The translations under genes and the position numbers were made by a program. From a virus, in the IMG/VR virus record IMGVR_UViG_3300024358_000009, positions 1 through 64,000 of that record: a stretch of DNA of 64,000 nucleotides; one strand, written 5' to 3'. This document shows, piece by piece, positions 1 to 64,000 of this stretch; position 1 is the first letter of the stretch; each line of letters starts with the position of its first letter. The notes beneath the pieces were generated by a model. It ran no database searches, was not told the DNA's origin, and saw nothing but the letters and a program-made list of their open reading frames with translations.

Positions 1-93
1 CAAGTATACAACCCATTATCAGATGTTCTAATTCATATAGATGAAGATGATGACATTGAATATGTAAATAATAATTATTTTAAAATCTGTTAA
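1..93 (+). CDS. 3' end of a small hypothetical gene
   Basis: This is the last 30 codons of a gene that begins before the window. The acidic tail (DEDDDIEYVNNNYFKI) matches the C-terminus of the complete 62-residue protein at 3587-3775 (EDDDLVYVNEYYLKV). The two are therefore probably duplicated copies of one small phage protein. No function is known. It ends just before a CGAATAAG element. Confidence 0.6.
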   Translation, partial: QVYNPLSDVLIHIDEDDDIEYVNNNYFKIC

Positions 94-110
94 TATTTTT
101 TAGTAAACTG

Positions 111-126
111 CGAATAAATATATAGG
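111..126 (+). promoter_or_regulatory. CGAATAA..TATATAG element, site 1
   Basis: CGAATAAATATATAGG lies between two genes, about 8 bases before a GGAG ribosome site and 29 before the ATG at 140. It belongs to a family of about ten intergenic sites in the first 23 kb with consensus CGAATAAG, then two or three variable bases, then TATATAG. I infer a phage promoter; no transcription data support this. Confidence 0.5.
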
Positions 127-139
127 ACAGGAGAATACC

Positions 140-298
140 ATGACTAATGAACAAATTGAAACCCGATTGACCACTCTAGAAAAGATGATGGCTACCGCTA
201 ACCCAAAAGATTTACCAGCGTTAAATGCTAGTTATCAAAAGCTTATGGAAAAACTTGCGGATTCAGATGCCTCAGTTGCCTTCATAAAGGGAAAATAA
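140..298 (+). CDS. small hypothetical protein, 52 aa
   Basis: The ATG has an ACAGGAG ribosome site 6 bases upstream and follows element site 1. The product is mostly helical by composition, beginning MTNEQIETRLTTLEKMM and likely a short coiled coil. The next gene starts 1 base after the stop, so the two are co-translated. No recognised family. Confidence 0.7.
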   Translation: MTNEQIETRLTTLEKMMATANPKDLPALNASYQKLMEKLADSDASVAFIKGK

Positions 299-299
299 C

Positions 300-581
300 A
301 TGAAGATTAAAGTATCAGATCGGGCGATGTATGGATATATACCTACAGAAAATCCAGATGTATTTAATAGAAAAAGCGTAGTATTTATAAAGGGCAAAGG
401 TTATTACTTCCAAGAAATTTTAGTAAAGATCATTAAACAAACATTGGACGGCATAGTATATGAAATAGAAGAATCAGCACCATATAACAATGTAATAACT
501 ATTAACTTGGAAAACCCAAGAAGGTTTAGCAAGAAAAGGTTAGGCGAACTTTTTGACATTCATGTTAAATGGATTAAATAA
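300..581 (+). CDS. hypothetical protein, 93 aa
   Basis: A complete frame directly follows the preceding stop. The sequence alternates hydrophobic and charged residues (SVVFIKGKGYYFQEILVKII), suggesting a small beta-rich domain, and it ends with a basic segment. There is no signal peptide, membrane segment or metal motif. Function unknown. Confidence 0.75.
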   Translation: MKIKVSDRAMYGYIPTENPDVFNRKSVVFIKGKGYYFQEILVKIIKQTLDGIVYEIEESAPYNNVITINLENPRRFSKKRLGELFDIHVKWIK

Positions 582-593
582 GGGAGTTAATCA

Positions 594-776
594 ATGAAGG
601 AAATTAAATATACCTATGTAGTTGTAACAACTACTGTTTGTATATCTAGCTATGAAGACGATCAAGAAAATTCTATTCGTGGACTTAAACCAGATTTTGT
701 TTCTACAGTTGGTGATTGTTTGGAAGAACTTATGGAGTTTTTGATTTCTTTAGAAAAACAAGTGTGTACAAAGTAA
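594..776 (+). CDS. small hypothetical protein, 60 aa
   Basis: A strong GGGAG ribosome site with the leader AGTTAATCA precedes the ATG. This AAAGGAGTTAAT-type leader recurs before several genes here (775, 3577, 9890). The N-terminus is a hydrophobic beta-strand (YVVVTTTVCISS) followed by an acidic stretch. No recognised family. Confidence 0.7.
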   Translation: MKEIKYTYVVVTTTVCISSYEDDQENSIRGLKPDFVSTVGDCLEELMEFLISLEKQVCTK

Positions 777-787
777 AGGAGTTAATA

Positions 788-979
788 ATGAATCGGCTAA
801 AAGAAAAGTTTGCATCGTCTAAAGTAAAACTTACCAAGCAAGAGACAAGAATATTATCTCTCCTGCTGTACTACTGTAATAGCCGTATAGGCGATGTTTA
901 TGAGACATTTGAGGATAAGATCAGAGAAGAAGACATAGCTGTAATAGCGAAAAAATTAGGGGCAGAAATACCAAAATAA
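788..979 (+). CDS. small hypothetical protein, 63 aa
   Basis: I place the start at the ATG preceded by AAAGGAGTTAATA, not at an in-frame alternative further upstream that would overlap the previous gene. The product is basic and helical (LTKQETRILSLLLYYCN) and could be a small helix-turn-helix-like protein. That reading rests on composition only. Confidence 0.7.
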   Translation: MNRLKEKFASSKVKLTKQETRILSLLLYYCNSRIGDVYETFEDKIREEDIAVIAKKLGAEIPK

Positions 980-994
980 CTGAAAGGAAAGATA

Positions 995-1168
995 ATGTAT
1001 GTATATGAGCTAATAGAAAAACTCAAAAAATATCCACAAGATATGTATTTGGAATTTAATGGGGCATATGTCTTTGGTTATATCAAAGATGAGGTAATAA
1101 ACATATGTTACAACCATGATGATAAAGGATGGATTTCTCCAGAAGAAATAAGCGAAAAAATAAAATAA
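995..1168 (+). CDS. small hypothetical protein, 57 aa
   Basis: The ATG at 995 is preceded by GAAAGGAAAGATA. The product begins MYVYELIEKLKKYPQDMYLE and has an aromatic middle. The pattern resembles small phage proteins with a leading LI.KL..YP.D motif seen in many hypothetical phage proteins, but I cannot assign a function. Confidence 0.6.
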   Translation: MYVYELIEKLKKYPQDMYLEFNGAYVFGYIKDEVINICYNHDDKGWISPEEISEKIK

Positions 1169-1199
1169 AAAAATTTTGTAAATAAAAAGTGGTTACTTA

Positions 1200-1215
1200 C
1201 GAATAAGTATATAGA
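1200..1215 (+). promoter_or_regulatory. CGAATAAG..TATATAG element, site 2
   Basis: CGAATAAGTATATAGA sits in the 80-base gap before the gene at 1249, preceded by GGTTACTTA. It is a close match to the shared consensus. About 20 bases separate it from the AGGAGG ribosome site. Read as a promoter of phage type by inference from its repeated placement. Confidence 0.5.
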
Positions 1216-1248
1216 GAAGGCAATAACACTATTCAAAGGAGGTTGGTC

Positions 1249-1620
1249 ATGGGTTTGGATAACTACTGGAAAGATCAGCATGGCAAAGAAGGATATGTAG
1301 AAGGATATTTTCGAGTTGTAGGCGGTCTTTGTTCTGGCAATGGCAATGATTCATTCCGTGGAAAAGTTTACAACGAAATAGTTCATGAACTTACAGGAGA
1401 GTCTTTATACCAAGACAAAATCTCAAGCGAGACTGTTAAGGAAATGAACGAAGCTATTCAAGAATGTGAATTTGAAAGAATGAGAAAGCTTACCTGTTGG
1501 GAAATAGAAGAAAATGAGTGGACAGACTTTAAGAGAATGTGGCAAGCACATTCAAACGCACATCATCATTTAGTTAGTTGGTGGTGTGGATGGCTTTTAA
1601 TTAATTGCTGGTTTCAATGA
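1249..1620 (+). CDS. hypothetical MGLDN-type protein, 123 aa
   Basis: The start is the ATG after an ideal AAAGGAGG site; an in-frame TTG two codons earlier lies too close to it. The N-terminus MGLDNYW resembles a group of phage and bacterial proteins that begin MGLDxY, of unknown function. The body has Gly-rich turns and the C-terminus is rich in Trp and His (HSNAHHHLVSWWCGW), which could bind metal. It is the first gene after element site 2. Confidence 0.75.
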   Translation: MGLDNYWKDQHGKEGYVEGYFRVVGGLCSGNGNDSFRGKVYNEIVHELTGESLYQDKISSETVKEMNEAIQECEFERMRKLTCWEIEENEWTDFKRMWQAHSNAHHHLVSWWCGWLLINCWFQ

Positions 1621-1639
1621 AATAAAAATAGTTTTAAAA

Positions 1640-1655
1640 CGAATAAGAATATATA
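1640..1655 (+). promoter_or_regulatory. CGAATAAG..TATATA element, site 3
   Basis: CGAATAAGAATATATA overlaps the start of an AAGGAGG ribosome site, with the ATG at 1667. If this is a promoter, the transcript must begin almost at the Shine-Dalgarno sequence, giving a very short leader. Confidence 0.5.
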
Positions 1656-1666
1656 AGGAGGACAAG

Positions 1667-1837
1667 ATGAAAACTGTAACAGTAAAGTTTGTAGTTAATG
1701 ATAATGACGAAGCTGGATTTTTGCTTAATGAAGTAGCAGAAAGTATTGGTAATGGTACTGGTTATCCTTTTATTTTTAGTCTTATTGAAAATAGTACCGA
1801 AGATGAGATTAAATTTTTTACAGAGGTAAACTCATGA
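1667..1837 (+). CDS. small hypothetical protein, 56 aa
   Basis: The ATG is preceded by AAGGAGGACAAG. The product is acidic, starting MKTVTVKFVVNDNDEAGFLL. It overlaps the next gene by an ATGA junction, implying translational coupling. Function unknown. Confidence 0.65.
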   Translation: MKTVTVKFVVNDNDEAGFLLNEVAESIGNGTGYPFIFSLIENSTEDEIKFFTEVNS

Positions 1838-1992
1838 AAATAACAATGGAAGAATATACGCTATTGGCTCAAATTTTATTTTATGCCCATGATGACACAA
1901 ACAGAATGAATGAAGAACTAGGACTTAACTATACAACTGAGCAAGTAAATGATCTTGGTAAAAAACTTGGAATTCATATAAATAAAAACTAA
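1834..1992 (+). CDS. small hypothetical protein, 52 aa
   Basis: Begins in the ATGA overlap with the previous stop. It is helical with MKITMEEYTLLAQILFYAH at the start. Genes with this size and pairing are typical of early phage cassettes. No family recognised. Confidence 0.6.
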   Translation: MKITMEEYTLLAQILFYAHDDTNRMNEELGLNYTTEQVNDLGKKLGIHINKN

Positions 1993-1999
1993 CTATCTA

Positions 2000-2015
2000 C
2001 GAATAAGAGTACATG
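2000..2015 (+). promoter_or_regulatory. CGAATAAG element, site 4
   Basis: CGAATAAGAGTACATG lies in the short gap before the DNA methyltransferase. The conserved octamer ends only 5 bases before the ATG at 2013 (11 before the one at 2019), and there is no clear Shine-Dalgarno sequence. If it is a promoter, the methyltransferase message is nearly leaderless. Confidence 0.45.
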
Positions 2016-2915
2016 AGCATGAAAGTTTATGATATGTTTTCTGGGATTGGTGGCTTCTCTCTTGCATTTCAGCAAGAAGGATATGAAGTAACTGCCCAAG
2101 CTGAGATAGATAAATATCCATCTTTGGTTCTACAAAAGAACTTTCCGAACATACCAAACTATGGAGATGTTACTAAGATCAACTATGAAGAAGGTCAGTT
2201 TGATGTAATCATCGGTGGGTTTCCTTGTACAGATATATCCATAGCGAGCAAGACAAAGAAAGGCATTTATGGCGAACGATCTATCTTGTGGAAAGAATTT
2301 TTACGGGCAATCAAAGAAGTCAAGCCAAAATACTGTGTCGTTGAAAATGTCCAAATGCTCGTTAGAAGGGGGCTTAACACAATTCTCGCAGACCTTGCCG
2401 AAGTCGGGTACGATGCGTCTTACACGACCCTTGATGCCCAATTCTGCGGAACCCCACAACGAAGACGCAGAATTTATATTCTGGGAGTGCGTGACGGAAT
2501 CCCCGCAGAAGCCGATCCCTTCCACTTTGCAGAGCGTAGTACAGATGAATGTGGACGAGAAGTACAATCTGTCAAACAGAGCTTTGATTGGAATTTTAAA
2601 GCGGAACACGAAGGGCAAAAAGACTTTGCCTACTTTACTAGACAACGCTCTGATGAATTTACTGGGTGCGGAGTATCATCTACATTGATGAAAAGAGACT
2701 ATAAAGATTTTACCGATGTCATTCTAATAGATGGAAAAGTAAGAAGGGTAACGCCAACAGAAAGACTTCGCCTCATGGGCTTTCCAGATCATTGGCATTT
2801 GGATAACGCCAAAGATACAGACAAGTACAAATATTGTGGAATGGATGTTCATTCAGTTAGATATGTAGCTAGATGTTTAAAGGAATATGACCAATGTTTC
2901 AGTTTGAAAAAATAG
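2013..2915 (+). CDS. dcm: DNA (cytosine-5) methyltransferase
   Basis: Transfers a methyl group from S-adenosylmethionine to C5 of cytosine in DNA. Ordered motifs are visible: motif I FSGIGGFS near residue 9, motif IV GGFPC with catalytic Cys72, motif VI ENV, motif VIII PQRRRR, and the late TPTERLRLMGFP motif near the C-terminus. At 300 residues it is at the short end for the family, with a small target recognition region. No restriction endonuclease lies beside it, so it is probably an orphan used for anti-restriction or marking phage DNA. The start could be either of two ATGs (2013 or 2019). The 2400-2560 segment is visibly more GC-rich than neighbours, hinting at acquisition. Confidence 0.95.
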   Translation: MSMKVYDMFSGIGGFSLAFQQEGYEVTAQAEIDKYPSLVLQKNFPNIPNYGDVTKINYEEGQFDVIIGGFPCTDISIASKTKKGIYGERSILWKEFLRAIKEVKPKYCVVENVQMLVRRGLNTILADLAEVGYDASYTTLDAQFCGTPQRRRRIYILGVRDGIPAEADPFHFAERSTDECGREVQSVKQSFDWNFKAEHEGQKDFAYFTRQRSDEFTGCGVSSTLMKRDYKDFTDVILIDGKVRRVTPTERLRLMGFPDHWHLDNAKDTDKYKYCGMDVHSVRYVARCLKEYDQCFSLKK

Positions 2916-3529
2916 CCGATCAGTTTGACGACCATTTAAAAGGCCAATTGTTTTGGCACAAAGATTTTGTCAACCACTTCTTGCCAGAGATTGCATCTGT
3001 ATACATGGAGAAAGATTCTTATGTATATGATTTTGGTGCTAGTACAGGCAATGTAGAAATTGCTTTATCAAACATGATTGAAGAAAGGTGTGTAAACTTT
3101 ACACCAATCGAAAAATGTGTTGAGATGGCAGACAGGTACAAGGGTAATCAAGAAAGACTTATTATTGGAGACTTTTTACATATACCAATTCAAGAGTATT
3201 CTTTTGCTACAAGTATTTTAGCTTTATGTTTTGTTCATCCATCTAAAAGAAAAGGCTTTATTGAAAAGATCAAATCTAAATGCAAAGTTGGTGGGGCGTT
3301 TATCATCCTAGAAAAGATGATTAATTTTGAAGGATATCTTGGTACTGCACTCAGTAGAGTAACTTGGCGAAATAAACTTGAGCAAGGAGAATCTATTAAA
3401 CAAGTTGTGAACAAAGAACTTTCCTTGAGCGGTGTTCAATATCCACTACAAGAGAGTGAACTAGAAGGATTTAGACTTGTATGGGCATATGGTAACTTCA
3501 GATCATATATTTACACAAACGGATTTTAA
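2894..3529 (+). CDS. class I SAM-dependent methyltransferase
   Basis: The sequence has a Rossmann-type SAM site: YVYDFGASTGNVEIAL (motif I, residues about 44-60), an acidic residue in FTPIEKC, then GDFLHIP, and a post-motif strand VGGAFIILEKM. The layout resembles CmoA/Methyltransf_25 small-molecule or tRNA-modifying enzymes more than DNA methylases. It overlaps the end of the cytosine methylase by 22 bases and is co-transcribed with it. The substrate is unknown. Confidence 0.8.
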   Translation: MFQFEKIADQFDDHLKGQLFWHKDFVNHFLPEIASVYMEKDSYVYDFGASTGNVEIALSNMIEERCVNFTPIEKCVEMADRYKGNQERLIIGDFLHIPIQEYSFATSILALCFVHPSKRKGFIEKIKSKCKVGGAFIILEKMINFEGYLGTALSRVTWRNKLEQGESIKQVVNKELSLSGVQYPLQESELEGFRLVWAYGNFRSYIYTNGF

Positions 3530-3555
3530 TTCAGTAAATATTTTTTAACTTTCAA

Positions 3556-3571
3556 CGAATAAGATTATATA
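3556..3571 (+). promoter_or_regulatory. CGAATAAG..TATATAG element, site 5
   Basis: CGAATAAGATTATATA follows TTAACTTTCAA in the gap after the methyltransferase and precedes AAAAGGAGTTAATC and the ATG at 3587. It is nearly identical to site 7 at 6164 over 20 bases. Confidence 0.55.
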
Positions 3572-3586
3572 GAAAAGGAGTTAATC

Positions 3587-3775
3587 ATGCTTGAAGAATT
3601 TAAATGTGAAAATGGTCATTTTGTTATGAATGATAATGTGATGTACATGGTGTTGGACGAAAACATATCGCTTGGAGATTTGATTTGGAATAATGACGGA
3701 GATGTTTTTGAAGTTGGTGAAGATGATGATCTGGTTTATGTAAATGAATACTATTTGAAAGTAAAAAAACTTTAG
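3587..3775 (+). CDS. small acidic hypothetical protein, 62 aa
   Basis: First gene after element site 5. The acidic C-terminus matches the partial gene at 1-93, so this is a duplicated family. A GDLIWNNDGDVFEVGEDDD stretch suggests a small beta-barrel-like fold, but there is no recognised domain. Confidence 0.7.
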   Translation: MLEEFKCENGHFVMNDNVMYMVLDENISLGDLIWNNDGDVFEVGEDDDLVYVNEYYLKVKKL

Positions 3776-3789
3776 AAAAGGAATTAATC

Positions 3790-4194
3790 ATGAAGACTGT
3801 AAACTGCTATGACTATTGCACAACTGAAGATAAGAAGTTTATTTGCATGGCTAATGATATGCTTGAACTTCAATCAAGTATGGAGAAAGGCGATTACGAA
3901 TTTGCCTATTCTGTTTTAAGTGGTAACGGATTTGAACAATACAAATCACTTTCTAGCAAAGAAGTTGATGAACAATACGATGCAATCTCGGACTCTATAG
4001 ATTTTGAAGTAGTGATTAGCATTGCAGAAAATCTAAAAGACAATCTAATAACTCCTCTGCTATATCAAGACAGGGCTATGCAATCAATGTTTGAGGATTT
4101 GGTAAACAAACAACCATTTGTAAAATCTGAAAGGCGAATTAAAAACGCAAGGCAAGAAGTTGCTAGAAGGTTTGGCGAGTACGACAACGATTAA
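3790..4194 (+). CDS. hypothetical protein, 134 aa
   Basis: Preceded by AAAAGGAATTAATC. The product is soluble, acidic and helical, with no signal peptide or cysteine motif. It ends just before the tRNA gene and may be read on the same transcript. No family recognised. Confidence 0.75.
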   Translation: MKTVNCYDYCTTEDKKFICMANDMLELQSSMEKGDYEFAYSVLSGNGFEQYKSLSSKEVDEQYDAISDSIDFEVVISIAENLKDNLITPLLYQDRAMQSMFEDLVNKQPFVKSERRIKNARQEVARRFGEYDND

Positions 4195-4199
4195 TACAA

Positions 4200-4272
4200 G
4201 GGCTACTAGCTTAAATAGTAAAGCTCCGAACTCATAATTCGGTGAGTGAAAGTGCAAGTCTTTCGTAGCCCA
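4200..4272 (+). tRNA. tRNA with CAT anticodon (elongator Met or Ile2)
   Basis: A full cloverleaf folds by hand. The 7-bp acceptor GGGCTAC/GTAGCCC is perfect and the D stem GCTT/AAGC has 4 bp. The anticodon stem CCGAA/TTCGG encloses loop CTCATAA with CAT at 4233-4235. The T stem GAAAG/CTTTC has loop TGCAAGT. The discriminator is A and no CCA is encoded. The paired 1:72 position and the lack of three G-C pairs next to the loop argue against initiator tRNA. Whether it reads AUG or, after lysidine modification, AUA cannot be told from sequence alone. The D loop AAATAGTA lacks the usual GG, which is odd. It sits between two small genes. Confidence 0.85.
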
Positions 4273-4286
4273 CTAATTTAGAGGCA

Positions 4287-4481
4287 ATGATGATTACTGT
4301 AATAGATTCTTCAAATCAGTATACTCATAACGAATTTAAAAAAGTAATTATCAATCTATCTAATGATGATGGAAAGGAAGATGTTCTTATAACTATACTT
4401 CCAGACGAATGTTCTATTACGATTGAACACTATTCTTCTGGACAGGAAGAACCATACGAAAAAAGAAAAATAAATTGGTAA
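4287..4481 (+). CDS. small hypothetical protein, 64 aa
   Basis: Begins 15 bases after the tRNA with a weak AGAGG site. The product is beta-rich (FKKVIINLSNDDGKEDVLITIL) and ends in a charged tail. No motif recognised. Element site 6 follows its stop. Confidence 0.65.
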   Translation: MMITVIDSSNQYTHNEFKKVIINLSNDDGKEDVLITILPDECSITIEHYSSGQEEPYEKRKINW

Positions 4482-4487
4482 ACAAAA

Positions 4488-4503
4488 CGAATAAGAATAT
4501 AGA
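4488..4503 (+). promoter_or_regulatory. CGAATAAG..TATAG element, site 6
   Basis: CGAATAAGAATATAGA follows the stop at 4481 and precedes AAAAGGAGTTGCT and the ATG at 4526. It decides the start: an upstream in-frame GTG would place the element inside the coding region. Confidence 0.5.
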
Positions 4504-4525
4504 CCTGTCAAGAAAAGGAGTTGCT

Positions 4526-4747
4526 ATGGTAGATGTTTTTATTGTTCGATTGAAGAATCGTGACCATTTTACGATGATGTCGAAAATGGACAAGGCAGAC
4601 TTTTGGGATGGCATTCGTCAGTATTCTAAGAAACTAATATTTGACACTAAAGAAGAAGCATTGCGAATTAGCAAGTATCTTGCAGAAAGAACTTGGCTTG
4701 ATTGGGAAGTTTGCAGTGTTCTTGAGTCTAACTATTGGGAGCAATAA
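4526..4747 (+). CDS. small hypothetical protein, 73 aa (paralogue A)
   Basis: Start chosen at the ATG behind AAAAGGAG and after element site 6. The pattern xxIVRL...FW..I......F.T..EA.......RT...WE is shared with the next gene, so the two are tandem diverged copies. The single domain is about 70 residues. Function unknown. Confidence 0.7.
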   Translation: MVDVFIVRLKNRDHFTMMSKMDKADFWDGIRQYSKKLIFDTKEEALRISKYLAERTWLDWEVCSVLESNYWEQ

Positions 4748-4989
4748 TGATTGACATGGGCGATGGATGGATTGTTACTTTATCAGATAAATCTTTCCTT
4801 AATGATATGGGTATTAAAGAAAGATATGACTGGTGGAATGATATAAAGAAGGTTACTCGTCTTGAGTTTACCGATAAGGCTAGGGCAGAAGAAACTTGTT
4901 CTATGCTAAATAAAAGAACTGGAATGAAGTGGAAGATTGAAAATAGTTTGTTTACTGGCTTTTATCATGAAAAGAGGCAGCGATCATGA
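4747..4989 (+). CDS. small hypothetical protein, 80 aa (paralogue B)
   Basis: Its ATG overlaps the stop of the upstream copy (TAATG). It shares the order WIVTL, W.DI, LEFTD.A.AE, L..RTG..WK with the gene at 4526. A tandem duplication is the simplest explanation. The 3' end overlaps the next gene by ATGA. Confidence 0.7.
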   Translation: MIDMGDGWIVTLSDKSFLNDMGIKERYDWWNDIKKVTRLEFTDKARAEETCSMLNKRTGMKWKIENSLFTGFYHEKRQRS

Positions 4990-5216
4990 AGATAGACCAA
5001 GCAATCAATATGCTTCAAGAAGCAAAAGCTAATGGATCAAAGAATATTATCTTTGCCTTTTGGGAAGCTAATGTCTTTGAAAGAAAGGCTGGCAAGACTT
5101 TTAAAGATAATGAAACATGGGCAAACATAGCTAACTTTATTGATGAGAATATGGATTGGGCTTATGTTCATGAAAGCTTACAGGAAATTATCAGCGAAAA
5201 CTATGTAAAGGATTAG
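4986..5216 (+). CDS. small hypothetical protein, 76 aa
   Basis: Translationally coupled to the previous gene by ATGA. It starts MKIDQAINMLQEAKANGSKN, a helix-loop pattern common in small phage proteins with DQAI..L..A...G. Aromatic residues dominate the middle. No assignment. Confidence 0.7.
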   Translation: MKIDQAINMLQEAKANGSKNIIFAFWEANVFERKAGKTFKDNETWANIANFIDENMDWAYVHESLQEIISENYVKD

Positions 5217-5218
5217 CA

Positions 5219-5428
5219 ATGAGCAAAGACGATATACTTCATTATCTAAATGCCAAGAGTGAGTATACTGCAAATGTCAATCTTCGTAATTATACAGATC
5301 AACAATGGTCTATATCATTTGATGAAGATAGTGTAACTATTAGTACGAAAGCTATAAAGAAAAAGCTTAAGTATAATTCTTTTACTAAAAAAGATTTTGA
5401 TGAAATTTTTGAAACATCAAACGAATAA
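5219..5428 (+). CDS. small hypothetical protein, 69 aa
   Basis: Begins 2 bases after the preceding stop. It alternates beta-type residues (WSISFDEDSVTISTKAI) with a basic helix. Its 3' end encodes a CGAATAAT variant of the intergenic element. Function unknown. Confidence 0.65.
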   Translation: MSKDDILHYLNAKSEYTANVNLRNYTDQQWSISFDEDSVTISTKAIKKKLKYNSFTKKDFDEIFETSNE

Positions 5429-5437
5429 TAAATAGAG
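5422..5437 (+). promoter_or_regulatory. CGAATAAT variant element
   Basis: CGAATAATAAATAGAG overlaps the stop of the previous gene and precedes the ATG at 5444 with a GAGG ribosome site. It differs from the consensus at the eighth base, so it may be a weak or degenerate copy. Confidence 0.3.
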
Positions 5438-5443
5438 GATGTT

Positions 5444-5707
5444 ATGACAACATTTGAAGAACAGCCAAAAACAAAGAAGCCAAGGATGAGCGAAGATAAA
5501 ATCTTAAATGAAGTTTTTATTCAAATGGGAAAACCAGATAATATTAATATTATCAAGGCAACTGCCGTTAATGTATTTGCTAATAGATATAGAGTTAATA
5601 TTTGGCAAAGCATTAACAATCCTTTTTTGCCTAAAGCTGGCAAGATTGTCGCTAGTTATTTTGTAATTGTTTACGATAGTGGAGAGGTGGTTATCAATAA
5701 TGATTGA
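5444..5707 (+). CDS. hypothetical protein, 87 aa
   Basis: The basic N-terminus (EEQPKTKKPRMSEDK) leads into a beta-rich domain (RYRVNIWQSINNPFLPK...ASYFVIVYDSGEVV). It resembles small phage DNA-associated proteins only in composition. It overlaps the next gene at its 3' end. Confidence 0.7.
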   Translation: MTTFEEQPKTKKPRMSEDKILNEVFIQMGKPDNINIIKATAVNVFANRYRVNIWQSINNPFLPKAGKIVASYFVIVYDSGEVVINND

Positions 5708-5972
5708 GTCTTACAGAATGCTTTTAAATTATTTTGCAGCAGAAAATACCCAATCAAAAAATGGCGAAGTACAAATAAACTGTAATAACTTTGATAGTGG
5801 ATTAATTATAAAAAATATTGATGATAGAAGCGTACTTATAAAAGTAAAAGATAGAACAGAACCTCAAAATATGAGAGTTCTTTTTTATCCAATCAAGTAT
5901 AATGTATTGGAGAAGGCTTTAAGTTCTTTAGAAAAGGAAATTAAAAATGGTATGGTGGGAAATCAAATCTAA
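5700..5972 (+). CDS. hypothetical protein, 90 aa
   Basis: I choose the ATG at 5700 with GGAGAGG upstream; an in-frame non-ATG start 33 bases earlier lies inside the previous gene. The pattern SYRMLLNYFAAENTQSKNGE then RSVLIKVKDRT suggests a small mixed fold. Unknown function. Confidence 0.65.
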   Translation: MIESYRMLLNYFAAENTQSKNGEVQINCNNFDSGLIIKNIDDRSVLIKVKDRTEPQNMRVLFYPIKYNVLEKALSSLEKEIKNGMVGNQI

Positions 5973-6180
5973 TACCCTATCTTTAGCTAGATGGCTTAAA
6001 GAAGAAGGCGAATGGGATAACGCAGGAAACACAGAACTTCCAAGCGGAGAAGTTGTTGACGATGATCCAATCGCAAGACTTATTTATTATTTTGAAAAGC
6101 CTTGGAAGTATGAAAGTGAATGGAATAAATATCAAAATTTTTTAAATAAAAAATCTTTACAAACGAATAAGATTATATAG
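5947..6180 (+). CDS. hypothetical protein, 77 aa
   Basis: Overlaps the previous gene by 26 bases. It is Trp-rich at both ends (MVWWEIK, KPWKYESEWNKYQNF). Its last codons run through element site 7, so the terminal residues QTNKII are set by that regulatory sequence. Confidence 0.6.
   Translation: MVWWEIKSNTLSLARWLKEEGEWDNAGNTELPSGEVVDDDPIARLIYYFEKPWKYESEWNKYQNFLNKKSLQTNKII
6164..6179 (+). promoter_or_regulatory. CGAATAAG..TATATAG element, site 7
   Basis: CGAATAAGATTATATA lies at the very end of the preceding coding region and is followed by GAAAGGAGAAACAA and the ATG at 6194. Apart from one A in the following run it repeats site 5, which argues for selection on DNA sequence. Confidence 0.55.
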
Positions 6181-6193
6181 AAAGGAGAAACAA

Positions 6194-6388
6194 ATGATTA
6201 TTCGCACTCATAAGAAATTTGAACTGTGGACAAAAGTTGGTGATAGCTTTGTGAAAGCTAACTATCTTGTTACAGATATGAACTCACAAATTGTAGGTGC
6301 TTATATCACTAAGCGAGAAGCAGAAGCACAACAAAGGATTGTCAATGATGAAATTCTTGCTAATGATCTTACCGCTCCTCGTGATTAG
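6194..6388 (+). CDS. small hypothetical protein, 64 aa
   Basis: First gene after element site 7, with an AAAGGAG site. The KFELWTKVGDSFVKANYLVTD segment is beta-rich, followed by a helix with KREAEAQQRIV. The next gene, a lipoprotein, begins inside its 3' end in another frame. Confidence 0.7.
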   Translation: MIIRTHKKFELWTKVGDSFVKANYLVTDMNSQIVGAYITKREAEAQQRIVNDEILANDLTAPRD

Positions 6389-6503
6389 TAGTGGATGCGG
6401 AACTGTAGAGCAAACTGTATCAACAAGTATATCTCCTTATGATTCTAGGGAGATAGACAAAATAAATGTAAGTTTAAGATATACATATACATTTCCAAAA
6501 TAG
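6345..6503 (+). CDS. small lipoprotein, 52 aa
   Basis: The product has a hydrophobic leader MMKFLLMILPLLVISS followed by GC, a consensus lipobox with the lipidated Cys at residue 18. The start is the first of two tandem ATGs, behind AAAGGATTGTC. It overlaps the upstream gene by 44 bases in a different frame. Phage lipoproteins of this size are usually outer-membrane spanins or superinfection-exclusion factors. No inner-membrane spanin partner is obvious nearby, so I leave the role open. Confidence 0.65.
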   Translation: MMKFLLMILPLLVISSGCGTVEQTVSTSISPYDSREIDKINVSLRYTYTFPK

Positions 6504-6514
6504 GAGGAATAAAA

Positions 6515-6724
6515 ATGAAGATGTACCTTGTTAAAGGTTACAAAGACAATACTCTTAGGGCTGGTTTTCTTGAAAGAGAGTGGGTTTCTAAGAGTGGCAA
6601 ACCACTTGTAACGCTAAAGATTGTAGATCACTACAAAGAACATAAAACAGTTTTTAGGACTTATCATCGTGATAAGCTGGCTGTAATGAAGGTTCTTAAT
6701 GTTGATGATGAATTGTTGGCATAA
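6515..6724 (+). CDS. small basic hypothetical protein, 69 aa
   Basis: Strong TAGGAGGAATAAAA leader. The protein is basic and beta-rich (PLVTLKIVDHYKEHKTVFRTY) with a compact layout suggesting nucleic-acid or protein binding, but with no recognised fold. Confidence 0.7.
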   Translation: MKMYLVKGYKDNTLRAGFLEREWVSKSGKPLVTLKIVDHYKEHKTVFRTYHRDKLAVMKVLNVDDELLA

Positions 6725-6745
6725 CTTAGAAAGGAAGATTTTAAA

Positions 6746-7009
6746 ATGGCTACTAAAGGACAGACTTGGAAGCAAAATAGAGACATTACTCCGGAGGAAT
6801 TCGTAAAAGTATTTACCGAAAAAGACTCTGTTGAAGAAGTCGCTGAACACTTTAAAATTAGTGTTTCTTCTGTAAGAAATAGGGCTTATTCATTAAAGCG
6901 TTCTGGAGTCAATCTTAACACTAAAAAGAAGAATTCTAATTCTTTCTTTGGCACTTCTAAATTTGATGTAGATGCCCTAAATAAAATTGTGCAGAAAGCG
7001 AATAAGTAG
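6746..7009 (+). CDS. helix-turn-helix-like protein, 87 aa
   Basis: Residues about 15-50 read ITPEEFVKVFTEKDSVEEV, then AEHFKISVSSVRNRAYSLKR. This is a classic helix-turn-helix order (xxVAxxFxISxxSVRNRAxxLKR) as in small phage DNA-binding regulators. The C-terminus is basic. It may regulate the surrounding cassette. Its last codons encode a CGAATAAG octamer. Confidence 0.7.
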   Translation: MATKGQTWKQNRDITPEEFVKVFTEKDSVEEVAEHFKISVSSVRNRAYSLKRSGVNLNTKKKNSNSFFGTSKFDVDALNKIVQKANK

Positions 7010-7014
7010 TCATG
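6999..7014 (+). promoter_or_regulatory. CGAATAAG element within gene end, site 11
   Basis: CGAATAAGTAGTCATG spans the stop codon of the helix-turn-helix gene and reaches the ATG at 7012. The octamer is perfect but the TATATAG part is missing, so it may be a chance or partial copy. Confidence 0.3.
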
Positions 7015-7098
7015 CCACTAAAACCTACAGCTGGATTTGATTGGTTTGTCTTTTTGTCTTGTTTGCTTGGATTCATTGGTGGTTTTATAAGGAGATAA
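7012..7098 (+). CDS. 28-residue membrane peptide
   Basis: ATG at 7012 opens a short frame with one strongly hydrophobic stretch (FDWFVFLSCLLGFIGGFI) ending in two Arg. It would be a single-pass peptide with a positively charged C-terminus. Start context is weak, so expression is uncertain. The AAGGAG for the next gene lies inside its end. Confidence 0.4.
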   Translation: MPLKPTAGFDWFVFLSCLLGFIGGFIRR

Positions 7099-7100
7099 TT

Positions 7101-7337
7101 ATGTACAGAAGGTTTTTTCTAACTACTGGGCTTTCACTCTTAACAGTTGGATTTGCTTTTGCAAAAAAGAAAGTTCGCAATACTGTGACTGGCTTTGGTA
7201 AAACTTTGTCAGAAGCTATGAACGACTGTTATCGTAATGCCAGACTTATTTCAACTTCATATCAAACTATTAGTCGTAGTTCTTCTGGAAGCGGTTCTTC
7301 TTGGACTTACACTATGGTAATTGAATATGAAGACTAA
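7101..7337 (+). CDS. exported hypothetical protein, 78 aa
   Basis: The start ATG follows AAGGAGATAATT. Residues 1-21 (MYRRFFLTTGLSLLTVGFAFA) are a classic signal peptide with Arg residues, a hydrophobic core and AFA before a basic mature part. The mature protein ends with a Ser/Gly-rich strand and resembles the tail of small secreted proteins with a TGFGKTLSEAMNDCYRNA helix. Likely periplasmic. Role unknown. Confidence 0.65.
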   Translation: MYRRFFLTTGLSLLTVGFAFAKKKVRNTVTGFGKTLSEAMNDCYRNARLISTSYQTISRSSSGSGSSWTYTMVIEYED

Positions 7338-7542
7338 GTATGAAAAATGGGTACTTCCTAGATCAGACTGGACAAGATATGTTATCCATGTTTGTTCTAG
7401 GAAGATGCCTGAACAAATCTGGGTTGAGCGTACAGGAAAAGAAATTAGATTAATGTTTGGTCAAGGCAACGCAGGAAAAAGAGGTGATTTATTAACGGAA
7501 TCCAGTCTTACGAGTATGGGATACAAAATATTAAAAAAATGA
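7327..7542 (+). CDS. hypothetical protein, 71 aa
   Basis: ATG at 7327 overlaps the end of the exported protein. It contains a Trp-rich N-terminal part (YEKWVLPRSDWTRYVIHV) and a Gly-rich loop (MFGQGNAGKRGD). No family recognised. It overlaps the next gene by ATGA. Confidence 0.6.
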   Translation: MKTKYEKWVLPRSDWTRYVIHVCSRKMPEQIWVERTGKEIRLMFGQGNAGKRGDLLTESSLTSMGYKILKK

Positions 7543-7775
7543 AAGTTGTTGTTTTTAATGAACACAACGAAGTTTTTTCTAAAGTTGATAATACTCAGTT
7601 TTCTCCAGACTTTAAAAAAGCTTTTATTTTTAATTGCTTAAATACAGAACACGCCAATATAGTAGTCGAGAAGACTAGAGAGTTTACAGGAAGTCAGAAC
7701 TTGCGATGGAGAGCATATGAATCGCCAAAAGAAAGCCGAAAGAACAGCGATCAAAATAGCCAAAGCAATGGCTAG
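7539..7775 (+). CDS. hypothetical protein, 78 aa
   Basis: Coupled to the previous gene by ATGA. The N-terminal 60 residues have the layout strand, F....KA..F, A......EFTG...LRW, loosely like the tandem pair at 4526 and 4747. The C-terminus is a low-complexity Ser/Asn/Gln tail. Unknown function. Confidence 0.6.
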   Translation: MKVVVFNEHNEVFSKVDNTQFSPDFKKAFIFNCLNTEHANIVVEKTREFTGSQNLRWRAYESPKESRKNSDQNSQSNG

Positions 7776-7902
7776 AGAATTGGGCGAAAAAACTAGAAAT
7801 ATAAATCTAGAACAAGCCGATGATATAAGAGAGTTGTACTCTCAAGTATATGGAAATGATAGACTTACAAGAAGATATGATTTGGTTAGTATTGTGGCTT
7901 GA
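7717..7902 (+). CDS. small basic hypothetical protein, 61 aa
   Basis: Overlaps the end of the previous gene by about 60 bases in another frame. The N-terminus is basic and helical (NRQKKAERTAIKIAKAMAREL). It may bind nucleic acid, a guess from charge only. Confidence 0.55.
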   Translation: MNRQKKAERTAIKIAKAMARELGEKTRNINLEQADDIRELYSQVYGNDRLTRRYDLVSIVA

Positions 7903-7926
7903 AATTTTTTTTGTGATTTGTACAAT
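7899..7926 (+). promoter_or_regulatory. sigma70-like promoter
   Basis: TTGAAA at 7899-7904 and TACAAT at 7921-7926 are separated by 16 bases, about 30 bases before the ATG at 7956. The same box spacing is seen before 34466 and 60603. This would use host RNA polymerase, unlike the CGAATAAG elements. Confidence 0.5.
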
Positions 7927-7955
7927 AATTAAAACTTTAACCGAAGGAGAATATC

Positions 7956-8384
7956 ATGGATAATCTTAAGAAGTTTTTTGGAGTAGCTCTTTTCTTTTCT
8001 TTCACTTACATTTTCTTTTCTACTGCATACATTGTTTATCAAAACTATAGATATGGATTTATGATTAGTGTTTTCAATGCTGAATCACGCATTCTGAGAG
8101 ATGAATTACAGGAACAGCGTTATAAGCCATCTTACGATGATGGATATCGTGATGCTATTATTAGAATGGGAACTCCATCAACTCCGGGTGCTTATACAGA
8201 TGGATTTATGGCAGCAGCAAAAGTCTATCAAAATTCTAGTTATGCAGAAGGATATCACAATGCTATTAAGCAATTTGGCTATCACGAAATTCCAAATGCT
8301 AACACTAAACTTCCTTTAGATGATGTAAAAACATCTAGCATTAAGACTAAAGAAGTTCCTATTAGACTAGCAGAAGAAAAATAA
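7956..8384 (+). CDS. membrane-anchored protein with short repeats, 142 aa
   Basis: A transmembrane segment at about residues 8-29 (FGVALFFSFTYIFFSTAYIVY) is followed by a soluble part. Three copies of an aromatic motif occur: YDDGYRDAI, YTDGFMAAAKV and YAEGYHNAIKQF, spaced about 20-25 residues apart. It probably sits in the inner membrane with the repeats exposed. It forms its own unit between a sigma70-like promoter and a terminator. Role unknown. Confidence 0.7.
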   Translation: MDNLKKFFGVALFFSFTYIFFSTAYIVYQNYRYGFMISVFNAESRILRDELQEQRYKPSYDDGYRDAIIRMGTPSTPGAYTDGFMAAAKVYQNSSYAEGYHNAIKQFGYHEIPNANTKLPLDDVKTSSIKTKEVPIRLAEEK

Positions 8385-8408
8385 TTTATGCAATCAAATT
8401 TAACACAC

Positions 8409-8447
8409 AAAACCATTATCTATAATAGATATTGGTTTTTTGTTTTA
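8409..8447 (+). terminator. rho-independent terminator
   Basis: The AAAACCA/TGGTTTT stem continues through TATCT/AGATA with one mismatch and a five-base loop, then TTTTTTGTTTT. It lies 25 bases after the stop at 8384 and closes that transcript before the glycosyltransferases. Confidence 0.75.
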
Positions 8448-8459
8448 TAGGACATAAAA

Positions 8460-9221
8460 ATGAATTTAAAGCATTTTGTAATTACTAGATTTTTAAATCA
8501 AAAAAATATGAGATTTAGAAAGTTTTTATTAGATGAAATCGTTATTGAATACAGAATGAAATTAATGACTAAGTATTTATATCCATCTTTAAATAATCAA
8601 TCAAATTTAAATTTTACACATATAATATTAATACATGAAAAATTACCTAAAAAATATATAGATCAAATTAATAAAATTGATTGCAATTTTAAAAAAATAA
8701 TTATGACTTCAGAACAGTTAAAAGATTTTATAAAAAATGAATATACTAAATGTGATTTTTTAATAACATCCAGAATAGATGATGATGATATGATATATTA
8801 TAATGCAATTGATGATATACAAAAGTCTATCAATGACAATACAATTATAAATGTATATGGTTATAAAAAAGGTTGCACAATGATAGATGGGGAAACTAAA
8901 AAATTTAAATATAAAACAAACATTAATCATGGAATGATAGCTATATTATTAACATTAATAATAAATACAAAAAAAGTAACAAATCCAATAACTATATACG
9001 ATTTAGGAAATCATACCAAAATTAAAGATCAACTGATTAAAAACCATAAGATGTTAGGAATTGATAATTTACCGGATGATTTCTGGAAACCAAATGTTAC
9101 AGTTGATCCAGCTTGGATATACATTAGACATGAAAAATCTGATAGCGGAACAAAACACAGAAGTGATAAAATAGTTAAATTTGGTAAATTTAAAACAAAT
9201 AAATTTTTTGGCTTAGAATAA
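8460..9221 (+). CDS. putative rhamnosyltransferase-like glycosyltransferase
   Basis: The start HFVITRFLNQ, then a LTSR-type segment FLITSRIDDDDMI around residue 100, matches the putative rhamnosyl transferase family (Pfam PF11316 type), a GT-A enzyme with an acidic metal site. It is 253 residues, near family length. The gene is very AT-rich and Lys/Asn/Ile-rich, suggesting the same origin as the island at 23-27 kb. The sugar donor and acceptor are unknown. Confidence 0.75.
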   Translation: MNLKHFVITRFLNQKNMRFRKFLLDEIVIEYRMKLMTKYLYPSLNNQSNLNFTHIILIHEKLPKKYIDQINKIDCNFKKIIMTSEQLKDFIKNEYTKCDFLITSRIDDDDMIYYNAIDDIQKSINDNTIINVYGYKKGCTMIDGETKKFKYKTNINHGMIAILLTLIINTKKVTNPITIYDLGNHTKIKDQLIKNHKMLGIDNLPDDFWKPNVTVDPAWIYIRHEKSDSGTKHRSDKIVKFGKFKTNKFFGLE

Positions 9222-9223
9222 AT

Positions 9224-9856
9224 ATGTACACAGTAATAATACCAACAATGTGGGTTAATGTTACTTTATTAGAAAAAATGATATGTATATATAATCAGTC
9301 TAACTACATCAATGAAATTATAATAATAGACAATAATCCAATCGATAAAATAAAACTTGATTTTAAAAAAGTAAAAATACTTACAAAAAATAAAAATATA
9401 TATGTTAATCCAGCATGGAATTGGGGCGTGTCTGAATCTAACAACGAAAAAATTATAATAGCCAATGATGATATTTTAATAGAAAATTTTGAAAACATAA
9501 TTATAAAAATTGATGAATTTTTAAAAGATAAAATTGTAATAGGTTTAAAAACCAAATTATTAGAAAATGAAAAGCAACAAGTCTCTATAATAAAATGCCA
9601 AAAAAGACCTTATGGATGGGGTACTTTTATGGCTATGAATAAAAAATCATATATTTATGTTCCAGAATATTTAAAAATTTGGGCTGGAGATGATATTCAG
9701 TTTAATAATAATGATCCTTATATAATTTTAGGAGCAGATATAAAAACAAAAATGTCTGAAACTGTAAAAAAATATAATCTTAGAGTTATGGCAAAAAGAG
9801 ATTCTCGTCTTTACAGAACAAAATGTAATCCAGACGGATCTCTTAAACAATTGTAA
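9224..9856 (+). CDS. GT2-like glycosyltransferase, 210 aa
   Basis: The N-terminal strand YTVIIPTMW, the NPAWNWGV segment and IIANDDI at about residues 83-90 (DxD-like metal site) mark a family 2 type GT-A fold. Later GWGTFMAMNKKSY and GDDIQF match the acceptor side. It follows the rhamnosyltransferase-like gene by 2 bases. It probably adds a sugar to a virion or host-surface glycan. Confidence 0.8.
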   Translation: MYTVIIPTMWVNVTLLEKMICIYNQSNYINEIIIIDNNPIDKIKLDFKKVKILTKNKNIYVNPAWNWGVSESNNEKIIIANDDILIENFENIIIKIDEFLKDKIVIGLKTKLLENEKQQVSIIKCQKRPYGWGTFMAMNKKSYIYVPEYLKIWAGDDIQFNNNDPYIILGADIKTKMSETVKKYNLRVMAKRDSRLYRTKCNPDGSLKQL

Positions 9857-9899
9857 CTGCAAATCGAAAAAGTTAATGTAACAACAAAAGGAGTTAATA

Positions 9900-10292
9900 A
9901 TGAATATTAAAATTGATAATGATAACTATATCATGTTTGCAAGTGAATCTGTTAAGAGATGTTTATTGCGTAATAAGATTTCTGCTATTGATCTTTTAAC
10001 TCCATACACGAAAAAGATTTTTAGCAAAAAAGGAAATTGCAGTATTAAAAAGATAGGCGAAGAAAATATAAGCATTACAAATATATCTGTTTATGATTTT
10101 GACGAAGAAAAAATTACTAAGTGTTTTATTTTGCACAGTGTTGGTAATTATACAGAACTCAAGCCTGTTCTTGATAATAAATGGTCTGTAAAATTAGAGT
10201 GTGGACACAACGCCATTATTGATGATACTGTAGATACAATCTGTAAGGATCATAAAGTTAAATGTTTTTTGTGCGAGAAAGCAAATGCTTAA
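9900..10292 (+). CDS. hypothetical protein with C-terminal CGH zinc motif
   Basis: A strong AAAAGGAGTTAATA leader precedes the ATG. The last 35 residues (VKLECGHNAIIDDTVD, then CFLCEKANA) have a C-G-H plus C-x-x-C arrangement suited to bind one zinc. The same tail occurs at 16121-16555 (AKLECGHVFLMDSSVDD, then CPTC), so these are paralogues with different N-termini. No enzymatic motif. Confidence 0.7.
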   Translation: MNIKIDNDNYIMFASESVKRCLLRNKISAIDLLTPYTKKIFSKKGNCSIKKIGEENISITNISVYDFDEEKITKCFILHSVGNYTELKPVLDNKWSVKLECGHNAIIDDTVDTICKDHKVKCFLCEKANA

Positions 10293-10782
10293 AAGACTTG
10301 TAGACATTGTTTTTATAATAGCTGATTTTTCAATTTGGTTTCTTGGTATTGGATGTTTATTTATACTCAAAGCCACTTATTTAAAAATATGTGACAATGA
10401 CGATTGGAAATTTACTGGAATGATAGGCGTTGGACTTTGTTCTGCTTCAACATTCTTTTCTTTACTAGGTTTATATTTAGCAGAAAAAGAAAGGATTAAG
10501 ACAAAAAAACTAAGCACTATAGATTTTTATTCAATATTTTTTAGATGGTCAGATGCTCCAACATTACAAAAATGGAATTGTGCTAGAGTTAAAGATGGTT
10601 GGGAAATATTCATATATCACAATGGAGAAAGAAAGCGTTTAATGTTTATTGATCATACAGAAGAATATGGCGAAAATTTAGCTAAGTTTATTGTTGAATG
10701 TCCTGTAGATGTAATTAGATTATTAGATTCATATCGTTCTGAATGTGAATGTGAGTATCCAGATGAAAAACAAAGAAAGTGA
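10285..10782 (+). CDS. two-segment membrane protein, 165 aa
   Basis: Two transmembrane segments are visible at about residues 5-28 (VDIVFIIADFSIWFLGIGCLF) and 42-65 (TGMIGVGLCSASTFFSLLGLY), followed by a cytoplasmic-type domain ending in a Cys/Glu-rich tail. It overlaps the zinc protein by 8 bases. Function unknown. Confidence 0.75.
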   Translation: MLKRLVDIVFIIADFSIWFLGIGCLFILKATYLKICDNDDWKFTGMIGVGLCSASTFFSLLGLYLAEKERIKTKKLSTIDFYSIFFRWSDAPTLQKWNCARVKDGWEIFIYHNGERKRLMFIDHTEEYGENLAKFIVECPVDVIRLLDSYRSECECEYPDEKQRK

Positions 10783-10936
10783 AGTAATAGCTAAACTTCT
10801 AGCTGCTTGCAAACGAGCTTTTGATTTTGTAGATGATGAGTTCAATAATAAGACTGTTGTAGAAATGAATGGATCATTCGGATTGTGGCTCGATTTAAAA
10901 CAAGCGATAGATTTTGCTGAAAAAAATAAAACATGA
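10763..10936 (+). CDS. small hypothetical protein, 57 aa
   Basis: Overlaps the membrane protein by 20 bases. I use the ATG at 10763; an in-frame GTG at 10745 is possible. The helical pattern EVIAKLLAACKRAFDFVDDE then LWLDLKQAIDFAEK resembles a widespread family of short phage proteins with LL.A...A......L...A...A. No function is known. Confidence 0.6.
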   Translation: MKNKESEVIAKLLAACKRAFDFVDDEFNNKTVVEMNGSFGLWLDLKQAIDFAEKNKT

Positions 10937-10942
10937 AAACAT

Positions 10943-10993
10943 TAGTAAAGACTTCTTTACTAGCAATAGAAGTTAGTAAAGTTTTCTTTACTA
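10943..10993 (+). repeat. two tandem TAGTAAAG hairpins
   Basis: TAGTAAAG-ACTT-CTTTACTA (10943-10962) is followed 11 bases later by TAGTAAAG-TTTT-CTTTACTA (10974-10993), each trailed by GCAATA. They are near-identical 8-bp stems with 4-base loops. A 29-codon frame beginning at the ATG at 10933 runs through both, ending at 11022. The repeat could be an RNA-binding or processing site ahead of the next gene. Confidence 0.75.
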
Positions 10994-11014
10994 GCAATAA
11001 AAAAGAAATTGAAA

Positions 11015-11269
11015 ATGACTAGAGAAGAAGTTGAACAAATCTGTAAAGAGACTGGCATAACTGTTTTATTTGCAGATGGATTTGATGATGCAATTATGGG
11101 AATTGGAAGATCATTTCAAGATTATAAAGTCGTATATAGTAGAGATAAAGTTATTGAGATATTAATGGAAGAACACGATATGGACATTACAGAAGCCGAA
11201 GAATATTATGAATATAATATAGCCGGAGCATATGTGGGCGACAGCACTCCTGTATTTATGGAGTTTTAA
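11015..11269 (+). CDS. acidic hypothetical protein, 84 aa
   Basis: Starts at the ATG 22 bases after the second tandem hairpin. The sequence TREEVEQICKETGITVLFADGFDDAIMGIG then YSRDKVIEILMEEHDMDITEAEEYYEYNIAGAYVGDSTP matches a pattern seen in many phage proteins of unknown function (ADGFDDAxxGxG, AxExxExNxxGAYVGExTP). It is conserved across phages but uncharacterised. Confidence 0.8.
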   Translation: MTREEVEQICKETGITVLFADGFDDAIMGIGRSFQDYKVVYSRDKVIEILMEEHDMDITEAEEYYEYNIAGAYVGDSTPVFMEF

Positions 11270-11482
11270 ATGAATGCCAAAGAAGCTGATTTTAAAGGAA
11301 AAACAAAACTAAATCAAATTAGAGTTGGAACGAAAGAGAATATAGGGGTTTCCGTAAGTCCAAGAAACGATAATATGTTTCTTTGGTTAAACGGAGACTT
11401 GTATTATCAAAACAATGAAGGTCGATTGTTTATTATTGATTTTATAGAAGTGCCTATTAAGAGAAAAGAGAGCGAAGAGTAG
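11270..11482 (+). CDS. hypothetical protein, 70 aa
   Basis: Directly abuts the previous stop. The protein is beta-rich (NIGVSVSPRNDNMFLWLNGDLYY) with a basic C-terminus. No family. Part of a run of overlapping small genes to 12752. Confidence 0.65.
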   Translation: MNAKEADFKGKTKLNQIRVGTKENIGVSVSPRNDNMFLWLNGDLYYQNNEGRLFIIDFIEVPIKRKESEE

Positions 11483-11483
11483 T

Positions 11484-11759
11484 ATGTTTCAGTGTCATAA
11501 GAAAGATGGAAATGGTTTTAGGATCGGTTTTAGAAATGGATATCAAGTATCAGTAAGATTTGGTGGACAAAATTATTGTGAAAACAGCGGTCTAGATAAA
11601 AAATTTATGGCAAGCAAAGACGCTGAAATAGCAATCGTTAACCCTAAAGGCGAACTTGTTCAACTATCGGAAAGCGATACAGTTCTTGCTAATCAATCAG
11701 CTGAAGATTTAGTGGAACTTATGTATAAATATGTCAGGATGAAAAATGCATCCAATTAA
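11484..11759 (+). CDS. conserved phage hypothetical protein, 91 aa
   Basis: The sequence NGFRIGFRNGYQVSVRFGGQNYCEN, then SKDAEIAIVNPKGELVQL and a helical tail, follows a common phage protein layout (FxxxFxNGxxVSVxxGxxNYCxN...S.DAE.A). The function of that group is unknown. It overlaps the next gene by 14 bases. Confidence 0.75.
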   Translation: MFQCHKKDGNGFRIGFRNGYQVSVRFGGQNYCENSGLDKKFMASKDAEIAIVNPKGELVQLSESDTVLANQSAEDLVELMYKYVRMKNASN

Positions 11760-11991
11760 AGTTTTTATATTGGTAATGTTGGCTTTAATAGGAAGTCATT
11801 ATAAAAATTATGTTTCTCATAAAGAAACTGGCGAAAAAATAATGGCTAGACTTTACGATTTAGAACTAAGAATTTTGCCAGAAAGTTTAGAAAATGGAGT
11901 TCCAATTTATTCAGAGCGTGGATATGCAAAAATTAGAGGTATACATGATTGTCAACAAATAATATATGAGGAGTTTGAACTATGGAAATGA
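11746..11991 (+). CDS. membrane-leader hypothetical protein, 81 aa
   Basis: A short hydrophobic N-terminus (IKVFILVMLALIGS) could be a signal anchor; the rest is soluble. It overlaps both neighbours slightly. Function unknown. Confidence 0.6.
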   Translation: MHPIKVFILVMLALIGSHYKNYVSHKETGEKIMARLYDLELRILPESLENGVPIYSERGYAKIRGIHDCQQIIYEEFELWK

Positions 11992-12161
11992 CAGAAGACG
12001 AACTTTTGCAAATAGAAAACGACATGAAGTCTAATAATGGCTCTTGGGTTAGCAACGAAAGTGTTATTAAATTAATCAAAGAAATTAGATACTTGAAAGA
12101 AATTATCAAGGAAATAAAACCATGTCGATCAGTATGTCAGAAGAAGAACTTAGAGAAATAG
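11982..12161 (+). CDS. short Ead/Ea22-like paralogue, 59 aa
   Basis: ATG at 11982 follows GAGGAG. The protein MTEDELLQIENDMKSNNGSW then VSNESVIKLIKEIRYLKEII looks like the two ends of the next gene's product (EEELREIENR...TPGPWV and a Leu-rich helix) with the middle missing. I read it as an internally deleted copy or minimal version of the Ead/Ea22-type phage family. It overlaps its larger relative by 40 bases. Confidence 0.6.
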   Translation: MEMTEDELLQIENDMKSNNGSWVSNESVIKLIKEIRYLKEIIKEIKPCRSVCQKKNLEK

Positions 12162-12460
12162 AAAATAGATTTTACAGAGCAACGCCTGGACCTTGGGTGT
12201 CTTCAAGCTGTGATAAGGGCGGTTCATTTATATATTCAGAAAGTCCAGAAAGGGCGTATTTTTATCACGGAGAATGGGTTGCACATATAGCTACAAGTGA
12301 AGACACAAGATTTATTGCACACGCAATAGAAGATATACCAAAACTATTGACTGAAGTAAAAAGACTTAGAAAACTCTTAGATAAAAGTATGTATAATGAA
12401 ATTATGAATGCATATTGTAAAAAATTTGGAGTAGAAGTTGACAAAGAACGAAATATTTAA
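12122..12460 (+). CDS. Ead/Ea22-like phage protein, 112 aa
   Basis: The sequence EELREIENRFYRATPGPWV, an ED.RFIAHA segment, then DIPKLLTEVKRLRKLL is the signature of the Ead/Ea22-like family, common in phages and prophages and of unknown role. Start at 12122 or the ATG at 12134. The C-terminal helix is probably a coiled coil. It belongs to the small-gene run beginning at 9900. Confidence 0.75.
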   Translation: MSISMSEEELREIENRFYRATPGPWVSSSCDKGGSFIYSESPERAYFYHGEWVAHIATSEDTRFIAHAIEDIPKLLTEVKRLRKLLDKSMYNEIMNAYCKKFGVEVDKERNI

Positions 12461-12752
12461 AAGGCTAGAATCTTTAAATGTCTCTAAAATATATATAACA
12501 TTCTTTTGCGAAAAAGATAAAATAGATATTATAAGCAATATAGTTATTATGACAGATGGAAGATATTCTGTTGATTGGAATGATGATATTTATAAAGACA
12601 AATCTTATATAACAGAACCAATTTTTCATTATGATAAAAAAGATTGGATTAATATAGATGGTCTATTAACTTGGGATGTTGTTAATAAAAAATTAATTAT
12701 TTCTGGCGAAAAAGAAAAATGTCTAAAAGAGAAGTTCTCCGAAGAAATATAA
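12438..12752 (+). CDS. hypothetical protein, 104 aa, TTG start
   Basis: The only reasonable start is TTG at 12438, six bases after a TTTGGAG site inside the previous gene. The protein is beta-rich (KIYITFFCEKDKIDIISNIVIM, then WINIDGLLTWDVVNKKLIISG). No recognised family. Confidence 0.6.
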   Translation: MTKNEIFKRLESLNVSKIYITFFCEKDKIDIISNIVIMTDGRYSVDWNDDIYKDKSYITEPIFHYDKKDWINIDGLLTWDVVNKKLIISGEKEKCLKEKFSEEI

Positions 12753-12754
12753 TG

Positions 12755-12770
12755 GCGTATTTATATACGC
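12755..12770 (+). promoter_or_regulatory. hairpin before a small membrane gene
   Basis: GCGTAT-TTAT-ATACGC forms a perfect 6-bp stem between the stop at 12752 and an ATG at 12772. There is no T run, so it is not a standard terminator. It may block or mark the following start. Confidence 0.4.
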
Positions 12771-12771
12771 T

Positions 12772-12885
12772 ATGGAAATAAACATAATTGATAATGCTAG
12801 GCCGTATATTGAATTATTTTTTTGGTTTCTTATATATAATTTGATAATCTTTACTATGAAAGAAGTTTTGAAAGATTCTGATTAA
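12772..12885 (+). CDS. 37-residue membrane peptide
   Basis: A short frame whose centre is a single hydrophobic span (YIELFFWFLIYNLIIFTM). It lacks a Shine-Dalgarno site and sits right after a hairpin, so expression is doubtful. Of interest as a possible small membrane toxin or holin-like peptide, but evidence is thin. Confidence 0.35.
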   Translation: MEINIIDNARPYIELFFWFLIYNLIIFTMKEVLKDSD

Positions 12886-12902
12886 TTTTTTGACGATTGT
12901 GA

Positions 12903-12918
12903 CGAATAAGATGATATA
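12903..12918 (+). promoter_or_regulatory. CGAATAAG..ATATA element, site 8
   Basis: CGAATAAGATGATATA follows a TGACGATTGTGACGA direct repeat and precedes CAAGGAGG and the ATG at 12937. Site 9 also has TGACGAATAAG, so TGA before the octamer may define a subclass. Confidence 0.5.
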
Positions 12919-12936
12919 CAACTCAAGGAGGTAAGT

Positions 12937-13170
12937 ATGATTAGTTTTTTCAAAAAGTTTTTTGTTAAGTCTGAAGATCAATTGAAAGTTTTAGAACTTC
13001 AAAATGAAATAAGTTCATTAAAAAGAATAGTTCAAGATTTAGAAATTGAAAATTCTGATTTTGAAATAGCAAAATTTAATCTTATTGATGAAAATAAGGA
13101 ACTAGAAAGACAGATTAGAGAACTAAATAAAAAGATAGATTCTATAAAAATTATACTGGAATATAAATGA
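12937..13170 (+). CDS. coiled-coil protein, 77 aa
   Basis: After a short hydrophobic/basic start (MISFFKKFF), residues 17-74 are a continuous heptad-like coiled coil (VLELQNEISSLKRIVQDLEI onwards). The start may attach to the membrane. Good AAGGAGG site. Function unknown. Confidence 0.7.
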   Translation: MISFFKKFFVKSEDQLKVLELQNEISSLKRIVQDLEIENSDFEIAKFNLIDENKELERQIRELNKKIDSIKIILEYK

Positions 13171-13175
13171 TAAAA

Positions 13176-13245
13176 GGGCGGTATTGCAATTTTCATAGTT
13201 CGGTGGGATGAAGTTGCATTTTTGGCTTGTTGTCAAAACCGCCCC
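13176..13245 (+). ncRNA. tRNA-like three-way-junction RNA candidate
   Basis: GGGCGGT (13176-13182) pairs perfectly with ACCGCCC (13238-13244). Inside are a bulged hairpin, TGCAA/TTGCA plus TTCAT/ATGAA with an 11-base loop, and a second arm TTTGG/TCAAA with a 7-base loop directly before the 3' strand. The 7-bp end stem, 2-base link and 5/7/5 arm copy tRNA geometry. However, one arm is missing and the T-loop sequence CTTGTTG is not canonical. It lies 19 bases before the CsrA-like gene and may be a regulatory leader or a degenerate tRNA. Confidence 0.5.
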
Positions 13246-13263
13246 TCTTATTTTGGAGATGAA

Positions 13264-13464
13264 ATGGAAAACGGAAATTTAGTTTTTACTAGGAATTTTG
13301 GCGAATCTTTTACTGTTTATACGCCAAATGGAAATGTAGTAATAACACTATTATCAAATAAATTTAGTACTAATCAGGTTAAAGTATCTGTTAGTGCTCC
13401 TAAAAACTTTAAGATAATGAGAAATGAGATAATTAATACCACAAGAGACAAAAGCCATGAATAG
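13264..13464 (+). CDS. csrA: CsrA-like RNA-binding translation regulator, 66 aa
   Basis: CsrA proteins bind GGA motifs in RNA loops, often at ribosome sites, and block or promote translation. The match is colinear: LVFTRNFGES corresponds to LxLxRxxGExI, then VVITLL, NQVKVSVSAPK for the VRxGxxAPK strand, and IMRNEI for the VHRxEI end. The two RNA-contact arginines of the family (in LxR and HREEI) are retained. A 4-5 residue insertion lies in the first hairpin. Start is the ATG after TTTTGGAG. It overlaps the DUF1501 gene by 8 bases. The candidate structured RNA just upstream could be its own control site, which is inference. Confidence 0.75.
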   Translation: MENGNLVFTRNFGESFTVYTPNGNVVITLLSNKFSTNQVKVSVSAPKNFKIMRNEIINTTRDKSHE

Positions 13465-14737
13465 AAGACATTTTTTACAGCATACTACTGAGTTTGCTTC
13501 TCTTGCACTATTATCAAATCTTCATGCTCAGCAAGAAACAATAAAGAAAAAGGGCAAAAGATTAATAGTTCTTTGGATGAGCGGTGGCCCAAGTCATATG
13601 GACTTGTGGGATCTAAAGCAGGGAGAATCTACTGGTGGAGATTTTAAGCCAATCAACACTTCGGCAAACGGAGTGCAGATTAGTGAAGTTCTTCCAACGA
13701 TTGCTTCACAATTCCACAACTTGGTGGCTATTCGATCTTTGGTTACTAATGAAGGTAGCCATGAGCGTGGCACATACTTAATGAATACGGCTAAACAGCC
13801 TAATCCAGTAGTACAGTATCCAGCTATGGGTGCTGTAGTTTCTTCTTTGATTGGTTCTAAAGAGTTAGCTTTACCAAACTTTATAGGGATTGGTGGTACT
13901 GCTCAAAGAGTTGGCCCAGGTTTTCTTGGAGCTATGTACACACCATTTGTTGTGCAGAATCCTGGTGTTCCACCAGAAAACATTAAAGCACCAGCATCGC
14001 TTGGAGATGACGATGAAAGACTACGCAGAAGACAAAGATTGTTCTATGGAATAGAAGATGAATTTGCCCAAAAAGTAATGCCTCATATTAAAAAGGCTAA
14101 AGATAGAGAAAATTTAGGCAATGTGGCTGAATCTCACTCGTCTATTTATGGTAAAGCCTTTGATCTTACCATATCGCCACTTAGGACAGTATTTGAGATT
14201 AAAAACGAAAACACCGCCACTATTGAAGCTTATGGCGGTAGAATGAACCAATTTGGCATGGGATGCCTTCTTGCTAGAAAACTTGTCGAGAAGGGAGTTA
14301 GTTGTGTTCAAGTCGATCTCGGCGGATGGGATAATCATAATAATATCTTTTCTACTATTAGGAATGGTAATGGCCCTCGGCTTGATAAAGGTTTTGGAAA
14401 CTTGGTAAAAGAACTTAATGATATTGGTTTATGGAAAGATACAGTAGTTCTTTGGATGGGCGAATTTGGTCGTACTCCTAAGATTAATCAAAATGGTGGG
14501 CGTGACCATTGGGCTAGATGTTGGTCTGTTGTCGTTGGCGGTGGTGCAATTAAGGGCGGTCAAGCGTATGGATCAACAAGTAAAGATGGGTTAGATATTA
14601 AAGATAAGCCATGTACCATTGGCGATATTTACGCAACTGTTTATAAAGCTTTAGACATGGATCTTTCTGCTCAAATTAGAGATAACATCGGAAGACCTAT
14701 GAATATTGCAGAAGGAAAACCTTTAGATATTTTTTAA
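13457..14737 (+). CDS. Tat-exported DUF1501 protein
   Basis: The N-terminus MNRRHFLQHTTEFASLALLS with an AQQ cleavage region is a twin-arginine-type signal. The 426-residue body has DUF1501 (sulfatase/alkaline-phosphatase-related) hallmarks: WMSGGPSHMDLWDLK near residue 41, GGWDNHNNIF near 290, and MGEFGRTPKINQNGGRDHW near 333 with metal-type Asp/His. The family is abundant in Planctomycetota, of unclear substrate, and acts outside the cytoplasm. The gene is less AT-rich than neighbours, with host-like codon use, suggesting recent gain from the host. It follows the CsrA-like gene by overlap. A phage copy might modify the host envelope. Confidence 0.9.
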   Translation: MNRRHFLQHTTEFASLALLSNLHAQQETIKKKGKRLIVLWMSGGPSHMDLWDLKQGESTGGDFKPINTSANGVQISEVLPTIASQFHNLVAIRSLVTNEGSHERGTYLMNTAKQPNPVVQYPAMGAVVSSLIGSKELALPNFIGIGGTAQRVGPGFLGAMYTPFVVQNPGVPPENIKAPASLGDDDERLRRRQRLFYGIEDEFAQKVMPHIKKAKDRENLGNVAESHSSIYGKAFDLTISPLRTVFEIKNENTATIEAYGGRMNQFGMGCLLARKLVEKGVSCVQVDLGGWDNHNNIFSTIRNGNGPRLDKGFGNLVKELNDIGLWKDTVVLWMGEFGRTPKINQNGGRDHWARCWSVVVGGGAIKGGQAYGSTSKDGLDIKDKPCTIGDIYATVYKALDMDLSAQIRDNIGRPMNIAEGKPLDIF

Positions 14738-14748
14738 AAGGAGTTTTT

Positions 14749-14910
14749 GTGCTTAAAAAATACGCAGGAAAAGTAAAATGTTTGGGATGGTGCAATAAAG
14801 AATTTATATCTCCAAACAAAGTTTATGTTCGTTTGTGTCATGAGTGTAAAGAGAAAAGCAATAATCTCAGAGCAAGAAGAAATTCTAAATATCTAGAAGT
14901 TAAAGATTGA
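14749..14910 (+). CDS. small zinc-finger protein, 53 aa, GTG start
   Basis: GTG start 5 bases after AAAAGGAG, which overlaps the DUF1501 stop. It contains CLGWCNKEFISPN then RLCHECKEK, a C-x3-C / C-x2-C zinc knuckle. The gene at 28157-28339 has the same core (CLGWCNKTFISPD, RFCPKCKDK), so they are paralogues. Confidence 0.7.
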   Translation: MLKKYAGKVKCLGWCNKEFISPNKVYVRLCHECKEKSNNLRARRNSKYLEVKD

Positions 14911-14953
14911 TAAAATAATTTAAATTGTTATGTTAAGTTTTCGTCAGCGTTGA

Positions 14954-14969
14954 CGAATAAGTGAGTAGG
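14954..14969 (+). promoter_or_regulatory. CGAATAAG element with palindrome, site 9
   Basis: CGAATAAGTGAGTAGG follows and overlaps a CGTCA-GCGT-TGACG palindrome (14942-14955). The inverted repeat abutting the element looks like an operator. The gene at 15015 is downstream. Confidence 0.5.
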
Positions 14970-14990
14970 AAGTTGGTGTGTTGCCAACTT
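14970..14990 (+). promoter_or_regulatory. leader hairpin / possible attenuator
   Basis: AAGTTGG-TGTGTTG-CCAACTT is a perfect 7-bp stem followed by AGTTTTTGTT. It lies between the element and the gene at 15015, so it could act as an attenuator or protect the message 5' end. Confidence 0.5.
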
Positions 14991-15014
14991 AGTTTTTGTT
15001 GAAGGAGGATAGTT

Positions 15015-15254
15015 ATGTTGAGTTTCATTATGGCGATTGCCATTGCTACCAGTTCTGAATCTGTGGACGGAATCAGACTGCGTGGTGGTTCTTCTTGTTC
15101 TAATGGTTCATGCAGTGTTGCTGCTGCACCAGTAGCAGAGAAGAAAGTTGAAGCTCCAGCAAAGCAGGAAGCAGTAGCTACTTGCGGATCTGGAAACTGC
15201 GGAAGTGCTAAATCTCATCATAGATTTGGTATTATTCGTGGTCGATGCCGTTAA
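15015..15254 (+). CDS. small exported Cys/Ala-rich protein, 79 aa
   Basis: AAGGAGGATAGTT leads the ATG. A hydrophobic start (MLSFIMAIAIATSS) suggests export. The mature part has two CSNGSC / CGSGNC clusters around an Ala/Lys-rich linker and a basic end. Such Cys-Gly-Ser small proteins occur in planctomycete genomes, which is known to me only as a general resemblance. GC is visibly higher than neighbours. It is a monocistronic unit with its own element, hairpin and terminator, which suggests strong expression. Confidence 0.65.
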   Translation: MLSFIMAIAIATSSESVDGIRLRGGSSCSNGSCSVAAAPVAEKKVEAPAKQEAVATCGSGNCGSAKSHHRFGIIRGRCR

Positions 15255-15271
15255 TAATGCGGTATATAAAG

Positions 15272-15303
15272 AAGGGGGGCTTTATGCTCCCCTTTTCTTT
15301 TTG
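15272..15303 (+). terminator. rho-independent terminator
   Basis: AAGGGGGGC-TTTAT-GCTCCCCTT with one G.T pair, then TTTCTTTTT. This is the most GC-rich hairpin in the window, placed 17 bases after the stop at 15254. Confidence 0.85.
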
Positions 15304-15317
15304 AGGTTAATATCAAA

Positions 15318-15557
15318 ATGAAATTTTGTCAGTCATGTGATTGTGAACTACCAGATTATTTAGAATCAGAAATAGATCTTTGTTTTAGCTGTATGTTTAA
15401 TAACTCAAATTGTTGCGAAGTCTGTAGTGAAGTTATTAATATAAATGATATAGATAAAGCAAATTTCATGCTTGGTGATGACTGGATTGAAATGTGCGAT
15501 AAATGTGCGAAAGAATTTTATGAGAATAGGAAGACTAACGATATTAGAAGAAGTTGA
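15318..15557 (+). CDS. zinc-binding protein, 79 aa
   Basis: Four cysteine pairs (CQSC, CFSC, CCEVC, CDKC) in 65 residues point to two zinc fingers of treble-clef or LIM-like layout. The rest is acidic. Possibly a small adaptor of nucleic acid or protein; no specific family. Confidence 0.7.
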   Translation: MKFCQSCDCELPDYLESEIDLCFSCMFNNSNCCEVCSEVININDIDKANFMLGDDWIEMCDKCAKEFYENRKTNDIRRS

Positions 15558-15876
15558 ACCAAAAGTAATGCCTTCTGGTCAAATCTGTAAAAGAGTCAAG
15601 GTTAAATGCGATTGCGGTAAAGAAAAAATTGTTTATTTAAATAATATACATAACGGAAGAACTATTAGTTGCGGGTGTTTTAAAAAAGACTTTATAATAA
15701 AATGGAATAAGCAAGATTTAGACACAAATCTTTTAATAGAATATAAAAATGAAATAATGACATTGGCTGAATTTTGCAGAAGAACTAATTTAGATTATAG
15801 TTTTGCTAGAAATAGATATATAATGGGATGGGAGCCAGAAGATATTGTAAACAAACCAAAAAGACATAAAAAATGA
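15520..15876 (+). CDS. zinc-ribbon protein related to phage endonucleases, 118 aa
   Basis: Start placed at the ATG giving MRIGRLTILEEVEP, which overlaps the previous gene. The segment VKCDCGKEKIVYLNN then GRTISCGCFKK is a CxC/CGC zinc ribbon that also leads the HNH-like protein at 28999-29601 (CKCSCGKITNV ... TRSCGCL). The C-terminus has a helix-turn-helix-like LAEFCRRTNLDYSFARNRYIMGW. It lacks a nuclease core, so it may be a DNA-binding remnant or regulator derived from a homing endonuclease. Confidence 0.65.
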   Translation: MRIGRLTILEEVEPKVMPSGQICKRVKVKCDCGKEKIVYLNNIHNGRTISCGCFKKDFIIKWNKQDLDTNLLIEYKNEIMTLAEFCRRTNLDYSFARNRYIMGWEPEDIVNKPKRHKK

Positions 15877-16124
15877 CAACTGAGTTATTGTTTTTTAATG
15901 TTTGGCTTGAATACATAGGTGCTGATAAGAAAAAAAAGAGAAAGCTCGTTTTTAAAACAAACGATTTTAATGAAGCTGCCACAAAATTAATAACGAATGA
16001 ATATTTAAAAGAATATCTTTTTATGCCAAAATGCGTTGTAATACTTGAAGACACATTTGGTAATGATTTGAGAACAAAACCAGTTTTTAAAAATGACAAA
16101 TTCTTTTTATTACCAGAAAAATGA
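15873..16124 (+). CDS. hypothetical protein, 83 aa
   Basis: ATGA overlap with the previous gene. Beta-rich start (ELLFFNVWLEYIGADKK), basic middle, no motif recognised. Confidence 0.6.
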   Translation: MTTELLFFNVWLEYIGADKKKKRKLVFKTNDFNEAATKLITNEYLKEYLFMPKCVVILEDTFGNDLRTKPVFKNDKFFLLPEK

Positions 16125-16555
16125 AAAAAGTATTTTTTACATACAATGATGAGAAATATTATATAATTGCTGGGAAAACAGCAAAAAAACAAAAAGATTT
16201 ACTTCGGTGCGGATGGAAAACACTACTCAGTGTTTTATGTAGAGAATCATTTCCAAATATAGAAAAAGTAACAGAAAAAACAAACAATAATCATATAATA
16301 ACAGTTCCAAATTTTGAAGAATTAGTTTTTTTTGTTATAAATCTAAAGATAGATGGTAAAAAAGTATTTGTAGTTACATCTAATGAAAAAGTATTATCTA
16401 TAAAAATGAAAAAATTTGGTAAATGGATTGCCAAATTAGAATGTGGTCATGTTTTTTTAATGGATAGCTCTGTAGATGATTATAGGTTTGTAAAAAGAGT
16501 ATTTTGTCCAACATGCATGGAGCAAACAGATGATTCAATTTTTGAACAACCTTAA
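16121..16555 (+). CDS. hypothetical protein with C-terminal CGH zinc motif
   Basis: Paralogue of 9900-10292 in its last 40 residues (WIAKLECGHVFLMDSSVDD, CPTC), with a different N-terminal part. It overlaps the previous gene by ATGA and the next by 26 bases. Probably a small zinc-stabilised accessory protein. Confidence 0.65.
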   Translation: MKKVFFTYNDEKYYIIAGKTAKKQKDLLRCGWKTLLSVLCRESFPNIEKVTEKTNNNHIITVPNFEELVFFVINLKIDGKKVFVVTSNEKVLSIKMKKFGKWIAKLECGHVFLMDSSVDDYRFVKRVFCPTCMEQTDDSIFEQP

Positions 16556-17105
16556 AAAATTCTTAGAAAATAAAGATAGTTGCTGTGAGTTAAATCCAGT
16601 ATTAAATATTAACAACGAAAGAGTTGTTTTTATAACATCTAACAATTATTTAATTTCAAAGTATTTTTTTAATATAGTTAAAACTTATGCCATAGAACAA
16701 GATATGGATATACTAGAAAATTCAAAAAATTTTATGAGTATGGAAAAGTCATTAGATAATTTAATGGCACTAATAAAAGAGTCATGCAATAACAATAAAA
16801 AACATATAATTATGTTGAACAACTTTGATGTTTTTTTTGATGACGAGACTTGTTTGGGTGTTGCAAAAGAACTTATTGACTATATTAAAAATCCATCTGA
16901 TGATTTTTGTGGTATAGTTTTTTTAACGAATAGGTCAAAATCAATAGAACCATTTTTAATGGAATCTCCTTCTCATTTAAAAATCAATCAAGTTTGGTGT
17001 CTTGGTGAATATGTTTGTCGCAAAATCGAAGAAAAGAGTATGGAGAAGTTATTGGCTGAGTCAATTGATGCTGTTAATAAAACTCTTGCTTGTAAATATT
17101 TTTAA
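16530..17105 (+). CDS. hypothetical protein with ATPase-like strand, 191 aa
   Basis: The middle segment KKHIIMLNNFDVFFDDET resembles a Walker B strand and VFLTNRSKSI a sensor-like strand of AAA proteins. No Walker A loop is visible, so an active ATPase is unlikely. It could be a degenerate AAA-type clamp-loader delta-like protein, which is inference from pattern only. It is followed by a hairpin. Confidence 0.5.
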   Translation: MIQFLNNLKKFLENKDSCCELNPVLNINNERVVFITSNNYLISKYFFNIVKTYAIEQDMDILENSKNFMSMEKSLDNLMALIKESCNNNKKHIIMLNNFDVFFDDETCLGVAKELIDYIKNPSDDFCGIVFLTNRSKSIEPFLMESPSHLKINQVWCLGEYVCRKIEEKSMEKLLAESIDAVNKTLACKYF

Positions 17106-17110
17106 GGGAA

Positions 17111-17146
17111 TTTTTATAGGCATTACTATTTATATCCTTATAAAAA
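17111..17146 (+). terminator. weak terminator-like hairpin
   Basis: TTTTTATAGG pairs with CCTTATAAAAA (one bulge) around a 15-base loop, just after the stop at 17105. It is AT-rich and has only a short T run after it, so efficiency is doubtful. Confidence 0.35.
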
Positions 17147-17168
17147 CTTTTAAGTTGAGGAATTTTTT

Positions 17169-17585
17169 ATGAAGTCTGTTCGTTCTGATCTAAACAGTGA
17201 GATGTATTGTAAAAGCGGTTGCCTTATAGTTATGCCTTTGGAAAACTTTCAAGAACTTGTTGGTTACTCAGATGATGAAGATCCAGAAATTGTATCTACA
17301 ATTATTAATAATGGTGGCGATATCGTTACTATAGATGGATATGTAAATATAGAAATAAGAAAAAAATTCACATTGAATGAAGACGGAACAAATAATACCA
17401 TAGTTCAAATTGCTCCAAAAACAGAACATAAAGAATTTGTAAGAATGTTAAACAAGAATGAAAAGACTCTAGAGGAATATGCATTACAACGAAAGAAAGA
17501 GCATAATCTTTCTACTGAAGAAATGATAAGCACTTTTACTGATATTAAAAATCAATACATAGAAGAGATGAACTTAAATGATTAA
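17169..17585 (+). CDS. hypothetical protein, 138 aa
   Basis: Leader TTGAGGAATTTTTT. The N-terminal half is beta-rich and acidic; the C-terminal half is a charged helix (EEYALQRKKEHNLSTEEMI). Four-base overlaps continue to the next gene. No family. Confidence 0.65.
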   Translation: MKSVRSDLNSEMYCKSGCLIVMPLENFQELVGYSDDEDPEIVSTIINNGGDIVTIDGYVNIEIRKKFTLNEDGTNNTIVQIAPKTEHKEFVRMLNKNEKTLEEYALQRKKEHNLSTEEMISTFTDIKNQYIEEMNLND

Positions 17586-18189
17586 GACAGAAAACATAAA
17601 AGATCGAATTGAAAAAGGCAATTTATTAGCAGATCAAGTTGCAAAATATTTAAATCATAGATTTGGATATAACTTTCAAAAATGCAGCTTAGAAGAAGAT
17701 AGAAATCTAATGATAGATTATAAATGTTTAAAGCACAATAAAACCGCTCAATTTAAGTGTCGTGATAATCAATCCGATATTATATATGAATACATGAAAT
17801 TTATTCCTAGAAATGAAAGTTTTGAAACTGTTCATGGTAGAGATGTAAGAACCAAGTCAGATTTTTATGTATGTTTGTCTTCAGATAAACAAACCATAGT
17901 TGTTTCTAGTACTGAAAAAATCAAAGAAATCGCTAATAAATCTGTTAATCAAGAAATTATTAATGATGTGCAAAAAATATATAATGAAGCAAAAAAGAAA
18001 AATAACAAAAGCAAATTTTTAAAATCTAATTCAAAACATTCAGAGATATGTTTTAAAATAGACGAAGGTAGAGACACTAAAGAATATGGAAAGTTATTAA
18101 TTTTTATTCCTTATAAATCCATACCAAATGCTATAGTAATTGAATTACAAGACGGCGAAAACATCTTAGAAGAAAGCAGTTGGAAATAA
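17578..18189 (+). CDS. PD-(D/E)XK-like nuclease candidate, 203 aa
   Basis: Residues about 35-75 (LEEDRNLMIDYKC, then TAQFKCRDN..DIIYEYMKF) follow the D-x(n)-(Q)xK core of restriction-endonuclease folds, then a GRD and YVCLSSDKQT strand. This layout is seen in uncharacterised phage proteins. Catalytic identity is tentative. It overlaps the glycosyltransferase-methyltransferase gene by one base. Confidence 0.5.
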   Translation: MIKTENIKDRIEKGNLLADQVAKYLNHRFGYNFQKCSLEEDRNLMIDYKCLKHNKTAQFKCRDNQSDIIYEYMKFIPRNESFETVHGRDVRTKSDFYVCLSSDKQTIVVSSTEKIKEIANKSVNQEIINDVQKIYNEAKKKNNKSKFLKSNSKHSEICFKIDEGRDTKEYGKLLIFIPYKSIPNAIVIELQDGENILEESSWK

Positions 18190-19430
18190 TGCCATACTTT
18201 TCTATAACAACACCAACAAACAATGGCCAGTATTTACCTAGATTGTCTAGGTCTTTAGCAGAACAAACATTTAAAGATTTTGAATGGATTGTTTTGCCAA
18301 ATGGAAATGCAAAAATAGATATGGAATCTTTGGCTGTTAAGCCAAGAATAATAAAATCTTCTAAGCCAGATTCAAAGTTAATAGGTTTATTTAAAAAAGA
18401 AGCTTCTATGGCTGGAAATTGCCATGTAGTCGTTGAAGTTGATCATGACGATGAGTTAACGCCTGATTGTTTGCAAGAACTTTATAACGCATTTAATAAA
18501 GACCAAGACATTGATTTTGCATACTCTAATTGTGCTGAAATTGATTTTAACGACAGACCATTTGTATATTCTGACTATTTTGGCTGGAGGAACAGACCAT
18601 TTAATTATAAAGGCAGAGAAATATTAGAACTAATATCATTTGAGCCTTCAGCAGCTTCTTTTTCTAAGATTTGGTTTTCTCCAAACCATGTTAGGGCATG
18701 GAAAAAATCATTTTATGAAAAGATAGGCGGTCATAATGACAAGATGGAAGTTTTAGACGACCATGAAATCCTTTGCAGAACATATATTCAAGGAAAAGTG
18801 CATTTTATAGACAAGTGTTTATATATTTATTACAGACATAAAGATAATACATGCTACGGAGAAAAGAATGCATTTATTCAGGAAGAAACGCTAAACATTC
18901 ATGATAAGTATATTTATCAACTAGCTGAAAAGTGGTGCGATTTAAACGGATTATTAAAAATAGATTTGTGTGGAGGTTTTAGCAAACCAAATGGGTATAA
19001 GTCTATCGATCTTTTAAATGGTGATATTATTCATGACCTTAATTCTCCGTGGCCTTTTAAAAATGAAGAAGTTGGTCTTATAAGAGCACATGATGCACTA
19101 GAACATCTTAAAGACCCAATTCATGTTATGAAAGAGGCTTATAGATGTTTAAAGCCACTGGGATGGTTTTTAACGCAAACTCCATCAACTGACGGAAGAG
19201 GTGCTTTTCAAGATCCAACACATATTAGTTTTTGGAACAGTAATAGCTTTTGGTATTACACTAAAGCAGAAACAGCTAAATACATTGGAACTCCAGTAAG
19301 ATTTCAATTAAATAGAATTAAAAACTTCTTTCCAAATGAATATTGCAAAACACATAATATTCTTTATGTAAAAGCCGATCTTGTTAAAGTTTCAAATGAT
19401 ATTAGAATACCAGGAGAAGTTTCTATTTAG
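18189..19430 (+). CDS. GT2 glycosyltransferase fused to a methyltransferase
   Basis: The start is the ATG in TAATG with the upstream stop. Residues 1-230 are a family 2 GT-A domain: YFSITTPTNNGQYLPRLSRS, ADxD-like EVDHDDELTP near residue 88, and LDDHEILCRTY at the acceptor end. Residues 250-413 are a SAM-methyltransferase-type domain: KIDLCGGF, YKSIDLLNGDIIHDL, then AHDALEHLKDP and a LKPLGWFLTQTPS strand (Methyltransf_11/DUF4325-like order). One protein may both add and methylate a sugar. It ends tail-to-tail with the minus-strand operon, overlapping by 8 bases. Confidence 0.85.
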   Translation: MPYFSITTPTNNGQYLPRLSRSLAEQTFKDFEWIVLPNGNAKIDMESLAVKPRIIKSSKPDSKLIGLFKKEASMAGNCHVVVEVDHDDELTPDCLQELYNAFNKDQDIDFAYSNCAEIDFNDRPFVYSDYFGWRNRPFNYKGREILELISFEPSAASFSKIWFSPNHVRAWKKSFYEKIGGHNDKMEVLDDHEILCRTYIQGKVHFIDKCLYIYYRHKDNTCYGEKNAFIQEETLNIHDKYIYQLAEKWCDLNGLLKIDLCGGFSKPNGYKSIDLLNGDIIHDLNSPWPFKNEEVGLIRAHDALEHLKDPIHVMKEAYRCLKPLGWFLTQTPSTDGRGAFQDPTHISFWNSNSFWYYTKAETAKYIGTPVRFQLNRIKNFFPNEYCKTHNILYVKADLVKVSNDIRIPGEVSI

Positions 19431-19866
19431 CTATTTTTAAAAATTTCTCTTGTTGATCTTTTGGACCAGCAAACTTAATTGAGTTTGATCCAAATTTTCT
19501 TATTAATACCAACATATGTTTTGCTATGTAATTAATTACTGATCTTCCTAGTTCAGAGTCAGAAGCATTTTCCCAAACTTCTTGACCAAGCATATGGGCA
19601 AATCCTAAATCATTTTGTTTAGGTGCTGGATAAAACATTAATCCTAAATTATTTGGTCTTATGCTTTCATCGCCAGGGAGTATTCCAAGAACCCATGAGC
19701 AAGACCATTTTCTACAAATATCTGGCCTTGTATCATAAATCATACATCCTTTGTTTTGATGATGACAACTTGTATATTCTGGTTTATTTAATTCTTGAAC
19801 AATCAAAATTGTGCAACAAACATCGCATTCTCCACAGTGTCTATCTGCCAAAGGCAAGTTAATCAT
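19423..19866 (-). CDS. YkgJ-type zinc/iron-chelate protein
   Basis: Cysteine pattern CGECDVCC near the N-terminus, then C......GC.IYDTRPDICRKWSC, is diagnostic of the YkgJ/CxxCxxCC family (Pfam CxxCxxCC), thought to bind Fe-S or zinc. At 147 residues it is full length. It is the last gene of the minus-strand operon, one base after the adenosyltransferase stop. The role in phage is unknown; it may relate to metal or cofactor handling. Confidence 0.8.
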   Translation of the reverse strand: MINLPLADRHCGECDVCCTILIVQELNKPEYTSCHHQNKGCMIYDTRPDICRKWSCSWVLGILPGDESIRPNNLGLMFYPAPKQNDLGFAHMLGQEVWENASDSELGRSVINYIAKHMLVLIRKFGSNSIKFAGPKDQQEKFLKIAK

Positions 19867-19867
19867 C

Positions 19868-20383
19868 TTATTCTCCTGACCATATTTTTTCTTCTGGGCC
19901 TAATAATCTAGCTAAAGTAAATAAAAAATCGCTTAATCTATTTATGTATATAACAATGTTTTTAAGATATTGGTGAACTTCCATTAATTTAACTAAATCA
20001 ATTTCAACCCTACGACATACTGCTCTAGCAAGATGAATTTCGCAATGATTAAATGGTATAATAAAATTTTTAAGTGGCTTTAAATGTTTTGTCATCTCAT
20101 CAATTTTTTGCTCAAGTTGTTTAATGTGATCTTCTTTAATTCTTTCTTTTCCGGTAGCTATTTCAGCACCTATATCAAATAAATGTTTCTGTGTTTCAAC
20201 AATAAAATCGTAAATGTTTTGAACTTTAAGTTCTAATATATATCTTTGATTTACAAGACCTATTGAAGCATTAAGCTCATCCACGCTTCCAAGAAGTTGA
20301 ATATGTGGATCGGTTTTTGGAACACGCCCAACTTTTGGCAAAAGAGTTGTTCCATCATCTCCAGTTTTAGTATAAACCTTCAT
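19868..20383 (-). CDS. pduO: ATP:cob(I)alamin adenosyltransferase (PduO type)
   Basis: Transfers the 5'-deoxyadenosyl group of ATP to reduced cobalamin, making coenzyme B12. Signatures: TKTGDDGTT at residues 5-13 (ATP site), a GSVDELNASIG segment, AVCRRVEIDLV, and the terminal NRLSDFLFTLAR. It is 171 residues, typical of the trimeric PduO-type enzyme. GGAG precedes the start on the minus strand. It is a good partner for the B12-dependent reductase at 39032, although 19 kb away. An R-to-I change in the RRVEID motif (usually RRVER or RRAER) is worth noting. Confidence 0.93.
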   Translation of the reverse strand: MKVYTKTGDDGTTLLPKVGRVPKTDPHIQLLGSVDELNASIGLVNQRYILELKVQNIYDFIVETQKHLFDIGAEIATGKERIKEDHIKQLEQKIDEMTKHLKPLKNFIIPFNHCEIHLARAVCRRVEIDLVKLMEVHQYLKNIVIYINRLSDFLFTLARLLGPEEKIWSGE

Positions 20384-21023
20384 TTTTGCTCCAATCTAAG
20401 ATTTTTATCTTTGATTCCATACCTATTTTTGTAAAAGGAAATCCATGAAAGCCAAATGGTTTTTCATTATATTCTTCTGTTTTATGTTCTATTGAAAATT
20501 CAAAAGCCGTTCTTAAATCTGGAAATTTAAACTCGTTTTTTATTAATTCATCATAAGAGTGATAACATATTTCTAAATCTTCATTAAATATGATTGGTTT
20601 ATTTTGATATTTATTTGATATATGTTCCATTAATTTTTTTGACCTTAGACTAAAACCGCCATTGCCAACTTTATTTACATGATCATGATTTTTCCAAGGA
20701 GCACCAATATAATCATACTGTAAAAATTTTTCTGACCAAGAATCTGGATTAATTACAAATCCATCATATTGAATTAATAAAACATATTCTGTATTTATAT
20801 ATTTCACTAAATCACGCAAAATAAAAGCACTATATTCTTCCTTGCTATTTATTTTTTTTACTTGTATGAATTCTATTCTGTCTGTTTTTAGTTCATTTTT
20901 ATCAGATATAAATATACATCTTTTAAAATTTATACTTTGCATACTATATAACATGGCAGAAATTGCTTTTTTATGATTTAAGCAATCAACAGCACACAAA
21001 GTAATATTATTTAGTGAAATCAT
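20367..21023 (-). CDS. DUF5672-type glycosyltransferase
   Basis: LLIQYDGFVINPDSW, YDYIGAPW and VGNGGFSLRSKKL are the core of the DUF5672 family of putative glycosyltransferases, found in capsule and phage clusters. The 218-residue length fits. It overlaps its neighbours by 17 bases on both sides within the minus-strand operon. Confidence 0.85.
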   Translation of the reverse strand: MISLNNITLCAVDCLNHKKAISAMLYSMQSINFKRCIFISDKNELKTDRIEFIQVKKINSKEEYSAFILRDLVKYINTEYVLLIQYDGFVINPDSWSEKFLQYDYIGAPWKNHDHVNKVGNGGFSLRSKKLMEHISNKYQNKPIIFNEDLEICYHSYDELIKNEFKFPDLRTAFEFSIEHKTEEYNEKPFGFHGFPFTKIGMESKIKILDWSKNEGLY

Positions 21024-21507
21024 AAAGACATATTAATCTTTTTGTATTAGAGTCAATAGCTATTTTTTCTAATATTGGTATTTCTTCAAACCATTCAAAT
21101 AAAGTTTCCTCACTTATATTATGATGACAATCATTTGGTCTATTCCACTTGTATGGAACTGATACTATGAGTTTATTAACTATTTTTTTAAGTTCATTAA
21201 ATACATTTTTTTGTCTTCCTTCAAAATGTTCAAATGCTTGTAAGCATATAGCTAAATCAAACTTATGATTGAATGTCCAAGGTGTAATTGTACAATCAAA
21301 TACATAATTTATATGTTTGTTATGTTGTTTTTCTATTCTTACGGAATTTAAACACAACGGAAAATATGAACATCCTAATTCTAAAATAGACAGTGGATTT
21401 AAATTTTTTGCAATTTCTATTACTTCTTTATAATAATTCCATCTTTTAACAAAATATTTGTCTTCTTTACATTTTTTATCATAATCTTCTTTTGTAACAA
21501 ATTTCAT
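21007..21507 (-). CDS. SAM-dependent methyltransferase, 166 aa
   Basis: ILELGCSYFPLC near residue 40 is motif I, FDLAICLQAFEHFEG matches the motif IV region, and KLIVSVPYKW the following strand. It is shorter than usual and likely acts on a sugar or lipid in the glycan pathway set around it. It overlaps its upstream neighbour by 4 bases. Confidence 0.8.
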   Translation of the reverse strand: MKFVTKEDYDKKCKEDKYFVKRWNYYKEVIEIAKNLNPLSILELGCSYFPLCLNSVRIEKQHNKHINYVFDCTITPWTFNHKFDLAICLQAFEHFEGRQKNVFNELKKIVNKLIVSVPYKWNRPNDCHHNISEETLFEWFEEIPILEKIAIDSNTKRLICLYDFTK

Positions 21508-21899
21508 TTTTTAGGACTTTTTGTTTTTATTCCTAATTGCTTATATACATTTCTTGCTTTTGGATTGTCATCTATTGCTAATATAACTTTGTCCTTAATG
21601 CTTTCTGCGTGTTTCTTTTTTGATTCTAATTGTTGTTCTTTATTGTTTCCAATATTATTCATCATTAGTCTATTATATTTAATTCCTGATTTTTTTAAAA
21701 CTTTTGTTGTTTCTGATCTATCTGATTCTGGTCTTCCTGTAACTATATAAATTTTATTTGTTTTTGCTAATTCATTAACATAATCAATCATTTTTTTAAT
21801 TGGATATATACCATTACGAATAATAGTGTTATCTATATCAACAATAACTACTGTTGATTTGCTAAAGAATTTCTCAACTTGTTGGTAAAGGTTCAGCAT
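21504..21899 (-). CDS. HAD-family phosphatase, 131 aa
   Basis: VVIVDIDNTIIRN (DxDxT nucleophile motif), IYIVTGRPESDR (second motif), a Lys in the KKSGIKYN region and ILAIDDNPKARN (DD motif) form a complete HAD core, close to the 3'-phosphatase half of phage polynucleotide kinases. I choose the ATG after GGGGCGATACA rather than an earlier one that would overlap the upstream gene by 65 bases. The substrate could be a nucleic-acid end or a sugar phosphate. Confidence 0.8.
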   Translation of the reverse strand: MLNLYQQVEKFFSKSTVVIVDIDNTIIRNGIYPIKKMIDYVNELAKTNKIYIVTGRPESDRSETTKVLKKSGIKYNRLMMNNIGNNKEQQLESKKKHAESIKDKVILAIDDNPKARNVYKQLGIKTKSPKK

Positions 21900-22095
21900 T
21901 GTATCGCCCCATTGTAATATTCTTTGTTGCAACAACATCCTTATTAGTAAATTCCCATATTAATCCATTATTAAGAATAACAGTAAATACTTTCTCTATT
22001 TCAGTGCCATATTCAGTAACTAACCAAATTCTTCCCCTACCTTTTGGAGTTTCTACTTCTAATTCTTGTCTTGGTTCATATATCACAATTGGCAT
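21874..22095 (-). CDS. small hypothetical protein, 73 aa
   Basis: A compact beta-rich protein (GRGRIWLVTEYGTEIEKVFTVIL, then GLIWEFTNKDVV) that looks like an SH3-like or small barrel fold. It has no motif to assign a function. It overlaps both neighbours in the operon. Confidence 0.65.
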   Translation of the reverse strand: MPIVIYEPRQELEVETPKGRGRIWLVTEYGTEIEKVFTVILNNGLIWEFTNKDVVATKNITMGRYNAEPLPTS

Positions 22096-22756
22096 TTTTA
22101 ATCTCTATCGCAGAATCTCTTCTGCATAAATCTTGATATAATTTTTTATCTTTCGACCATTCTTTGCCTGTCCACCACTCAAATCCATTCAATTCACTTT
22201 TATAAATACAGCATTCTTCGTAACCACCCATCATATAATAATAAATACACCCAGATTTTTTAGCTAAAGTAGTTTCAATTAGCGTACTAACATTTCCTAA
22301 AGAAAGTTGTGGTTTTTTATAATCCCACGCAAATTGAACTCCGACAAAAGATTTTTTAAAAAGCTTATAACAAACAAACCCTATCAATTCTGATTCATAA
22401 AAATATTGAATTGAATTTTCTAACATAAGCTCATTATCAAAAACATGTTCGCTAAGAAAACCTCTTTTTGTTTGATAACACTTTGATATTCTTTCAACAT
22501 CTTCCTTAGATGGTTTTCCTAATTGATATTCTATCTTTTTGCTTATTTTTTTTGTTTTTTTATGGCATTCTAGTTCTGACAAGTTATACCTTATTGATCT
22601 TGCTTGAAACCAATAATCGTTCCAAGGTAACCAACCATTTTCTAATAAATTATCTAAATCGTCATTAATTTCTGGGTATCCAAAAACACCACAGTGAATT
22701 AAATCTTGATTAGATATTTTTCCAAAACCATTTATATGATCAAAAAATATTTTCAT
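22076..22756 (-). CDS. GNAT-fold aminoacyl-tRNA-protein transferase-like protein
   Basis: The layout resembles arginyl/leucyl-tRNA-protein transferases (ATE/Bpt): an N-terminal segment ending WFQARSIRYNL, a long central helix set, then LSLGNVSTLIETTLAKKSGCIYYYMMGG and a following CCIYKSELNGFEWWTG, matching the C-terminal ATE pattern (LGxYxxLxxIxxAxxxGxxYxYLGYxI...M.YK..F.P). The usual N-terminal CxxC is not evident. If active it would add an amino acid to protein N-termini and mark them for degradation. It is the first gene of the minus operon, next to a palindrome. Confidence 0.5.
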   Translation of the reverse strand: MKIFFDHINGFGKISNQDLIHCGVFGYPEINDDLDNLLENGWLPWNDYWFQARSIRYNLSELECHKKTKKISKKIEYQLGKPSKEDVERISKCYQTKRGFLSEHVFDNELMLENSIQYFYESELIGFVCYKLFKKSFVGVQFAWDYKKPQLSLGNVSTLIETTLAKKSGCIYYYMMGGYEECCIYKSELNGFEWWTGKEWSKDKKLYQDLCRRDSAIEIKNANCDI

Positions 22757-22778
22757 GTAAATATTTACACTTAATTAA
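22756..22778. promoter_or_regulatory. palindromic operator-like region in divergent gap
   Basis: TGTAAATATTTACA (22756-22769) is a perfect 14-base palindrome starting at the minus-strand ATG, followed by TTAATTAA (22771-22778). Both lie in the only divergent gap of the left half, between the minus operon and the plus element at 22779. A dimeric repressor site is a reasonable reading. Confidence 0.5.
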
Positions 22779-22794
22779 CGAATAAGTATAAAAA
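22779..22794 (+). promoter_or_regulatory. CGAATAAG..TATA element, site 10
   Basis: CGAATAAGTATAAAAA follows the palindrome and precedes ACAGGAG and the ATG at 22807. This is the last intergenic copy of the element in the window. Confidence 0.5.
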
Positions 22795-22806
22795 ACAGGA
22801 GTTTAT

Positions 22807-23280
22807 ATGAATATTTTTGCATTAGATTTAAACACCAAACAAGCTGCTGAATGGCATGTAGATAAACATGTAGTCAAAATGCCATTAGAAAGTGCCCAAA
22901 TGCTTTGTACAGTTCTTAATCAACTTGGAGTTAAAACACCATATAAATCAGCTTATGCAAAACATCCATGCACTATTTGGGCAGGAGAAAGCATGGATAA
23001 TTTTATTTGGTTATGTGAACTTGGATTAGAACTTTGTAAAGAGTATACTTATCGTTATGAAAAAGAACATAAGTGTGAAGCTATTATTAAAGAGTGTTTA
23101 ACATATTCTTGTAAAGTTCCAAATAAAGGACTTACAAAATTTGCTCAAGCTATGCCAGAAGAATTAAAAAAAGACAATCCAATAGATGGTTATAGAGAAT
23201 ATTACATAAGGTGTAAATATCATATAGCATCTTGGAAAAAAAGAAATATTCCTTTTTGGTTTATAAAATATGAAACTTAA
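22807..23280 (+). CDS. conserved phage protein (DKHVVKM family), 157 aa
   Basis: The start NIFALDLNTKQAAEWHVDKH then VVKMPLESAQML, a TIWAGESMDNFIWL block, and the C-terminal PIDGYREYYIRCKYHIASWK match a protein common in large phages. Its conserved His, Lys and Glu suggest an enzyme, but I know of no established activity. It is the first gene after element site 10. Confidence 0.8.
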   Translation: MNIFALDLNTKQAAEWHVDKHVVKMPLESAQMLCTVLNQLGVKTPYKSAYAKHPCTIWAGESMDNFIWLCELGLELCKEYTYRYEKEHKCEAIIKECLTYSCKVPNKGLTKFAQAMPEELKKDNPIDGYREYYIRCKYHIASWKKRNIPFWFIKYET

Positions 23281-23866
23281 CATCGTTACTGTTCTATGGA
23301 GAAAAAACTATATATTAGAACAGTATAAAACAATACCTAAAAAACCAGACATTAATTGGATTTTATGTAAAACAAATTTGTGGGGAAAGATACCAAATCA
23401 AATTTTATTTAATACAGAATTAAATACAATTGTTTTAGAAACTAAAATTAAAACTAAAAATAAAACAGAGCATATAACAGATTTTGTTTTAAAAATTAAC
23501 CATGGATTAAAAAATGTAGAACATGGTTTTTTTTATATTTTAGATGATGATAATTCATTTAATAATGAAATTTATAATGTATTTAATGAATATAAAAATT
23601 CTAATTATAAAATGATAATAGGAAATCAAATAAGAAATAAAAGAGGAAAAATTCTTTCGGCTCAATATCCAAAGCATGGATGTATAGATATGGGAAATGT
23701 TATTTGTTCAACAGATATTTTTAATAAAGTAGATTATTTTAATAACATAAACAAAAAAAATCGTTTATATGATTGGCAATTTTGGTTAGAATGTTTTAAT
23801 TCTATATCAAAAGATGATGTTTTGCTTTTACATAAAAATATTTTTAATTATAATGGATTAAGATAA
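23270..23866 (+). CDS. glycosyltransferase-like protein, 198 aa
   Basis: FFYILDDDNSFN near residue 90 is a DxD-type site and GCIDMGNVICSTDIF resembles the acceptor strand of GT-A enzymes. The gene is extremely AT-rich. It is the first member of a block of seven glycan genes to 27086, each overlapping or touching the next. Confidence 0.7.
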   Translation: MKLNIVTVLWRKNYILEQYKTIPKKPDINWILCKTNLWGKIPNQILFNTELNTIVLETKIKTKNKTEHITDFVLKINHGLKNVEHGFFYILDDDNSFNNEIYNVFNEYKNSNYKMIIGNQIRNKRGKILSAQYPKHGCIDMGNVICSTDIFNKVDYFNNINKKNRLYDWQFWLECFNSISKDDVLLLHKNIFNYNGLR

Positions 23867-24516
23867 TGTCAGCTATAGGTGCTCACAAAATAACTGAAGA
23901 TTTTGAAAAAAAACTATGTGATTATACTGGTTCTCCATACGCAGTTGCTCTTGATAATATGAGCAATGCTTTATTTTTATCTCTTTATTTTGAAAAAAAT
24001 ATAAAAAAATCAATAAAAGAAGATTATATAATTATTCCATCAAGAACATATCCTTCTGTTCCTTGTGAAATAATTCATGCTGGACTTAAAGTTAAATTTG
24101 AAAATACTAATGAAAAAATGTTAAAAGGTGCTTACCAATTAAAAAATTCTAATGTTTGGGATTCGGCATTAAGATTTACAGCTGATATGTATATACCTAA
24201 TTCTTATATGTGCATATCTTTTACTGGTCCATATAAAATATTAAAATTAAGTAAGGGTGGTGCTATTTTAACAGATGATATAGAAGCTGTTAAATGGTTT
24301 AAAAGGGCTAGGTTTAGCGGAAGAAGAGAATGTTCTTATCATGAAGATAATTTTGATATGCTTGGTTGGAATTTTTATATGATGCCAGAATTAGCAGCAA
24401 GAGGATTATTACTTATGTCTGGCTTTTATAATAGTGATAATACAAAAAAACATATTGAAGATTTAGAATTGCCGTATCCAGATTTAAGCAATTTTAAAAT
24501 ATATAGCGAAAAATAA
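23866..24516 (+). CDS. DegT/DnrJ/EryC1-type aminotransferase, short form
   Basis: FEKKLCDYTGSPYAVALDNM and CISFTGPYKILKLSKGGAILTDD correspond to the PLP site of sugar aminotransferases; the Lys in PYKILKL is the likely Schiff-base residue. LGWNFYMMPELAARGLL matches the substrate region. The protein is 216 residues against about 370 for the family and lacks the C-terminal domain, so it may be truncated, or a streamlined enzyme that makes amino sugars for the cluster. Confidence 0.8.
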   Translation: MSAIGAHKITEDFEKKLCDYTGSPYAVALDNMSNALFLSLYFEKNIKKSIKEDYIIIPSRTYPSVPCEIIHAGLKVKFENTNEKMLKGAYQLKNSNVWDSALRFTADMYIPNSYMCISFTGPYKILKLSKGGAILTDDIEAVKWFKRARFSGRRECSYHEDNFDMLGWNFYMMPELAARGLLLMSGFYNSDNTKKHIEDLELPYPDLSNFKIYSEK

Positions 24517-24517
24517 A

Positions 24518-25216
24518 ATGATACATATTTATGGTTTATGTTATAGGATATTAAAATATCCAGATGAAACTATAAAAAGACTAAGGGAAACTGCATCAGA
24601 AGACTTTCATTTAACATGTATTGAATCACGATCTTGTAACTCTGATAAATTTTTTGAATGGGGAATGGAATGTTTAAAAAATAAAAAAATTCAAAGATTT
24701 ATAACATCGAGCACAAATTCTAGAGGATATGGATTTAATTGGTCTATAAAAAATTTTCCGCCAGATAATTCTGAAGATTTTTTTATTATTACAGATTTAG
24801 ATTTGCTAGTTCCAAAAGATTTTGACTGGATAAAAGAAATAAGAGAAAAAATGAAAGAAAATGTTATATGCGGTTTTACATTAAGCAATGAAAACTATAT
24901 AAGTCCTAATTCTGGATGGCATGAAAAATATGTTAAAAAACATAAACTTTTTGGAATGTGGTTAACATCAGTTAAAACACTGTGTTTTATGGAAATATTA
25001 TCTAAAACAAGTTGTAATATACAAGATGTTATTTTAATAAAAGATATGGAAAAATATGGAAAAAGAGATATAATAGACAAAAAATTATATCATTTTGGAT
25101 GGGATTCATATAAAGATGATCCAGATTATTGGAAAGATAAAAAACCATTAGCTTGGCAACAAAAATCAGATAAAAATGATTTAGACAAAATTCCTGTATT
25201 TAAGGTTTATGAATAA
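24518..25216 (+). CDS. GT-A glycosyltransferase-like protein, 232 aa
   Basis: DFFIITDLDLLVPKDFDW around residue 90 is a DxD metal site. SSTNSRGYGFNWSIKNF precedes it as the donor strand. The end has a His in LYHFGWDSYKDDPDYW. No closer family. Part of the AT-rich glycan block. Confidence 0.75.
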   Translation: MIHIYGLCYRILKYPDETIKRLRETASEDFHLTCIESRSCNSDKFFEWGMECLKNKKIQRFITSSTNSRGYGFNWSIKNFPPDNSEDFFIITDLDLLVPKDFDWIKEIREKMKENVICGFTLSNENYISPNSGWHEKYVKKHKLFGMWLTSVKTLCFMEILSKTSCNIQDVILIKDMEKYGKRDIIDKKLYHFGWDSYKDDPDYWKDKKPLAWQQKSDKNDLDKIPVFKVYE

Positions 25217-25818
25217 TGATTACTGAAAATTCTTTAAATATAGTAAAAAAAATAACTGAAAAAATTCCAAGTTTTCATCATCATTATCATATTCTATACG
25301 ATATTGCAAATAATATAAAAAAAGATACTATAAATTATGTTGAAATTGGTGCTTATGCTGGAGCTTCGGCAATATTAATGCTTCACAATAAAAATGTTAA
25401 AGTTATATCTATAGACATAGGAAAACCAATAGGAAAACAAAAAGTATTAAACAATATAAACATTTTTTTTAGTGAAGAAAGATTTAAATATATACAAGGA
25501 AATTCACAAAATCAAAAAACTATAGATGAATTATTGAAAATAACAAATGAAATAGATATTTTATTTATAGATGGAGATCATTCATTTGAAGGCGTAATCA
25601 AGGATTTTGAAAACTATTCAAATTTTGTATCAAAAAATGGTTTTATAGTTTTTGATGATTATAGGTGTCCTATATGCGTACAAGTAAAACCAGCAGTTGA
25701 TAAAATAGTTAAAGATTTAGACAAAAATAAATTTGAAGTGATTGGTGCAATGGAAAATATATATGGAGCACATCCTAAAAAAAATAAAGGAAATTGTTTT
25801 ATAGTTAAAAAAATATGA
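25216..25818 (+). CDS. class I methyltransferase (Methyltransf_24 type)
   Basis: YVEIGAYAGASAILML near residue 38 is motif I, VISIDIGKP is motif II, and ILFIDGDHSFEGVIKDFENY with VFDDY is the metal-binding acidic set of the CmcI/O-methyltransferase group. It likely methylates a sugar hydroxyl in the surrounding pathway. Confidence 0.88.
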   Translation: MITENSLNIVKKITEKIPSFHHHYHILYDIANNIKKDTINYVEIGAYAGASAILMLHNKNVKVISIDIGKPIGKQKVLNNINIFFSEERFKYIQGNSQNQKTIDELLKITNEIDILFIDGDHSFEGVIKDFENYSNFVSKNGFIVFDDYRCPICVQVKPAVDKIVKDLDKNKFEVIGAMENIYGAHPKKNKGNCFIVKKI

Positions 25819-27086
25819 ATAAAATAAATATACTTATATTTCCATGCGGATCAGAAATAGGATTAGAAATTTTTGAATCTTTAAAATTTTTAAAAAACAT
25901 AAATATTATTGGTGGAAGCAGTATTGATGATCATGGAAAATTTGTTTTTAAAAATTATTATAAAAATTTTCCTTTTATAAATAAAAAAAACTTTATTCCG
26001 TTTGTAAAAAAATTTGTTAAAAATAAAAAAATAGATTTTATTTACCCTTGTATGGATTCGGTTTTATTTATATTAAAAAAATATGAAAAAAAAATTGGCT
26101 GTAAAGTATTGACATCTGATTTTAAAACAACAGAAATTTGTTTGTCAAAAGAAAAAACATATTTAAAATTAAAAAATGTAATAGATGTTCCAAAAATTTA
26201 CAAAAACATAAATGATGTTAAAAAGTATCCTGTATATTTAAAGCCAAAAATAGGATATGGATCAAGAAATCATTTTATAGCATATTCAAAAAAAGAAGCA
26301 AAAATTTTCTTAAAAAAAAGAAAAAATTATTTAATTTTAGAATTTTTAAACGGAAAAGAATATACAATAGACTGTTTTACAGATAAAAATAAAAATTTAA
26401 TTTTTGTAAACGCAAGACAAAGAGCAAGAATTTCAAATGGTATTAGCACAAATATAAAATTAATTAATAAAAAAATATTTTATAGTATAGCGAAAAAAAT
26501 AAACAAAACAATAAATTTAAATGGATCTTGGTTTTTTCAATTAAAAGAAGATTATAATAAAAAATTAAAACTTTTAGAAGTAGCACCGAGAATAGCAGGG
26601 TCTTCTGCAATATGTAGATATTTAGGAATAAATCTTTCAGAATTAACAATAATGAATGAAATTTATGACAATTTAAAAATTATAAAAAATAATTTAAAAA
26701 TAGAAACAGACAGATCTTTACAAACAAAACAAAAAGTAAATATAAAATTTAAATATGTTTACATAGATTTAGATGATACAATAATTTTAAATAATAAAAT
26801 AAATGAAAATATAATTGAATTGATATTTAATTTTATAAACAGAAACAAAAAAATAATTTTAATTTCAAGACATAAAAAAAATATAAATAAAACATTAAAA
26901 AAATTTAAAATAAATCATCTTTTTGATAAAATTATACATATTAAAAACAATGAAAAAAAAAGTAAATATATAAAAAACAAAAATTCTGTTTTTATAGATG
27001 ATTCTTTTTCAGAAAGACTGGATGTAAGTATCAATAAAAAAATAAATGTTTTTTGTGTTAATAGTTGTATGTGTTTAAAAGAATAA
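25815..27086 (+). CDS. ATP-grasp ligase fused to HAD hydrolase
   Basis: Residues 1-305 are an ATP-grasp enzyme of carbamoyl-phosphate-synthase type: FPCGSEIGLEI at the start (Rossmann-like), VYLKPKIGYGSRNHF (phosphate loop), YLILEFLNGKEYTID and LLEVAPRIAGSS (metal and substrate). Residues 315-423 are a HAD domain: VYIDLDDTIILNN, IILISRHKKN and SVFIDDSFSERLD. A ligase-phosphatase fusion could condense an activated sugar or amino acid. The gene is extremely AT-rich, with many poly-Lys/Ile codons. It ends convergent with the next gene, 3 bases apart. Confidence 0.85.
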   Translation: MNKINILIFPCGSEIGLEIFESLKFLKNINIIGGSSIDDHGKFVFKNYYKNFPFINKKNFIPFVKKFVKNKKIDFIYPCMDSVLFILKKYEKKIGCKVLTSDFKTTEICLSKEKTYLKLKNVIDVPKIYKNINDVKKYPVYLKPKIGYGSRNHFIAYSKKEAKIFLKKRKNYLILEFLNGKEYTIDCFTDKNKNLIFVNARQRARISNGISTNIKLINKKIFYSIAKKINKTINLNGSWFFQLKEDYNKKLKLLEVAPRIAGSSAICRYLGINLSELTIMNEIYDNLKIIKNNLKIETDRSLQTKQKVNIKFKYVYIDLDDTIILNNKINENIIELIFNFINRNKKIILISRHKKNINKTLKKFKINHLFDKIIHIKNNEKKSKYIKNKNSVFIDDSFSERLDVSINKKINVFCVNSCMCLKE

Positions 27087-27089
27087 CAT

Positions 27090-27623
27090 TTAAAAATTTT
27101 TTTTAATTCCGTAAAAATATAAATCTTTTGAATTGTAATTTGTTTCAAAACAATACTCTTTAAACATCAAATTTATATCAATTTGTTCTAAAAAATCTTT
27201 TTCTTCTAAATTTTTATAATAATCCCAATTTGCCAATGGAGAAGCTGCTTTATCATTTCTTTTTGTTCCATGTTCTGGTCTTCCTATTGTTGCACATGTA
27301 AAAAATAAAAGCCCATTAGGTTTTGTCATTCTGTACATATTAACAAATGTTTCTAACCAAAATGGATTGTGTTCAAAGCATTCACAAGAAGCTGTTGTAT
27401 CAAAAATATTGTCTAAATAATTTAACTTTTGCCCCTCACAAACTACATCAACACATTTTCCTTCTCCAACATCAACTCCAGTATAATCGCATTTTTCAAA
27501 AAAAACTCTTATTGTTCCATTTATATTTAAACTTCCTATTTCTAATACTTTTGAATGGATGAAATAATTAGGAAATTTATTTTTTATTTTTTTAACAAAG
27601 CTCATTTGTTCTGAATGAGACAT
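27090..27623 (-). CDS. SAM-dependent methyltransferase, 177 aa
   Basis: Start set at the ATG behind GAAAGAGAATT; an in-frame TTG five codons earlier is less likely. VLEIGSLNINGTIR is motif I, YTGVDVGEGKCVDVV motif II, and TASCECFEHNPFWLETFVNM with PNGLLFFTCAT the catalytic side. A lone minus-strand gene at the edge of the glycan block; substrate unknown. Confidence 0.8.
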   Translation of the reverse strand: MSHSEQMSFVKKIKNKFPNYFIHSKVLEIGSLNINGTIRVFFEKCDYTGVDVGEGKCVDVVCEGQKLNYLDNIFDTTASCECFEHNPFWLETFVNMYRMTKPNGLLFFTCATIGRPEHGTKRNDKAASPLANWDYYKNLEEKDFLEQIDINLMFKEYCFETNYNSKDLYFYGIKKNF

Positions 27624-27693
27624 AATTCTCTTTCGCAAAAATATTAGTTCATGGGGTATTTACTTTTTAGTTACTTTAATTAGGTAATGCAAC

Positions 27694-28200
27694 ATGAAAA
27701 ATAATGCAGAAACAAAAATTGCACTAAAACGCAATATAAAAGACTTAATAAGAATAGAAAGTGATTCAAATCTTATAGAAGATCCAGACTTTGGGGTTTT
27801 AAAAACAGATATTGGCTGGAAAGAAGAAGACTTTGTTGCATATGTAAGAAAAAAGAACACATCTATATACATATGTCAAATAAGTAATAGTATAATTGGA
27901 TATATAGCTTTCTCAAAAGAAAACGACATTTTAACAATAGATAAATTAGTTATTGATCCAGTTTTAAGAAAAAATGGATTTGGATCAACTTTATTGAACT
28001 TTGTTGAAAATTTAAACTTTTCAAAAATAATTGCTTATGTTAGAGAAAATGATGATGAAAGCATTTTGTTTTTTAAAAACAGAGGTTTTATTGCAAGACT
28101 ACAAAAAAATCATTATGGTTCTTCTATAGACGCTATAGTTTTTGAGAGAAATAAAAATGAAGAAAAAAAATATAAACCAACCAAAAGGAAAACTCGTTAA
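27694..28200 (+). CDS. GNAT acetyltransferase
   Basis: LTIDKLVIDPVLRKNGFGSTLLNFV is the acetyl-CoA binding motif A (R-x-x-G-x-G variant) and ILFFKNRGF motif B. 168 residues. The target is unknown. It starts the plus-strand run after the divergent gap at 27624-27693. Confidence 0.85.
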   Translation: MKNNAETKIALKRNIKDLIRIESDSNLIEDPDFGVLKTDIGWKEEDFVAYVRKKNTSIYICQISNSIIGYIAFSKENDILTIDKLVIDPVLRKNGFGSTLLNFVENLNFSKIIAYVRENDDESILFFKNRGFIARLQKNHYGSSIDAIVFERNKNEEKKYKPTKRKTR

Positions 28201-28339
28201 TTGTCTTGGTTGGTGCAATAAAACATTTATTTCTCCAGACCCAACATCAATAAGGTTTTGTCCTAAGTGCAAAGACAAAAAAAGAGATATGTGTTTATCT
28301 AAATTTGAAACAAAAGAATTAAAAGTGAATTATGATTAG
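28157..28339 (+). CDS. small zinc-finger protein, 60 aa
   Basis: The ATG at 28157 lies inside the GNAT gene end; an upstream TTG is possible. The core CLGWCNKTFISPD, RFCPKCKDK copies the protein at 14749-14910. One zinc site. It overlaps the HNH gene by 8 bases. Confidence 0.7.
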   Translation: MKKKNINQPKGKLVNCLGWCNKTFISPDPTSIRFCPKCKDKKRDMCLSKFETKELKVNYD

Positions 28340-28637
28340 TTTTTTTAAAAATTTATTTTTTGGAGAACCAAGGTCAAATAAATGGCCAGCACTTAGAGAT
28401 AAAATAATAAAAGAAAACTGTGAATGTTTAGCCTGTGGAACAAAAAAAGAATTAACTTGTCACCATATAATACCTTTTAGCAAAAATAAAAAGTTAGAAC
28501 TTGAAGAATCTAACTTAGTAGTATTATGTAATACATGTCATTTTGTTTTTGGGCATTTGAAAAGCTGGAATTCATATAATAAAAATGTTATAAAAGACTG
28601 TAGAGAATATAGATTAAAAGTGGAGTATAGACCATGA
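28332..28637 (+). CDS. HNH endonuclease
   Basis: CLACGTKKELTCHHIIPFS, then NLVVLCNTCHFVFGH is a full HNH/treble-clef nuclease motif with two CxxC-type zinc pairs and the HH catalytic dyad. 101 residues, typical of small phage HNH enzymes with roles in genome packaging or homing. Confidence 0.88.
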   Translation: MISFFKNLFFGEPRSNKWPALRDKIIKENCECLACGTKKELTCHHIIPFSKNKKLELEESNLVVLCNTCHFVFGHLKSWNSYNKNVIKDCREYRLKVEYRP

Positions 28638-29002
28638 GCGACCCTGTTCCTGGAATATTTCAAAAAGCTGTAAATTTTACCAAAGCAGTTGTAAAACATG
28701 CTGCTACTGGTTTTCAGCGTGTTCCATTAAATGTATTCCATGACAGAATGAATACTTGCAATACATGTGAAAACAAAACAAACGAAGGCACATGCAAATT
28801 GTGTGGTTGTTTTTTAAACATTAAAAATACTTGGGCTTCTGAAAAATGTCCTGCCGGAAAATGGGATATATTTGTAAGTCCAACTCAGCCAGAAAATATT
28901 AATCCAAGTCAACCAAATACCATAACTTTTGATCAAGTTAGAAATAGCCCACAAAATCAACAAGGTGGTTGTGGGTGTGGCAAAAAAAATAATCCCACAT
29001 GA
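28634..29002 (+). CDS. zinc-ribbon phage protein, 122 aa
   Basis: The middle RMNTCNTCENKTNEGTCKLC followed by GCFLNIKNTWASEKCPAGKW matches a common phage zinc protein (R..C..C......C..CGC.....K.......CP.GKW). The C-terminus is low complexity and ends GGCGCGKKN. It may be a virion or assembly accessory. ATGA overlap with the HNH gene. Confidence 0.75.
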   Translation: MSDPVPGIFQKAVNFTKAVVKHAATGFQRVPLNVFHDRMNTCNTCENKTNEGTCKLCGCFLNIKNTWASEKCPAGKWDIFVSPTQPENINPSQPNTITFDQVRNSPQNQQGGCGCGKKNNPT

Positions 29003-29601
29003 TAGAAAAGTCATCAAATTTTAAAAATCTATTAAATATGAAATTTGGAAGATTAAAAGTTATAAAATTATCTAATAAAAAAAGTACAAATAGATCATAT
29101 ATATGGGAATGTAAATGTTCTTGCGGAAAAATTACTAATGTTATTACATATTCTTTGCTTTCAAAACGAACAAGAAGCTGTGGTTGCTTAAGAAATAAAG
29201 CTGCTCATAATAGAAATTATTTAGGTCAAATAACCGGAACAATTTGGAGCAATATTTTAAGGGGAGCCAGACAAAGAGGTATAAAGTTTTTTTTAACAAG
29301 GGAAGAAGCTTGGGAATTATTTATAAAACAGAAAAAAAGGTGTGCTTTAACAAACCAAAGACTTAGATTTAGAAGATATGTTAAAAAACAAAACGGAAAA
29401 GATATTTATTCAACTGGAACAGCTTCGTTAGATCGAATAAATAGTAAACTTCCGTATCAAAAAGACAATGTTCAATGGGTACATAAAGATATAAATTGGT
29501 TGAAAAACAAATTTTCGCAGGATAAATTCATAAATATGTGTCGATTAGTATATACTAATTCTAGGAGAAATAAAAATGCCACTAAAAGAATGTCAAAATA
29601 A
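28999..29601 (+). CDS. zinc-ribbon HNH-like homing endonuclease
   Basis: The N-terminus (WECKCSCGKITNVI, RSCGCLRNKAAHN) is the zinc ribbon of phage homing endonucleases. The later part (LTREEAWELFIKQKKRCALT, then STGTASLDRINSKLPYQKDN and VQWVHKDINWLKN) fits the HNH/AP2-linked homing type with an SLDRI..GY...NVQWV-like core. Probably a free-standing selfish nuclease gene; nearby genes are intact. Confidence 0.8.
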   Translation: MIEKSSNFKNLLNMKFGRLKVIKLSNKKSTNRSYIWECKCSCGKITNVITYSLLSKRTRSCGCLRNKAAHNRNYLGQITGTIWSNILRGARQRGIKFFLTREEAWELFIKQKKRCALTNQRLRFRRYVKKQNGKDIYSTGTASLDRINSKLPYQKDNVQWVHKDINWLKNKFSQDKFINMCRLVYTNSRRNKNATKRMSK

Positions 29602-30055
29602 TGGTGTCAATGGTTGGAAATGGGGAGATCAAGGACATTGCTACACCGGTAAAGACGGTAAAAAACAAGCTATTAGACAAGGAGTGGCGATTGAAGGTCC
29701 AAAGAAATTTGCCGAAATAATGAAAACTGAATCGAATGAATGGGCTGGTAAATCTTTATATGATCAATTATCAAGCGATGAAAAATCTTTAGCCGATTCT
29801 TTGCTTGAACTGACTAAAAAAATTGGCCCTTTAGATAAATCAGAAGGAATTTGGGTTGGATATGAAAATTCAGAAAAAAATGAAAACAAAGATATTGGTG
29901 TTAAGTGTGCTAATTGTGCATTGCATGTTTCAGAAAATGTCTGTTCTATTTTAGACAACGCAATCGAGTCAGAAGGTGCTTGCAGATTTGCCGTAATTCC
30001 AGATGGATATGTATCTGCTAAAGTTAAAAAAGATATAAAGGATTTTTATTCTTAA
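29576..30055 (+). CDS. conserved phage protein (NGWKWGD type), 159 aa
   Basis: MPLKECQNNGVNGWKWGDQG then HCYTGKDGKKQAIRQGVAI is a known small phage domain starting many prohead-associated proteins. The C-terminal half has VKCANCALHVSENVCSILDN with four Cys, like a high-potential-iron or Fe-S-binding domain. It may be a structural accessory. It overlaps the homing endonuclease by 26 bases and the deformylase by 1 base. Confidence 0.75.
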   Translation: MPLKECQNNGVNGWKWGDQGHCYTGKDGKKQAIRQGVAIEGPKKFAEIMKTESNEWAGKSLYDQLSSDEKSLADSLLELTKKIGPLDKSEGIWVGYENSEKNENKDIGVKCANCALHVSENVCSILDNAIESEGACRFAVIPDGYVSAKVKKDIKDFYS

Positions 30056-30546
30056 TGAAAATAGACAACACAAATAATTTAATTAGAACTCATTGCAATA
30101 AAGTGTCTCTTGATTATGGTAGAAAGATTGCAAGAAGAATGGTATCTTTTTTGCAAAATTATAATAAAAAACATAATTTAAGAGCAGCTGGATTAGCAGC
30201 TAATCAGTTAGGAATTAATGCTTCTGTTGCTGTTTTATTAATTAAATCAAAACCATTGATTTTAATTAATCCTGAAATATTAGACTTTTCAAAATCAAAA
30301 TTTGCTCATACAGAACAATGCTTGAGTTTTCCAGATGAGTCATTAACTGTACATAGACATGATTGGATTGTTATAAGATCTGACTACTCAAAAGAAGAAA
30401 TGTTTTTTGGGCAAAAACAAAATTCAGATTTAAATCAAAATAGTTTATTTGAATCAGCTTTAGTACAACATGAAATTTCACATCTATTTGGCAAAACAAT
30501 TCATGATTTTCAGTGGGAAAATTCTCCATCTCCAAAGGATTGGTAA
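30055..30546 (+). CDS. def: peptide deformylase
   Basis: Removes the formyl group from N-terminal Met of new proteins. All three motifs appear: GLAANQLG (motif 1, GxGxAAxQ-type), EQCLSFP (motif 2, metal Cys) and VQHEISHLFG (motif 3, HExxH with two metal His). 163 residues. The EQCLS Gln replaces the usual Gly. Phage deformylases help translation of phage proteins during host takeover. A GNAT and an ATE-like enzyme elsewhere in the window also modify N-termini. Confidence 0.92.
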   Translation: MKIDNTNNLIRTHCNKVSLDYGRKIARRMVSFLQNYNKKHNLRAAGLAANQLGINASVAVLLIKSKPLILINPEILDFSKSKFAHTEQCLSFPDESLTVHRHDWIVIRSDYSKEEMFFGQKQNSDLNQNSLFESALVQHEISHLFGKTIHDFQWENSPSPKDW

Positions 30547-30722
30547 TGATTAATTTTAATGTTCAAGCAGAAGAAAACAGCGATAGTGTTTTAATTTTTA
30601 TAAATAAACACAAATTTAAATTTAATCTTTCTGATTTATATGAACTTATAACAGACTTAAATAAAGTAAAGTTTCAAATAATGAAGAAAAAACAAAACAA
30701 CGAAATAGACAACTCTCACTAA
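30546..30722 (+). CDS. small hypothetical protein, 58 aa
   Basis: TAATG overlap with the deformylase decides this start over an upstream alternative. A beta-strand start (INFNVQAEENSDSVLIFINK) and basic tail. No family. Confidence 0.6.
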   Translation: MINFNVQAEENSDSVLIFINKHKFKFNLSDLYELITDLNKVKFQIMKKKQNNEIDNSH

Positions 30723-30735
30723 ATTTTTATATAAT
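30706..30735 (+). promoter_or_regulatory. sigma70-like promoter
   Basis: TAGACA (30706-30711) and TATAAT (30730-30735) with 18 bases between, 25 bases before the ATG at 30760. It overlaps the end of the previous gene. Confidence 0.5.
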
Positions 30736-30759
30736 GTCGTTATCCATAAGGAGATCGAC

Positions 30760-31038
30760 ATGAAAACGCATTACGCAAAAAGAAATGGAAAACCAGGACA
30801 AAGGTTTGAAACTTCTATAGAAAGTATTGTTTATCAAATATTTCCAGACGATTGTTTGTTAACGAAAAACGAAATACAAGAAAAAATAGCTTCGTATATA
30901 AAACAGAAGCCTTTTGAAGTTAATGGAAGAGTTGGCTCAAAAGAAATAGATTCTTGTATAGTCAATCTATGTCAAAAAGGTTATTTAAAGGAAATATTTG
31001 GAGTTAAACTAGAAAAGTTCATTAAAACTCTACCTTAA
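30760..31038 (+). CDS. winged-helix-like hypothetical protein, 92 aa
   Basis: After a basic start (MKTHYAKRNGKPGQRFE), residues 20-85 read as three helices and a turn (CLLTKNEIQEKIASYIKQ, EIDSCIVNLCQKGYLKEIFG), the layout of a winged helix. It may regulate transcription from its own sigma70-like promoter. Confidence 0.55.
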   Translation: MKTHYAKRNGKPGQRFETSIESIVYQIFPDDCLLTKNEIQEKIASYIKQKPFEVNGRVGSKEIDSCIVNLCQKGYLKEIFGVKLEKFIKTLP

Positions 31039-31082
31039 AAAATAGTGTATTTAATAGCAGTAACTCTCTCAAAGGTGCTGCT

Positions 31083-31253
31083 ATGGCAATATATTATGAG
31101 ATATGGGGAATACTCCCTGATAAAAAGAAACGATCTCTCATAATGACTTATGAGGAAGATAAATGGCAACGAGCAGAGAAAAAAGCTGCCAGACTGATTG
31201 AAATGCAAATGTCTGGCGTTGTTCTCTTAGAAAAGCACTCTGGAAATGAATAA
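31083..31253 (+). CDS. small hypothetical protein, 56 aa
   Basis: The ATG follows CAAAGGTGCTGCT, a weak site. The protein MAIYYEIWGILPDKKKRSLI then WQRAEKKAARLIEM resembles a small phage protein class. It overlaps the glycosyltransferase start by 8 bases. Confidence 0.55.
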   Translation: MAIYYEIWGILPDKKKRSLIMTYEEDKWQRAEKKAARLIEMQMSGVVLLEKHSGNE

Positions 31254-32307
31254 ATTAAATGTAGTTGCACCGATTAATCAACTTGGTTATGGAATAGTTT
31301 CAATAAATATAATTAAAGAACTAAACAAAAAATTAGATCTTTATTTATGGACTATTGGTGGAATAAATTGCAAACAAGAAGATATAAAACTTTTTAATCA
31401 TCTCGTTAAAAAAAATCAATTTTATGATCATACAATACCAAGTTTAAAAATTTGGCATCAAAATGATCTATCTATGCATCCTTCAGTTCAAAATAGATGT
31501 GCTTTTCCTATATTTGAACTTGAACCATTAACTAAACAAGAAGTCCATCATATGAATTCGATGGATAAAATTTTCCTAGCTACAGATTGGGCTGTTGACA
31601 TAGCCATTAAATCCGGTATTGATAAAGAAAAAATATACAAAACACCTTTAGGAGTTGATCAAAAAATCTTTTTTGCAAAACCAAAACAAGCTAAGGAAAA
31701 AATAACTTTCTTAAATATAGGAAAATGGGAAATAAGAAAAGGTCATGACATATTAATTAAAGCTTTTCAAAAGGCTTTTCCGTCAGATGATCAAGTTGAA
31801 TTAATAATGCATTGCGAAAACCCTTTTTTAACACCTCAAGAAAAAAATAATTGGGAATCTTATTATGCATCTGATAAAAGAGTAAAAATTAGTAATAGAT
31901 TTGAAACGCAAGAAGAATTATCTAATTTAATGAGTTATGCAGATTGTGGAGTTTTTCCTGCTAGAGCAGAAGGTTGGAATATGGAATTGGCAGAAATGCT
32001 TTCCATGGGCAAGTTTTGCATAGCAACAAATGCAACTGCTCATAAAGAATTTATAAATAAAGATATTTGCGAATTAGTCGAAGTTGGTCAGCTTGTAAGA
32101 GCATATGATAATAAATGGTTTCATGGACAAGGATATTGGCCTAACTTAGATGAAAAAACAATAAATCAAATTGCACAAAAGATGATAGTGATAAAAAACA
32201 AAATAGTGTCTGGCGAAAAAGGAAATCAAAAAGCTTCAGAGCATATGAAAAATTATACTTGGGAAAAAACAGCCGATTTAATTGTAAAGGCTATTTATGC
32301 AAATTAA
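31246..32307 (+). CDS. GT4 family glycosyltransferase
   Basis: A GT-B enzyme: N-terminal INQLGYGIVSINIIKEL, middle ITFLNIGKWEIRKGHDILIK (donor-domain start), then ADCGVFPARAEGWNMELAEMLSMG, the E-x7-E motif that binds the nucleotide sugar. 353 residues, full length. It transfers a sugar to an unknown acceptor. Related in layout to the enzymes at 57177 and 58733. Confidence 0.9.
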   Translation: MNKLNVVAPINQLGYGIVSINIIKELNKKLDLYLWTIGGINCKQEDIKLFNHLVKKNQFYDHTIPSLKIWHQNDLSMHPSVQNRCAFPIFELEPLTKQEVHHMNSMDKIFLATDWAVDIAIKSGIDKEKIYKTPLGVDQKIFFAKPKQAKEKITFLNIGKWEIRKGHDILIKAFQKAFPSDDQVELIMHCENPFLTPQEKNNWESYYASDKRVKISNRFETQEELSNLMSYADCGVFPARAEGWNMELAEMLSMGKFCIATNATAHKEFINKDICELVEVGQLVRAYDNKWFHGQGYWPNLDEKTINQIAQKMIVIKNKIVSGEKGNQKASEHMKNYTWEKTADLIVKAIYAN

Positions 32308-32713
32308 ATCTTTGGAAGAACAGGATATTTTCAATGGTTATTCGGAATGCCTTAAAGAAATTGGTGTTTTTTTTATTTCAAGAGTAGAAGTCTTAAGATA
32401 TGTCGAAAGCCAATTAAAAACAGGTAATAAAATATTTTGTGCCATAGAAAATAAATCTGTTGTTGGAACAATAACAATTAATATTTACACTCAAAAAGAA
32501 CTTAAAAAAGGATATATAACAAATCTAGGTGTTGTTAAAAAATTTAGAGGTTATGGAATAGCATCTAATTTAATAGAACATGTTTATAATTACGCAAAAG
32601 AAAATTCATGTATTGAAATATCATTAAATTGTGAATCAGATATGATTTCTTTTTATGAAAAATTTGGATTTAATATTAGCGGTACATGCATGAGGAGAAA
32701 GATAGATGTCTGA
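32297..32713 (+). CDS. GNAT acetyltransferase
   Basis: YITNLGVVKKFRGYGIASNLIEHV is the acetyl-CoA motif (RGYGIA) and ISFYEKFGF the C-terminal strand. 138 residues. Overlaps the glycosyltransferase by 11 bases, so it might acetylate the same glycan, or a protein. Confidence 0.85.
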   Translation: MQIKSLEEQDIFNGYSECLKEIGVFFISRVEVLRYVESQLKTGNKIFCAIENKSVVGTITINIYTQKELKKGYITNLGVVKKFRGYGIASNLIEHVYNYAKENSCIEISLNCESDMISFYEKFGFNISGTCMRRKIDV

Positions 32714-33038
32714 TAAATTGTCTTCAATAACATTTTTTTTAGAAAATGACGAAGTGTTTTGTAAGGTCGATTTAGAACAAACGGCTAATAACAATGAAGA
32801 CATTGATTTATCAAAAAGACTTGGAGATTTTTTAGCATTACTAAGTTTAGGCAGTCTTTCTCCGGTTATTACACATGGAATTGCTGAGTATGGAGTTTTA
32901 TCTAACAGAAAAAGACTTACGGAAATGATATTGATAATTTGGGAGCAATCATTAAAAAATCTTTCTGGAAATAAAGAAAAGAAAGAAAGACCAGTTATAA
33001 CTCCTACTGAAGCATTTTTAATAAAGGAAAAACAATGA
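32706..33038 (+). CDS. hypothetical protein, 110 aa
   Basis: Coupled to both neighbours by small overlaps. Helical with a hydrophobic core (RLGDFLALLSLGSLSPVITHG) that is too short and polar to be a clear membrane segment. No family. Confidence 0.65.
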   Translation: MSDKLSSITFFLENDEVFCKVDLEQTANNNEDIDLSKRLGDFLALLSLGSLSPVITHGIAEYGVLSNRKRLTEMILIIWEQSLKNLSGNKEKKERPVITPTEAFLIKEKQ

Positions 33039-33859
33039 TTTCTGCTGAAATAGTAGCTGACTCTGTAAGTCCCTCAAATCAAAGAATTACAAGTTTTGTT
33101 TGTACTTTTCCAAGATTTATTTTGGCTGAATTCAATACTCATAGAATGTTATCAAGAAATGCTGCTAGTAGTCGTGCAATACCTACTAAAAAATTTATAG
33201 ATCAAGTTTTAAATAATCCTGCTATGCCTATTTATTGGGGAAAAAATCAATCTGGAATGCAATCATTCTCTGAACTTTCTCCTTCAGATATTCCTGTGGC
33301 AGAGGAAATATGGATTCAAGCAAGAAACAAAATGATTGATTGTGTAAAGGAAATGATGTCTATTGGAGTTCATAAACAAATAGTTAATAGATTATTAGAA
33401 CCTTGGTTTAATGTTACAGTAATTGTAACAGCAACTGATTATGAAAACTTTTTTAAACTTAGAATTAGCAAAAATGCCCAGCCAGAAATATTTGAATTAG
33501 CAAGTTTAATGAAAAAAGAAATGGATAAATCAATACCAAAAAAAATAGACATTGGTTGTTGGCATATACCATTTGCAGACAAACATATAAACAATGTTGC
33601 AGAAGAAGACAAGTTGTTAAAAATAGGCGTTGCAAGATGTGCTAGAGTAAGCTATTTAACTTTTGAAGGTGTAATAGATTATGAAAAAGATTATGCTCTG
33701 CATGATCAATTAAAAGCAGATGGTCATTGGAGTCCTTTTGAACATTGTGCAACTCCATGTTCTTCCGCTGACAGATCATACGGAAACTTTACTGGCTGGA
33801 AACAATATAGAAAGTTCTTTAAAGAAGAAAACGGTAAATGCGAAAAATCCAATGGTTAA
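33035..33859 (+). CDS. thyX: flavin-dependent thymidylate synthase
   Basis: Makes dTMP from dUMP using FAD and methylene-tetrahydrofolate. The motif LAEFNTHRMLSRNAASSRAI at residues about 29-48 is the ThyX signature variant of large phages and some bacteria (usual RHRxxSxNxxSxR). Later HKQIVNRLLEPW and CARVSYLTFEG plus HWSPFEHCA complete the fold. 274 residues. No ThyA is seen. Part of the nucleotide supply with the reductase at 39032 and kinase at 49846. Confidence 0.93.
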   Translation: MISAEIVADSVSPSNQRITSFVCTFPRFILAEFNTHRMLSRNAASSRAIPTKKFIDQVLNNPAMPIYWGKNQSGMQSFSELSPSDIPVAEEIWIQARNKMIDCVKEMMSIGVHKQIVNRLLEPWFNVTVIVTATDYENFFKLRISKNAQPEIFELASLMKKEMDKSIPKKIDIGCWHIPFADKHINNVAEEDKLLKIGVARCARVSYLTFEGVIDYEKDYALHDQLKADGHWSPFEHCATPCSSADRSYGNFTGWKQYRKFFKEENGKCEKSNG

Positions 33860-34407
33860 AGTGGGAAGATCCACTAGAACCTAAAAAAAGATTAAAAGCT
33901 GAATTCTCTGAAGAGCAAGAACAAAAAGACAGCTTTGATTATGAAGAAGACGAAAACGCAAAGCATGTGCGTTTAATATCTGGACCATATGGTCTTATAC
34001 CACTAAATGAACATGGCTTATCTAATAAACTATATAAACTATGGGTTGGTCATACAAACTTTGACATAACGCCTAAAATTGTTTCTGCTATAGAACAAAT
34101 AAATGGAGTTGAAATTTTAAGGGTTTGGACTAGATATAGATTTTGGATTGGTATAGGAAACATGTTTGATGTTGAAATAGTACAAAAACAAATAGAAGAT
34201 AAAATTTGTAATAAAAACAAAAAATCAAATTTATTAGTTATAAAAAATTTAACAGATACAATTAAAACAAAAAATAATTCTTGGGCTATTTGTTGCAATA
34301 AAAAAGGTGTGCTTGAAACTTTTATAGGTAATAGTGATCTAGATGTTAAAAAACAAATCATAAAGAAAAATTTACATATATTAAAATCTAGTTGGATTAT
34401 TGAATAA
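33838..34407 (+). CDS. conserved phage hypothetical protein, 189 aa
   Basis: The middle WVGHTNFDITPKIVSAIEQI, NGVEILRVWTRYRFWIGIGN then MFD matches a phage protein pattern (TNFxITxxI...GVE.L.V.TRYRxRI.xGKxF) of unknown function. The N-terminus is highly charged. It overlaps ThyX by 22 bases. Confidence 0.7.
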   Translation: MRKIQWLKWEDPLEPKKRLKAEFSEEQEQKDSFDYEEDENAKHVRLISGPYGLIPLNEHGLSNKLYKLWVGHTNFDITPKIVSAIEQINGVEILRVWTRYRFWIGIGNMFDVEIVQKQIEDKICNKNKKSNLLVIKNLTDTIKTKNNSWAICCNKKGVLETFIGNSDLDVKKQIIKKNLHILKSSWIIE

Positions 34408-34411
34408 TTGC

Positions 34412-34439
34412 TTGATATTGAAAATCTTTCTGATAGAAT
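34412..34439 (+). promoter_or_regulatory. sigma70-like promoter
   Basis: TTGATA (34412-34417) and TAGAAT (34434-34439) with 16 bases between, 27 bases before the ATG at 34466. It lies in a real gap and probably drives the secreted-protein/lysis-like cassette to 37552. Confidence 0.55.
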
Positions 34440-34465
34440 TTCTTTAGTCTTTTTAGGAGAAAGTC

Positions 34466-34726
34466 ATGTCTGACATTGCAAAAACGGTTAGTCCAGAACA
34501 AGTAGAAAAGTCTGTTCGCTTAATTGTATCTACTTTAAAGTGGGTTACTGCAATTATTCCTGGCGAAACAGATGACAAGATTGTAACTTCTTTGGTCAAA
34601 TTGACTGAAGAGCCTTGGTTTGTTTCTGCTATCACTTTCCTAATTAATAAATTTGATGGCGATACGAACAAGATTACAGCTGAAGATTTTATTCTTGCTG
34701 TAAAGAAGGCTCAAGGCCAAGCTTAA
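34466..34726 (+). CDS. hypothetical protein, 86 aa
   Basis: Good TAGGAGAAAGTC site. Soluble helical protein, start MSDIAKTVSPEQVEKSVRLI, with Trp at WVTAIIPGETDDKIV. The base use looks less AT-biased than neighbours, typical of a well-expressed gene. First gene of the cassette. No family. Confidence 0.7.
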   Translation: MSDIAKTVSPEQVEKSVRLIVSTLKWVTAIIPGETDDKIVTSLVKLTEEPWFVSAITFLINKFDGDTNKITAEDFILAVKKAQGQA

Positions 34727-34872
34727 TGAAAAAAGCTTTGCTTAATATTCTATTTGATTTTTTAACTGTAGCTGCTTTTATGGCAGCTATAGTTGCGTTA
34801 ATGTATATATCAAATAAAATGCAACCGCATAAACATACCGATAAGTGCTTAATTGAGGAAAAATTAAAATGA
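34726..34872 (+). CDS. 48-residue single-pass membrane protein
   Basis: Its ATG overlaps the previous stop (TAATG) and its end overlaps the next start (ATGA). One transmembrane span (FDFLTVAAFMAAIVALMYIS) is followed by a His/Lys-rich tail (MQPHKHTDKC). Size and place before an exported protein suggest a holin-like or spanin-like part, though that is inference. Confidence 0.6.
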   Translation: MKKALLNILFDFLTVAAFMAAIVALMYISNKMQPHKHTDKCLIEEKLK

Positions 34873-35678
34873 AAATTATATATTCTTTGATTATTTTTTT
34901 AGCCTTTAGCTTAAATGTTTTTGCAGAAAAATTTGTAATCCCAGATCAAAAAATTGTTGGTGCTGAAACACCTATTCCTTTGGGTGAACTTGTAGATTTA
35001 TCTGTAAGTCCAATTAAAAGTCCACCACAGTATTTAGTAGAAACTACTTATACTTGGAAAGTATTGGATGGATATACAGAAAAAAGAGTTCGCCCATATG
35101 ATGGCGGGGTTTTCTTTGGTGCTGGTATTCAACCCAAAAAACTTAAAGCTTTTGTTGCTGTAACATATCTTTATATAGTTAAAGAACAGGATAAAATTGT
35201 TGAGTCTGCTGCAAAAACAGCATTTCTTTCAACTGATGTGTTGATTGGCACTGAGATTCCACCAGAGCCTGATCCAAATGTTCCAACACCAACTCCAAAT
35301 CCAGAACCTGATCCTACTTTTCCTGAAGGTAAGTACAACTTATCTAAATTTATTCATGAAATTACAAAAAATAAAATAAATCTTTCAAAGTCAGATAAAG
35401 CAAAACAAGCAAATGCTTTGGCCAAATCTTTTGATGGAATAGCTGCTGCTATTGCTGCTGGAACTATTGACGACCAAGAAGATATACTTAAAAAAACAGC
35501 AGAGGCTAATAGGTCTTCTATTCAAGCTGTTGGTGGTGATAAAATAAAATGGGAGCCAGTATTTACCGATATTCAAGAAAAACTTTTCGGTCTTTATAAA
35601 GATAACAAAATGGTAAGTAAGCAAGACTTTGCTATCGCTTGGCGTGAAATTGCTACCGGATTTAAATCTTTTAAATAA
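34869..35678 (+). CDS. exported two-part protein with Pro-rich linker, 269 aa
   Basis: Signal peptide MKIIYSLIIFLAFSLNVFAE (residues 1-20) then a beta-rich N-domain to residue 125. A Pro/Glu linker (PPEPDPNVPTPTPNPEPDP) joins a helical C-domain ending FAIAWREIATGFKSF. This architecture fits a periplasmic or cell-surface protein; I do not recognise a catalytic motif. It sits between a membrane peptide and a papain-like protease, suggesting envelope action. Confidence 0.7.
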   Translation: MKIIYSLIIFLAFSLNVFAEKFVIPDQKIVGAETPIPLGELVDLSVSPIKSPPQYLVETTYTWKVLDGYTEKRVRPYDGGVFFGAGIQPKKLKAFVAVTYLYIVKEQDKIVESAAKTAFLSTDVLIGTEIPPEPDPNVPTPTPNPEPDPTFPEGKYNLSKFIHEITKNKINLSKSDKAKQANALAKSFDGIAAAIAAGTIDDQEDILKKTAEANRSSIQAVGGDKIKWEPVFTDIQEKLFGLYKDNKMVSKQDFAIAWREIATGFKSFK

Positions 35679-35689
35679 GGTGAATTAAA

Positions 35690-36640
35690 ATGTCTAGTAT
35701 TTCAGAACTTTATACAAATGGAAATGTTAATGGTTGGGCAGGAAAAGATAATCCAGAGTTTGTTAAAAATCAATTTGACTTAATCAAAGATGATGGATCG
35801 TTTAAACCATTAAAGATTTTTAGTGCAAGTCGTGACACTAAGGGCAAGAAACTTATGCTTTACGAAGTAACTCGTAAAGTACTTGGCAAAGATACAGAGA
35901 ATTATCCTCAAGAAATTGGCGATTGTGTTTCTTTTGGGGCGAAGAATGCTTGTGAATATTTGATGGCTACCGAAAAGCTTATGAAGGGTGATAGAGAAGA
36001 GTGGCAACCAGTTTTTCCGCCTTATCTTTATGGAACTGGAAGAGTGTTTATTGGAAGAGGGCAGTTAAATGGTAGCGATGGATCACTGGGAAGTTGGATG
36101 GCTGATGCTGTTATCAAGTATGGTGTTCTTCGTGCAAATTTTTCTGATGTACCGAAGTACTCAGGACGAGTAGCAAGTAAATGGGGTGACACTCCAGGCC
36201 CAGATAAAAAGTTTGTTGAAGAAGGAAAGCTTCATCCAGTAAAATCTGCTGCTCAAATTAAAAACTGGGATGATCTTCGTGATGCAATTATAAATGGATA
36301 TCCATGTACTACAGCTAGTGATATCGGTTATAGTATGGAACCATCATCTGACGGATTCCATCGCCAGACAGATAGTTGGGGTCATCAAATGTGTGTTATA
36401 GGTATTGATGATGGATACAAAAACGGTTCAGATCCTTATGCAATTATCCTCAATAGTTGGGGAGATTGTCATGGTCATCTTAAAGATTTTGATAATGGCG
36501 ATTCTCTTCCAGTTGGTGTTCTTCGTGTTCGCCGCAAGGACATGGAAAAACATATCAGACAAGAGGAAACATTTGCGTACTCAAACTTTGATGGATTCCC
36601 AGAACAGTTAATTGACAAAAAACTTTTCATGCTTATTTAA
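35690..36640 (+). CDS. papain-like (C1) cysteine peptidase
   Basis: YPQEIGDCVSFGAKNACEYL holds the Q...C catalytic pair (Gln oxyanion hole and Cys near residue 83), WGHQMCVIGIDDGY the catalytic His, and YAIILNSWGDCHGH the Asn of NSWG. All C1 family elements are present in order over 316 residues. There is no signal or propeptide, so it may act in the cytoplasm or in the virion (maturation or host-protein cleavage). Neighbours are an exported protein and a head-protein-like gene. Confidence 0.85.
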   Translation: MSSISELYTNGNVNGWAGKDNPEFVKNQFDLIKDDGSFKPLKIFSASRDTKGKKLMLYEVTRKVLGKDTENYPQEIGDCVSFGAKNACEYLMATEKLMKGDREEWQPVFPPYLYGTGRVFIGRGQLNGSDGSLGSWMADAVIKYGVLRANFSDVPKYSGRVASKWGDTPGPDKKFVEEGKLHPVKSAAQIKNWDDLRDAIINGYPCTTASDIGYSMEPSSDGFHRQTDSWGHQMCVIGIDDGYKNGSDPYAIILNSWGDCHGHLKDFDNGDSLPVGVLRVRRKDMEKHIRQEETFAYSNFDGFPEQLIDKKLFMLI

Positions 36641-36649
36641 GGAATTAAT

Positions 36650-37552
36650 ATGTCAGACAAAACAGAAGGTTTGCAATATGGTCGTCCAAAAAAAGATGAC
36701 CCAAGAAAAACACCAGCAAAGCCAGAAGATAAAAAGAAAGGTTCAAAAAAGAACCCTAAAGATTCTGCTAGTAAGCCAAATAAAAACATAAAAATGTCTT
36801 CTGACACAGAAGATAAAATTAGAAAATTAATGGAAGAACATAATAAAAAAGACCCAAAATTTAAAGCTAATATGGCACAGCTTAAAGCTGTATTTAGAAG
36901 AGGTGCTGGTGCTTTTTCTAGCAGTCATGCACCAGGAATGGATAGAACCAGATGGGGATTAAATAGAATTAAGGCTTTTCTTTATTTGCTTCGTAATGGT
37001 CGCCCATCAAATCCAAATTATAAACAAGACAATGATCTTTTGCCAGAAGGTCATCAAAGAAGTTCTAAAAAAGCAAAATCTGGGTATTTATATGAGTTGG
37101 TAGATTTTTCTGAAGTTTTACAATCAGTTAAGGAATCTTTAGATATGTATGATAATGAACAAAAAAAACATACCTCAAAAGCAAAATCTGACATTGAAAA
37201 TTATTATTCTAAATCCGCTGAATCATATGATGCTCCTCAAGCAGCAAGAAATAATGCAAGAAAAGTGTTAGAATGGAAAAGAAAATACGGAAAAGAGTGC
37301 AAGGGCATGACTCCTGTTGGTTGGGCTAGAGCTAGAGATTTAGCTGGTGGTGCTAAATTATCCGCTGATACTGTAAAAAGAATGGCTCAATTTAATCGTC
37401 ATCGTGGAAATTACGAAAAGGCTAAATCAAAACCAGAATATAAAACCAAACCTTGGACAATTCCAGCTGTAGTAGCATGGTTGGGATGGGGTGGAAATAC
37501 TGGTGTTGATTGGGCAATTCGTGTAAGCGAATCCCTTAGTAAGAAAAAATAA
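36650..37552 (+). CDS. DUF5824-like structural/assembly protein, 300 aa
   Basis: Two phage modules are seen. Residues 80-140 (VFRRGAGAFSSSHAPGMDRT, then NRIKAFLYLLRNGRP and DNDLLPEGH) match the DUF5824 type. Residues 205-290 (ARKVLEWKRKYG, GMTPVGWARARDLAGG, LSADTVKRMAQF, VVAWLGWGGNTGVDWA) match a module linked to phage prohead proteins. The N-terminus is a long basic disordered tail. It probably associates with head or protease proteins. The structural genes proper are not in this window. Confidence 0.75.
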   Translation: MSDKTEGLQYGRPKKDDPRKTPAKPEDKKKGSKKNPKDSASKPNKNIKMSSDTEDKIRKLMEEHNKKDPKFKANMAQLKAVFRRGAGAFSSSHAPGMDRTRWGLNRIKAFLYLLRNGRPSNPNYKQDNDLLPEGHQRSSKKAKSGYLYELVDFSEVLQSVKESLDMYDNEQKKHTSKAKSDIENYYSKSAESYDAPQAARNNARKVLEWKRKYGKECKGMTPVGWARARDLAGGAKLSADTVKRMAQFNRHRGNYEKAKSKPEYKTKPWTIPAVVAWLGWGGNTGVDWAIRVSESLSKKK

Positions 37553-38214
37553 TGCATGTATATTATAGACTGAGCGATAATAGCTATAAAAAGCCAAAAA
37601 TGTGTGGTAAAGACAAGTGTTTGTCTAATTTCATGCATTTGTTTAAGAAATGTTCTAAAACTTTTTTAGCTGATAATGTTAAAGATGAAGATACATTTTC
37701 TTTGCTAAAAGATGTACCTTATCAAAATACATCTCTTGGAAATGCCGGTTCTTTTATGGCTTGTGTAGAAGACGCTATATCTAGATTTAGCGATGATAAA
37801 GTTGTTTATTTTTTAGAAGACGACTATTTGCATAATGGAAATGTAATAGAGGCATTAGAAGAAGGTTTAAGCATAGCCGAATATGCAACTTTATATGATC
37901 ATCCAGATAAATATAGTCAACTGTACGAATTCGGAGAAATAACTAAGGTTTTAAGAAAGAAGTATCATTGGAAATATACTATATCTACAACAATGACTTT
38001 TGCTACTAAAGTAGGAACTTTAAAAGATGATTATGAATGTTTTTTTAAGTGGACTAGACAGTTTCATCCTTTTGACCATCAAATATTCTTAGATATTAAT
38101 AAGAAGTCGAAAAAACTCGTAAGTTGTATCCCAGGAATGTCTATTCATACAGACTTAACAGTGTATAGTAATATAGATAAGTCGTACATAGACAACTGGG
38201 TGCATCATGTATGA
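37552..38214 (+). CDS. GT-A glycosyltransferase-like protein, 220 aa
   Basis: VVYFLEDDYLHNGNVIEALEE near residue 80 is an EDD metal-binding strand and FHPFDHQIFLDI lies near the acceptor end. The start HVYYRLSDNSYKKPKM is typical of a phage glycosyltransferase group. ATGA-type junction with the previous gene. Confidence 0.75.
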   Translation: MHVYYRLSDNSYKKPKMCGKDKCLSNFMHLFKKCSKTFLADNVKDEDTFSLLKDVPYQNTSLGNAGSFMACVEDAISRFSDDKVVYFLEDDYLHNGNVIEALEEGLSIAEYATLYDHPDKYSQLYEFGEITKVLRKKYHWKYTISTTMTFATKVGTLKDDYECFFKWTRQFHPFDHQIFLDINKKSKKLVSCIPGMSIHTDLTVYSNIDKSYIDNWVHHV

Positions 38215-38380
38215 AGTAATACTTTCTTTTGCGATAGCACTAAGTAAAGATTCTTTCAATTTAATAGAAGACAAAAAAATTTTTATAAAACAAGAAGAAA
38301 TAAAATCAAACAGTCGTGAATGGATTTATGACAGGAACAAAAATACTTGGAAAGTATTTAGAGATAGGTGTTTTACCTGA
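38207..38380 (+). CDS. small hypothetical protein, 57 aa
   Basis: Overlaps the previous end by 8 bases. Hydrophobic start (MYEVILSFAIALS) then a charged part ending NTWKVFRDRCFT. Unknown. Confidence 0.5.
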   Translation: MYEVILSFAIALSKDSFNLIEDKKIFIKQEEIKSNSREWIYDRNKNTWKVFRDRCFT

Positions 38381-38393
38381 AGGTAAGTGAATC

Positions 38394-38756
38394 ATGCGGT
38401 CGCATGAAAAACTAAAAGAAATTTATTTAAAATCTGATATTATAAAAAAATATGATGCCATTGGCATTATAACAATACTTACTATTATAAGTTTGACGAT
38501 ACAAGCAATAAAAATACTAAAGGCTTGTCAATCTCCAAAAGGAGTGGCATTAATTATTAAAGCTGGCGGTCCTTTAGTTCGTTTATTTGTAAGAAGAAAT
38601 ATATATAAATCAATGATAAAGTCTGGTGTTTCTGCTGAAGATGCTAAAATACTATCTGAAAACATGACAGATCTTATACAAGAATTAAGTTTAGAAGAAT
38701 TAGAAGATTTAATCACAATTGTTTTTGAAGAAAATGAAGAGATTGAAAATGAATGA
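38394..38756 (+). CDS. membrane-associated protein, 120 aa
   Basis: One hydrophobic span (AIGIITILTIISLTIQAIKIL) at residues 21-43 and a second weaker one near 52-62, then an acidic helical tail. The ribosome site is weak (GAAGGTAAG). No family. Confidence 0.6.
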   Translation: MRSHEKLKEIYLKSDIIKKYDAIGIITILTIISLTIQAIKILKACQSPKGVALIIKAGGPLVRLFVRRNIYKSMIKSGVSAEDAKILSENMTDLIQELSLEELEDLITIVFEENEEIENE

Positions 38757-38928
38757 TTATTATATTTTTAATAGATATGCACCAGTAAATAAAGTTAGTG
38801 TTAAGTGTTCTTTTTGCAAATTATCTCATTTTATTGATAAAGAAATATTTGAAAAAAAAGAAGAAATAAATTGTGTTCATTGTAATTCTAAATTAACTTT
38901 TTTCTCTAAAGACAATTCTGTAAATTAG
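38749..38928 (+). CDS. zinc-ribbon protein, 59 aa
   Basis: ATG chosen at the overlap; an earlier in-frame start is inside the previous gene. CSFCKLSHF and CVHCNSKLTFF form one four-Cys zinc ribbon. Last gene before the reductase leader. Confidence 0.65.
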   Translation: MNDYYIFNRYAPVNKVSVKCSFCKLSHFIDKEIFEKKEEINCVHCNSKLTFFSKDNSVN

Positions 38929-38954
38929 TTAAGAATTTTCTGATTTCTTAATTG

Positions 38955-38972
38955 CCATCTTTAAAGAGATGG
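38955..38972 (+). promoter_or_regulatory. leader hairpin before ribonucleotide reductase
   Basis: CCATCT-TTAAAG-AGATGG is a perfect 6-bp stem in the 103-base gap (38929-39031) before the reductase. There is no T run, so it is not a terminator, and no cobalamin-riboswitch box is seen. The gap has no other feature I can name. Confidence 0.45.
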
Positions 38973-39031
38973 TGTAAAAATTCCAGTCCAAACTTATTGT
39001 CGAAAACCACATTTAAGGTGAGTGTCTTATC

Positions 39032-41320
39032 ATGTCAACAAAAGAGTTGCAAAAGTATACCGCTGTTTCTAAGTATGCAAGATGGATTGAAAAAGAACAA
39101 CGCAGAGAAACTTGGGAAGAAAGTGTTGATCGTGTTAAAAACATGATGATTGAAGCTTACCCACTTCTTGCAAAAGACATTGAAAAATATTATGGAATGA
39201 TCAAAGATCAAAAAATATTAGGTTCTCAACGAGCTTTGCAGTTTGGCGGAAAACCAATTTTTAAGCATAATGCCAGAATATACAACTGTTCAGCAAGCTA
39301 TTGTGATAGATTACGCTTTTTCCAAGAGTGTTTTTATTTGCTTTTATGCGGTTCTGGTACTGGTTTTAGCGTTCAAAAACATCATGTTGAGCTACTACCG
39401 TCTTTTTCAGAATTAAGGCTTAATAACTCAATTATTAAGCACCAAACCTATATTGTAGAAGATTCTATTGAAGGATGGGCGAACGCTCTCGGTGTCTTGT
39501 TATCATCTTATTTTGAAAAACCTGTTAAAGAATTTGATCAATTTAAAGACATTAATATTCATTTTGATTACTCAAAAATTAGAAAAAAGGGCGAACCTTT
39601 AGGTTTTGGTATAGGCAAAGCTCCTGGCCATGAACCTCTTCAAAAAGCCATTGAAAATATAAAAAACTTACTTGATAGATGCATAGCTGATAAACAATCA
39701 AAATTAAGAACTATTGACGCTTTTGATATAGTTATGCACTCGGCAGACGCTGTTATTAGTGGCGGTGTTCGTAGATCAGCCACTATTGCTCTTTTCTCTG
39801 CTGATGATGAATTGATGATTAATGCAAAAACAGGAGATTGGTTTTTTACTAATCCACAAAGAGGAAGGGCAAACATATCCGCTCTACTTCATCGTAAACA
39901 CACAAGTAAAGAAACTTTTGATAATTTATTTAAAGCAACAAAAGAGTTTGGTGAGCCAGGATTCTTTTGGGCGGATTTGTACGATGCTTTGTGTAATCCT
40001 TGTGTTGAAATTAGTTGGGTAACTAGATCTTATTATAAGAAAGATAGCGATGAACTTAAGCTTGCATTACTTGATTATGATGGTCCAATCACTACAAAAG
40101 AAAATTGCAAAGATGAAATGTCAGATAGCGATGTTGGCCTTTCAGGTTGGGGTTTTTGCAATTTGTCTACTATTAATGGCAAGACTATAACTTCAGTTGA
40201 AGATTTTTACCAAAGATGTGAAGCTGCTTCTTTTATTGGCACTCTTCAAGCCTCTTTTACAAACTTTCCATATCTAGGTAAAGTAACTGAAAATATTGCA
40301 AGAAGAGAGGCGTTGTTGGGCGTTTCTATTAATGGAATGCAGCACCACGCTGATATTTTATTAAATCCAGAAATTCAACAAAATGGTGCAAAAATAGTCA
40401 GACAGACAAATGAGAAGTACGCAAAAATATTAAATATTAATCCAGCAGCTAGAACTACATGCGTAAAACCAGAAGGTAATTCTGCTTGTTTACTTGGTTC
40501 TACTTCCGGCATTCATCCAGATCATAGTAAAAGATATTTTAGAATTGTTCAAGCAAACAAAGGCGAAGCACCTTATCAGTTTTTTAAATCTAAAAATCCA
40601 CAGGCTTGCGAAGAGTCTGTTTGGTCTGCAAACAAGACTGATGATTGCATAAGATTTTGTGTAGATAGTCAAGATGGCACAAAACTTAAGAGTCAAATAA
40701 ATGCAATTAATATGCTGGATACAGTTGTGTCTACATATAATAACTGGGTTGTTCCAGGCAAAAACGATGACCTTTGTGTTAGAAAAGAAATTAATCACAA
40801 TGTTTCAAACACAATTCATGTAGATTCTCATGAGTGGGAAAGTGTTTGCGATTATATTTTTAACAATAGGAATTATTTGGCTGGTATTTCTTTAATAGCT
40901 TCTAGTGGCGACAAAGATTACGAACAAGCTCCTTTTACAGCTGTTTATACATACGAAGAACAAGAAGAGATGTATGGCAAAGAAGCTGTTTCTGTTGCTA
41001 GAGAAATACAAGATAAGTTTTCGGATTATGGTTTTCCATCTTTATGGACTGCTTGCTCTTGTGCTTTAGGATATTTTGATCCGAAAACAGAAAGCGAAAA
41101 AAGTTATAAAAATATAATTATAAATTTTTCTAATTCTCATTTTAATGGTGATATAAAAAAGACTACATATGCTCTTAAAGATTCTTATAACATTGTTCTT
41201 TGGAATTCTTTAAAAGAAAGTTATATTAATGTAGAATATAAAGACATGTATGAAGAAAGTTCTACAATAAATGTTCAAAGCGAACTAGCTTGTGCTGGTG
41301 GTTCTTGCTTAACTCAATAG
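39032..41320 (+). CDS. nrdJ: adenosylcobalamin-dependent ribonucleotide reductase (class II)
   Basis: Reduces ribonucleotides to deoxyribonucleotides with coenzyme B12. The 762-residue length and lack of a partner gene fit the monomeric triphosphate-reducing type. Seen: IYNCSASYC (Cys86, first redox Cys), LCGSGTGFSV, GGVRRSA, NPCVEI (Cys324 and Glu326), GFCNLSTING (Cys376) and the terminal ACAGGSCLTQ with the CxxxxC shuttle pair (Cys754/759). About 40 extra residues lie between NPCVEI and GFCNLS, where the usual distance is about 11, an odd insertion near the active site. Cofactor supply could come from the adenosyltransferase at 19868. Confidence 0.95.
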   Translation: MSTKELQKYTAVSKYARWIEKEQRRETWEESVDRVKNMMIEAYPLLAKDIEKYYGMIKDQKILGSQRALQFGGKPIFKHNARIYNCSASYCDRLRFFQECFYLLLCGSGTGFSVQKHHVELLPSFSELRLNNSIIKHQTYIVEDSIEGWANALGVLLSSYFEKPVKEFDQFKDINIHFDYSKIRKKGEPLGFGIGKAPGHEPLQKAIENIKNLLDRCIADKQSKLRTIDAFDIVMHSADAVISGGVRRSATIALFSADDELMINAKTGDWFFTNPQRGRANISALLHRKHTSKETFDNLFKATKEFGEPGFFWADLYDALCNPCVEISWVTRSYYKKDSDELKLALLDYDGPITTKENCKDEMSDSDVGLSGWGFCNLSTINGKTITSVEDFYQRCEAASFIGTLQASFTNFPYLGKVTENIARREALLGVSINGMQHHADILLNPEIQQNGAKIVRQTNEKYAKILNINPAARTTCVKPEGNSACLLGSTSGIHPDHSKRYFRIVQANKGEAPYQFFKSKNPQACEESVWSANKTDDCIRFCVDSQDGTKLKSQINAINMLDTVVSTYNNWVVPGKNDDLCVRKEINHNVSNTIHVDSHEWESVCDYIFNNRNYLAGISLIASSGDKDYEQAPFTAVYTYEEQEEMYGKEAVSVAREIQDKFSDYGFPSLWTACSCALGYFDPKTESEKSYKNIIINFSNSHFNGDIKKTTYALKDSYNIVLWNSLKESYINVEYKDMYEESSTINVQSELACAGGSCLTQ

Positions 41321-41330
41321 AAAGATAATT

Positions 41331-42353
41331 ATGGACATTAAACAATCGATTAGAAATGATCTTAGAAAATGGAAAATAGAACAAGCCCAAATAGATCCAT
41401 TTGGATATTGTAATGCAAAATGCTGGTTTTGTCCTGTTAGATATTCTCCAAATCCATCTGAAGGAAAAGTTCAGATGCCGATTGAATTATTTGAAAAAAT
41501 AATCTTGGAAATAATATCAGAAAGATCAAGGCCAGACGGAATAATCTCTCCAAAGTTTAATGGTTTATATACAGCACATTACAACGAAGTGTTGTTGTAT
41601 AAACATTTTGAGCAAATGTTAGATATTTTAAGCAGACATAATTTATACACAATGATTTTGTCAAATGGTATAAATTTAACTCCAAACAAAACAGATATAA
41701 TCAAAAAATACCAAAGAATAATTAGCGGTATATGTTTAAACATACCAGCTTTTGAGCCTGATCTATGGGAAAAAAGATCTGGTATTAATAAAGAGAAGTT
41801 TCCACAACTATTAGAGAATATAAATTACGCAAGAGAAAATTTAAAAAATATGGTTACTAACAAAGCTTTTTCTATTCAAATAAATGGTATAGATGAAACA
41901 AGTAAATTTCAAAATAATGGATGGCTTGAGATTGGGTTTGATGCACCTGATTTTAGACCAAACGAAAATGAAGAACAACTTAGATTGGCACAAAGACTTT
42001 TTCCAGAAGTAAACTCTTTTAAAGTTCCTCATTTAATTGATCGTGCCGGAAAATTACATCAGCTAGGAATTATTTCTAATAAAAAGGCTATAGACAGACA
42101 TTTAAAAAAGAAGCGTGTAGTTGGATGTTTTCATGGTGGTGAAATAGGCGGAAGACCATTTGGTTATTTGCATGTAAACGCTGCTGGAAATTTATTTTTA
42201 TGTTGTCATGATTATGATTTTGATACAGTTTTCGGAAATTTAAATGAAAATTCTATGAGAGAAATATGGTTCTCTGAAAGACATGTTGATGTAATTGAAA
42301 ATTCGTTTAATAAGTTTTGTACCAATTGTGCTTCATCAAAATGGTCGGAGTAG
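41331..42353 (+). CDS. radical SAM protein with SPASM-like tail
   Basis: CNAKCWFCP at residues 24-32 is the CxxxCxxC [4Fe-4S] motif. The C-terminal GCFHGG, LHVNAAGNLFLCCHDY, and FGNLNENSMREIWF with FCTNCASS resemble a SPASM/twitch auxiliary cluster domain. Such enzymes do radical modification of peptides or sugars. It begins 10 bases after the reductase and is probably co-transcribed. The substrate is unknown. Confidence 0.88.
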   Translation: MDIKQSIRNDLRKWKIEQAQIDPFGYCNAKCWFCPVRYSPNPSEGKVQMPIELFEKIILEIISERSRPDGIISPKFNGLYTAHYNEVLLYKHFEQMLDILSRHNLYTMILSNGINLTPNKTDIIKKYQRIISGICLNIPAFEPDLWEKRSGINKEKFPQLLENINYARENLKNMVTNKAFSIQINGIDETSKFQNNGWLEIGFDAPDFRPNENEEQLRLAQRLFPEVNSFKVPHLIDRAGKLHQLGIISNKKAIDRHLKKKRVVGCFHGGEIGGRPFGYLHVNAAGNLFLCCHDYDFDTVFGNLNENSMREIWFSERHVDVIENSFNKFCTNCASSKWSE

Positions 42354-42356
42354 TTT

Positions 42357-42593
42357 ATGGAAAAATCATTTTCTATTGGCGATATAGTAGTTTTAAAATC
42401 TGGTGGATTGCCAATGACTGTATTAAATATACATCCTGAATCTCAAGAAGTTTTGGTTGCTTATTTTGATTTGGATGGTAATGTTATGCGTGATGGTTTT
42501 CCTCCAGAATCAATTGAATTAAGCGAAACACGATGGGATATAAATTTTTGTGTTGATGTAGATCAAGATGAAGATGAAAATGAGTGGGAATAA
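42357..42593 (+). CDS. DUF2158-like small protein, 78 aa
   Basis: SIGDIVVLKSGGLPMTVLNI then VAYFDLDGNVMRDGFPPESIEL is the DUF2158/YodC pattern (GD.V.LKSGG..MTV...W.....F.PE.L). A small SH3-like fold of unknown role, with an acidic tail added here. Confidence 0.8.
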   Translation: MEKSFSIGDIVVLKSGGLPMTVLNIHPESQEVLVAYFDLDGNVMRDGFPPESIELSETRWDINFCVDVDQDEDENEWE

Positions 42594-42595
42594 AT

Positions 42596-42976
42596 ATGCC
42601 TACATATGAATATAAATGCGATGCTTGTCAACACTCTTTTGAAATAGAACAAAGCATTCATTCAAAACATAAAAAAACATGCCCTAAATGCAAGAAGAAG
42701 AAATTATATCAAGTATTTGGAACTCCCTATGTTTATTGTTATAATGTTACTACAATAGGACAATGGGCAGAAAAAAACGCAAAAACCAAAGGAAAAGGAA
42801 AAGACCAAAAATCAATGCGAGAAAAAATCGCAGACGCTGGAATACAAAAAAAAGAAAGCGTAGGAAATAAACCTTGGTGGAGATCTGGTGAAGTTAAAGG
42901 ATTGCAAAAAATGGATAAGCCATTAGATTTAAAAAAAGTTAAAGATACAAAAAAATATATAGAGGAAGGAAAATGA
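42596..42976 (+). CDS. FmdB-type zinc ribbon protein, 126 aa
   Basis: MPTYEYKCDACQHSFEIEQS and CPKCKKKKLYQVFG are the FmdB family regulatory zinc ribbon. Start is this MPTYEY ATG; an earlier in-frame codon overlaps the previous gene. The C-terminus is a long Lys-rich tail. Family members are proposed regulators but lack clear function. Confidence 0.85.
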   Translation: MPTYEYKCDACQHSFEIEQSIHSKHKKTCPKCKKKKLYQVFGTPYVYCYNVTTIGQWAEKNAKTKGKGKDQKSMREKIADAGIQKKESVGNKPWWRSGEVKGLQKMDKPLDLKKVKDTKKYIEEGK

Positions 42977-43215
42977 ATAACAATCCATTTAAAATGCCAA
43001 AACCAGAAAGTGATCCAACCAAACCACATACAGCTATGATTATTGTTTATTATTCAACACATCAAAAAGATGAACAAAATAGAGTTAGTGGAATTCCTAT
43101 AGAATATCAACACAAAGAATTTTATATTAACGCAGAAGATAAGTCTATTTGTGATAGAAAAGTTGGCGAACTACTAGAAATGATTGGTGGACTATGCTCA
43201 AAAGAACCGAAATAA
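42973..43215 (+). CDS. small hypothetical protein, 80 aa
   Basis: ATGA overlap with the FmdB-type gene. Contains a beta-rich middle (HTAMIIVYYSTHQ, YQHKEFYIN) and a C-terminal helix. No family recognised. Confidence 0.65.
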   Translation: MNNNPFKMPKPESDPTKPHTAMIIVYYSTHQKDEQNRVSGIPIEYQHKEFYINAEDKSICDRKVGELLEMIGGLCSKEPK

Positions 43216-43523
43216 ATATTGGGTCAGAACCAGTACTAAGTGACAATGGACATGTATATTTAAGCTGCTCTTCTTGCAATAAGAAGTTAGTAGATTTATT
43301 TATTGTTAAAAAAGACGACACCTTGAATTGGAAAACAGTAGCAAAATGTTGTTACTGTGGCGATAAATCTTTTATTACAGAAGTAAGCGGTATGTTTAGA
43401 CCTTGTGGAATAATGGAAATATCAGAAAAAGATCCAGACGAATCAAAAATGATAACAGAATTAACAAATGTAAAAACAGAAAATGACATAATTGTTTTTT
43501 ATACAGTAAAGGCTAAAAAATGA
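43194..43523 (+). CDS. zinc-ribbon phage protein, 109 aa
   Basis: LSCSSCNKKLVDL and AKCCYCGDKSFITEVSGMF form a zinc ribbon common in a phage protein group (CxxCG.xSF....G). Beta-rich tail. Overlaps both neighbours. Confidence 0.7.
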   Translation: MLKRTEINIGSEPVLSDNGHVYLSCSSCNKKLVDLFIVKKDDTLNWKTVAKCCYCGDKSFITEVSGMFRPCGIMEISEKDPDESKMITELTNVKTENDIIVFYTVKAKK

Positions 43524-43864
43524 ACGAAGAATATATAGATCACAAAACAAATGTTACTGGTGTTAACTTTGAAAATAAAGAAGTTAATCCACAAGATTGG
43601 TCTTGTGTTGCTAAAGTATCTACAACTGAACCAAGTAATCTAACAAGATTCTTTATTCGTGTTTGCACAGACGGACCAGATAATGGTTTGTTTTATAATC
43701 CTTTAGTGCATCCACAATCAGATTTAAAAAGATTTGATGCTTTTAAGGGCAGAAAGAGATTTGATTTCAAATCAGTTAATAAAGAATCTTACGACTTATA
43801 CCTAGACTTCTTACAAACTAAAAATCCAAGTTTGTTAAAAAACGCAGAAAGGATGAGTGTTTAA
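43520..43864 (+). CDS. conserved hypothetical protein, 114 aa
   Basis: RFFIRVCTDGPDNGLFYNPL, then FKGRKRFDFKSVNKESYDLY suggests a compact fold related to phage replication-region proteins of unknown function. ATGA overlap upstream. Confidence 0.65.
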   Translation: MNEEYIDHKTNVTGVNFENKEVNPQDWSCVAKVSTTEPSNLTRFFIRVCTDGPDNGLFYNPLVHPQSDLKRFDAFKGRKRFDFKSVNKESYDLYLDFLQTKNPSLLKNAERMSV

Positions 43865-44157
43865 TGGCTAAGAAAAAAAGTTTACAATTAAATGATGTGC
43901 AAAAAATTATCATAGAAAAGTGTTGTGATCAACTAACATTAGAACAACTTTCAGAAGTATTTAATTTTCATCCAGATGTTATAAAAGATTTTTATGATAA
44001 ATCGAATAAGAAGAAAAGTCTTAAATTTGATGAAAAAAATGGATCTGTTTCTATGACACAGGCACAATCTATGAATGACGATGCAATAAAGCATGAAAAT
44101 CATAGCATTTTTAATTCGCCTAAATACAAAGATTGCATTCACAGGACTGATCAATGA
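43864..44157 (+). CDS. hypothetical protein, 97 aa
   Basis: TAATG junction. The N-terminal helix-turn-helix-like part (LNDVQKIIIEKCCDQLTLEQ then LSEVFNFHPDVI) looks like sigma- or TrfA-type recognition of DNA; the C-terminal part is low complexity. Possible small DNA-binding protein. Confidence 0.55.
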   Translation: MAKKKSLQLNDVQKIIIEKCCDQLTLEQLSEVFNFHPDVIKDFYDKSNKKKSLKFDEKNGSVSMTQAQSMNDDAIKHENHSIFNSPKYKDCIHRTDQ

Positions 44158-44600
44158 TAACATTTGTAGAAGATGATTACATACAGCACCAAAACATTGT
44201 AAGTGCTCAATGGATAGCTGAATTAAGCGATGGAACTACAGTTTATCAAGATGATGGACATCCAGAAAGAAGCAATCAATCATCTTGGTTAAGACTTTCA
44301 ATGTATTTAAAGCAAACTAGATTAAATATAGTTTCTTTAAAACTAAGATACAGATCAAATATAGCAGACACATTACCAAAAAATGCTGAAGGTTATTTTT
44401 TTTCTAATATGATGTACTCTGTATTTGGATCTCATAGTGGAAGCTGTTATGTAATTGGTTATAAAGATGGCAATATAATTAAAACAGAAGACTGGCTTGT
44501 GCCGAACTTGACTTTGTTAAAAACAGATCAAAGAGAACTTATATTTAATGATTTTTTAATAGTGAATAATCATGGAAGACCAATACAACAAGAGAACTGA
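44154..44600 (+). CDS. conserved hypothetical protein, 148 aa
   Basis: QWIAELSDGTTVYQDDGHPE, then SSWLRLSMYLKQTRLNI and GSCYVIGYKDG are conserved in phage proteins of unknown function. Overlaps both neighbours, so it is part of the replication operon. Confidence 0.7.
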   Translation: MITFVEDDYIQHQNIVSAQWIAELSDGTTVYQDDGHPERSNQSSWLRLSMYLKQTRLNIVSLKLRYRSNIADTLPKNAEGYFFSNMMYSVFGSHSGSCYVIGYKDGNIIKTEDWLVPNLTLLKTDQRELIFNDFLIVNNHGRPIQQEN

Positions 44601-45012
44601 AAAAAGATCATTTGAATCAAGATTTGGTGGCGGTTGGATTTCTGCTGCACAATATCTAGCAGAAACAATGTGTGCGAGAAACGCAAAGTTTAACCGCACA
44701 GAATTACCACCAAGATTTTGGAATGATAAACCTTGGAAAAGTTATTATCTTTATCAGATAAAGCTTGCTAATTCTTTGTTGAAGAACTACTCTCATCAAA
44801 TAATTTTTCAGGCATTGAGAACGCCAAATGGCGTAAAAGTTATATCATTAAAATCTCCATACTTGAAAAGGGAAATACAATTCATAGAAAAGAAAAATAG
44901 CCAACAGCAAATAACCAAAACAGAAGCTTCTGAAATGGAACAGAAATCAACTTTTGTGCAAAAGAAATCTCTTAAAAGAAAGCTAGAGGAATTAGATGGC
45001 AAAGAAGAGTGA
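44572..45012 (+). CDS. conserved replication-region protein, 146 aa
   Basis: AAQYLAETMCARNA, PPRFWNDKPWKSYYLYQIK and ANSLLKNYSHQIIFQALRT match a protein near phage recombination genes of unknown function. The C-terminus is basic and helical. It overlaps RecA by 17 bases. Confidence 0.7.
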   Translation: MEDQYNKRTEKRSFESRFGGGWISAAQYLAETMCARNAKFNRTELPPRFWNDKPWKSYYLYQIKLANSLLKNYSHQIIFQALRTPNGVKVISLKSPYLKREIQFIEKKNSQQQITKTEASEMEQKSTFVQKKSLKRKLEELDGKEE

Positions 45013-46048
45013 AAAAATAGATAGCAAAAGCGAAGACTATCTTGAAAGAGTAATGGCCGAAGTTAATAAGCAATATGCTGATGGAGTGGCTATTACTGCT
45101 GACAATTTATTAGATAATCCACCAGAAGTTGTTCCTGTAAGTCCTGCATTGGATTTAGGGCTACACGGAGGAATTCCAGAAGGTTCTTGGGTTACATGCA
45201 GTGGTCATCCAAAAACAGGCAAGACTCTAACCTCGTTATCTTTTGCTGCTGAATGTCAAAAACAAGGAAGGCATGTTTATTATTTAAATATTGAAGGCCG
45301 TTTAAAGTCCATGAACATTCATGGAATTGATGGTTTAGACCCAAAGAAATTAACTATATACCGTTCTGTTCCTGAGAAGATTCTTACGGCCAAAGATTAT
45401 TTAAATCTTGCCATGAAAGCCATTCAGACACATCCAAGATCATTGATTATCATTGACTCTGTAAGTTCGCTTTGTGATGAACGAGAAATGGATGAAGGTA
45501 TTGGTTATGAAAATCGTGGTTCTGGAAATAAAATGTTTGCTGGTTTTTGTAGACAGGCATCAAATTTAGTTCCGATTCAAAAAGTTATAGTCTGGTCTAT
45601 TATGCACTTGACTCAAAACCAAGGTATGTTTGGTGGATTTATAGAAAAAGGATCAAGAGCATTGCAATATCAAGCAGATGTACAATTGAGGGTGAAATAC
45701 GATAAAGCTTGGAATGTAAATCAAGAAGGCAAAGAAGTTCAAATTGGTCAGCAAGTACATTGGCTAATTGAATCTTGTGCTTTAGGATCTCCAGGCATGG
45801 AGATAGACAGTTATATTAGATATGGTGTTGGCATTGATAAAACATTTGAAATCATAAATTTAGGCATGGAACTTGGGCTTATAATCAAGTCTGGTGCTTG
45901 GATGAATATGGACTTCTTAAAAAGACATATTAAAGAAGATGAAATACCAAAAGTTCAAGGTGCTGAAAAACTTTACAAGTTGTTAAAAGAAAAGCCAGAG
46001 TGGCTATCTCTTTTGCAAAAAGAAATCAATGACATACTAAGACCATGA
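44996..46048 (+). CDS. recA: RecA/UvsX-family recombinase
   Basis: ATP-driven strand exchange on ssDNA. Walker A GHPKTGKT at residues 70-77, an ALDLGLHGGIPEGSWVTCSG RecA-type start of the ATPase core, RSLIIIDSVSSLCD as Walker B, and a MHLTQNQGMFGGF L2-like segment. 350 residues. It lacks the long C-terminal tail of RecA, as in UvsX. The start of the replication and recombination block. Confidence 0.9.
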   Translation: MAKKSEKIDSKSEDYLERVMAEVNKQYADGVAITADNLLDNPPEVVPVSPALDLGLHGGIPEGSWVTCSGHPKTGKTLTSLSFAAECQKQGRHVYYLNIEGRLKSMNIHGIDGLDPKKLTIYRSVPEKILTAKDYLNLAMKAIQTHPRSLIIIDSVSSLCDEREMDEGIGYENRGSGNKMFAGFCRQASNLVPIQKVIVWSIMHLTQNQGMFGGFIEKGSRALQYQADVQLRVKYDKAWNVNQEGKEVQIGQQVHWLIESCALGSPGMEIDSYIRYGVGIDKTFEIINLGMELGLIIKSGAWMNMDFLKRHIKEDEIPKVQGAEKLYKLLKEKPEWLSLLQKEINDILRP

Positions 46049-46446
46049 AAGTAATTGGACTAGATGGCAAAGAATATTCTTGGTCTATATGGGGAAAATC
46101 TTCTGATTCTCAGCAAAAATCTTCCTATCATTTAAAGGCAAGAGATTTGTTAAAAAAGCTTTTTCCTATAGATAGAATTTTAGAAGAAGTATATTTGCCG
46201 GGCTGTGATAGTTTATATGCCGACTTCTTTCTTCCTTTACGGAAGTTAATAGTTGAGGTTCATGGAGAACAACACTATAAATACATACCATTTTTTCATG
46301 GTAATAAATTAAACTTTGCTAAGTCTCAACTAAGAGATAGAAATAAAAAGCTTTTTTGTGAACAGAATGGAATTAAATATATAGATTTACCATACGAAGA
46401 GAGCGAAGATGAGTGGAGAAACAGAATTTTGGAACATAAACTGTAA
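46045..46446 (+). CDS. VSR/DUF559-like endonuclease
   Basis: YADFFLPLRKLIVEVHGEQH (D, E-x-HG site) and LRDRNKKLFCEQNGIKYIDL follow the VSR/PD-(D/E)XK layout of DUF559 and phage recombination endonucleases. 133 residues. It likely nicks DNA during repair or recombination, being coupled to RecA by ATGA. Confidence 0.75.
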   Translation: MKVIGLDGKEYSWSIWGKSSDSQQKSSYHLKARDLLKKLFPIDRILEEVYLPGCDSLYADFFLPLRKLIVEVHGEQHYKYIPFFHGNKLNFAKSQLRDRNKKLFCEQNGIKYIDLPYEESEDEWRNRILEHKL

Positions 46447-46918
46447 TAAAGAATTTTTTGATTCTTTGTATAATCCTTTTGAAGAATCTTTGGGTTTAAA
46501 TTACACTCCAGACTCTCCAAATGAATGTATGAAATTATTAAACATACCTTTAGAAAAGTTAAGGGTTATGTCTTCTGAGCAGTGTGGCGAAGCAGCTTTG
46601 CTTTTGCACAATTTTTCTTTTAGACTTACAAAAGAAATCAGTTCTAAAAAAGCTTTATTGAATTATTATAAAGAATGTTTTTTTAAAACCATAGGCAAAT
46701 ATGTCGGTGAAATTAGATATTTATCTACAGAAGAAAGACTTGCAATAGCAGCTGATCAAGATGATTTTGCCAAGAAATTAAAATTTCAAATGGCCAAATT
46801 ACAATATATTATTGATAGAGTAGAATATCTGCCGATGAAAGTTGATAAAGTTGCAGACATGTTTAACAGTTTACAAATAGCTAGGAGAAATAGAAATGAC
46901 AATAATCGATCTTCTTAA
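46409..46918 (+). CDS. hypothetical protein, 169 aa
   Basis: Helical throughout. MSSEQCGEAALLLHNFSFRL followed by a long coiled-coil region (AKKLKFQMAKLQYIIDRVEY) is seen in phage replication modules, with no function known to me. Overlaps the upstream gene by 38 bases. Confidence 0.7.
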   Translation: MSGETEFWNINCNKEFFDSLYNPFEESLGLNYTPDSPNECMKLLNIPLEKLRVMSSEQCGEAALLLHNFSFRLTKEISSKKALLNYYKECFFKTIGKYVGEIRYLSTEERLAIAADQDDFAKKLKFQMAKLQYIIDRVEYLPMKVDKVADMFNSLQIARRNRNDNNRSS

Positions 46919-47300
46919 CAAGGCAATACAAGAACAAGACTTTATATATGTTGAACAAGCGTTATCAACATTAATCGGAACTAATGTTTCGGAAAAACCG
47001 GTAAAGAAAAAAACAGTAAAGAAAACTAAAGTTGAGTCGAATAAGAGTTCTGGAAGTGATTTTGTTAATAAATTTGTGGATGATTTAAGCATTCATCCAG
47101 AATTAATAAGCAAAACACCAAAGAAGATTAAAAAGCAGCACAGACCTGAATTTGTTCCAAATACTGTAGATGCTAGTTGCAGTAAATGTGGAGCAAAAGA
47201 AATTGTAGATAAAGATGAAATTAATTCTTTATCAAGGTTGGCCGAAGGTCAATACGCATTTACATGTGCTAAATGTCTTAAAAGGAATATATCAAGATGA
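46896..47300 (+). CDS. zinc-ribbon protein near helicase, 134 aa
   Basis: A Lys-rich linker leads to VDASCSKCGAKEIVD and FTCAKCLKRN, a four-Cys ribbon at the C-terminus. It may be a ssDNA or helicase accessory factor. It overlaps the DnaB start by 4 bases. Confidence 0.7.
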   Translation: MTIIDLLNKAIQEQDFIYVEQALSTLIGTNVSEKPVKKKTVKKTKVESNKSSGSDFVNKFVDDLSIHPELISKTPKKIKKQHRPEFVPNTVDASCSKCGAKEIVDKDEINSLSRLAEGQYAFTCAKCLKRNISR

Positions 47301-48778
47301 TGCATGATCCAGCAGCTGAAAGGGCGGTTTTATCTTCTTATTTTCAACATGGCAAAGATGCCTATATTGAATCTTGCGATATCATTGACGATGAATGTTT
47401 TTTAATAGACTCTAATAAAATAGTTTTTAAATGCTTAAAACATTATTATCAAGATGAAAATAGCAAAATAGATATTCCAACTTTTTTATCTATAGCCAAT
47501 TCACTTGGTTATAAAGATTTTTTTGAATCTAAAGACGAAAAAAAGTATTTAAACAGTCTTACTATACTTCCTGTAGAATTAAAAAATACAAGAAAATTAG
47601 CTTCTAAATTAGCTAAGCTAAAAATAGCTAATAATCTTAAAAAAGAAATAGATATTGCAAGTACAGAATTACAAACTGTTACTGGCGATGAAACGCTTTC
47701 TTCAATACTTGGAATAGCAGAACAAAGAATATTTGAGTTTACGCTAAATCTTTCAAACTCTGAAGATTCTACGCCAAAAGTTATTGGCGATGGATTAGAT
47801 GAATATGTTGAACACTTAGAAAATAACCCAATTACACAAATAGGTATACCAAGTGGTTTTCCTATATACGATCAATGTATTGGAGGTGGGTTCAGGCCAG
47901 GAAGCGTAAATGTTATAGGTGCTAGAATGAAGACAGGAAAATCATTCTTTGGAGATGCAGTTGCCTTAAATGTTGCAGATAAAAATATTCCTGTTTTAGT
48001 TTTAGATACAGAAATGTCAAATAAAGATCATTGGCATAGAATGCTGGCTTGCCTCTCTGGAGTTAAAATAAATGATATTGAAAGTGGTAAATATTCTCAA
48101 ATAGCAGAATCTAAAAACAGAATTCATCAAGCAAAAGAAAAGCTAAAGTCTATTCCTTATTTTTACAAATCAATAGCTGGACAACCTTTTGAAGAAACAT
48201 CTTCTATTATGAGAAGGTGGATAATGCAAAAAGTTGGTTTAGATGAAAATGGATTAGCAAAACCATGTTTAGTTATTTTTGATTACATTAAACTAATGAG
48301 CGATGATTCTATATCTAAAAACATAGCTGAATATCAAGCTTTAGGATTTTTGATGACTTCTTTGCATAACTTCTGTGTAAAATATGGAGTTCCATGTTTA
48401 GCTTTTACTCAATTAAATCGTGATGGTATAAACAGAGAAGATACCGATGTAGCTTCTGGATCAGACAGAATATTATGGTTATGTAGTAATTTTTCTATAT
48501 ATAAAAGAAAATCTGAGGAAGAATTAGCCGAAGAAGAAGCTGCTGTTAATGGCAAAAGGTATAATTTAAAACTCATACCAATTGTCAGTAGGCATGGCAG
48601 TGGATTATCGCAAGGCGATTATATTAATGTTTTGGCTGAGTATGAATTTGGCAGAATTAAAGAAGGCCCAACAAGAAACAACTTCCATTCTTTGAGAAAT
48701 ACAAATACTGGATTTACTGTTTCTGAAGAGGTATTAAGAAATGAACCAATTGACTTTTTTGGATCAGACGAAGATTAA
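47297..48778 (+). CDS. dnaB: replicative DNA helicase, DnaB family
   Basis: Unwinds the fork as a hexamer. N-domain PAAERAVLSSYFQHGKDAYI, then GIPSGFPIYDQCIGGGFRPG, Walker A GARMKTGKS at residues 208-216, VLVLDTEMSNKDHWHRML, Walker B CLVIFDYIKLM, and AFTQLNRDG (arginine-finger region). 493 residues, full length. It overlaps the primase gene by 38 bases. Confidence 0.94.
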   Translation: MMHDPAAERAVLSSYFQHGKDAYIESCDIIDDECFLIDSNKIVFKCLKHYYQDENSKIDIPTFLSIANSLGYKDFFESKDEKKYLNSLTILPVELKNTRKLASKLAKLKIANNLKKEIDIASTELQTVTGDETLSSILGIAEQRIFEFTLNLSNSEDSTPKVIGDGLDEYVEHLENNPITQIGIPSGFPIYDQCIGGGFRPGSVNVIGARMKTGKSFFGDAVALNVADKNIPVLVLDTEMSNKDHWHRMLACLSGVKINDIESGKYSQIAESKNRIHQAKEKLKSIPYFYKSIAGQPFEETSSIMRRWIMQKVGLDENGLAKPCLVIFDYIKLMSDDSISKNIAEYQALGFLMTSLHNFCVKYGVPCLAFTQLNRDGINREDTDVASGSDRILWLCSNFSIYKRKSEEELAEEEAAVNGKRYNLKLIPIVSRHGSGLSQGDYINVLAEYEFGRIKEGPTRNNFHSLRNTNTGFTVSEEVLRNEPIDFFGSDED

Positions 48779-49853
48779 CTTCATATCTGAAAAGATTTTT
48801 GAAAATATTCAAGTCTTTTTAGAAATGTTTGATGTTAAATATAAGAATATTAATAATTATATTTCTGGTCCATGTCCAATACATGGCGGAGATAATCCTA
48901 CTGCATTTTGTATGTATTTAGATGGAAACACATTAAAAGGTAATTGGTGTTGTTACACACATCATTGCGAAGAAGTTTTTAAACCAACTCCATTTGGTTT
49001 TATTCGTGGTGTTTTATCTAACAGAGAAAATAATTGGACTGGCCAAGCAAAAGATATCAAATACAGTTTTGGTAAAACATATGATTTTTGCCAATCTATT
49101 TTAAAAATAAATGAATCAGATATTCCAGAGCTTAGCGATATTGAAAAAAAGAAGTTTTGTAATGACATGAAAATTTTTGAAAAGAAAAAGAAGCATTTTA
49201 AAGGCTGGAATCTTCATAATGTAATTTCAAGTATGATAATTCCATCTCCATATTTTTTAAGTCGTGGATATAAACAAGAAACATTGGAACATTTTTCAGT
49301 AGGTGTTCCTAAGAATAATGATGGCATATTTAAAGATAGATCAATTGTTCCTGTAATAGATAGAGATGGAATACATGTTGTCGGTTTTACCGGCAGATCA
49401 AACTACGAGAAATGCGATAAATGCAATCAATATCATCAGGCTTCATGCAATTCTAAAAATCCTAAATATATATATTCAAAATGGGCAAATAACAGTGGTT
49501 TTGCAAAAGAAAGGTATTTATACAACTTACATAATGCTTTGAACGCAGCTAAGTTCAATAAAACGCTTATTATATGCGAAGGGCCAGGAGATGTTTGGTC
49601 TTTGCACGAAAAAGGTATAGAAAATGCGGTTGCTATCTTTGGTATATCTTTAACGGATTCTCAACAAATTATCCTAGAAACATGTGATATAACAAAGATT
49701 ATCTTGTTGTTAGATAATGATGAAGCTGGTATAAATGCTAAACAAAAGATTAAGTCTTTGCTCAGTAGATTTTTTAATGTTACTATTCCTATTTATGAAG
49801 GCAAAGACCCTGGATCTACCACATCAGATTTAAGGAATATTTGTAATGTGTAA
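48741..49853 (+). CDS. dnaG: DNA primase with Toprim domain
   Basis: Zinc finger CPIHGGDNPTAF...CCYTHHCEE at residues about 45-80, then TLIICEGPGDVWSLHEKGI (Toprim Glu) and IILLLDNDEAGINA (Toprim DxD). 370 residues, shorter than bacterial DnaG because it lacks the helicase-binding tail. It makes primers with the adjacent helicase. Confidence 0.92.
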   Translation: MNQLTFLDQTKINFISEKIFENIQVFLEMFDVKYKNINNYISGPCPIHGGDNPTAFCMYLDGNTLKGNWCCYTHHCEEVFKPTPFGFIRGVLSNRENNWTGQAKDIKYSFGKTYDFCQSILKINESDIPELSDIEKKKFCNDMKIFEKKKKHFKGWNLHNVISSMIIPSPYFLSRGYKQETLEHFSVGVPKNNDGIFKDRSIVPVIDRDGIHVVGFTGRSNYEKCDKCNQYHQASCNSKNPKYIYSKWANNSGFAKERYLYNLHNALNAAKFNKTLIICEGPGDVWSLHEKGIENAVAIFGISLTDSQQIILETCDITKIILLLDNDEAGINAKQKIKSLLSRFFNVTIPIYEGKDPGSTTSDLRNICNV

Positions 49854-50508
49854 AATACTTGGAATAAGTGGCAAAAAAGGTGCTGGAAAAGATACTTTAG
49901 CTAATTCTTTTTATAATCATTGTAAATTTGTTTTGGGCAAAAAAGTTGAAATTATTCCTTTTGCTTCTGCTTTAAAAGAAACATGTTGTAATTTATTTAG
50001 CATAAAAAAACAAAATATCTATGGATCAGAAGAGGATAAAAACAAAAAAACTGCATATAAATGGTCTGATATGCCGGGATTTATTGCTAAAGATATGTAT
50101 TTTAAGCTAGAAAAAAGTGGAATTTATCCAGAAGAATTAAATCTCTTTACAAGAGAAGATTCCGAAATGTCAGCTAGAGAATTTTTGCAATTTTTTGGAA
50201 CAGAAGTTTGCAGAAAAATTAAAGATCAAGTTCATATACAATCTGTATTTAATAAAATAAATTCATCTAAGAAAGATTTTTTTATTATACCAGATGTTAG
50301 ATTTGAAAACGAAGTTAAATCTATTCAACAAAACGGTGGCATAGTAGTTAGATTAAAAAGAGAAATATCAGAAGATAACCATTCTTCAGAAAAAGTCTTA
50401 GATACATTCAATGAATTTGATTTAGTTATAGACAATTCAAAGTTGAGTGTAGAAAAAGAACTTGCATTGCTTAATAAATTTTTAAGCAAAAAAGGTTGGT
50501 TTAAATGA
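49846..50508 (+). CDS. deoxynucleoside monophosphate kinase
   Basis: GISGKKGAGKDTLANSF is the P-loop, and GTEVCRKIKDQVHIQSV with IIPDVRFENEVKSI matches the T4 gp1-type dNMP kinase. Phosphorylates dNMPs for DNA synthesis. 220 residues. Overlaps the primase by 8 bases. Confidence 0.85.
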   Translation: MCKILGISGKKGAGKDTLANSFYNHCKFVLGKKVEIIPFASALKETCCNLFSIKKQNIYGSEEDKNKKTAYKWSDMPGFIAKDMYFKLEKSGIYPEELNLFTREDSEMSAREFLQFFGTEVCRKIKDQVHIQSVFNKINSSKKDFFIIPDVRFENEVKSIQQNGGIVVRLKREISEDNHSSEKVLDTFNEFDLVIDNSKLSVEKELALLNKFLSKKGWFK

Positions 50509-51521
50509 TAATAACTTATCTTAGGTCTTCTTCAGCTGGCTCATTTGAATGGTGTCAGCATAAATACTTTTTGACTTATTGTCTTGGATTTAAAGATGAT
50601 TCAAACAAAAAAGCTGTTAAGGGTAATATAGTTCATAAAGCTTTAGAACTATTAGCCAATAAACAACTTTGTTTGCAAACTAAAACTAAAACTTTTTCTG
50701 ATGATGAATTAAGTTTAGAGTTTGACACTTTGCAAATATGTCCAGAAAAAGCAATTAAATCAGCTTTTGAATTTTACAGTTTAAAAGAATCTTCTTTTGA
50801 ATGGACCGAAAAAGATTATAAGGAATGCGATAAATGGATGTGGGATACTTTATTATTTAATGACGGAATGTTTTCCCCTCTTAAAAGAAATATAGTTGAG
50901 CCAGAAAAGTATTTTGATATAGAGGTTGATAAACCTTGGGCTAAATATGATTTTCGTTTAATGAATGGAGAAACCGTAACTGGTAATTTAAGATTAAAAG
51001 GTACGATGGATTTAATAACTAGAATAGATTCAAAAACAATAGAATATATAGATTGGAAAACCGGAGAGAGAAAAAACTGGTCAACAGGAAAAGAAAAAGG
51101 ATACGAAGATCTTTTTGACGATTTTCAACTTCGTTTATATCACTATGCATTAAGTAAAGTTTATCCAAACGAAGAAACTATTATAGTTACAATCTTTTTT
51201 GTTAAGGCTGGAGGCCCATTCACTATATGTTTTCATAAAGAAGATTTAGAGCAAACCGAAGAAATGATTAGAAAAAAGTTTGAATCTATAAAAAGATGTA
51301 AAACCCCAGTTAGAATATTAGATATGGGTAGGGATAAATGGAAATGCGATAGATTATGTAAATTTTACAAAGACGATTTTGATAATACTGGAATATCAAC
51401 TTGTCGAAAAATACACGAAGAAATCATTGAGTTAGGTCTTGAAAAAGTATATGCTAAGTATGCTGATTTTTCTGCTGTAAAACAATATGGTAGTGGTGGT
51501 GGTAAAACTAATAGGGAGTAA
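50505..51521 (+). CDS. RecB-like PD-(D/E)XK nuclease with Cys cluster
   Basis: AVKGNIVHKALELLA, GTMDLITRIDSKTIEYIDWK and DFQLRLYHYALSKVYP are the RecB/Cas4 nuclease core (D, EYxDxK). Conserved Cys at CQHKYFLTYC and CDRLCKFYK...STC could hold an Fe-S cluster as in AddB or Cas4. 338 residues. It likely trims DNA ends with the RecA protein. Confidence 0.88.
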   Translation: MIITYLRSSSAGSFEWCQHKYFLTYCLGFKDDSNKKAVKGNIVHKALELLANKQLCLQTKTKTFSDDELSLEFDTLQICPEKAIKSAFEFYSLKESSFEWTEKDYKECDKWMWDTLLFNDGMFSPLKRNIVEPEKYFDIEVDKPWAKYDFRLMNGETVTGNLRLKGTMDLITRIDSKTIEYIDWKTGERKNWSTGKEKGYEDLFDDFQLRLYHYALSKVYPNEETIIVTIFFVKAGGPFTICFHKEDLEQTEEMIRKKFESIKRCKTPVRILDMGRDKWKCDRLCKFYKDDFDNTGISTCRKIHEEIIELGLEKVYAKYADFSAVKQYGSGGGKTNRE

Positions 51522-51523
51522 TC

Positions 51524-52273
51524 ATGAGCGAAGAAAAAATTAACAGCCTTGATAAATTATTAAGTCTTTTTTCAAAACAAGATGTAGAGATTGCATCTGA
51601 AAAAGAAACAGAAAAAAATGAAGTAGTCGTAAACGATAAGTCAATAGATAACACTCCTAGTCCAGAAATATTAGTTTTTAAAACATCTTTACTTGATTCG
51701 TTGGGTAAATTTCAAGGATTATTAAAGGGCGAAGATTGTGAACTTTATGTAAATGAAATTTTACAACCAGAAAATTTTGAATGGATTCCAAGAAATTTAG
51801 CAGAAAAAGACCCATCGTATAAACAAATCATTCCATATTGCGTAATTGTTTGTGCAAATAAAACATTTACATATTCACGCAATAAAAACGGAAATGAAAA
51901 TAGATTACATGGAAAGAAGTCTTTAGGTGTTGGCGGTCACATTGAAAAAGAAGATTCTATAAATTCAGAAAATTTTTATGAAAATGCTGTTAAAAGAGAA
52001 CTAAAAGAAGAAATTTCTTTAGATTTAGGGGCAATTAAATCGAATAAGATTATAGGCATCATTAATGATGACAGTAACGATGTAGGAAAAGTTCATTTTG
52101 GTATTGTTCACAAAATAACTGTTTCTACAACCCACTGCATAGAACAGATTGAAAATAAGTTAAGTGAAGCCGGATGGGAGTTTACTGGCTTTTTAAATAA
52201 AGGAATTGATCAATGGGAAAATTGGTCATTCTTTGTAATCTCTGAACTTTTAAGCGAATTAAAGAAAAAGTAA
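51524..52273 (+). CDS. NUDIX-domain protein, 249 aa
   Basis: SLGVGGHIEKEDSINSENFY then ENAVKRELKEEISLDL is a NUDIX box with an insertion (GGH...REL.EEI). N-terminal 60 residues are disordered, then WIPRNLAEKDPSYKQIIPYC. It may clean nucleotide pools or cut capped ends. It has an internal CGAATAAG at 52041 that I treat as chance. Confidence 0.8.
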   Translation: MSEEKINSLDKLLSLFSKQDVEIASEKETEKNEVVVNDKSIDNTPSPEILVFKTSLLDSLGKFQGLLKGEDCELYVNEILQPENFEWIPRNLAEKDPSYKQIIPYCVIVCANKTFTYSRNKNGNENRLHGKKSLGVGGHIEKEDSINSENFYENAVKRELKEEISLDLGAIKSNKIIGIINDDSNDVGKVHFGIVHKITVSTTHCIEQIENKLSEAGWEFTGFLNKGIDQWENWSFFVISELLSELKKK

Positions 52274-52309
52274 AAGTTTATTTATGGAAGTTTTATTAGA
52301 AAGTATGAA

Positions 52310-54223
52310 ATGTCAAAGTGGATTCCTTTGCATGTACATTCACAATATTCTTTGCTCGATGGATTATCTTCTGCTGAAAAAATAGCAGATAGATTATCTG
52401 AACTAGAATTAAAGGCTTGTGCTTTAACAGATCATGGCACATTATCTGGTTTGATTTCTTTTTATAAGAAATTAAAATCTAAATCTATTAGTCCGATTCT
52501 TGGTTGCGAATTTTATATTTGCGAACAAGACCCAACTATTAAGAATGACGAGAATAAAAAACTCAGTCACTTATGTGTTCTTGCAAAGAAAGATGCTGGA
52601 TGGTCAAGTTTAGTCAAAGCGAGTTCGGTATCTAACTCTGTTGATAACTTTTATAGAAAACCAAGACTTGATCTAAAAACATTGTCATCAATTGCAAATG
52701 GCAATTTTATAGTTTTTTCTGGGCATCCAGGGTCTGATCTTGGAAACTGTCTATTCACAGATTTAAATGAAGCTTATAGGGCAGAGACATACGAAATAGC
52801 GAAGTCTTTAGTTCATAAAGATTGGGAAAAAAGAGCAACTGATCTTGCATATAAATATGCAGATTTATTTGGTAAAGAAAATTTTTTCTTAGAAATACAA
52901 CTTATAGATTCTGAAAATATTCCGGCAACAAAGATTATATCTAAAGCATTAAGGCATATTGCTAAAAAGCATGGTTTTAAAACTGTAGCAACTCCAGATG
53001 CTCATTATGCAAGAAAAGAAGATGCTATAGACCAAAGAGTATTATTAGCCTGTTCTATGAAGAAAACTTTAACGGAAATTAGAAACCATATAAACAACGA
53101 TGAAGACTTTGGTTTTTCTGGATTTTTTAAATCAAACAATTATCATATTCCGTCTGTAGAAGAAATTTCTGCTTTAAATCAACCAGAAGAGTTAGAAGCC
53201 ACTTTAGAAATATTTGAGAAGTGCAAAGATTACAATCTATTGCGTAATCCGATGCTTCCAAAAATTGCTGGAGAAACATCTTCTTCTGCTGAAATTAAGA
53301 GGCTTTGTAGAGAAGGTTGGAAAAAAAGATTCTCTTTCAAAAAAGAAGATTCAAGATTTAATCAATATGGTGATCGTGTTACCAAAGAGCTAGAAGTTAT
53401 AACAGGTGCTGGGTTAGAAGATTATTTTTTAATTGTTTATGATTATTGTAATTGGGCAAAACAACAAGGCTGGTTAGTTGGAAAAGGTCGTGGTTCCGGT
53501 GCTGGATGTATGGTTAGTTATTTATTAGGAATAACAGAAATTAATCCAATTGAAAACGGATTGCTTTTTGAAAGATTTTATAACTCAGGTAGAAATGCAC
53601 CAGGTCGTATATCATTGCCAGATATTGATTGTGATTTTCCAATATCGAAAAGAGAAGAAATTATAACTTATATCAAAAACAAATATGGTTCTGATAAAGT
53701 TTCTCAGATATCTGTATTTACTAGAATGCAGGGTCGTGGTGCTTTAAAAGATGTGTTAAGAATACACGCAGCTTGTTCTTTTGAAGAAAGTAATTTAATT
53801 ACTAAACACATTCCAGATGAAGCTGAAATATCAGAAGAATTACAAGAAATGCGTGATGAAGGACAAGAACCATCAATTATTAAGTGGGCTTTAGAAAATT
53901 GCCAAAAAGAACTTGAACCTTATTGCAAATTAAAAGATGATGGCAAACTTGAAGGCGAATATGCAAAGTTTTTTGCTCAAGCCATAAGAATGGAAGGCAC
54001 AAAAAGATCTCAAAGCAAACATGCTGCTGGAATAGTCATAGCTTCTCAGAATTTACAAGATATATGTCCTATGATTTATGATAAAACATCTCATGAAAGC
54101 ATAGCTGGTCTTGAAATGTCAGACTTAGAATCTATTGGACTTGTTAAGTTTGATATACTTGGAGTAGCTGTTTTGGACAAACTTATGGGAGTTCAAAAGC
54201 TTCTTGCTGGAGAAGATTTATGA
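52310..54223 (+). CDS. dnaE: DNA polymerase III alpha, N-terminal part (PHP and palm)
   Basis: The first 300 residues are the PHP domain (PLHVHSQYSLLDGLSSAEKI, ALTDHGTLSGLISFYK). The palm follows: KGRGSGAGCMVSYLLGI, PDIDCDF with catalytic Asp440 and Asp442, GALKDVLRI, and LVKFDILGV giving the third acid, Asp615. The frame ends 22 residues later. In intact DnaE the next part is AVFQLES and the fingers, here found in a separate gene at 55151. The two encode 1178 residues together, near full DnaE length. No intein sequence is seen at the break. Confidence 0.95.
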   Translation: MSKWIPLHVHSQYSLLDGLSSAEKIADRLSELELKACALTDHGTLSGLISFYKKLKSKSISPILGCEFYICEQDPTIKNDENKKLSHLCVLAKKDAGWSSLVKASSVSNSVDNFYRKPRLDLKTLSSIANGNFIVFSGHPGSDLGNCLFTDLNEAYRAETYEIAKSLVHKDWEKRATDLAYKYADLFGKENFFLEIQLIDSENIPATKIISKALRHIAKKHGFKTVATPDAHYARKEDAIDQRVLLACSMKKTLTEIRNHINNDEDFGFSGFFKSNNYHIPSVEEISALNQPEELEATLEIFEKCKDYNLLRNPMLPKIAGETSSSAEIKRLCREGWKKRFSFKKEDSRFNQYGDRVTKELEVITGAGLEDYFLIVYDYCNWAKQQGWLVGKGRGSGAGCMVSYLLGITEINPIENGLLFERFYNSGRNAPGRISLPDIDCDFPISKREEIITYIKNKYGSDKVSQISVFTRMQGRGALKDVLRIHAACSFEESNLITKHIPDEAEISEELQEMRDEGQEPSIIKWALENCQKELEPYCKLKDDGKLEGEYAKFFAQAIRMEGTKRSQSKHAAGIVIASQNLQDICPMIYDKTSHESIAGLEMSDLESIGLVKFDILGVAVLDKLMGVQKLLAGEDL

Positions 54224-54468
54224 AAAAGAAAGAAGACTTATTGGAAGAAATCAAAGCACTGGAAGAAATGCTTGAGTCAAAAGATGTAATAATAAAAGAA
54301 TCAATTAATATTATGAAAGCTTTGGTTTTCAAATTTGGCGGTAAAGTTCTGTTAAAACCTGAGTTTATTCAAGCAGCAAAAAGTAAGGATAATTATGTAG
54401 ATATAAAATATGACGAATCTGGGCGTTTGAAACTTGAAGTTAAAGAAGTAGATGAATTAAGAAAGTAG
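54220..54468 (+). CDS. coiled-coil protein within split polymerase, 82 aa
   Basis: MKKKEDLLEEIKALEEMLES is a coiled coil, followed by a small domain (VFKFGGKVLLKPEFIQAAKS, then VDIKYDESGRLKLEV). ATGA overlap with the polymerase first half. The conserved middle may bind the polymerase, but I have no family support. Candidate scaffold that joins the two halves. Confidence 0.7.
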   Translation: MKKKEDLLEEIKALEEMLESKDVIIKESINIMKALVFKFGGKVLLKPEFIQAAKSKDNYVDIKYDESGRLKLEVKEVDELRK

Positions 54469-54475
54469 GAACATT

Positions 54476-55141
54476 GTGAATAATTCGACTATATTAGTTT
54501 TTGATTTTGAAACTGGTAGTGTCAATCCAGAAACTTGTGAAGTTATTCAAGTAGCTGCTATGGCACTGCATCCAAGAAGTCTTGCTGAGTTAGGGCAATA
54601 CACAAGTCTAATTAAGCCAAGAGACTTTTCTAAGCTTGAAAAAGAAGCTTTAGAAATTAATAAAAAGAGCATAGAAGAACTTGAAAAAGCACCAGATTTA
54701 TCTATTGTTTGGAAATCTTTTACATCTTTTATTAAAAAATATAACCCAAAACCTGGCAATACATTTTTTGCACCTATTGCTGCCGGAAAAAACATAAGAC
54801 ACTTTGACATGATTATCATTAATCGTTTAGCTAGAGAATTTGGCGATTGTGATAAATATGGAAAACAAAACTTATTTAATAAAAGAAGCGTTTTTGATTT
54901 GGATGATTTTGTTTTTTATTGGTTTGATAATTCAAATGAGTTGCGTGATCACAAGATGGACACTCTTAGAGAGTATTTTGGTATGTCTACTGAGAATGCA
55001 CATGATGCTTTAGTAGATGTTAAGCAAACAGCAACGCTATTGAAAAACTTTATACAGCTTCATAGAAAAGTAGCTGCCAAAGTTAATTTTAAAAACTCAT
55101 TAAGTGATAACATAGAAAGAACTAAGGGTTTCTCTGCTTAA
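54476..55141 (+). CDS. dnaQ: DnaQ-like 3'-5' exonuclease (proofreading)
   Basis: GTG start after AGTAGGAACATT. FDFETGSVNPETCEVIQVAA gives Asp10 and Glu12 (exo I), NIRHFDMIIINRLA exo II, and AHDALVDVKQTATLL exo III (H-x4-D). 221 residues. It sits between the halves of the polymerase gene, which suggests assembly of a proofreading core. The EVI and DHKMDTLREYF segments resemble phage-specific forms. Confidence 0.9.
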   Translation: MNNSTILVFDFETGSVNPETCEVIQVAAMALHPRSLAELGQYTSLIKPRDFSKLEKEALEINKKSIEELEKAPDLSIVWKSFTSFIKKYNPKPGNTFFAPIAAGKNIRHFDMIIINRLAREFGDCDKYGKQNLFNKRSVFDLDDFVFYWFDNSNELRDHKMDTLREYFGMSTENAHDALVDVKQTATLLKNFIQLHRKVAAKVNFKNSLSDNIERTKGFSA

Positions 55142-55150
55142 AGGATATTT

Positions 55151-56776
55151 ATGGAAGATTTTTATAAATTTGATTGTGGCTGTAAATGGCCAATACTTAA
55201 AAATTCTGAAAACGGCAAGATGCCAAAATTAAAAATAGATTTACAAAATCTACCAGATTGTGATTTAGCTTGGAAAATTTTTGCTAATGGTGACACAAAA
55301 GGCATTTTTCAATTAGAATCCCATCTTGGTAAACAATGGTCTAAAAAACTAAGACCCAAAAATATGGAGCATCTTTCTGCTCTTGGAGCACTTTTAAGGC
55401 CAGGTTGCCTTCGAGCATTAGACGAAGAAGGCGTTTCAATGACGGAGCATTATTGCAAAAGAGTAAATGGTTTTGAAAAAGTTCCAAGTTATCATGCGTC
55501 AGTAGATAATATCTTAAAACCTACATATGGTGCTTTAGTTTTTCAAGAACAGGCAATGCAAATTGCACAAGCTGTTGCAGGATTTAATCTGCAAGAGGCT
55601 GATGTTTTAAGAAAAGCAATTGGCAAGAAGAATACTCAAGAAATGGCCAATTGCAAAAAAATGTTTATTGATGGTGCTAAAAAAGCAGCTGTTATCTCTG
55701 ATGAACAAGCAGAGGAATTATTCGGTTGGATTCAAGCAAGCCAAAGATATTCGTTCAACAAAAGTCACAGTTCAGCGTACGGATATACAGGATATGACAC
55801 GGCTTATTTAAAAAGTCATTTTCCAGTATATTTCTTTACGAGTTGGCTTTATTACGCAAAAGACAAAGCTGATAGTTCACAAGAAGTTGCAGATCTTATA
55901 GACAATGCAAAACTTTATAACATAAATGTATATCCACCAGACATTAGGATGTTAAAGTCTAATTTTTATACTGACGGTGAATCTATATGGTTTGGCCTAT
56001 CTGATATTAAAGGTATAGGTACATCACAAATCAATAAACTTATTAACTGCTTTAACTCTCAGTCAGAAAAGATTGATAGTTGGATAAAATTTTTAATAAA
56101 TTGTTCTGATTCTATTTCTTCTACATCAGTATCTAAAATAATAGCAGTAGGCGGTTTTGATTGGACTGGTGAATACAGGCAAAAGTTAATAGCAGAATTA
56201 GAAACATGGAATCAATTAACTCAAAAAGAAAAAGAATGGATTAGAGAAAATTGCAAAGATTATAAAAATATAAAAGACTGTATACTTCTTCTTGCTAAAC
56301 CGAAAAAAGAAGGTGGTGGTTGCAGTAATAAAAATCGTGTTTCATTAGTTAACGATTTGTATAATATGTTAGAAAATCCACCAACTACTTATAATGATCC
56401 AGTCACTTGGAAAGTATGGGCAGAAAGAGAAAGTTTAGGCATAGCTCTGTCCTGTTCATTAACCGATGGTTCAGATAATCAATCTGCAAATACAACATGT
56501 AAGGAATTTTATTTTGGAAAAACTGGATTTATGGTATTGTCAGTTGAAATATTAGATGTTAAAGAAATAATTACTAAAAAAGGAAAAGATCCCGGTAGAA
56601 AAATGGCTAGATTAACAGTTTCTGATTCTAGCTGTAAAATAGATAATGCGATTATCTTTCCAGATGCTTATGAGCTATTTGTAGACAAAATTTTTGTAGG
56701 AAACACTGTTTTAATTCGTGTCGAGCGTGACAGAAAAACAGATGCTATGGTTCTCAAAGATATTAACCAACTGTAA
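55151..56776 (+). CDS. dnaE: DNA polymerase III alpha, C-terminal part (fingers, OB)
   Basis: Begins MEDFYKFDCGCKWPI, then TKGIFQLESHLGKQW as in DnaE AVFQLES, SALGALLRPG, VFQEQAMQIAQAVAGF, ADVLRKAIGKKN, RYSFNKSHSSAYGYTGYDTA and an OB-fold end (ARLTVSDSSCKIDNAIIFPD). It carries fingers, a helix-hairpin-helix region (FGLSDIKGIGTSQI) and OB domain. It lacks the PHP and catalytic acids, so it needs the gene at 52310. The CGC in its start may be a metal site or a junction relic. Confidence 0.94.
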   Translation: MEDFYKFDCGCKWPILKNSENGKMPKLKIDLQNLPDCDLAWKIFANGDTKGIFQLESHLGKQWSKKLRPKNMEHLSALGALLRPGCLRALDEEGVSMTEHYCKRVNGFEKVPSYHASVDNILKPTYGALVFQEQAMQIAQAVAGFNLQEADVLRKAIGKKNTQEMANCKKMFIDGAKKAAVISDEQAEELFGWIQASQRYSFNKSHSSAYGYTGYDTAYLKSHFPVYFFTSWLYYAKDKADSSQEVADLIDNAKLYNINVYPPDIRMLKSNFYTDGESIWFGLSDIKGIGTSQINKLINCFNSQSEKIDSWIKFLINCSDSISSTSVSKIIAVGGFDWTGEYRQKLIAELETWNQLTQKEKEWIRENCKDYKNIKDCILLLAKPKKEGGGCSNKNRVSLVNDLYNMLENPPTTYNDPVTWKVWAERESLGIALSCSLTDGSDNQSANTTCKEFYFGKTGFMVLSVEILDVKEIITKKGKDPGRKMARLTVSDSSCKIDNAIIFPDAYELFVDKIFVGNTVLIRVERDRKTDAMVLKDINQL

Positions 56777-56788
56777 GGAGTTTTTTAA

Positions 56789-57175
56789 ATGAATGAGTGT
56801 ATCTTTTTGGGTAATTTCGTTCGTGATCCAAGGCTTGTACAAACAAGTAATGGAGAAACGGTAGTTAATTTTACATTAGCTGTTAATCCTCCTTATAAGC
56901 GTGAAAAGGGAGATAAAAAGGGAACTGCATATATTGATTGTGAAGCATGGGAAAAAACAGCCGAATTAATTAATAAAAATTTTTCTAAAGGTTCAAGAAT
57001 TTTAGTACAGACATTTGCTAAGAGTGATTCTTGGAAAGATGAAACAACTGGAGCTAAAAGGAATAGAATTAAGTTTGTAGTAACAAGATTCCATTGGCCA
57101 GCACCAACAAGTCGTCAAGAACGAGAAGAAAAAGAAGAAGATGTTTTAGCAGAAACTAATTGGTATCCTGTTTAA
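56789..57175 (+). CDS. ssb: single-stranded DNA-binding protein
   Basis: OB-fold protein: MNECIFLGNFVRDPRLVQTS, ETVVNFTLAVNPP and YIDCEAWEKTAELINKNF follow bacterial SSB. 128 residues; the acidic C-terminal tip of typical SSB is replaced by EEKEEDVLAETNWYPV. It protects ssDNA for the polymerase. 12 bases after the polymerase second half. Confidence 0.93.
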   Translation: MNECIFLGNFVRDPRLVQTSNGETVVNFTLAVNPPYKREKGDKKGTAYIDCEAWEKTAELINKNFSKGSRILVQTFAKSDSWKDETTGAKRNRIKFVVTRFHWPAPTSRQEREEKEEDVLAETNWYPV

Positions 57176-57176
57176 A

Positions 57177-58736
57177 ATGAAAAAACATAAATTACTCCTT
57201 GTCAATGATAGCACATCCTTATCAACAGGATATTCTGTCTATGGCAAGGAGATTTTTTATAGACTTTTAAAAACTGATCAATTTGAATTAGCAGAACTTT
57301 CTAGTTATACAGATTCTATTGATCAATCTATACCTTGGAAAATATATCCAGCTGTTCCAGCTAATTTAGCAGATGAACAATTAAAAGATTTTATATCAGA
57401 TCATGAAAATTCATTTGGAAAATATGTTTTTGAAAATGTTCTTCTTGATTTTAAGCCAGATACAGTAATATCTTTCCGTGATCCTTGGATGGATTCTTTT
57501 ATATCAAATTCTCCATTGAGATCATACTATAACTGGATATATATGCCTCCAGTAGATGGAGTTGGACAAACAAAAGAATGGATTTCTTTATATTCTTGTG
57601 CAGACTATATTTTAACATATTCAAAATGGGCCAAAAACCTGTTGTCAAGTTATCCAAATATAAATGTTAATGCTATAGCACCACCTTCAGCAGATAATTG
57701 TTTTGTTCCTTTAGAAGATAAAAAACAGTTAAAAGTTGAATTTGGCATACCAGAAAATGCATTTATTATTGGCTCTGTAATGAGAAATCAAAAAAGAAAA
57801 CTTTTCCCAGATTTGATATTCTCATTTGCTAAACTGATAAGTTTATTGCCAATAGAAGTTTCTTCAAAAACATTTTTATACTTACATACTTCATATCCAG
57901 ATCTTGGATGGGATATACCAAGATTATTAATAGAGTCTGGAGTATCTAATAAAATTTTATTTACATACACATGTGATAGTTGTGGTTGCAATTTTCCATC
58001 TGTGTGGAAAGGAAACTGCATTTACTGCATTCAATGTAGAAATCAAAGTTGTTTTACAGCAGGAACAAAAAATGGTGTTTCAAAAGAACAGATGGCAAAA
58101 ATTTATGGAATATTTGATTGTTTAGTTCAATATTCAATATGCGAAGGTTTTGGAATGCCACAAGTTGAAGCTGCTTATTGTGGAGTTCCAGTATTTTCAG
58201 TTAATTATTCTGCTATGCAAGATATGCCAGAAACAATATTAGCTACTCCAATTAATTTTTCGCTTCAGATAGAATCCGAAACTCATAGAGGAATTGCAAA
58301 TCCAGATAAAAACGATTTAATCAATAAGCTTAAGGAACTAATATTAACTCCAGAATTTATTAGAGAAAATAAAAAATACGAAATAGCTTCTTTGGCCAGA
58401 GAATCATATGACTATAATGTTTCTGCGAATACTTGGATCAATGCTATATTTTCATTAAAATCTGCTAAATCTTGGAATTCAGAACAGATTATTCTTAATG
58501 AAGAAAAATTTGATTATACAAATTTAAATGACGGCGAGTTTTTAGAAAAAGCATTTGAAAAAATTATTAAAATAAAAAACAAAAATATTTATCAAGTAAA
58601 AGGATCTTTCAAAAAAAGACTGTTTAATAAATTTGAAAAAAATAGAACTGAAACTACCAGAGAAAGCATAATTACAACTTTAAATAATATAAGAAAATCT
58701 ATAAATCATTGGGAAGAAAAGAGAGTTTCTAAATGA
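57177..58736 (+). CDS. GT4 glycosyltransferase with zinc-finger insertion
   Basis: Starts LLLVNDSTSLSTGYSVYGKE, then a GT-B fold with IIGSVMRNQKRKLFPDLIFS. At residues 264-291 a CDSCGCNFPSVWKG/CIYCIQCRNQSC segment with seven Cys is inserted inside the donor domain. SICEGFGMPQVEAAYCGVPV resumes the family (E-x7-E). 519 residues, longer than the usual 360-400 because of the insert and a 90-residue C-terminal extension. Zinc fingers in this position are rare. Confidence 0.88.
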   Translation: MKKHKLLLVNDSTSLSTGYSVYGKEIFYRLLKTDQFELAELSSYTDSIDQSIPWKIYPAVPANLADEQLKDFISDHENSFGKYVFENVLLDFKPDTVISFRDPWMDSFISNSPLRSYYNWIYMPPVDGVGQTKEWISLYSCADYILTYSKWAKNLLSSYPNINVNAIAPPSADNCFVPLEDKKQLKVEFGIPENAFIIGSVMRNQKRKLFPDLIFSFAKLISLLPIEVSSKTFLYLHTSYPDLGWDIPRLLIESGVSNKILFTYTCDSCGCNFPSVWKGNCIYCIQCRNQSCFTAGTKNGVSKEQMAKIYGIFDCLVQYSICEGFGMPQVEAAYCGVPVFSVNYSAMQDMPETILATPINFSLQIESETHRGIANPDKNDLINKLKELILTPEFIRENKKYEIASLARESYDYNVSANTWINAIFSLKSAKSWNSEQIILNEEKFDYTNLNDGEFLEKAFEKIIKIKNKNIYQVKGSFKKRLFNKFEKNRTETTRESIITTLNNIRKSINHWEEKRVSK

Positions 58737-59860
58737 ATTTACTGTATATAAGTGATTATAGATCATTTAGTGGTTATGGAAAAGCTGCAATAGAATATAT
58801 CAGAAGTTTATCGACAACTGAATTCAATGTATTTTGTCGCCCATTAATATTCAACGCAATTGATTTAACAGAAATACCAGAAGATATAAAAAAAATAGAA
58901 GATAAAGAACCAAAAAACATAGATGTTGTTATTCAACACACAATACCCGCTCATATGCAGTATGCATCAAAATATTGCAATATAGGAATGTTTGCTTGGG
59001 AAACAGATAGTTTTGTGTGTTCTGGATGGAAAGATAATTTAAATTCAATGGATTCGGTATTTGTTTTTAACAGGCAAATGGTTGATGCGTGTAAAAAAAG
59101 TGGCGTTACCAAAGAATTAAAAGTAATTCCACATGCAACAAATACAGATAAATATTTTAAAAAATATAAAATCCCTAATTTTATGTCTGAAATAAAAACA
59201 AATGACAAATTTATTTTTTATACAATAGGAGAATTTAATAAAAGAAAAAACATGGCATCTCTTTTAATGTCATATTTTTTAGAGTTTGGCAAAGACGAAA
59301 ATGTATGCTTACTAATAAAGTCTAATTGTTCTCAGGAAGAATTTTTTACTTTTTGTGATCAAATTTCAAATTCTTTAAAATGTAAATACATACCAGAAGT
59401 TATTTTAATAAATGAAAAAATATCAGAAGATGAAATATGTTCAATACACTATTATTCAGATTGTTTTGTTCAAACATCGCATGGAGAAGCATGGTCTATT
59501 CCAGCTTTTGAAGCTATGTGTTTTGGAAAAACCCCAATCGTACCGGCTTCTTCGGGGTATTTAGATTATATGGATGATAGTTGTGGTTGGTTTATACCAG
59601 TAACAGAATCGCAAGTATTTTCTATGTTTAAGGATAGTCCTGGATTATATAGAGGGGATGAAATTTGGTGGCAAGTTGATATTTCAAAAACTAGACAACT
59701 AATGAGAGAGGCTTACTCAAATGAAAAAATCAGATTACAAAAAAGCGAAAATGGTATAGAAAAGTCTTTTAGTTTTTCCCATGCCGAAATAGGCAAATTA
59801 CTCTCAGAGAATATAAAATGGGCAATCGAAAGAAAATCGTTAAGTGGAAAGACTTTGTAA
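58733..59860 (+). CDS. GT4 family glycosyltransferase, 375 aa
   Basis: The start LLYISDYRSFSGYGKAAIEY, IFYTIGEFNKRKNMASLLMS and SDCFVQTSHGEAWSIPAFEA show a GT-B enzyme of the GT4 type. Translation coupled to the zinc-finger glycosyltransferase. It overlaps PhoH by 43 bases at its 3' end. Confidence 0.9.
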   Translation: MNLLYISDYRSFSGYGKAAIEYIRSLSTTEFNVFCRPLIFNAIDLTEIPEDIKKIEDKEPKNIDVVIQHTIPAHMQYASKYCNIGMFAWETDSFVCSGWKDNLNSMDSVFVFNRQMVDACKKSGVTKELKVIPHATNTDKYFKKYKIPNFMSEIKTNDKFIFYTIGEFNKRKNMASLLMSYFLEFGKDENVCLLIKSNCSQEEFFTFCDQISNSLKCKYIPEVILINEKISEDEICSIHYYSDCFVQTSHGEAWSIPAFEAMCFGKTPIVPASSGYLDYMDDSCGWFIPVTESQVFSMFKDSPGLYRGDEIWWQVDISKTRQLMREAYSNEKIRLQKSENGIEKSFSFSHAEIGKLLSENIKWAIERKSLSGKTL

Positions 59861-60552
59861 ATCAAGAGGAAAAAGAAAAACAAAAAGAAGAAAACTGGAA
59901 AGAAGAAAGAAACAAGGATGTTGCAAATAAAAAAAGAATAAAGCCAAAAACACCAAATCAAAGCATATTTTTTGATGCTATAAATCAATCTACTCTAACA
60001 ATTTGTACAGGGCCAGCCGGAACTGGAAAAAGTTATCTATCTTGTGGTGTTGCTATCGGTTATTTGCTGGATGGTAAAATAGATAAAATTATCGTAAGCA
60101 GACCAATAGTAGAATGCGGTGATGGACTAGGTTATTTACCTGGTGATATTGAGCAAAAAACAGATCCTTTTATGGTTCCTATATTTGATTCTTTTTCTGA
60201 CTTTATAAGTAAAGCAGAAATTAAAAAGTTAAAAGATGCTGGTGCTATAGAAGTTTGTCCATTAGAAACAATGAGAGGTAGAACTTTCCATAATTCTTTT
60301 ATAATTTTAGACGAAGCTCAAAACGCCACTAAGAAACAAGTAAAAATGTTTTTAACTAGACTTGGTTTAAATTCTAAAATGATTGTTTGTGGTGATAAAA
60401 GCCAAAGCGATTTACCTCATGCCGATGGAAATCCACTAGATTGGATTATTAAAAAACTAGAGCATCCAGAAATATCTAAAGTATATTTAACATCAGAGGA
60501 TGTTCAAAGACACGGACTTGTAAGATATATCGTAGAAAAAATTGGAGAATGA
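59818..60552 (+). CDS. phoH: PhoH-family ATPase
   Basis: CTGPAGTGKSYLSCGVAIGY (Walker A about residues 65-72), FHNSFIILDEAQNATKKQVK (Walker B) and MIVCGDKSQSDLPH are typical. 244 residues, a PhoH-like protein with a charged N-terminal extension. These occur in many phages, with a role in RNA or phosphate stress that is not settled. Confidence 0.92.
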   Translation: MGNRKKIVKWKDFVNQEEKEKQKEENWKEERNKDVANKKRIKPKTPNQSIFFDAINQSTLTICTGPAGTGKSYLSCGVAIGYLLDGKIDKIIVSRPIVECGDGLGYLPGDIEQKTDPFMVPIFDSFSDFISKAEIKKLKDAGAIEVCPLETMRGRTFHNSFIILDEAQNATKKQVKMFLTRLGLNSKMIVCGDKSQSDLPHADGNPLDWIIKKLEHPEISKVYLTSEDVQRHGLVRYIVEKIGE

Positions 60553-60553
60553 T

Positions 60554-60581
60554 TTGATTTAGATAAGACACTTGCTACAAT
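60554..60581 (+). promoter_or_regulatory. sigma70-like promoter
   Basis: TTGATT (60554-60559) and TACAAT (60576-60581) with 16 bases between, the -10 box preceded by a TGC that gives an extended -10 character. 21 bases before the ATG at 60603, in the largest gap of the right end. Same spacing as at 34412. Confidence 0.55.
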
Positions 60582-60602
60582 ATTTTAATTGTAGGAGTTC
60601 TT

Positions 60603-61436
60603 ATGCCAAATCAAATTAATAGTATATTATGGAAGTTGAGAGAAAATAAGAAAACTCTCAATATTGTTACTGAATTTTATGACGAAAAAACATTATTTGA
60701 TTTATCTAAAACTAATCATAATTTTTTTATACTTCCAAAAAATAATCAAAATGGATGGAATAATTTTTTCAGAAAAAAACCAGATAATATATCAGTATTA
60801 AAGAATTACGAAGAATGTTTTTTTAGTTTATCTGAATATGCTTTTGATGTTTTTTTGTCATTTACTGGAAAATGGGATTATTTATCACTGCATTTTGGAA
60901 TACCAAAAATAAAACCTTTGAAAACAATTGGAATAGATGAAGATCTTTTTTTGCCAAATGAGATTAAGAGTGAAGTGTTTTTATATGTAAATGGTAGTTC
61001 AAAAATAAATTTAGAAGATGTAAGATATATAACAAAAGGATTAAACTTTGTTAGTTTAGATGATAATAATAGAAGAAAATTTGAAGACTTATTAAATTTG
61101 TATAAGTCATCAATGGTTTATATAAATTTTTCAAAAACAAACAAACTTTCTCAATCAATGTTAGAAGCTATGTCCTGTGCTTGTTGTCCATTAGCATTTG
61201 ATAGCGAAGAAAATAGGAAAATAATAAAACATGGAGAAAATGGGTTTTTGTTTAACAGTAAAGAAGAAGCTAGGGTTATATGCGAAAAGTTACTTGTTTC
61301 AAAAGATTTTTTGAAATCTATATGTAATAATGCAAGAAAAACAATAGTTGAAAAATTTTCATTTTCATCTTTTATAAACGAATGGAATGATCATATTAAA
61401 AATTCATTGAATTTAAAATGGTGGGAAACTATATGA
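60603..61436 (+). CDS. glycosyltransferase, GT-B type, 277 aa
   Basis: The N-terminal half is divergent. SMVYINFSKTNKLSQSMLEA then MSCACCPLAFDSEEN and HGENGFLFNSKEEA match the donor-domain end of family 1/4 enzymes. Short at 277 residues. It has its own sigma70-like promoter and starts the last glycan operon. Confidence 0.75.
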   Translation: MPNQINSILWKLRENKKTLNIVTEFYDEKTLFDLSKTNHNFFILPKNNQNGWNNFFRKKPDNISVLKNYEECFFSLSEYAFDVFLSFTGKWDYLSLHFGIPKIKPLKTIGIDEDLFLPNEIKSEVFLYVNGSSKINLEDVRYITKGLNFVSLDDNNRRKFEDLLNLYKSSMVYINFSKTNKLSQSMLEAMSCACCPLAFDSEENRKIIKHGENGFLFNSKEEARVICEKLLVSKDFLKSICNNARKTIVEKFSFSSFINEWNDHIKNSLNLKWWETI

Positions 61437-61912
61437 AATTAAACTTGCTTATAAATCAAAAACATTTAGCTAAAGATGGATATTTAAATATAGATCCAAC
61501 TGCTTTACCAGAAGAAGCACCTTTAATAGTTGAAGGTAATCCAACCATTTTAGAAAAACATGTTGAAGATGGAGAAGCAGAAGAAATTATAGCAATAAAT
61601 GTTATTGATTATGTAGCTCATACAAAAGTATTTGATGTTTTGAAACAGTGGGCAGGAAAACTTGGTCATAAAGGTAAATTAATTGTAGGATTTACAGATA
61701 TATTTTCTGTTTCTAGAAGATTTTATATAGGACAAATTGACAAAAAAGAAATCGCAAATATTCTATATGGAAAATGTTTAGAGGGTTGGGATGTTAAAAA
61801 AGCATGTCTATCTATAGATGATATGAAACAAAAATTTTTAGAATGTGGATTAACTATTAAAAACATTAAATTTTTAGAACATTTTATTGTTATAGAAGGA
61901 GAAAGACCTTGA
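61433..61912 (+). CDS. methyltransferase-like Rossmann protein, 159 aa
   Basis: Starts at ATGA overlap. LNIDPTALPEEAPLIVEGNP, then EEIIAINVIDYVAHTKVFDV and LGHKGKLIVGFTDIF copy the back half of a class I methyltransferase, but motif I is missing. Perhaps an inactive or partner subunit. It lies among glycosyltransferases. Confidence 0.6.
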   Translation: MKLNLLINQKHLAKDGYLNIDPTALPEEAPLIVEGNPTILEKHVEDGEAEEIIAINVIDYVAHTKVFDVLKQWAGKLGHKGKLIVGFTDIFSVSRRFYIGQIDKKEIANILYGKCLEGWDVKKACLSIDDMKQKFLECGLTIKNIKFLEHFIVIEGERP

Positions 61913-62739
61913 GCGAAAATGACAAATTCATGGATACAGCTTGTAAATACTGTATCTTTTCAGAAAAACAAGGTAATTTACAAACAGGTTGTAAATATGG
62001 AAATTTAGAAAAATTTAAAAATGCCGGTTGTGAAATTATAGAAGCTGAAGATCAAGATGAACAGTTTTTTGTCATTAAAAATAGATTATGTATGGCTTTA
62101 AGAAGAAGTCCGTGGGGTGAATCTTTATCGGATGAAGAAAAGATAAACAAAGTTAGAAAAGATATAACTACCAGAATAACATGCATTTTGGTAGTTAAAG
62201 AAACAGAAAACAACATTGAAAACATTGTTAAAACTTTTAAATCTGCTATAGCACAAAAGATAAAGTTTCAAAATATACATTTTATTTTGGAAAAAAAATC
62301 TAGTATTAAAATTGGCTCATTAATGAATGCTATTAAACCTATTGAGTGCGATATTCAATGGTTTGTTAAACAAATGGTTCATGACGACTTTTCTTTTAAG
62401 GATGGAATAGATGAAATAGTTGAAAAAGAAAAGAGCGTATTTTCTGCTATATTCTTTTCTGGTTTTTCTATTCCAGAAGATTTTGTTCAATCTATAGATA
62501 AAAGCATTAATGATGATTTAAACAGATTTATTATGCTTAAACCATACAAAGAAAATGGGTTAGTTTTTCAAAACAAATCTTTTAAAATCTTTGGTGGAAA
62601 CAAAGACGCTATTAATGAAGAATTAAAAGTTAATTTTTCTTCGATTTTAGAAAAAGTTGATTTTATAGCAAAAGATCAAAATTTAACCAATTTGATTGGA
62701 GACATAGAATCAATATGTCATTCGATAAAACAAGCGTAG
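61909..62739 (+). CDS. Cys-rich N-terminal protein with GT-like body, 276 aa
   Basis: TTG start with GAAGGAG 6-8 bases upstream; an ATG at 61930 is the alternative. CKYCIFSEKQGNLQTGCKYG...GC...CMALRRSPWG looks like a metal site. The rest (ITCILVVKETENNIENIV, IFFSGFSIPEDFVQSID) resembles a GT-A fold without DxD. I cannot assign activity. Confidence 0.65.
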   Translation: MSENDKFMDTACKYCIFSEKQGNLQTGCKYGNLEKFKNAGCEIIEAEDQDEQFFVIKNRLCMALRRSPWGESLSDEEKINKVRKDITTRITCILVVKETENNIENIVKTFKSAIAQKIKFQNIHFILEKKSSIKIGSLMNAIKPIECDIQWFVKQMVHDDFSFKDGIDEIVEKEKSVFSAIFFSGFSIPEDFVQSIDKSINDDLNRFIMLKPYKENGLVFQNKSFKIFGGNKDAINEELKVNFSSILEKVDFIAKDQNLTNLIGDIESICHSIKQA

Positions 62740-63365
62740 GTATATTTGTGTGTTTGGAAGAACGATCTTTATTTATAAAAGATTTTATCAAAAGTTTGTC
62801 TCTAGCAGCAAATGATAACACTCATTTGCACATTGTAGATATAGATTCATCTTCTGATATAGATGAAAATATATTAGAGATGATTGGAGATATTCAATTT
62901 GAAGATACTAAAGAAGAATTTGTTTCATCGAAAGGTAAGCATGGAAAATTAAATATAACTTTAACAAAGATGTGCAAGCGTAAAAAAGATATAGTTAAAA
63001 ATTATTATTTTTACGAATACATGACTAACTATGATTTAATAGGATTTTTTGAATCAAATGTAGTTTTTTACCCAGAAATATTAAAAAAGGCAGCTTCTTT
63101 ATTAAATAATGACAGCTTTATTTTTGGTTCTTGTTATTTTGATAATGATGTTTTAACTAAAAGTAATTTCAGGTATACAAATTATCAAAAGTCTTTTACA
63201 GTAGACACTTGTATCAATACGAATTTTTTTATAAATAAACTAGCAGCAGAAAGTATAAAGCCAGTTGAGTTTTTTCAAAAACAAAAGAACCCAATTTCAA
63301 TAATCGGCGAAAACTTTCTTTGCTATAAATTTTATGAAAAAGGCTTTATGGTAAAAGAACAATGA
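62715..63365 (+). CDS. GT-A-like protein, 216 aa
   Basis: VGIFVCLEERSLFIKDFIKS, LIGFFESNVVFYPEILKKAA and SFIFGSCYFD suggest a GT-A fold with an ESN in place of DxD. CINTNFFINKLAAES is the acceptor region. Overlaps its neighbours by 25 and 4 bases. Possibly a divergent glycosyltransferase. Confidence 0.6.
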   Translation: MSFDKTSVGIFVCLEERSLFIKDFIKSLSLAANDNTHLHIVDIDSSSDIDENILEMIGDIQFEDTKEEFVSSKGKHGKLNITLTKMCKRKKDIVKNYYFYEYMTNYDLIGFFESNVVFYPEILKKAASLLNNDSFIFGSCYFDNDVLTKSNFRYTNYQKSFTVDTCINTNFFINKLAAESIKPVEFFQKQKNPISIIGENFLCYKFYEKGFMVKEQ

Positions 63366-64000
63366 GTATATGCGTTATAATACCAGCTGCCGGTATAGGC
63401 AAGCGTATGAAATCTCATGGTCCAAAAGCCAATATTCAAATAGATAAAAATAATACTGTAATAGATAGAATATTTTCTATTGTTAAAAGAAATTTTGAAA
63501 AAACAGAAAACATTGTTGTTGTTGGTTTTCAAAAAGAAAAATTAAATTTTAAAAATCAATCTGCAAAAATAGTATTTAATGAAAATTTTGAAAATACTAA
63601 TGTATCTAAATCAATTAATTTGGGAATATCTAATTCAAAAAGCAAAGATTGTTTGATTATATATGGCGATATAGTGTTCGATAAAAATATATTTAAAAAC
63701 TTTGATTCATCAACAAGTTGTATTTGGGTTGAAAAAAGCGAAAAAAGAAGTTCTGAGGTTGGAATAAATTTTGAAAATGGTATTGTTGAACACTTTAGTT
63801 ATGGAGTTTATCCAAAGTGGGCACACATAGTTTTTCTAAAAGAAAAAGACAAAGACATTTTTTTAAACATATCTAATAATGAAAAGACAAACAAATGGTT
63901 TGGTTTTGAGATTTTAAATAAGATGATAGATATGGGAGTTAAGTTTTCAATAAAAACAATAGAAGAAGTTGTTGAAATAGATACATATTTAGATATAAAC
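63362..64000 (+). CDS. nucleotidyltransferase, 5' part
   Basis: CVIIPAAGIGKRMKSHGPKA is the nucleotide-binding loop of the sugar/phosphocholine nucleotidyltransferase family (LicC/GlmU-like), and LIIYGDIVFDKNIF the metal strand. 213 codons run in frame to the window end. It would activate a sugar or choline phosphate for the glycan operon. The start overlaps the previous stop by ATGA. Confidence 0.85.
   Translation, partial: MSICVIIPAAGIGKRMKSHGPKANIQIDKNNTVIDRIFSIVKRNFEKTENIVVVGFQKEKLNFKNQSAKIVFNENFENTNVSKSINLGISNSKSKDCLIIYGDIVFDKNIFKNFDSSTSCIWVEKSEKRSSEVGINFENGIVEHFSYGVYPKWAHIVFLKEKDKDIFLNISNNEKTNKWFGFEILNKMIDMGVKFSIKTIEEVVEIDTYLDIN

What the first reader, a model, noticed from the sequence alone, without database searches (positions are those of the whole stretch)
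52310..56776. DNA polymerase III alpha split in two genes with its proofreader in between
The first gene ends 22 residues after the third catalytic Asp (LVKFD); the second begins just before TKGIFQLES. Between them are a coiled-coil protein and a DnaQ-like exonuclease. The halves total 1178 residues. All frames are intact, junctions are ATGA or have good starts, and no intein is seen, so the polymerase is likely assembled from separate chains. The break differs from the cyanobacterial split-intein DnaE site, which lies further on near the fingers. The exonuclease gene or a lost mobile element may have caused the break.
Basis: partly seen in the sequence, partly recalled or inferred. Interest (0 to 1): 0.75.

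Follow-up and report, generated by a model that had tools for sequence, protein, structure and literature searches.

The report
Phage replicase built from two chains
A large, uncultured group of aquatic phages makes its main DNA-copying enzyme (DNA polymerase III alpha) as two separate proteins, with the gene for its proofreading exonuclease lying between the two halves; every relative examined has the same arrangement, so the enzyme very probably works as an assembled pair.

Summary
In a phage record, a DnaE-type DNA polymerase III alpha is encoded as PHP+palm/thumb (637 aa) and fingers+HhH+OB (541 aa); between them lie a small variable ORF and a DEDDh (DnaQ-like) exonuclease. Both halves model well alone (pLDDT 91) and match Pol III alpha. 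No intein, intron or frameshift signal joins them, and nothing is missing at the break. It is no local accident: all 239 viral loci fetched from this clade (at least 35 clusters at 75% identity) are split, none fused; where both halves were in reach, dnaQ lies between them, almost always just upstream of the second half. The clade is one branch (support 100). All core parts are under strong purifying selection. Mycobacterium phages Cuke and Fowlmouth and Rossellomorea phage phiT1 are broken at the same palm-fingers linker without an exonuclease gene; Cuke's relative Indlulamithi (68% identical) is unsplit, so fission there is derived and separate. The sister strain in the same record carries a second, different break: a split intein with a Vsr-like homing nuclease. 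Best reading: a stable two-chain Pol III alpha plus DnaQ, a new variant of the known split phage polymerases.

The parts
52310..54223 (+). dnaE N-half (polN): PHP + palm/thumb, 637 aa, all three catalytic Asp (D438, D440, D615) and intact PHP metal ligands
   Evidence: PF02811 1.5e-34, PF07733 1e-73 to the profile's last position; TIGR00594 positions 1-570; AF2 pLDDT 91.0, Foldseek to Taq Pol III alpha 4.7e-46; 3 Asp invariant in 34 of 34 clusters
54220..54468 (+). small coiled-coil ORF, 82 aa, ATGA-coupled to polN; lineage-specific passenger
   Evidence: no Pfam or PHROG match; replaced in relatives by unrelated ORFs, UDG, a glycosyltransferase or nothing; dN/dS 0.30 against 0.05-0.08 for its neighbours
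54476..55141 (+). DnaQ-like DEDDh 3'-5' exonuclease, 221 aa, GTG start
   Evidence: PF00929 3.2e-16; D10, E12, D111, H176, D181 invariant in 29 clade members; dN/dS 0.059
55151..56776 (+). dnaE C-half (polC): fingers + HhH + OB-like C-terminus, 541 aa
   Evidence: PF17657 8.6e-41, PF14579 4.4e-9; TIGR00594 from position 577; AF2 pLDDT 91.4, Foldseek to Pol III alpha chains 6.1e-24
55151..55225 (+). N-terminal extension of polC (YKFDCGCKWPI hairpin) seen in part of the clade only, upstream of the conserved IDLxNLP...TKGIFQLES start
   Evidence: invariant YKF.CGC..PI within the window's subclade; absent in several clusters; strands 4-6 and 12-17
54221..55150 (+). the fission joint: intercistronic stretch between polN stop and polC start; no intein or ribozyme signal
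55762..55763 (+). empty intein site (FNK^SHSS) that is occupied in the sister strain (L029) by IntN, a Vsr-like homing nuclease gene and IntC
   Evidence: blastn break at 55759/55762; TIGR01445 intein_Nterm 34 bits over cut-off; flanks compared
56789..57175 (+). single-strand DNA binding protein, next gene of the replication cluster
   Evidence: PF00436 2e-22
47297..49853 (+). DnaB-type helicase (47297-48778) and DnaG-type primase (48741-49853) of the same gene cluster
44996..46048 (+). RecA/UvsX-like recombinase of the same cluster

Best explanation
This is a phage-encoded replicative C-family DNA polymerase whose alpha subunit is permanently encoded as two polypeptides. Shown: the gene is divided in the variable linker between the last palm helix and the fingers; both chains are complete and conserved across a large clade; no splicing element is present. 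Inferred: polN (PHP-palm-thumb, all catalytic Asp) and polC (fingers, HhH, OB-like end) are co-translated from one operon and bind each other through the native palm-fingers interface to give an active alpha; the DnaQ encoded between them supplies proofreading as the epsilon counterpart; the clamp, not found in the record, comes from the host. Origin (inferred): simple gene fission at a permissive linker by stop-and-reinitiation, as seen in its simplest ATGA form in phages Cuke and Fowlmouth, followed by gene insertion into the gap.
For: All 160 + 79 clade loci split, none fused; where both halves were in reach dnaQ lies between them. 35 clusters at 75% identity form one branch with support 100. 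The joint lies in the same linker throughout: 19-30 residues after the third Asp in all but one cluster. Catalytic Asp and DEDDh residues invariant. dN/dS polN 0.079, polC 0.046/0.083, dnaQ 0.059, like DnaB 0.066. High-confidence models of each half match Pol III alpha. No other DnaE or PolA polymerase and no beta clamp in the record. No intein, intron or frameshift route. Plaque-forming phages Cuke and Fowlmouth are split at the same linker with ATGA overlap while Indlulamithi (68% identical) is fused; phiT1 likewise split. Precedent: split T4-type gene 43A/43B products of Aeromonas phage 25 co-purify and have polymerase activity (PMC2988022).
Against: No biochemical evidence; assembly was not modelled because no multimer prediction was available. 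No cultured member of the window's clade was found (best isolate or metagenomic phage hit about 33% identity). The host polymerase could in principle do the copying. Association of this DnaQ with polN is assumed from operon position, not shown.
Confidence: 0.85

Rival explanations
1. Origin by a lost mobile element: the permanent break is the relic of a 'fractured gene' (split intein plus free homing nuclease) or homing-gene insertion whose intein and nuclease were later lost, leaving two chains.
For: The same gene is a repeated target of split inteins in this clade: FNK^SHSS in the sister strain and GRG^S in L026 and L126. Homing genes are known to split phage genes (PMC2988022).
Against: The permanent break sits in a linker of variable length (19-43 residues after the third Asp, 24-68 before G51 of polC), whereas the inteins seen here sit in conserved active-site motifs. 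No intein or homing-gene remnant is found at this joint in the loci whose joint was read. Cuke, Fowlmouth and phiT1 show the same break without any such element.
Confidence: 0.15
2. The halves are joined covalently after all, by trans-splicing, programmed frameshifting or ribosome bypass.
For: Other breaks in the same gene in relatives are trans-splicing inteins. Fowlmouth has a GGGAAAA heptamer just before its stop.
Against: About 0.93 kb holding two complete genes separates the halves here; polN and polC carry no intein motifs while the same scan finds the sister strain's intein; no Rfam ribozyme; in L080 and L175 the three genes overlap end to end, leaving no room for an intron. Cuke lacks the heptamer.
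Confidence: 0.03
3. The polymerase is a decaying pseudogene or an assembly or sequencing artefact.
For: The record itself joins two related strains, so assembly of the contig as a whole is imperfect.
Against: Same split in 239 viral loci down to about 40-50% identity, strong purifying selection, all catalytic residues kept.
Confidence: 0.01
4. Independent roles: the exonuclease and PHP-palm chain act in repair, and the chains do not form a replicase.
For: Relatives carry a uracil-DNA glycosylase in the slot between the halves.
Against: Palm and fingers are both needed for catalysis in known C-family polymerases (established knowledge, not tested here); the genes sit in a replication cluster with DnaB, DnaG, RecA and SSB; no other DnaE or PolA gene in the record.
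Confidence: 0.04

Closest known systems
Mycobacterium phages Cuke (gp86/gp87) and Fowlmouth (gp85/gp86), Rossellomorea phage phiT1 (gp20/gp18)
   Same: DnaE split in the same palm-fingers linker, 21-23 residues after the third catalytic Asp, no intein; both halves annotated as DNA polymerase III alpha in GenBank
   Different: not in the window's clade; no exonuclease between the halves (ATGA overlap, or a 49-aa ORF); Cuke's relative Indlulamithi is fused, so that fission is derived and separate; no paper discussing these splits was found
Split T4-type DNA polymerase gene 43A/43B (Aeromonas phages 25, 44RR)
   Same: phage replicative polymerase in two chains without splicing; reported to co-purify and be active (PMC2988022)
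   Different: B-family polymerase, other break position, few phages, associated with a seg homing gene or an intercistronic sequence
Cyanobacterial DnaE-N/DnaE-C split intein
   Same: C-family alpha in two genes
   Different: halves carry intein fragments and are trans-spliced; break about 200 residues further on; here no intein at the permanent joint
'Fractured genes' of Dassa et al. 2009 (split inteins plus Vsr-like free homing endonuclease; from memory, paper not held)
   Same: the second break in the sister strain (L029) and those in L026 and L126 have this layout
   Different: does not apply to the window's own joint
Pbunavirus dnaQ-dnaE pair (KPP22M1 ORF048/049)
   Same: dnaQ directly upstream of the polymerase gene
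   Different: dnaE unsplit, dnaQ ahead of it rather than between halves

Membership tests
C-family DNA polymerase III alpha (DnaE) | PHP, palm NTPase, fingers, HhH domains in order with three catalytic Asp | tested here: met
   domains spread over two chains
C-family DNA polymerase III alpha (DnaE) | single polypeptide | tested here: not met
DnaQ/epsilon-type DEDDh exonuclease | D, E, D, H, D catalytic residues | tested here: met
DnaQ/epsilon-type DEDDh exonuclease | binds the PHP domain of alpha | not testable with these tools
   no complex prediction available
Split phage replicative polymerase, non-spliced (43A/43B-like) | two intact ORFs, no splicing element | tested here: met
Split phage replicative polymerase, non-spliced (43A/43B-like) | chains co-purify as an active enzyme | not testable with these tools
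   needs the bench
Split-intein DnaE (cyanobacterial type) | N- and C-intein fragments at the break | tested here: not met
   only one intein N-terminus in the record, in the other strain copy
Fractured gene (split intein + free Vsr-like HEG) | intein halves flanking a free-standing homing nuclease | tested here: not met
   not met at the window's joint; met in the sister strain L029 (TIGR01445 34 bits, Vsr-like 21 bits)
Group I intron interruption | catalytic intron RNA | tested here: not met

The most novel reading that the evidence does not exclude
A major uncultured phage lineage runs on an obligate two-subunit C-family replicase in which palm and fingers are on different chains. The palm-fingers linker of DnaE is a repeatedly used natural fission point (window clade, Cuke/Fowlmouth, phiT1). 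In the sister strain the enzyme starts as three translation products, two of which are trans-spliced by a mobile split intein before pairing with the third.
Probability: 0.5. Interest if true: 0.75.

Novelty: new variant of a known kind. Interest (0 to 1): 0.6.

Why it matters
Replicative polymerases are among the most constrained enzymes. A clade-wide, long-maintained division of the catalytic core at a palm-fingers joint, reached separately at least in Cuke/Fowlmouth, would show that the fold tolerates and keeps a two-chain form. It gives natural split points for structural and engineering work. It also warns that annotation pipelines and marker-gene trees that expect one dnaE will miss or mis-score these phages. 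The same gene also collects mobile split inteins at active-site motifs, so it is a good system for asking how gene fission and split inteins are related.

Tried and rejected
Intein or trans-splicing at the window's joint: no motif in polN or polC. Intron: no Rfam hit but a sub-threshold miRNA match. Assembly error of the split: rejected by the survey. Coiled-coil ORF as a conserved tether: rejected, the slot is variable or empty. Common origin with phiT1: not resolved. phiT1 grouped with unsplit Moorella and Finn phages in one tree (support 97), beside the clade with support 56 in another, and an AU test did not reject grouping it with the clade (p 0.40). Including Cuke as well also was not rejected (p 0.31), but Cuke's fused relative Indlulamithi makes separate fission the simpler reading unless the latter re-fused. 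Literature searches found no paper describing this split; the Dassa 2009 paper is not held.

Full report
What was checked. The window is the first 64 kb of a 206,326-base virus record. The four ORFs of the finding are intact and where stated. The first carries PHP and the palm domain to the last position of its Pfam profile; the last starts at fingers profile position 18 and continues through HhH. Against the full-length family model TIGR00594 the first half covers positions 1-570 and the second 577-1019, so nothing is lost between them. In E. coli numbering the break falls near residue 577, in the linker after the helix that follows catalytic D555. AlphaFold2 models of the two halves are confident (pLDDT 91.0 and 91.4) and match Taq, E. 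coli and M. tuberculosis Pol III alpha; polN ends just after helix 620-632.

How general it is. Related loci were fetched from IMG/VR with polN, polC and alignments of each. In 160 loci from the first alignment scans no ORF holds both halves. The halves were always separate where both were in reach, and a dnaQ homologue was found between them in every such case. In 79 further loci fetched with the most diverged members the result is the same; the single 'unsplit' flag there is a separate ORF elsewhere on the contig. Contigs recur between scans, so loci exceed contigs; the first set contains at least 92 distinct polN+polC pairs in 35 clusters at 75% identity. Only the best 80 hits of each scan were kept, so more distant members were not seen. 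In contrast, 47 of 53 other phage loci and 90 of 93 bacterial or phage comparison loci hold both halves in one frame, at least in part. The clade is one side of a branch with support 100 and a long stem. All 34 polN examined keep the three catalytic Asp and 28 keep all nine PHP ligand positions; DnaQ keeps D, E, D, H, D in all 29 examined. Between the window and the ~80% identical second copy, dN/dS is 0.05-0.08 for polN, polC and dnaQ, as for DnaB and SSB, but 0.30 for the small ORF.

The gap. Only dnaQ and polC stay together (usually overlapping or within 30 bases). The stretch between polN and dnaQ holds a coiled-coil ORF in the window's subclade and, in others, two unrelated small ORF families, a uracil-DNA glycosylase, a PD-(D/E)XK-like ORF, a glycosyltransferase-like ORF, or nothing at all. 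In L170 and L178 an additional ORF also separates dnaQ from polC. So the coiled-coil protein is a passenger, and the gap behaves as an insertion slot.

Same break elsewhere. Rossellomorea phage phiT1 (gp20, 49-aa gp19, gp18) and Mycobacterium phages Cuke (gp86/gp87) and Fowlmouth (gp85/gp86) are split 21-23 residues after the third Asp. In Cuke and Fowlmouth the two genes overlap as ATGA with nothing between. Their relative Indlulamithi, 68% identical over the N half, has one fused gene, so fission there is derived and separate from the window's clade unless Indlulamithi re-fused. phiT1's placement is unresolved. Neither case needs an exonuclease or homing gene to explain the break. Other phage dnaE genes are interrupted at other places by inteins, introns or domain-boundary splits.

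A second kind of break in the sister strain. The record contains a second, ~80% identical copy of this region at an offset of 146,060 bases, most simply two co-occurring strains of a ~146-kb genome run together by assembly (inference). That copy has the same polN/dnaQ/polC layout, and its polC is broken again at FNK^SHSS by an N-intein (TIGR01445, 34 bits), a free-standing Vsr-like nuclease gene and a C-intein. The same layout appears on further contigs, 3300024513 and 3300024514. L026 and L126 have split inteins with a free nuclease-like gene at GRG^S in polN, degraded in L026, and L209 has an undivided intein in polC. These are recognisable as 'fractured genes'; the window's joint is not.

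How it most likely works. Shown: two conserved chains, conserved active sites, no splicing element, clade-wide maintenance. Inferred: co-translation from a replication cluster with DnaB, DnaG, RecA and SSB, non-covalent assembly at the palm-fingers interface, proofreading by the adjacent DnaQ, and a host clamp, since none was found in the record. The nearest tested precedent is gene 43A/43B of Aeromonas phage 25, whose products co-purify and have polymerase activity (PMC2988022).

Verdict. The proposed cause of the break is not. Novelty lies in the clade-wide fixed split of a C-family alpha with its exonuclease gene between the halves and in the repeated use of one fission point; split phage polymerases as such are known.

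Noticed in passing
G000:C1:149300-206326 (L034, L035, L036, L029): The record carries a second ~75-85% identical copy of the window's region at an offset of 146,060 bases; probably two strains of a ~146-kb phage joined in one contig.
   Followed up: partly
L029:11161-14156: Sister-strain polC interrupted at FNK^SHSS by a split intein flanking a free-standing Vsr/DUF559-like nuclease gene; the window's strain has the empty site at 55762/55763.
   Followed up: yes
L026:1196-4028 and L126:3065-6154: polN fractured at GRG^S by split inteins with a free-standing nuclease-like ORF between (frame-broken in L026).
   Followed up: partly
L209:10522-12693: polC with an undivided intein after RPG, a third intein site in the same gene.
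   Followed up: partly
L425:2995-6616 (Mycobacterium phage Riparian gp74-76): dnaE divided at the PHP/palm boundary; gp74 is annotated as sliding clamp but is a PHP domain (Pfam 1.7e-36).
   Followed up: yes
L042:4861-8461 (Cellulophaga phage phiST gp044/gp045): DnaE split inside the palm domain after FERFLNSG, with extra unmatched tails at the joint; cause not examined.
   Followed up: no
L041:2507-6120 (Bacillus phage vB_BpsS-140): An unannotated dnaE in two overlapping frames, broken after the PHP domain.
   Followed up: no
L423:4770-4800 (Fowlmouth): GGGAAAA heptamer immediately before the stop of the N half, a possible -1 slip site; absent in Cuke.
   Followed up: no
window:13457-14737: DUF1501 protein (Pfam 1.5e-92) with no PHROG match in a phage genome.
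   Followed up: no
L426:3926-8296 (Bacillus phage vB_BauM_KLEB27-3): dnaE interrupted at the FQ[IL]E motif with an HNH gene between the pieces.
   Followed up: no
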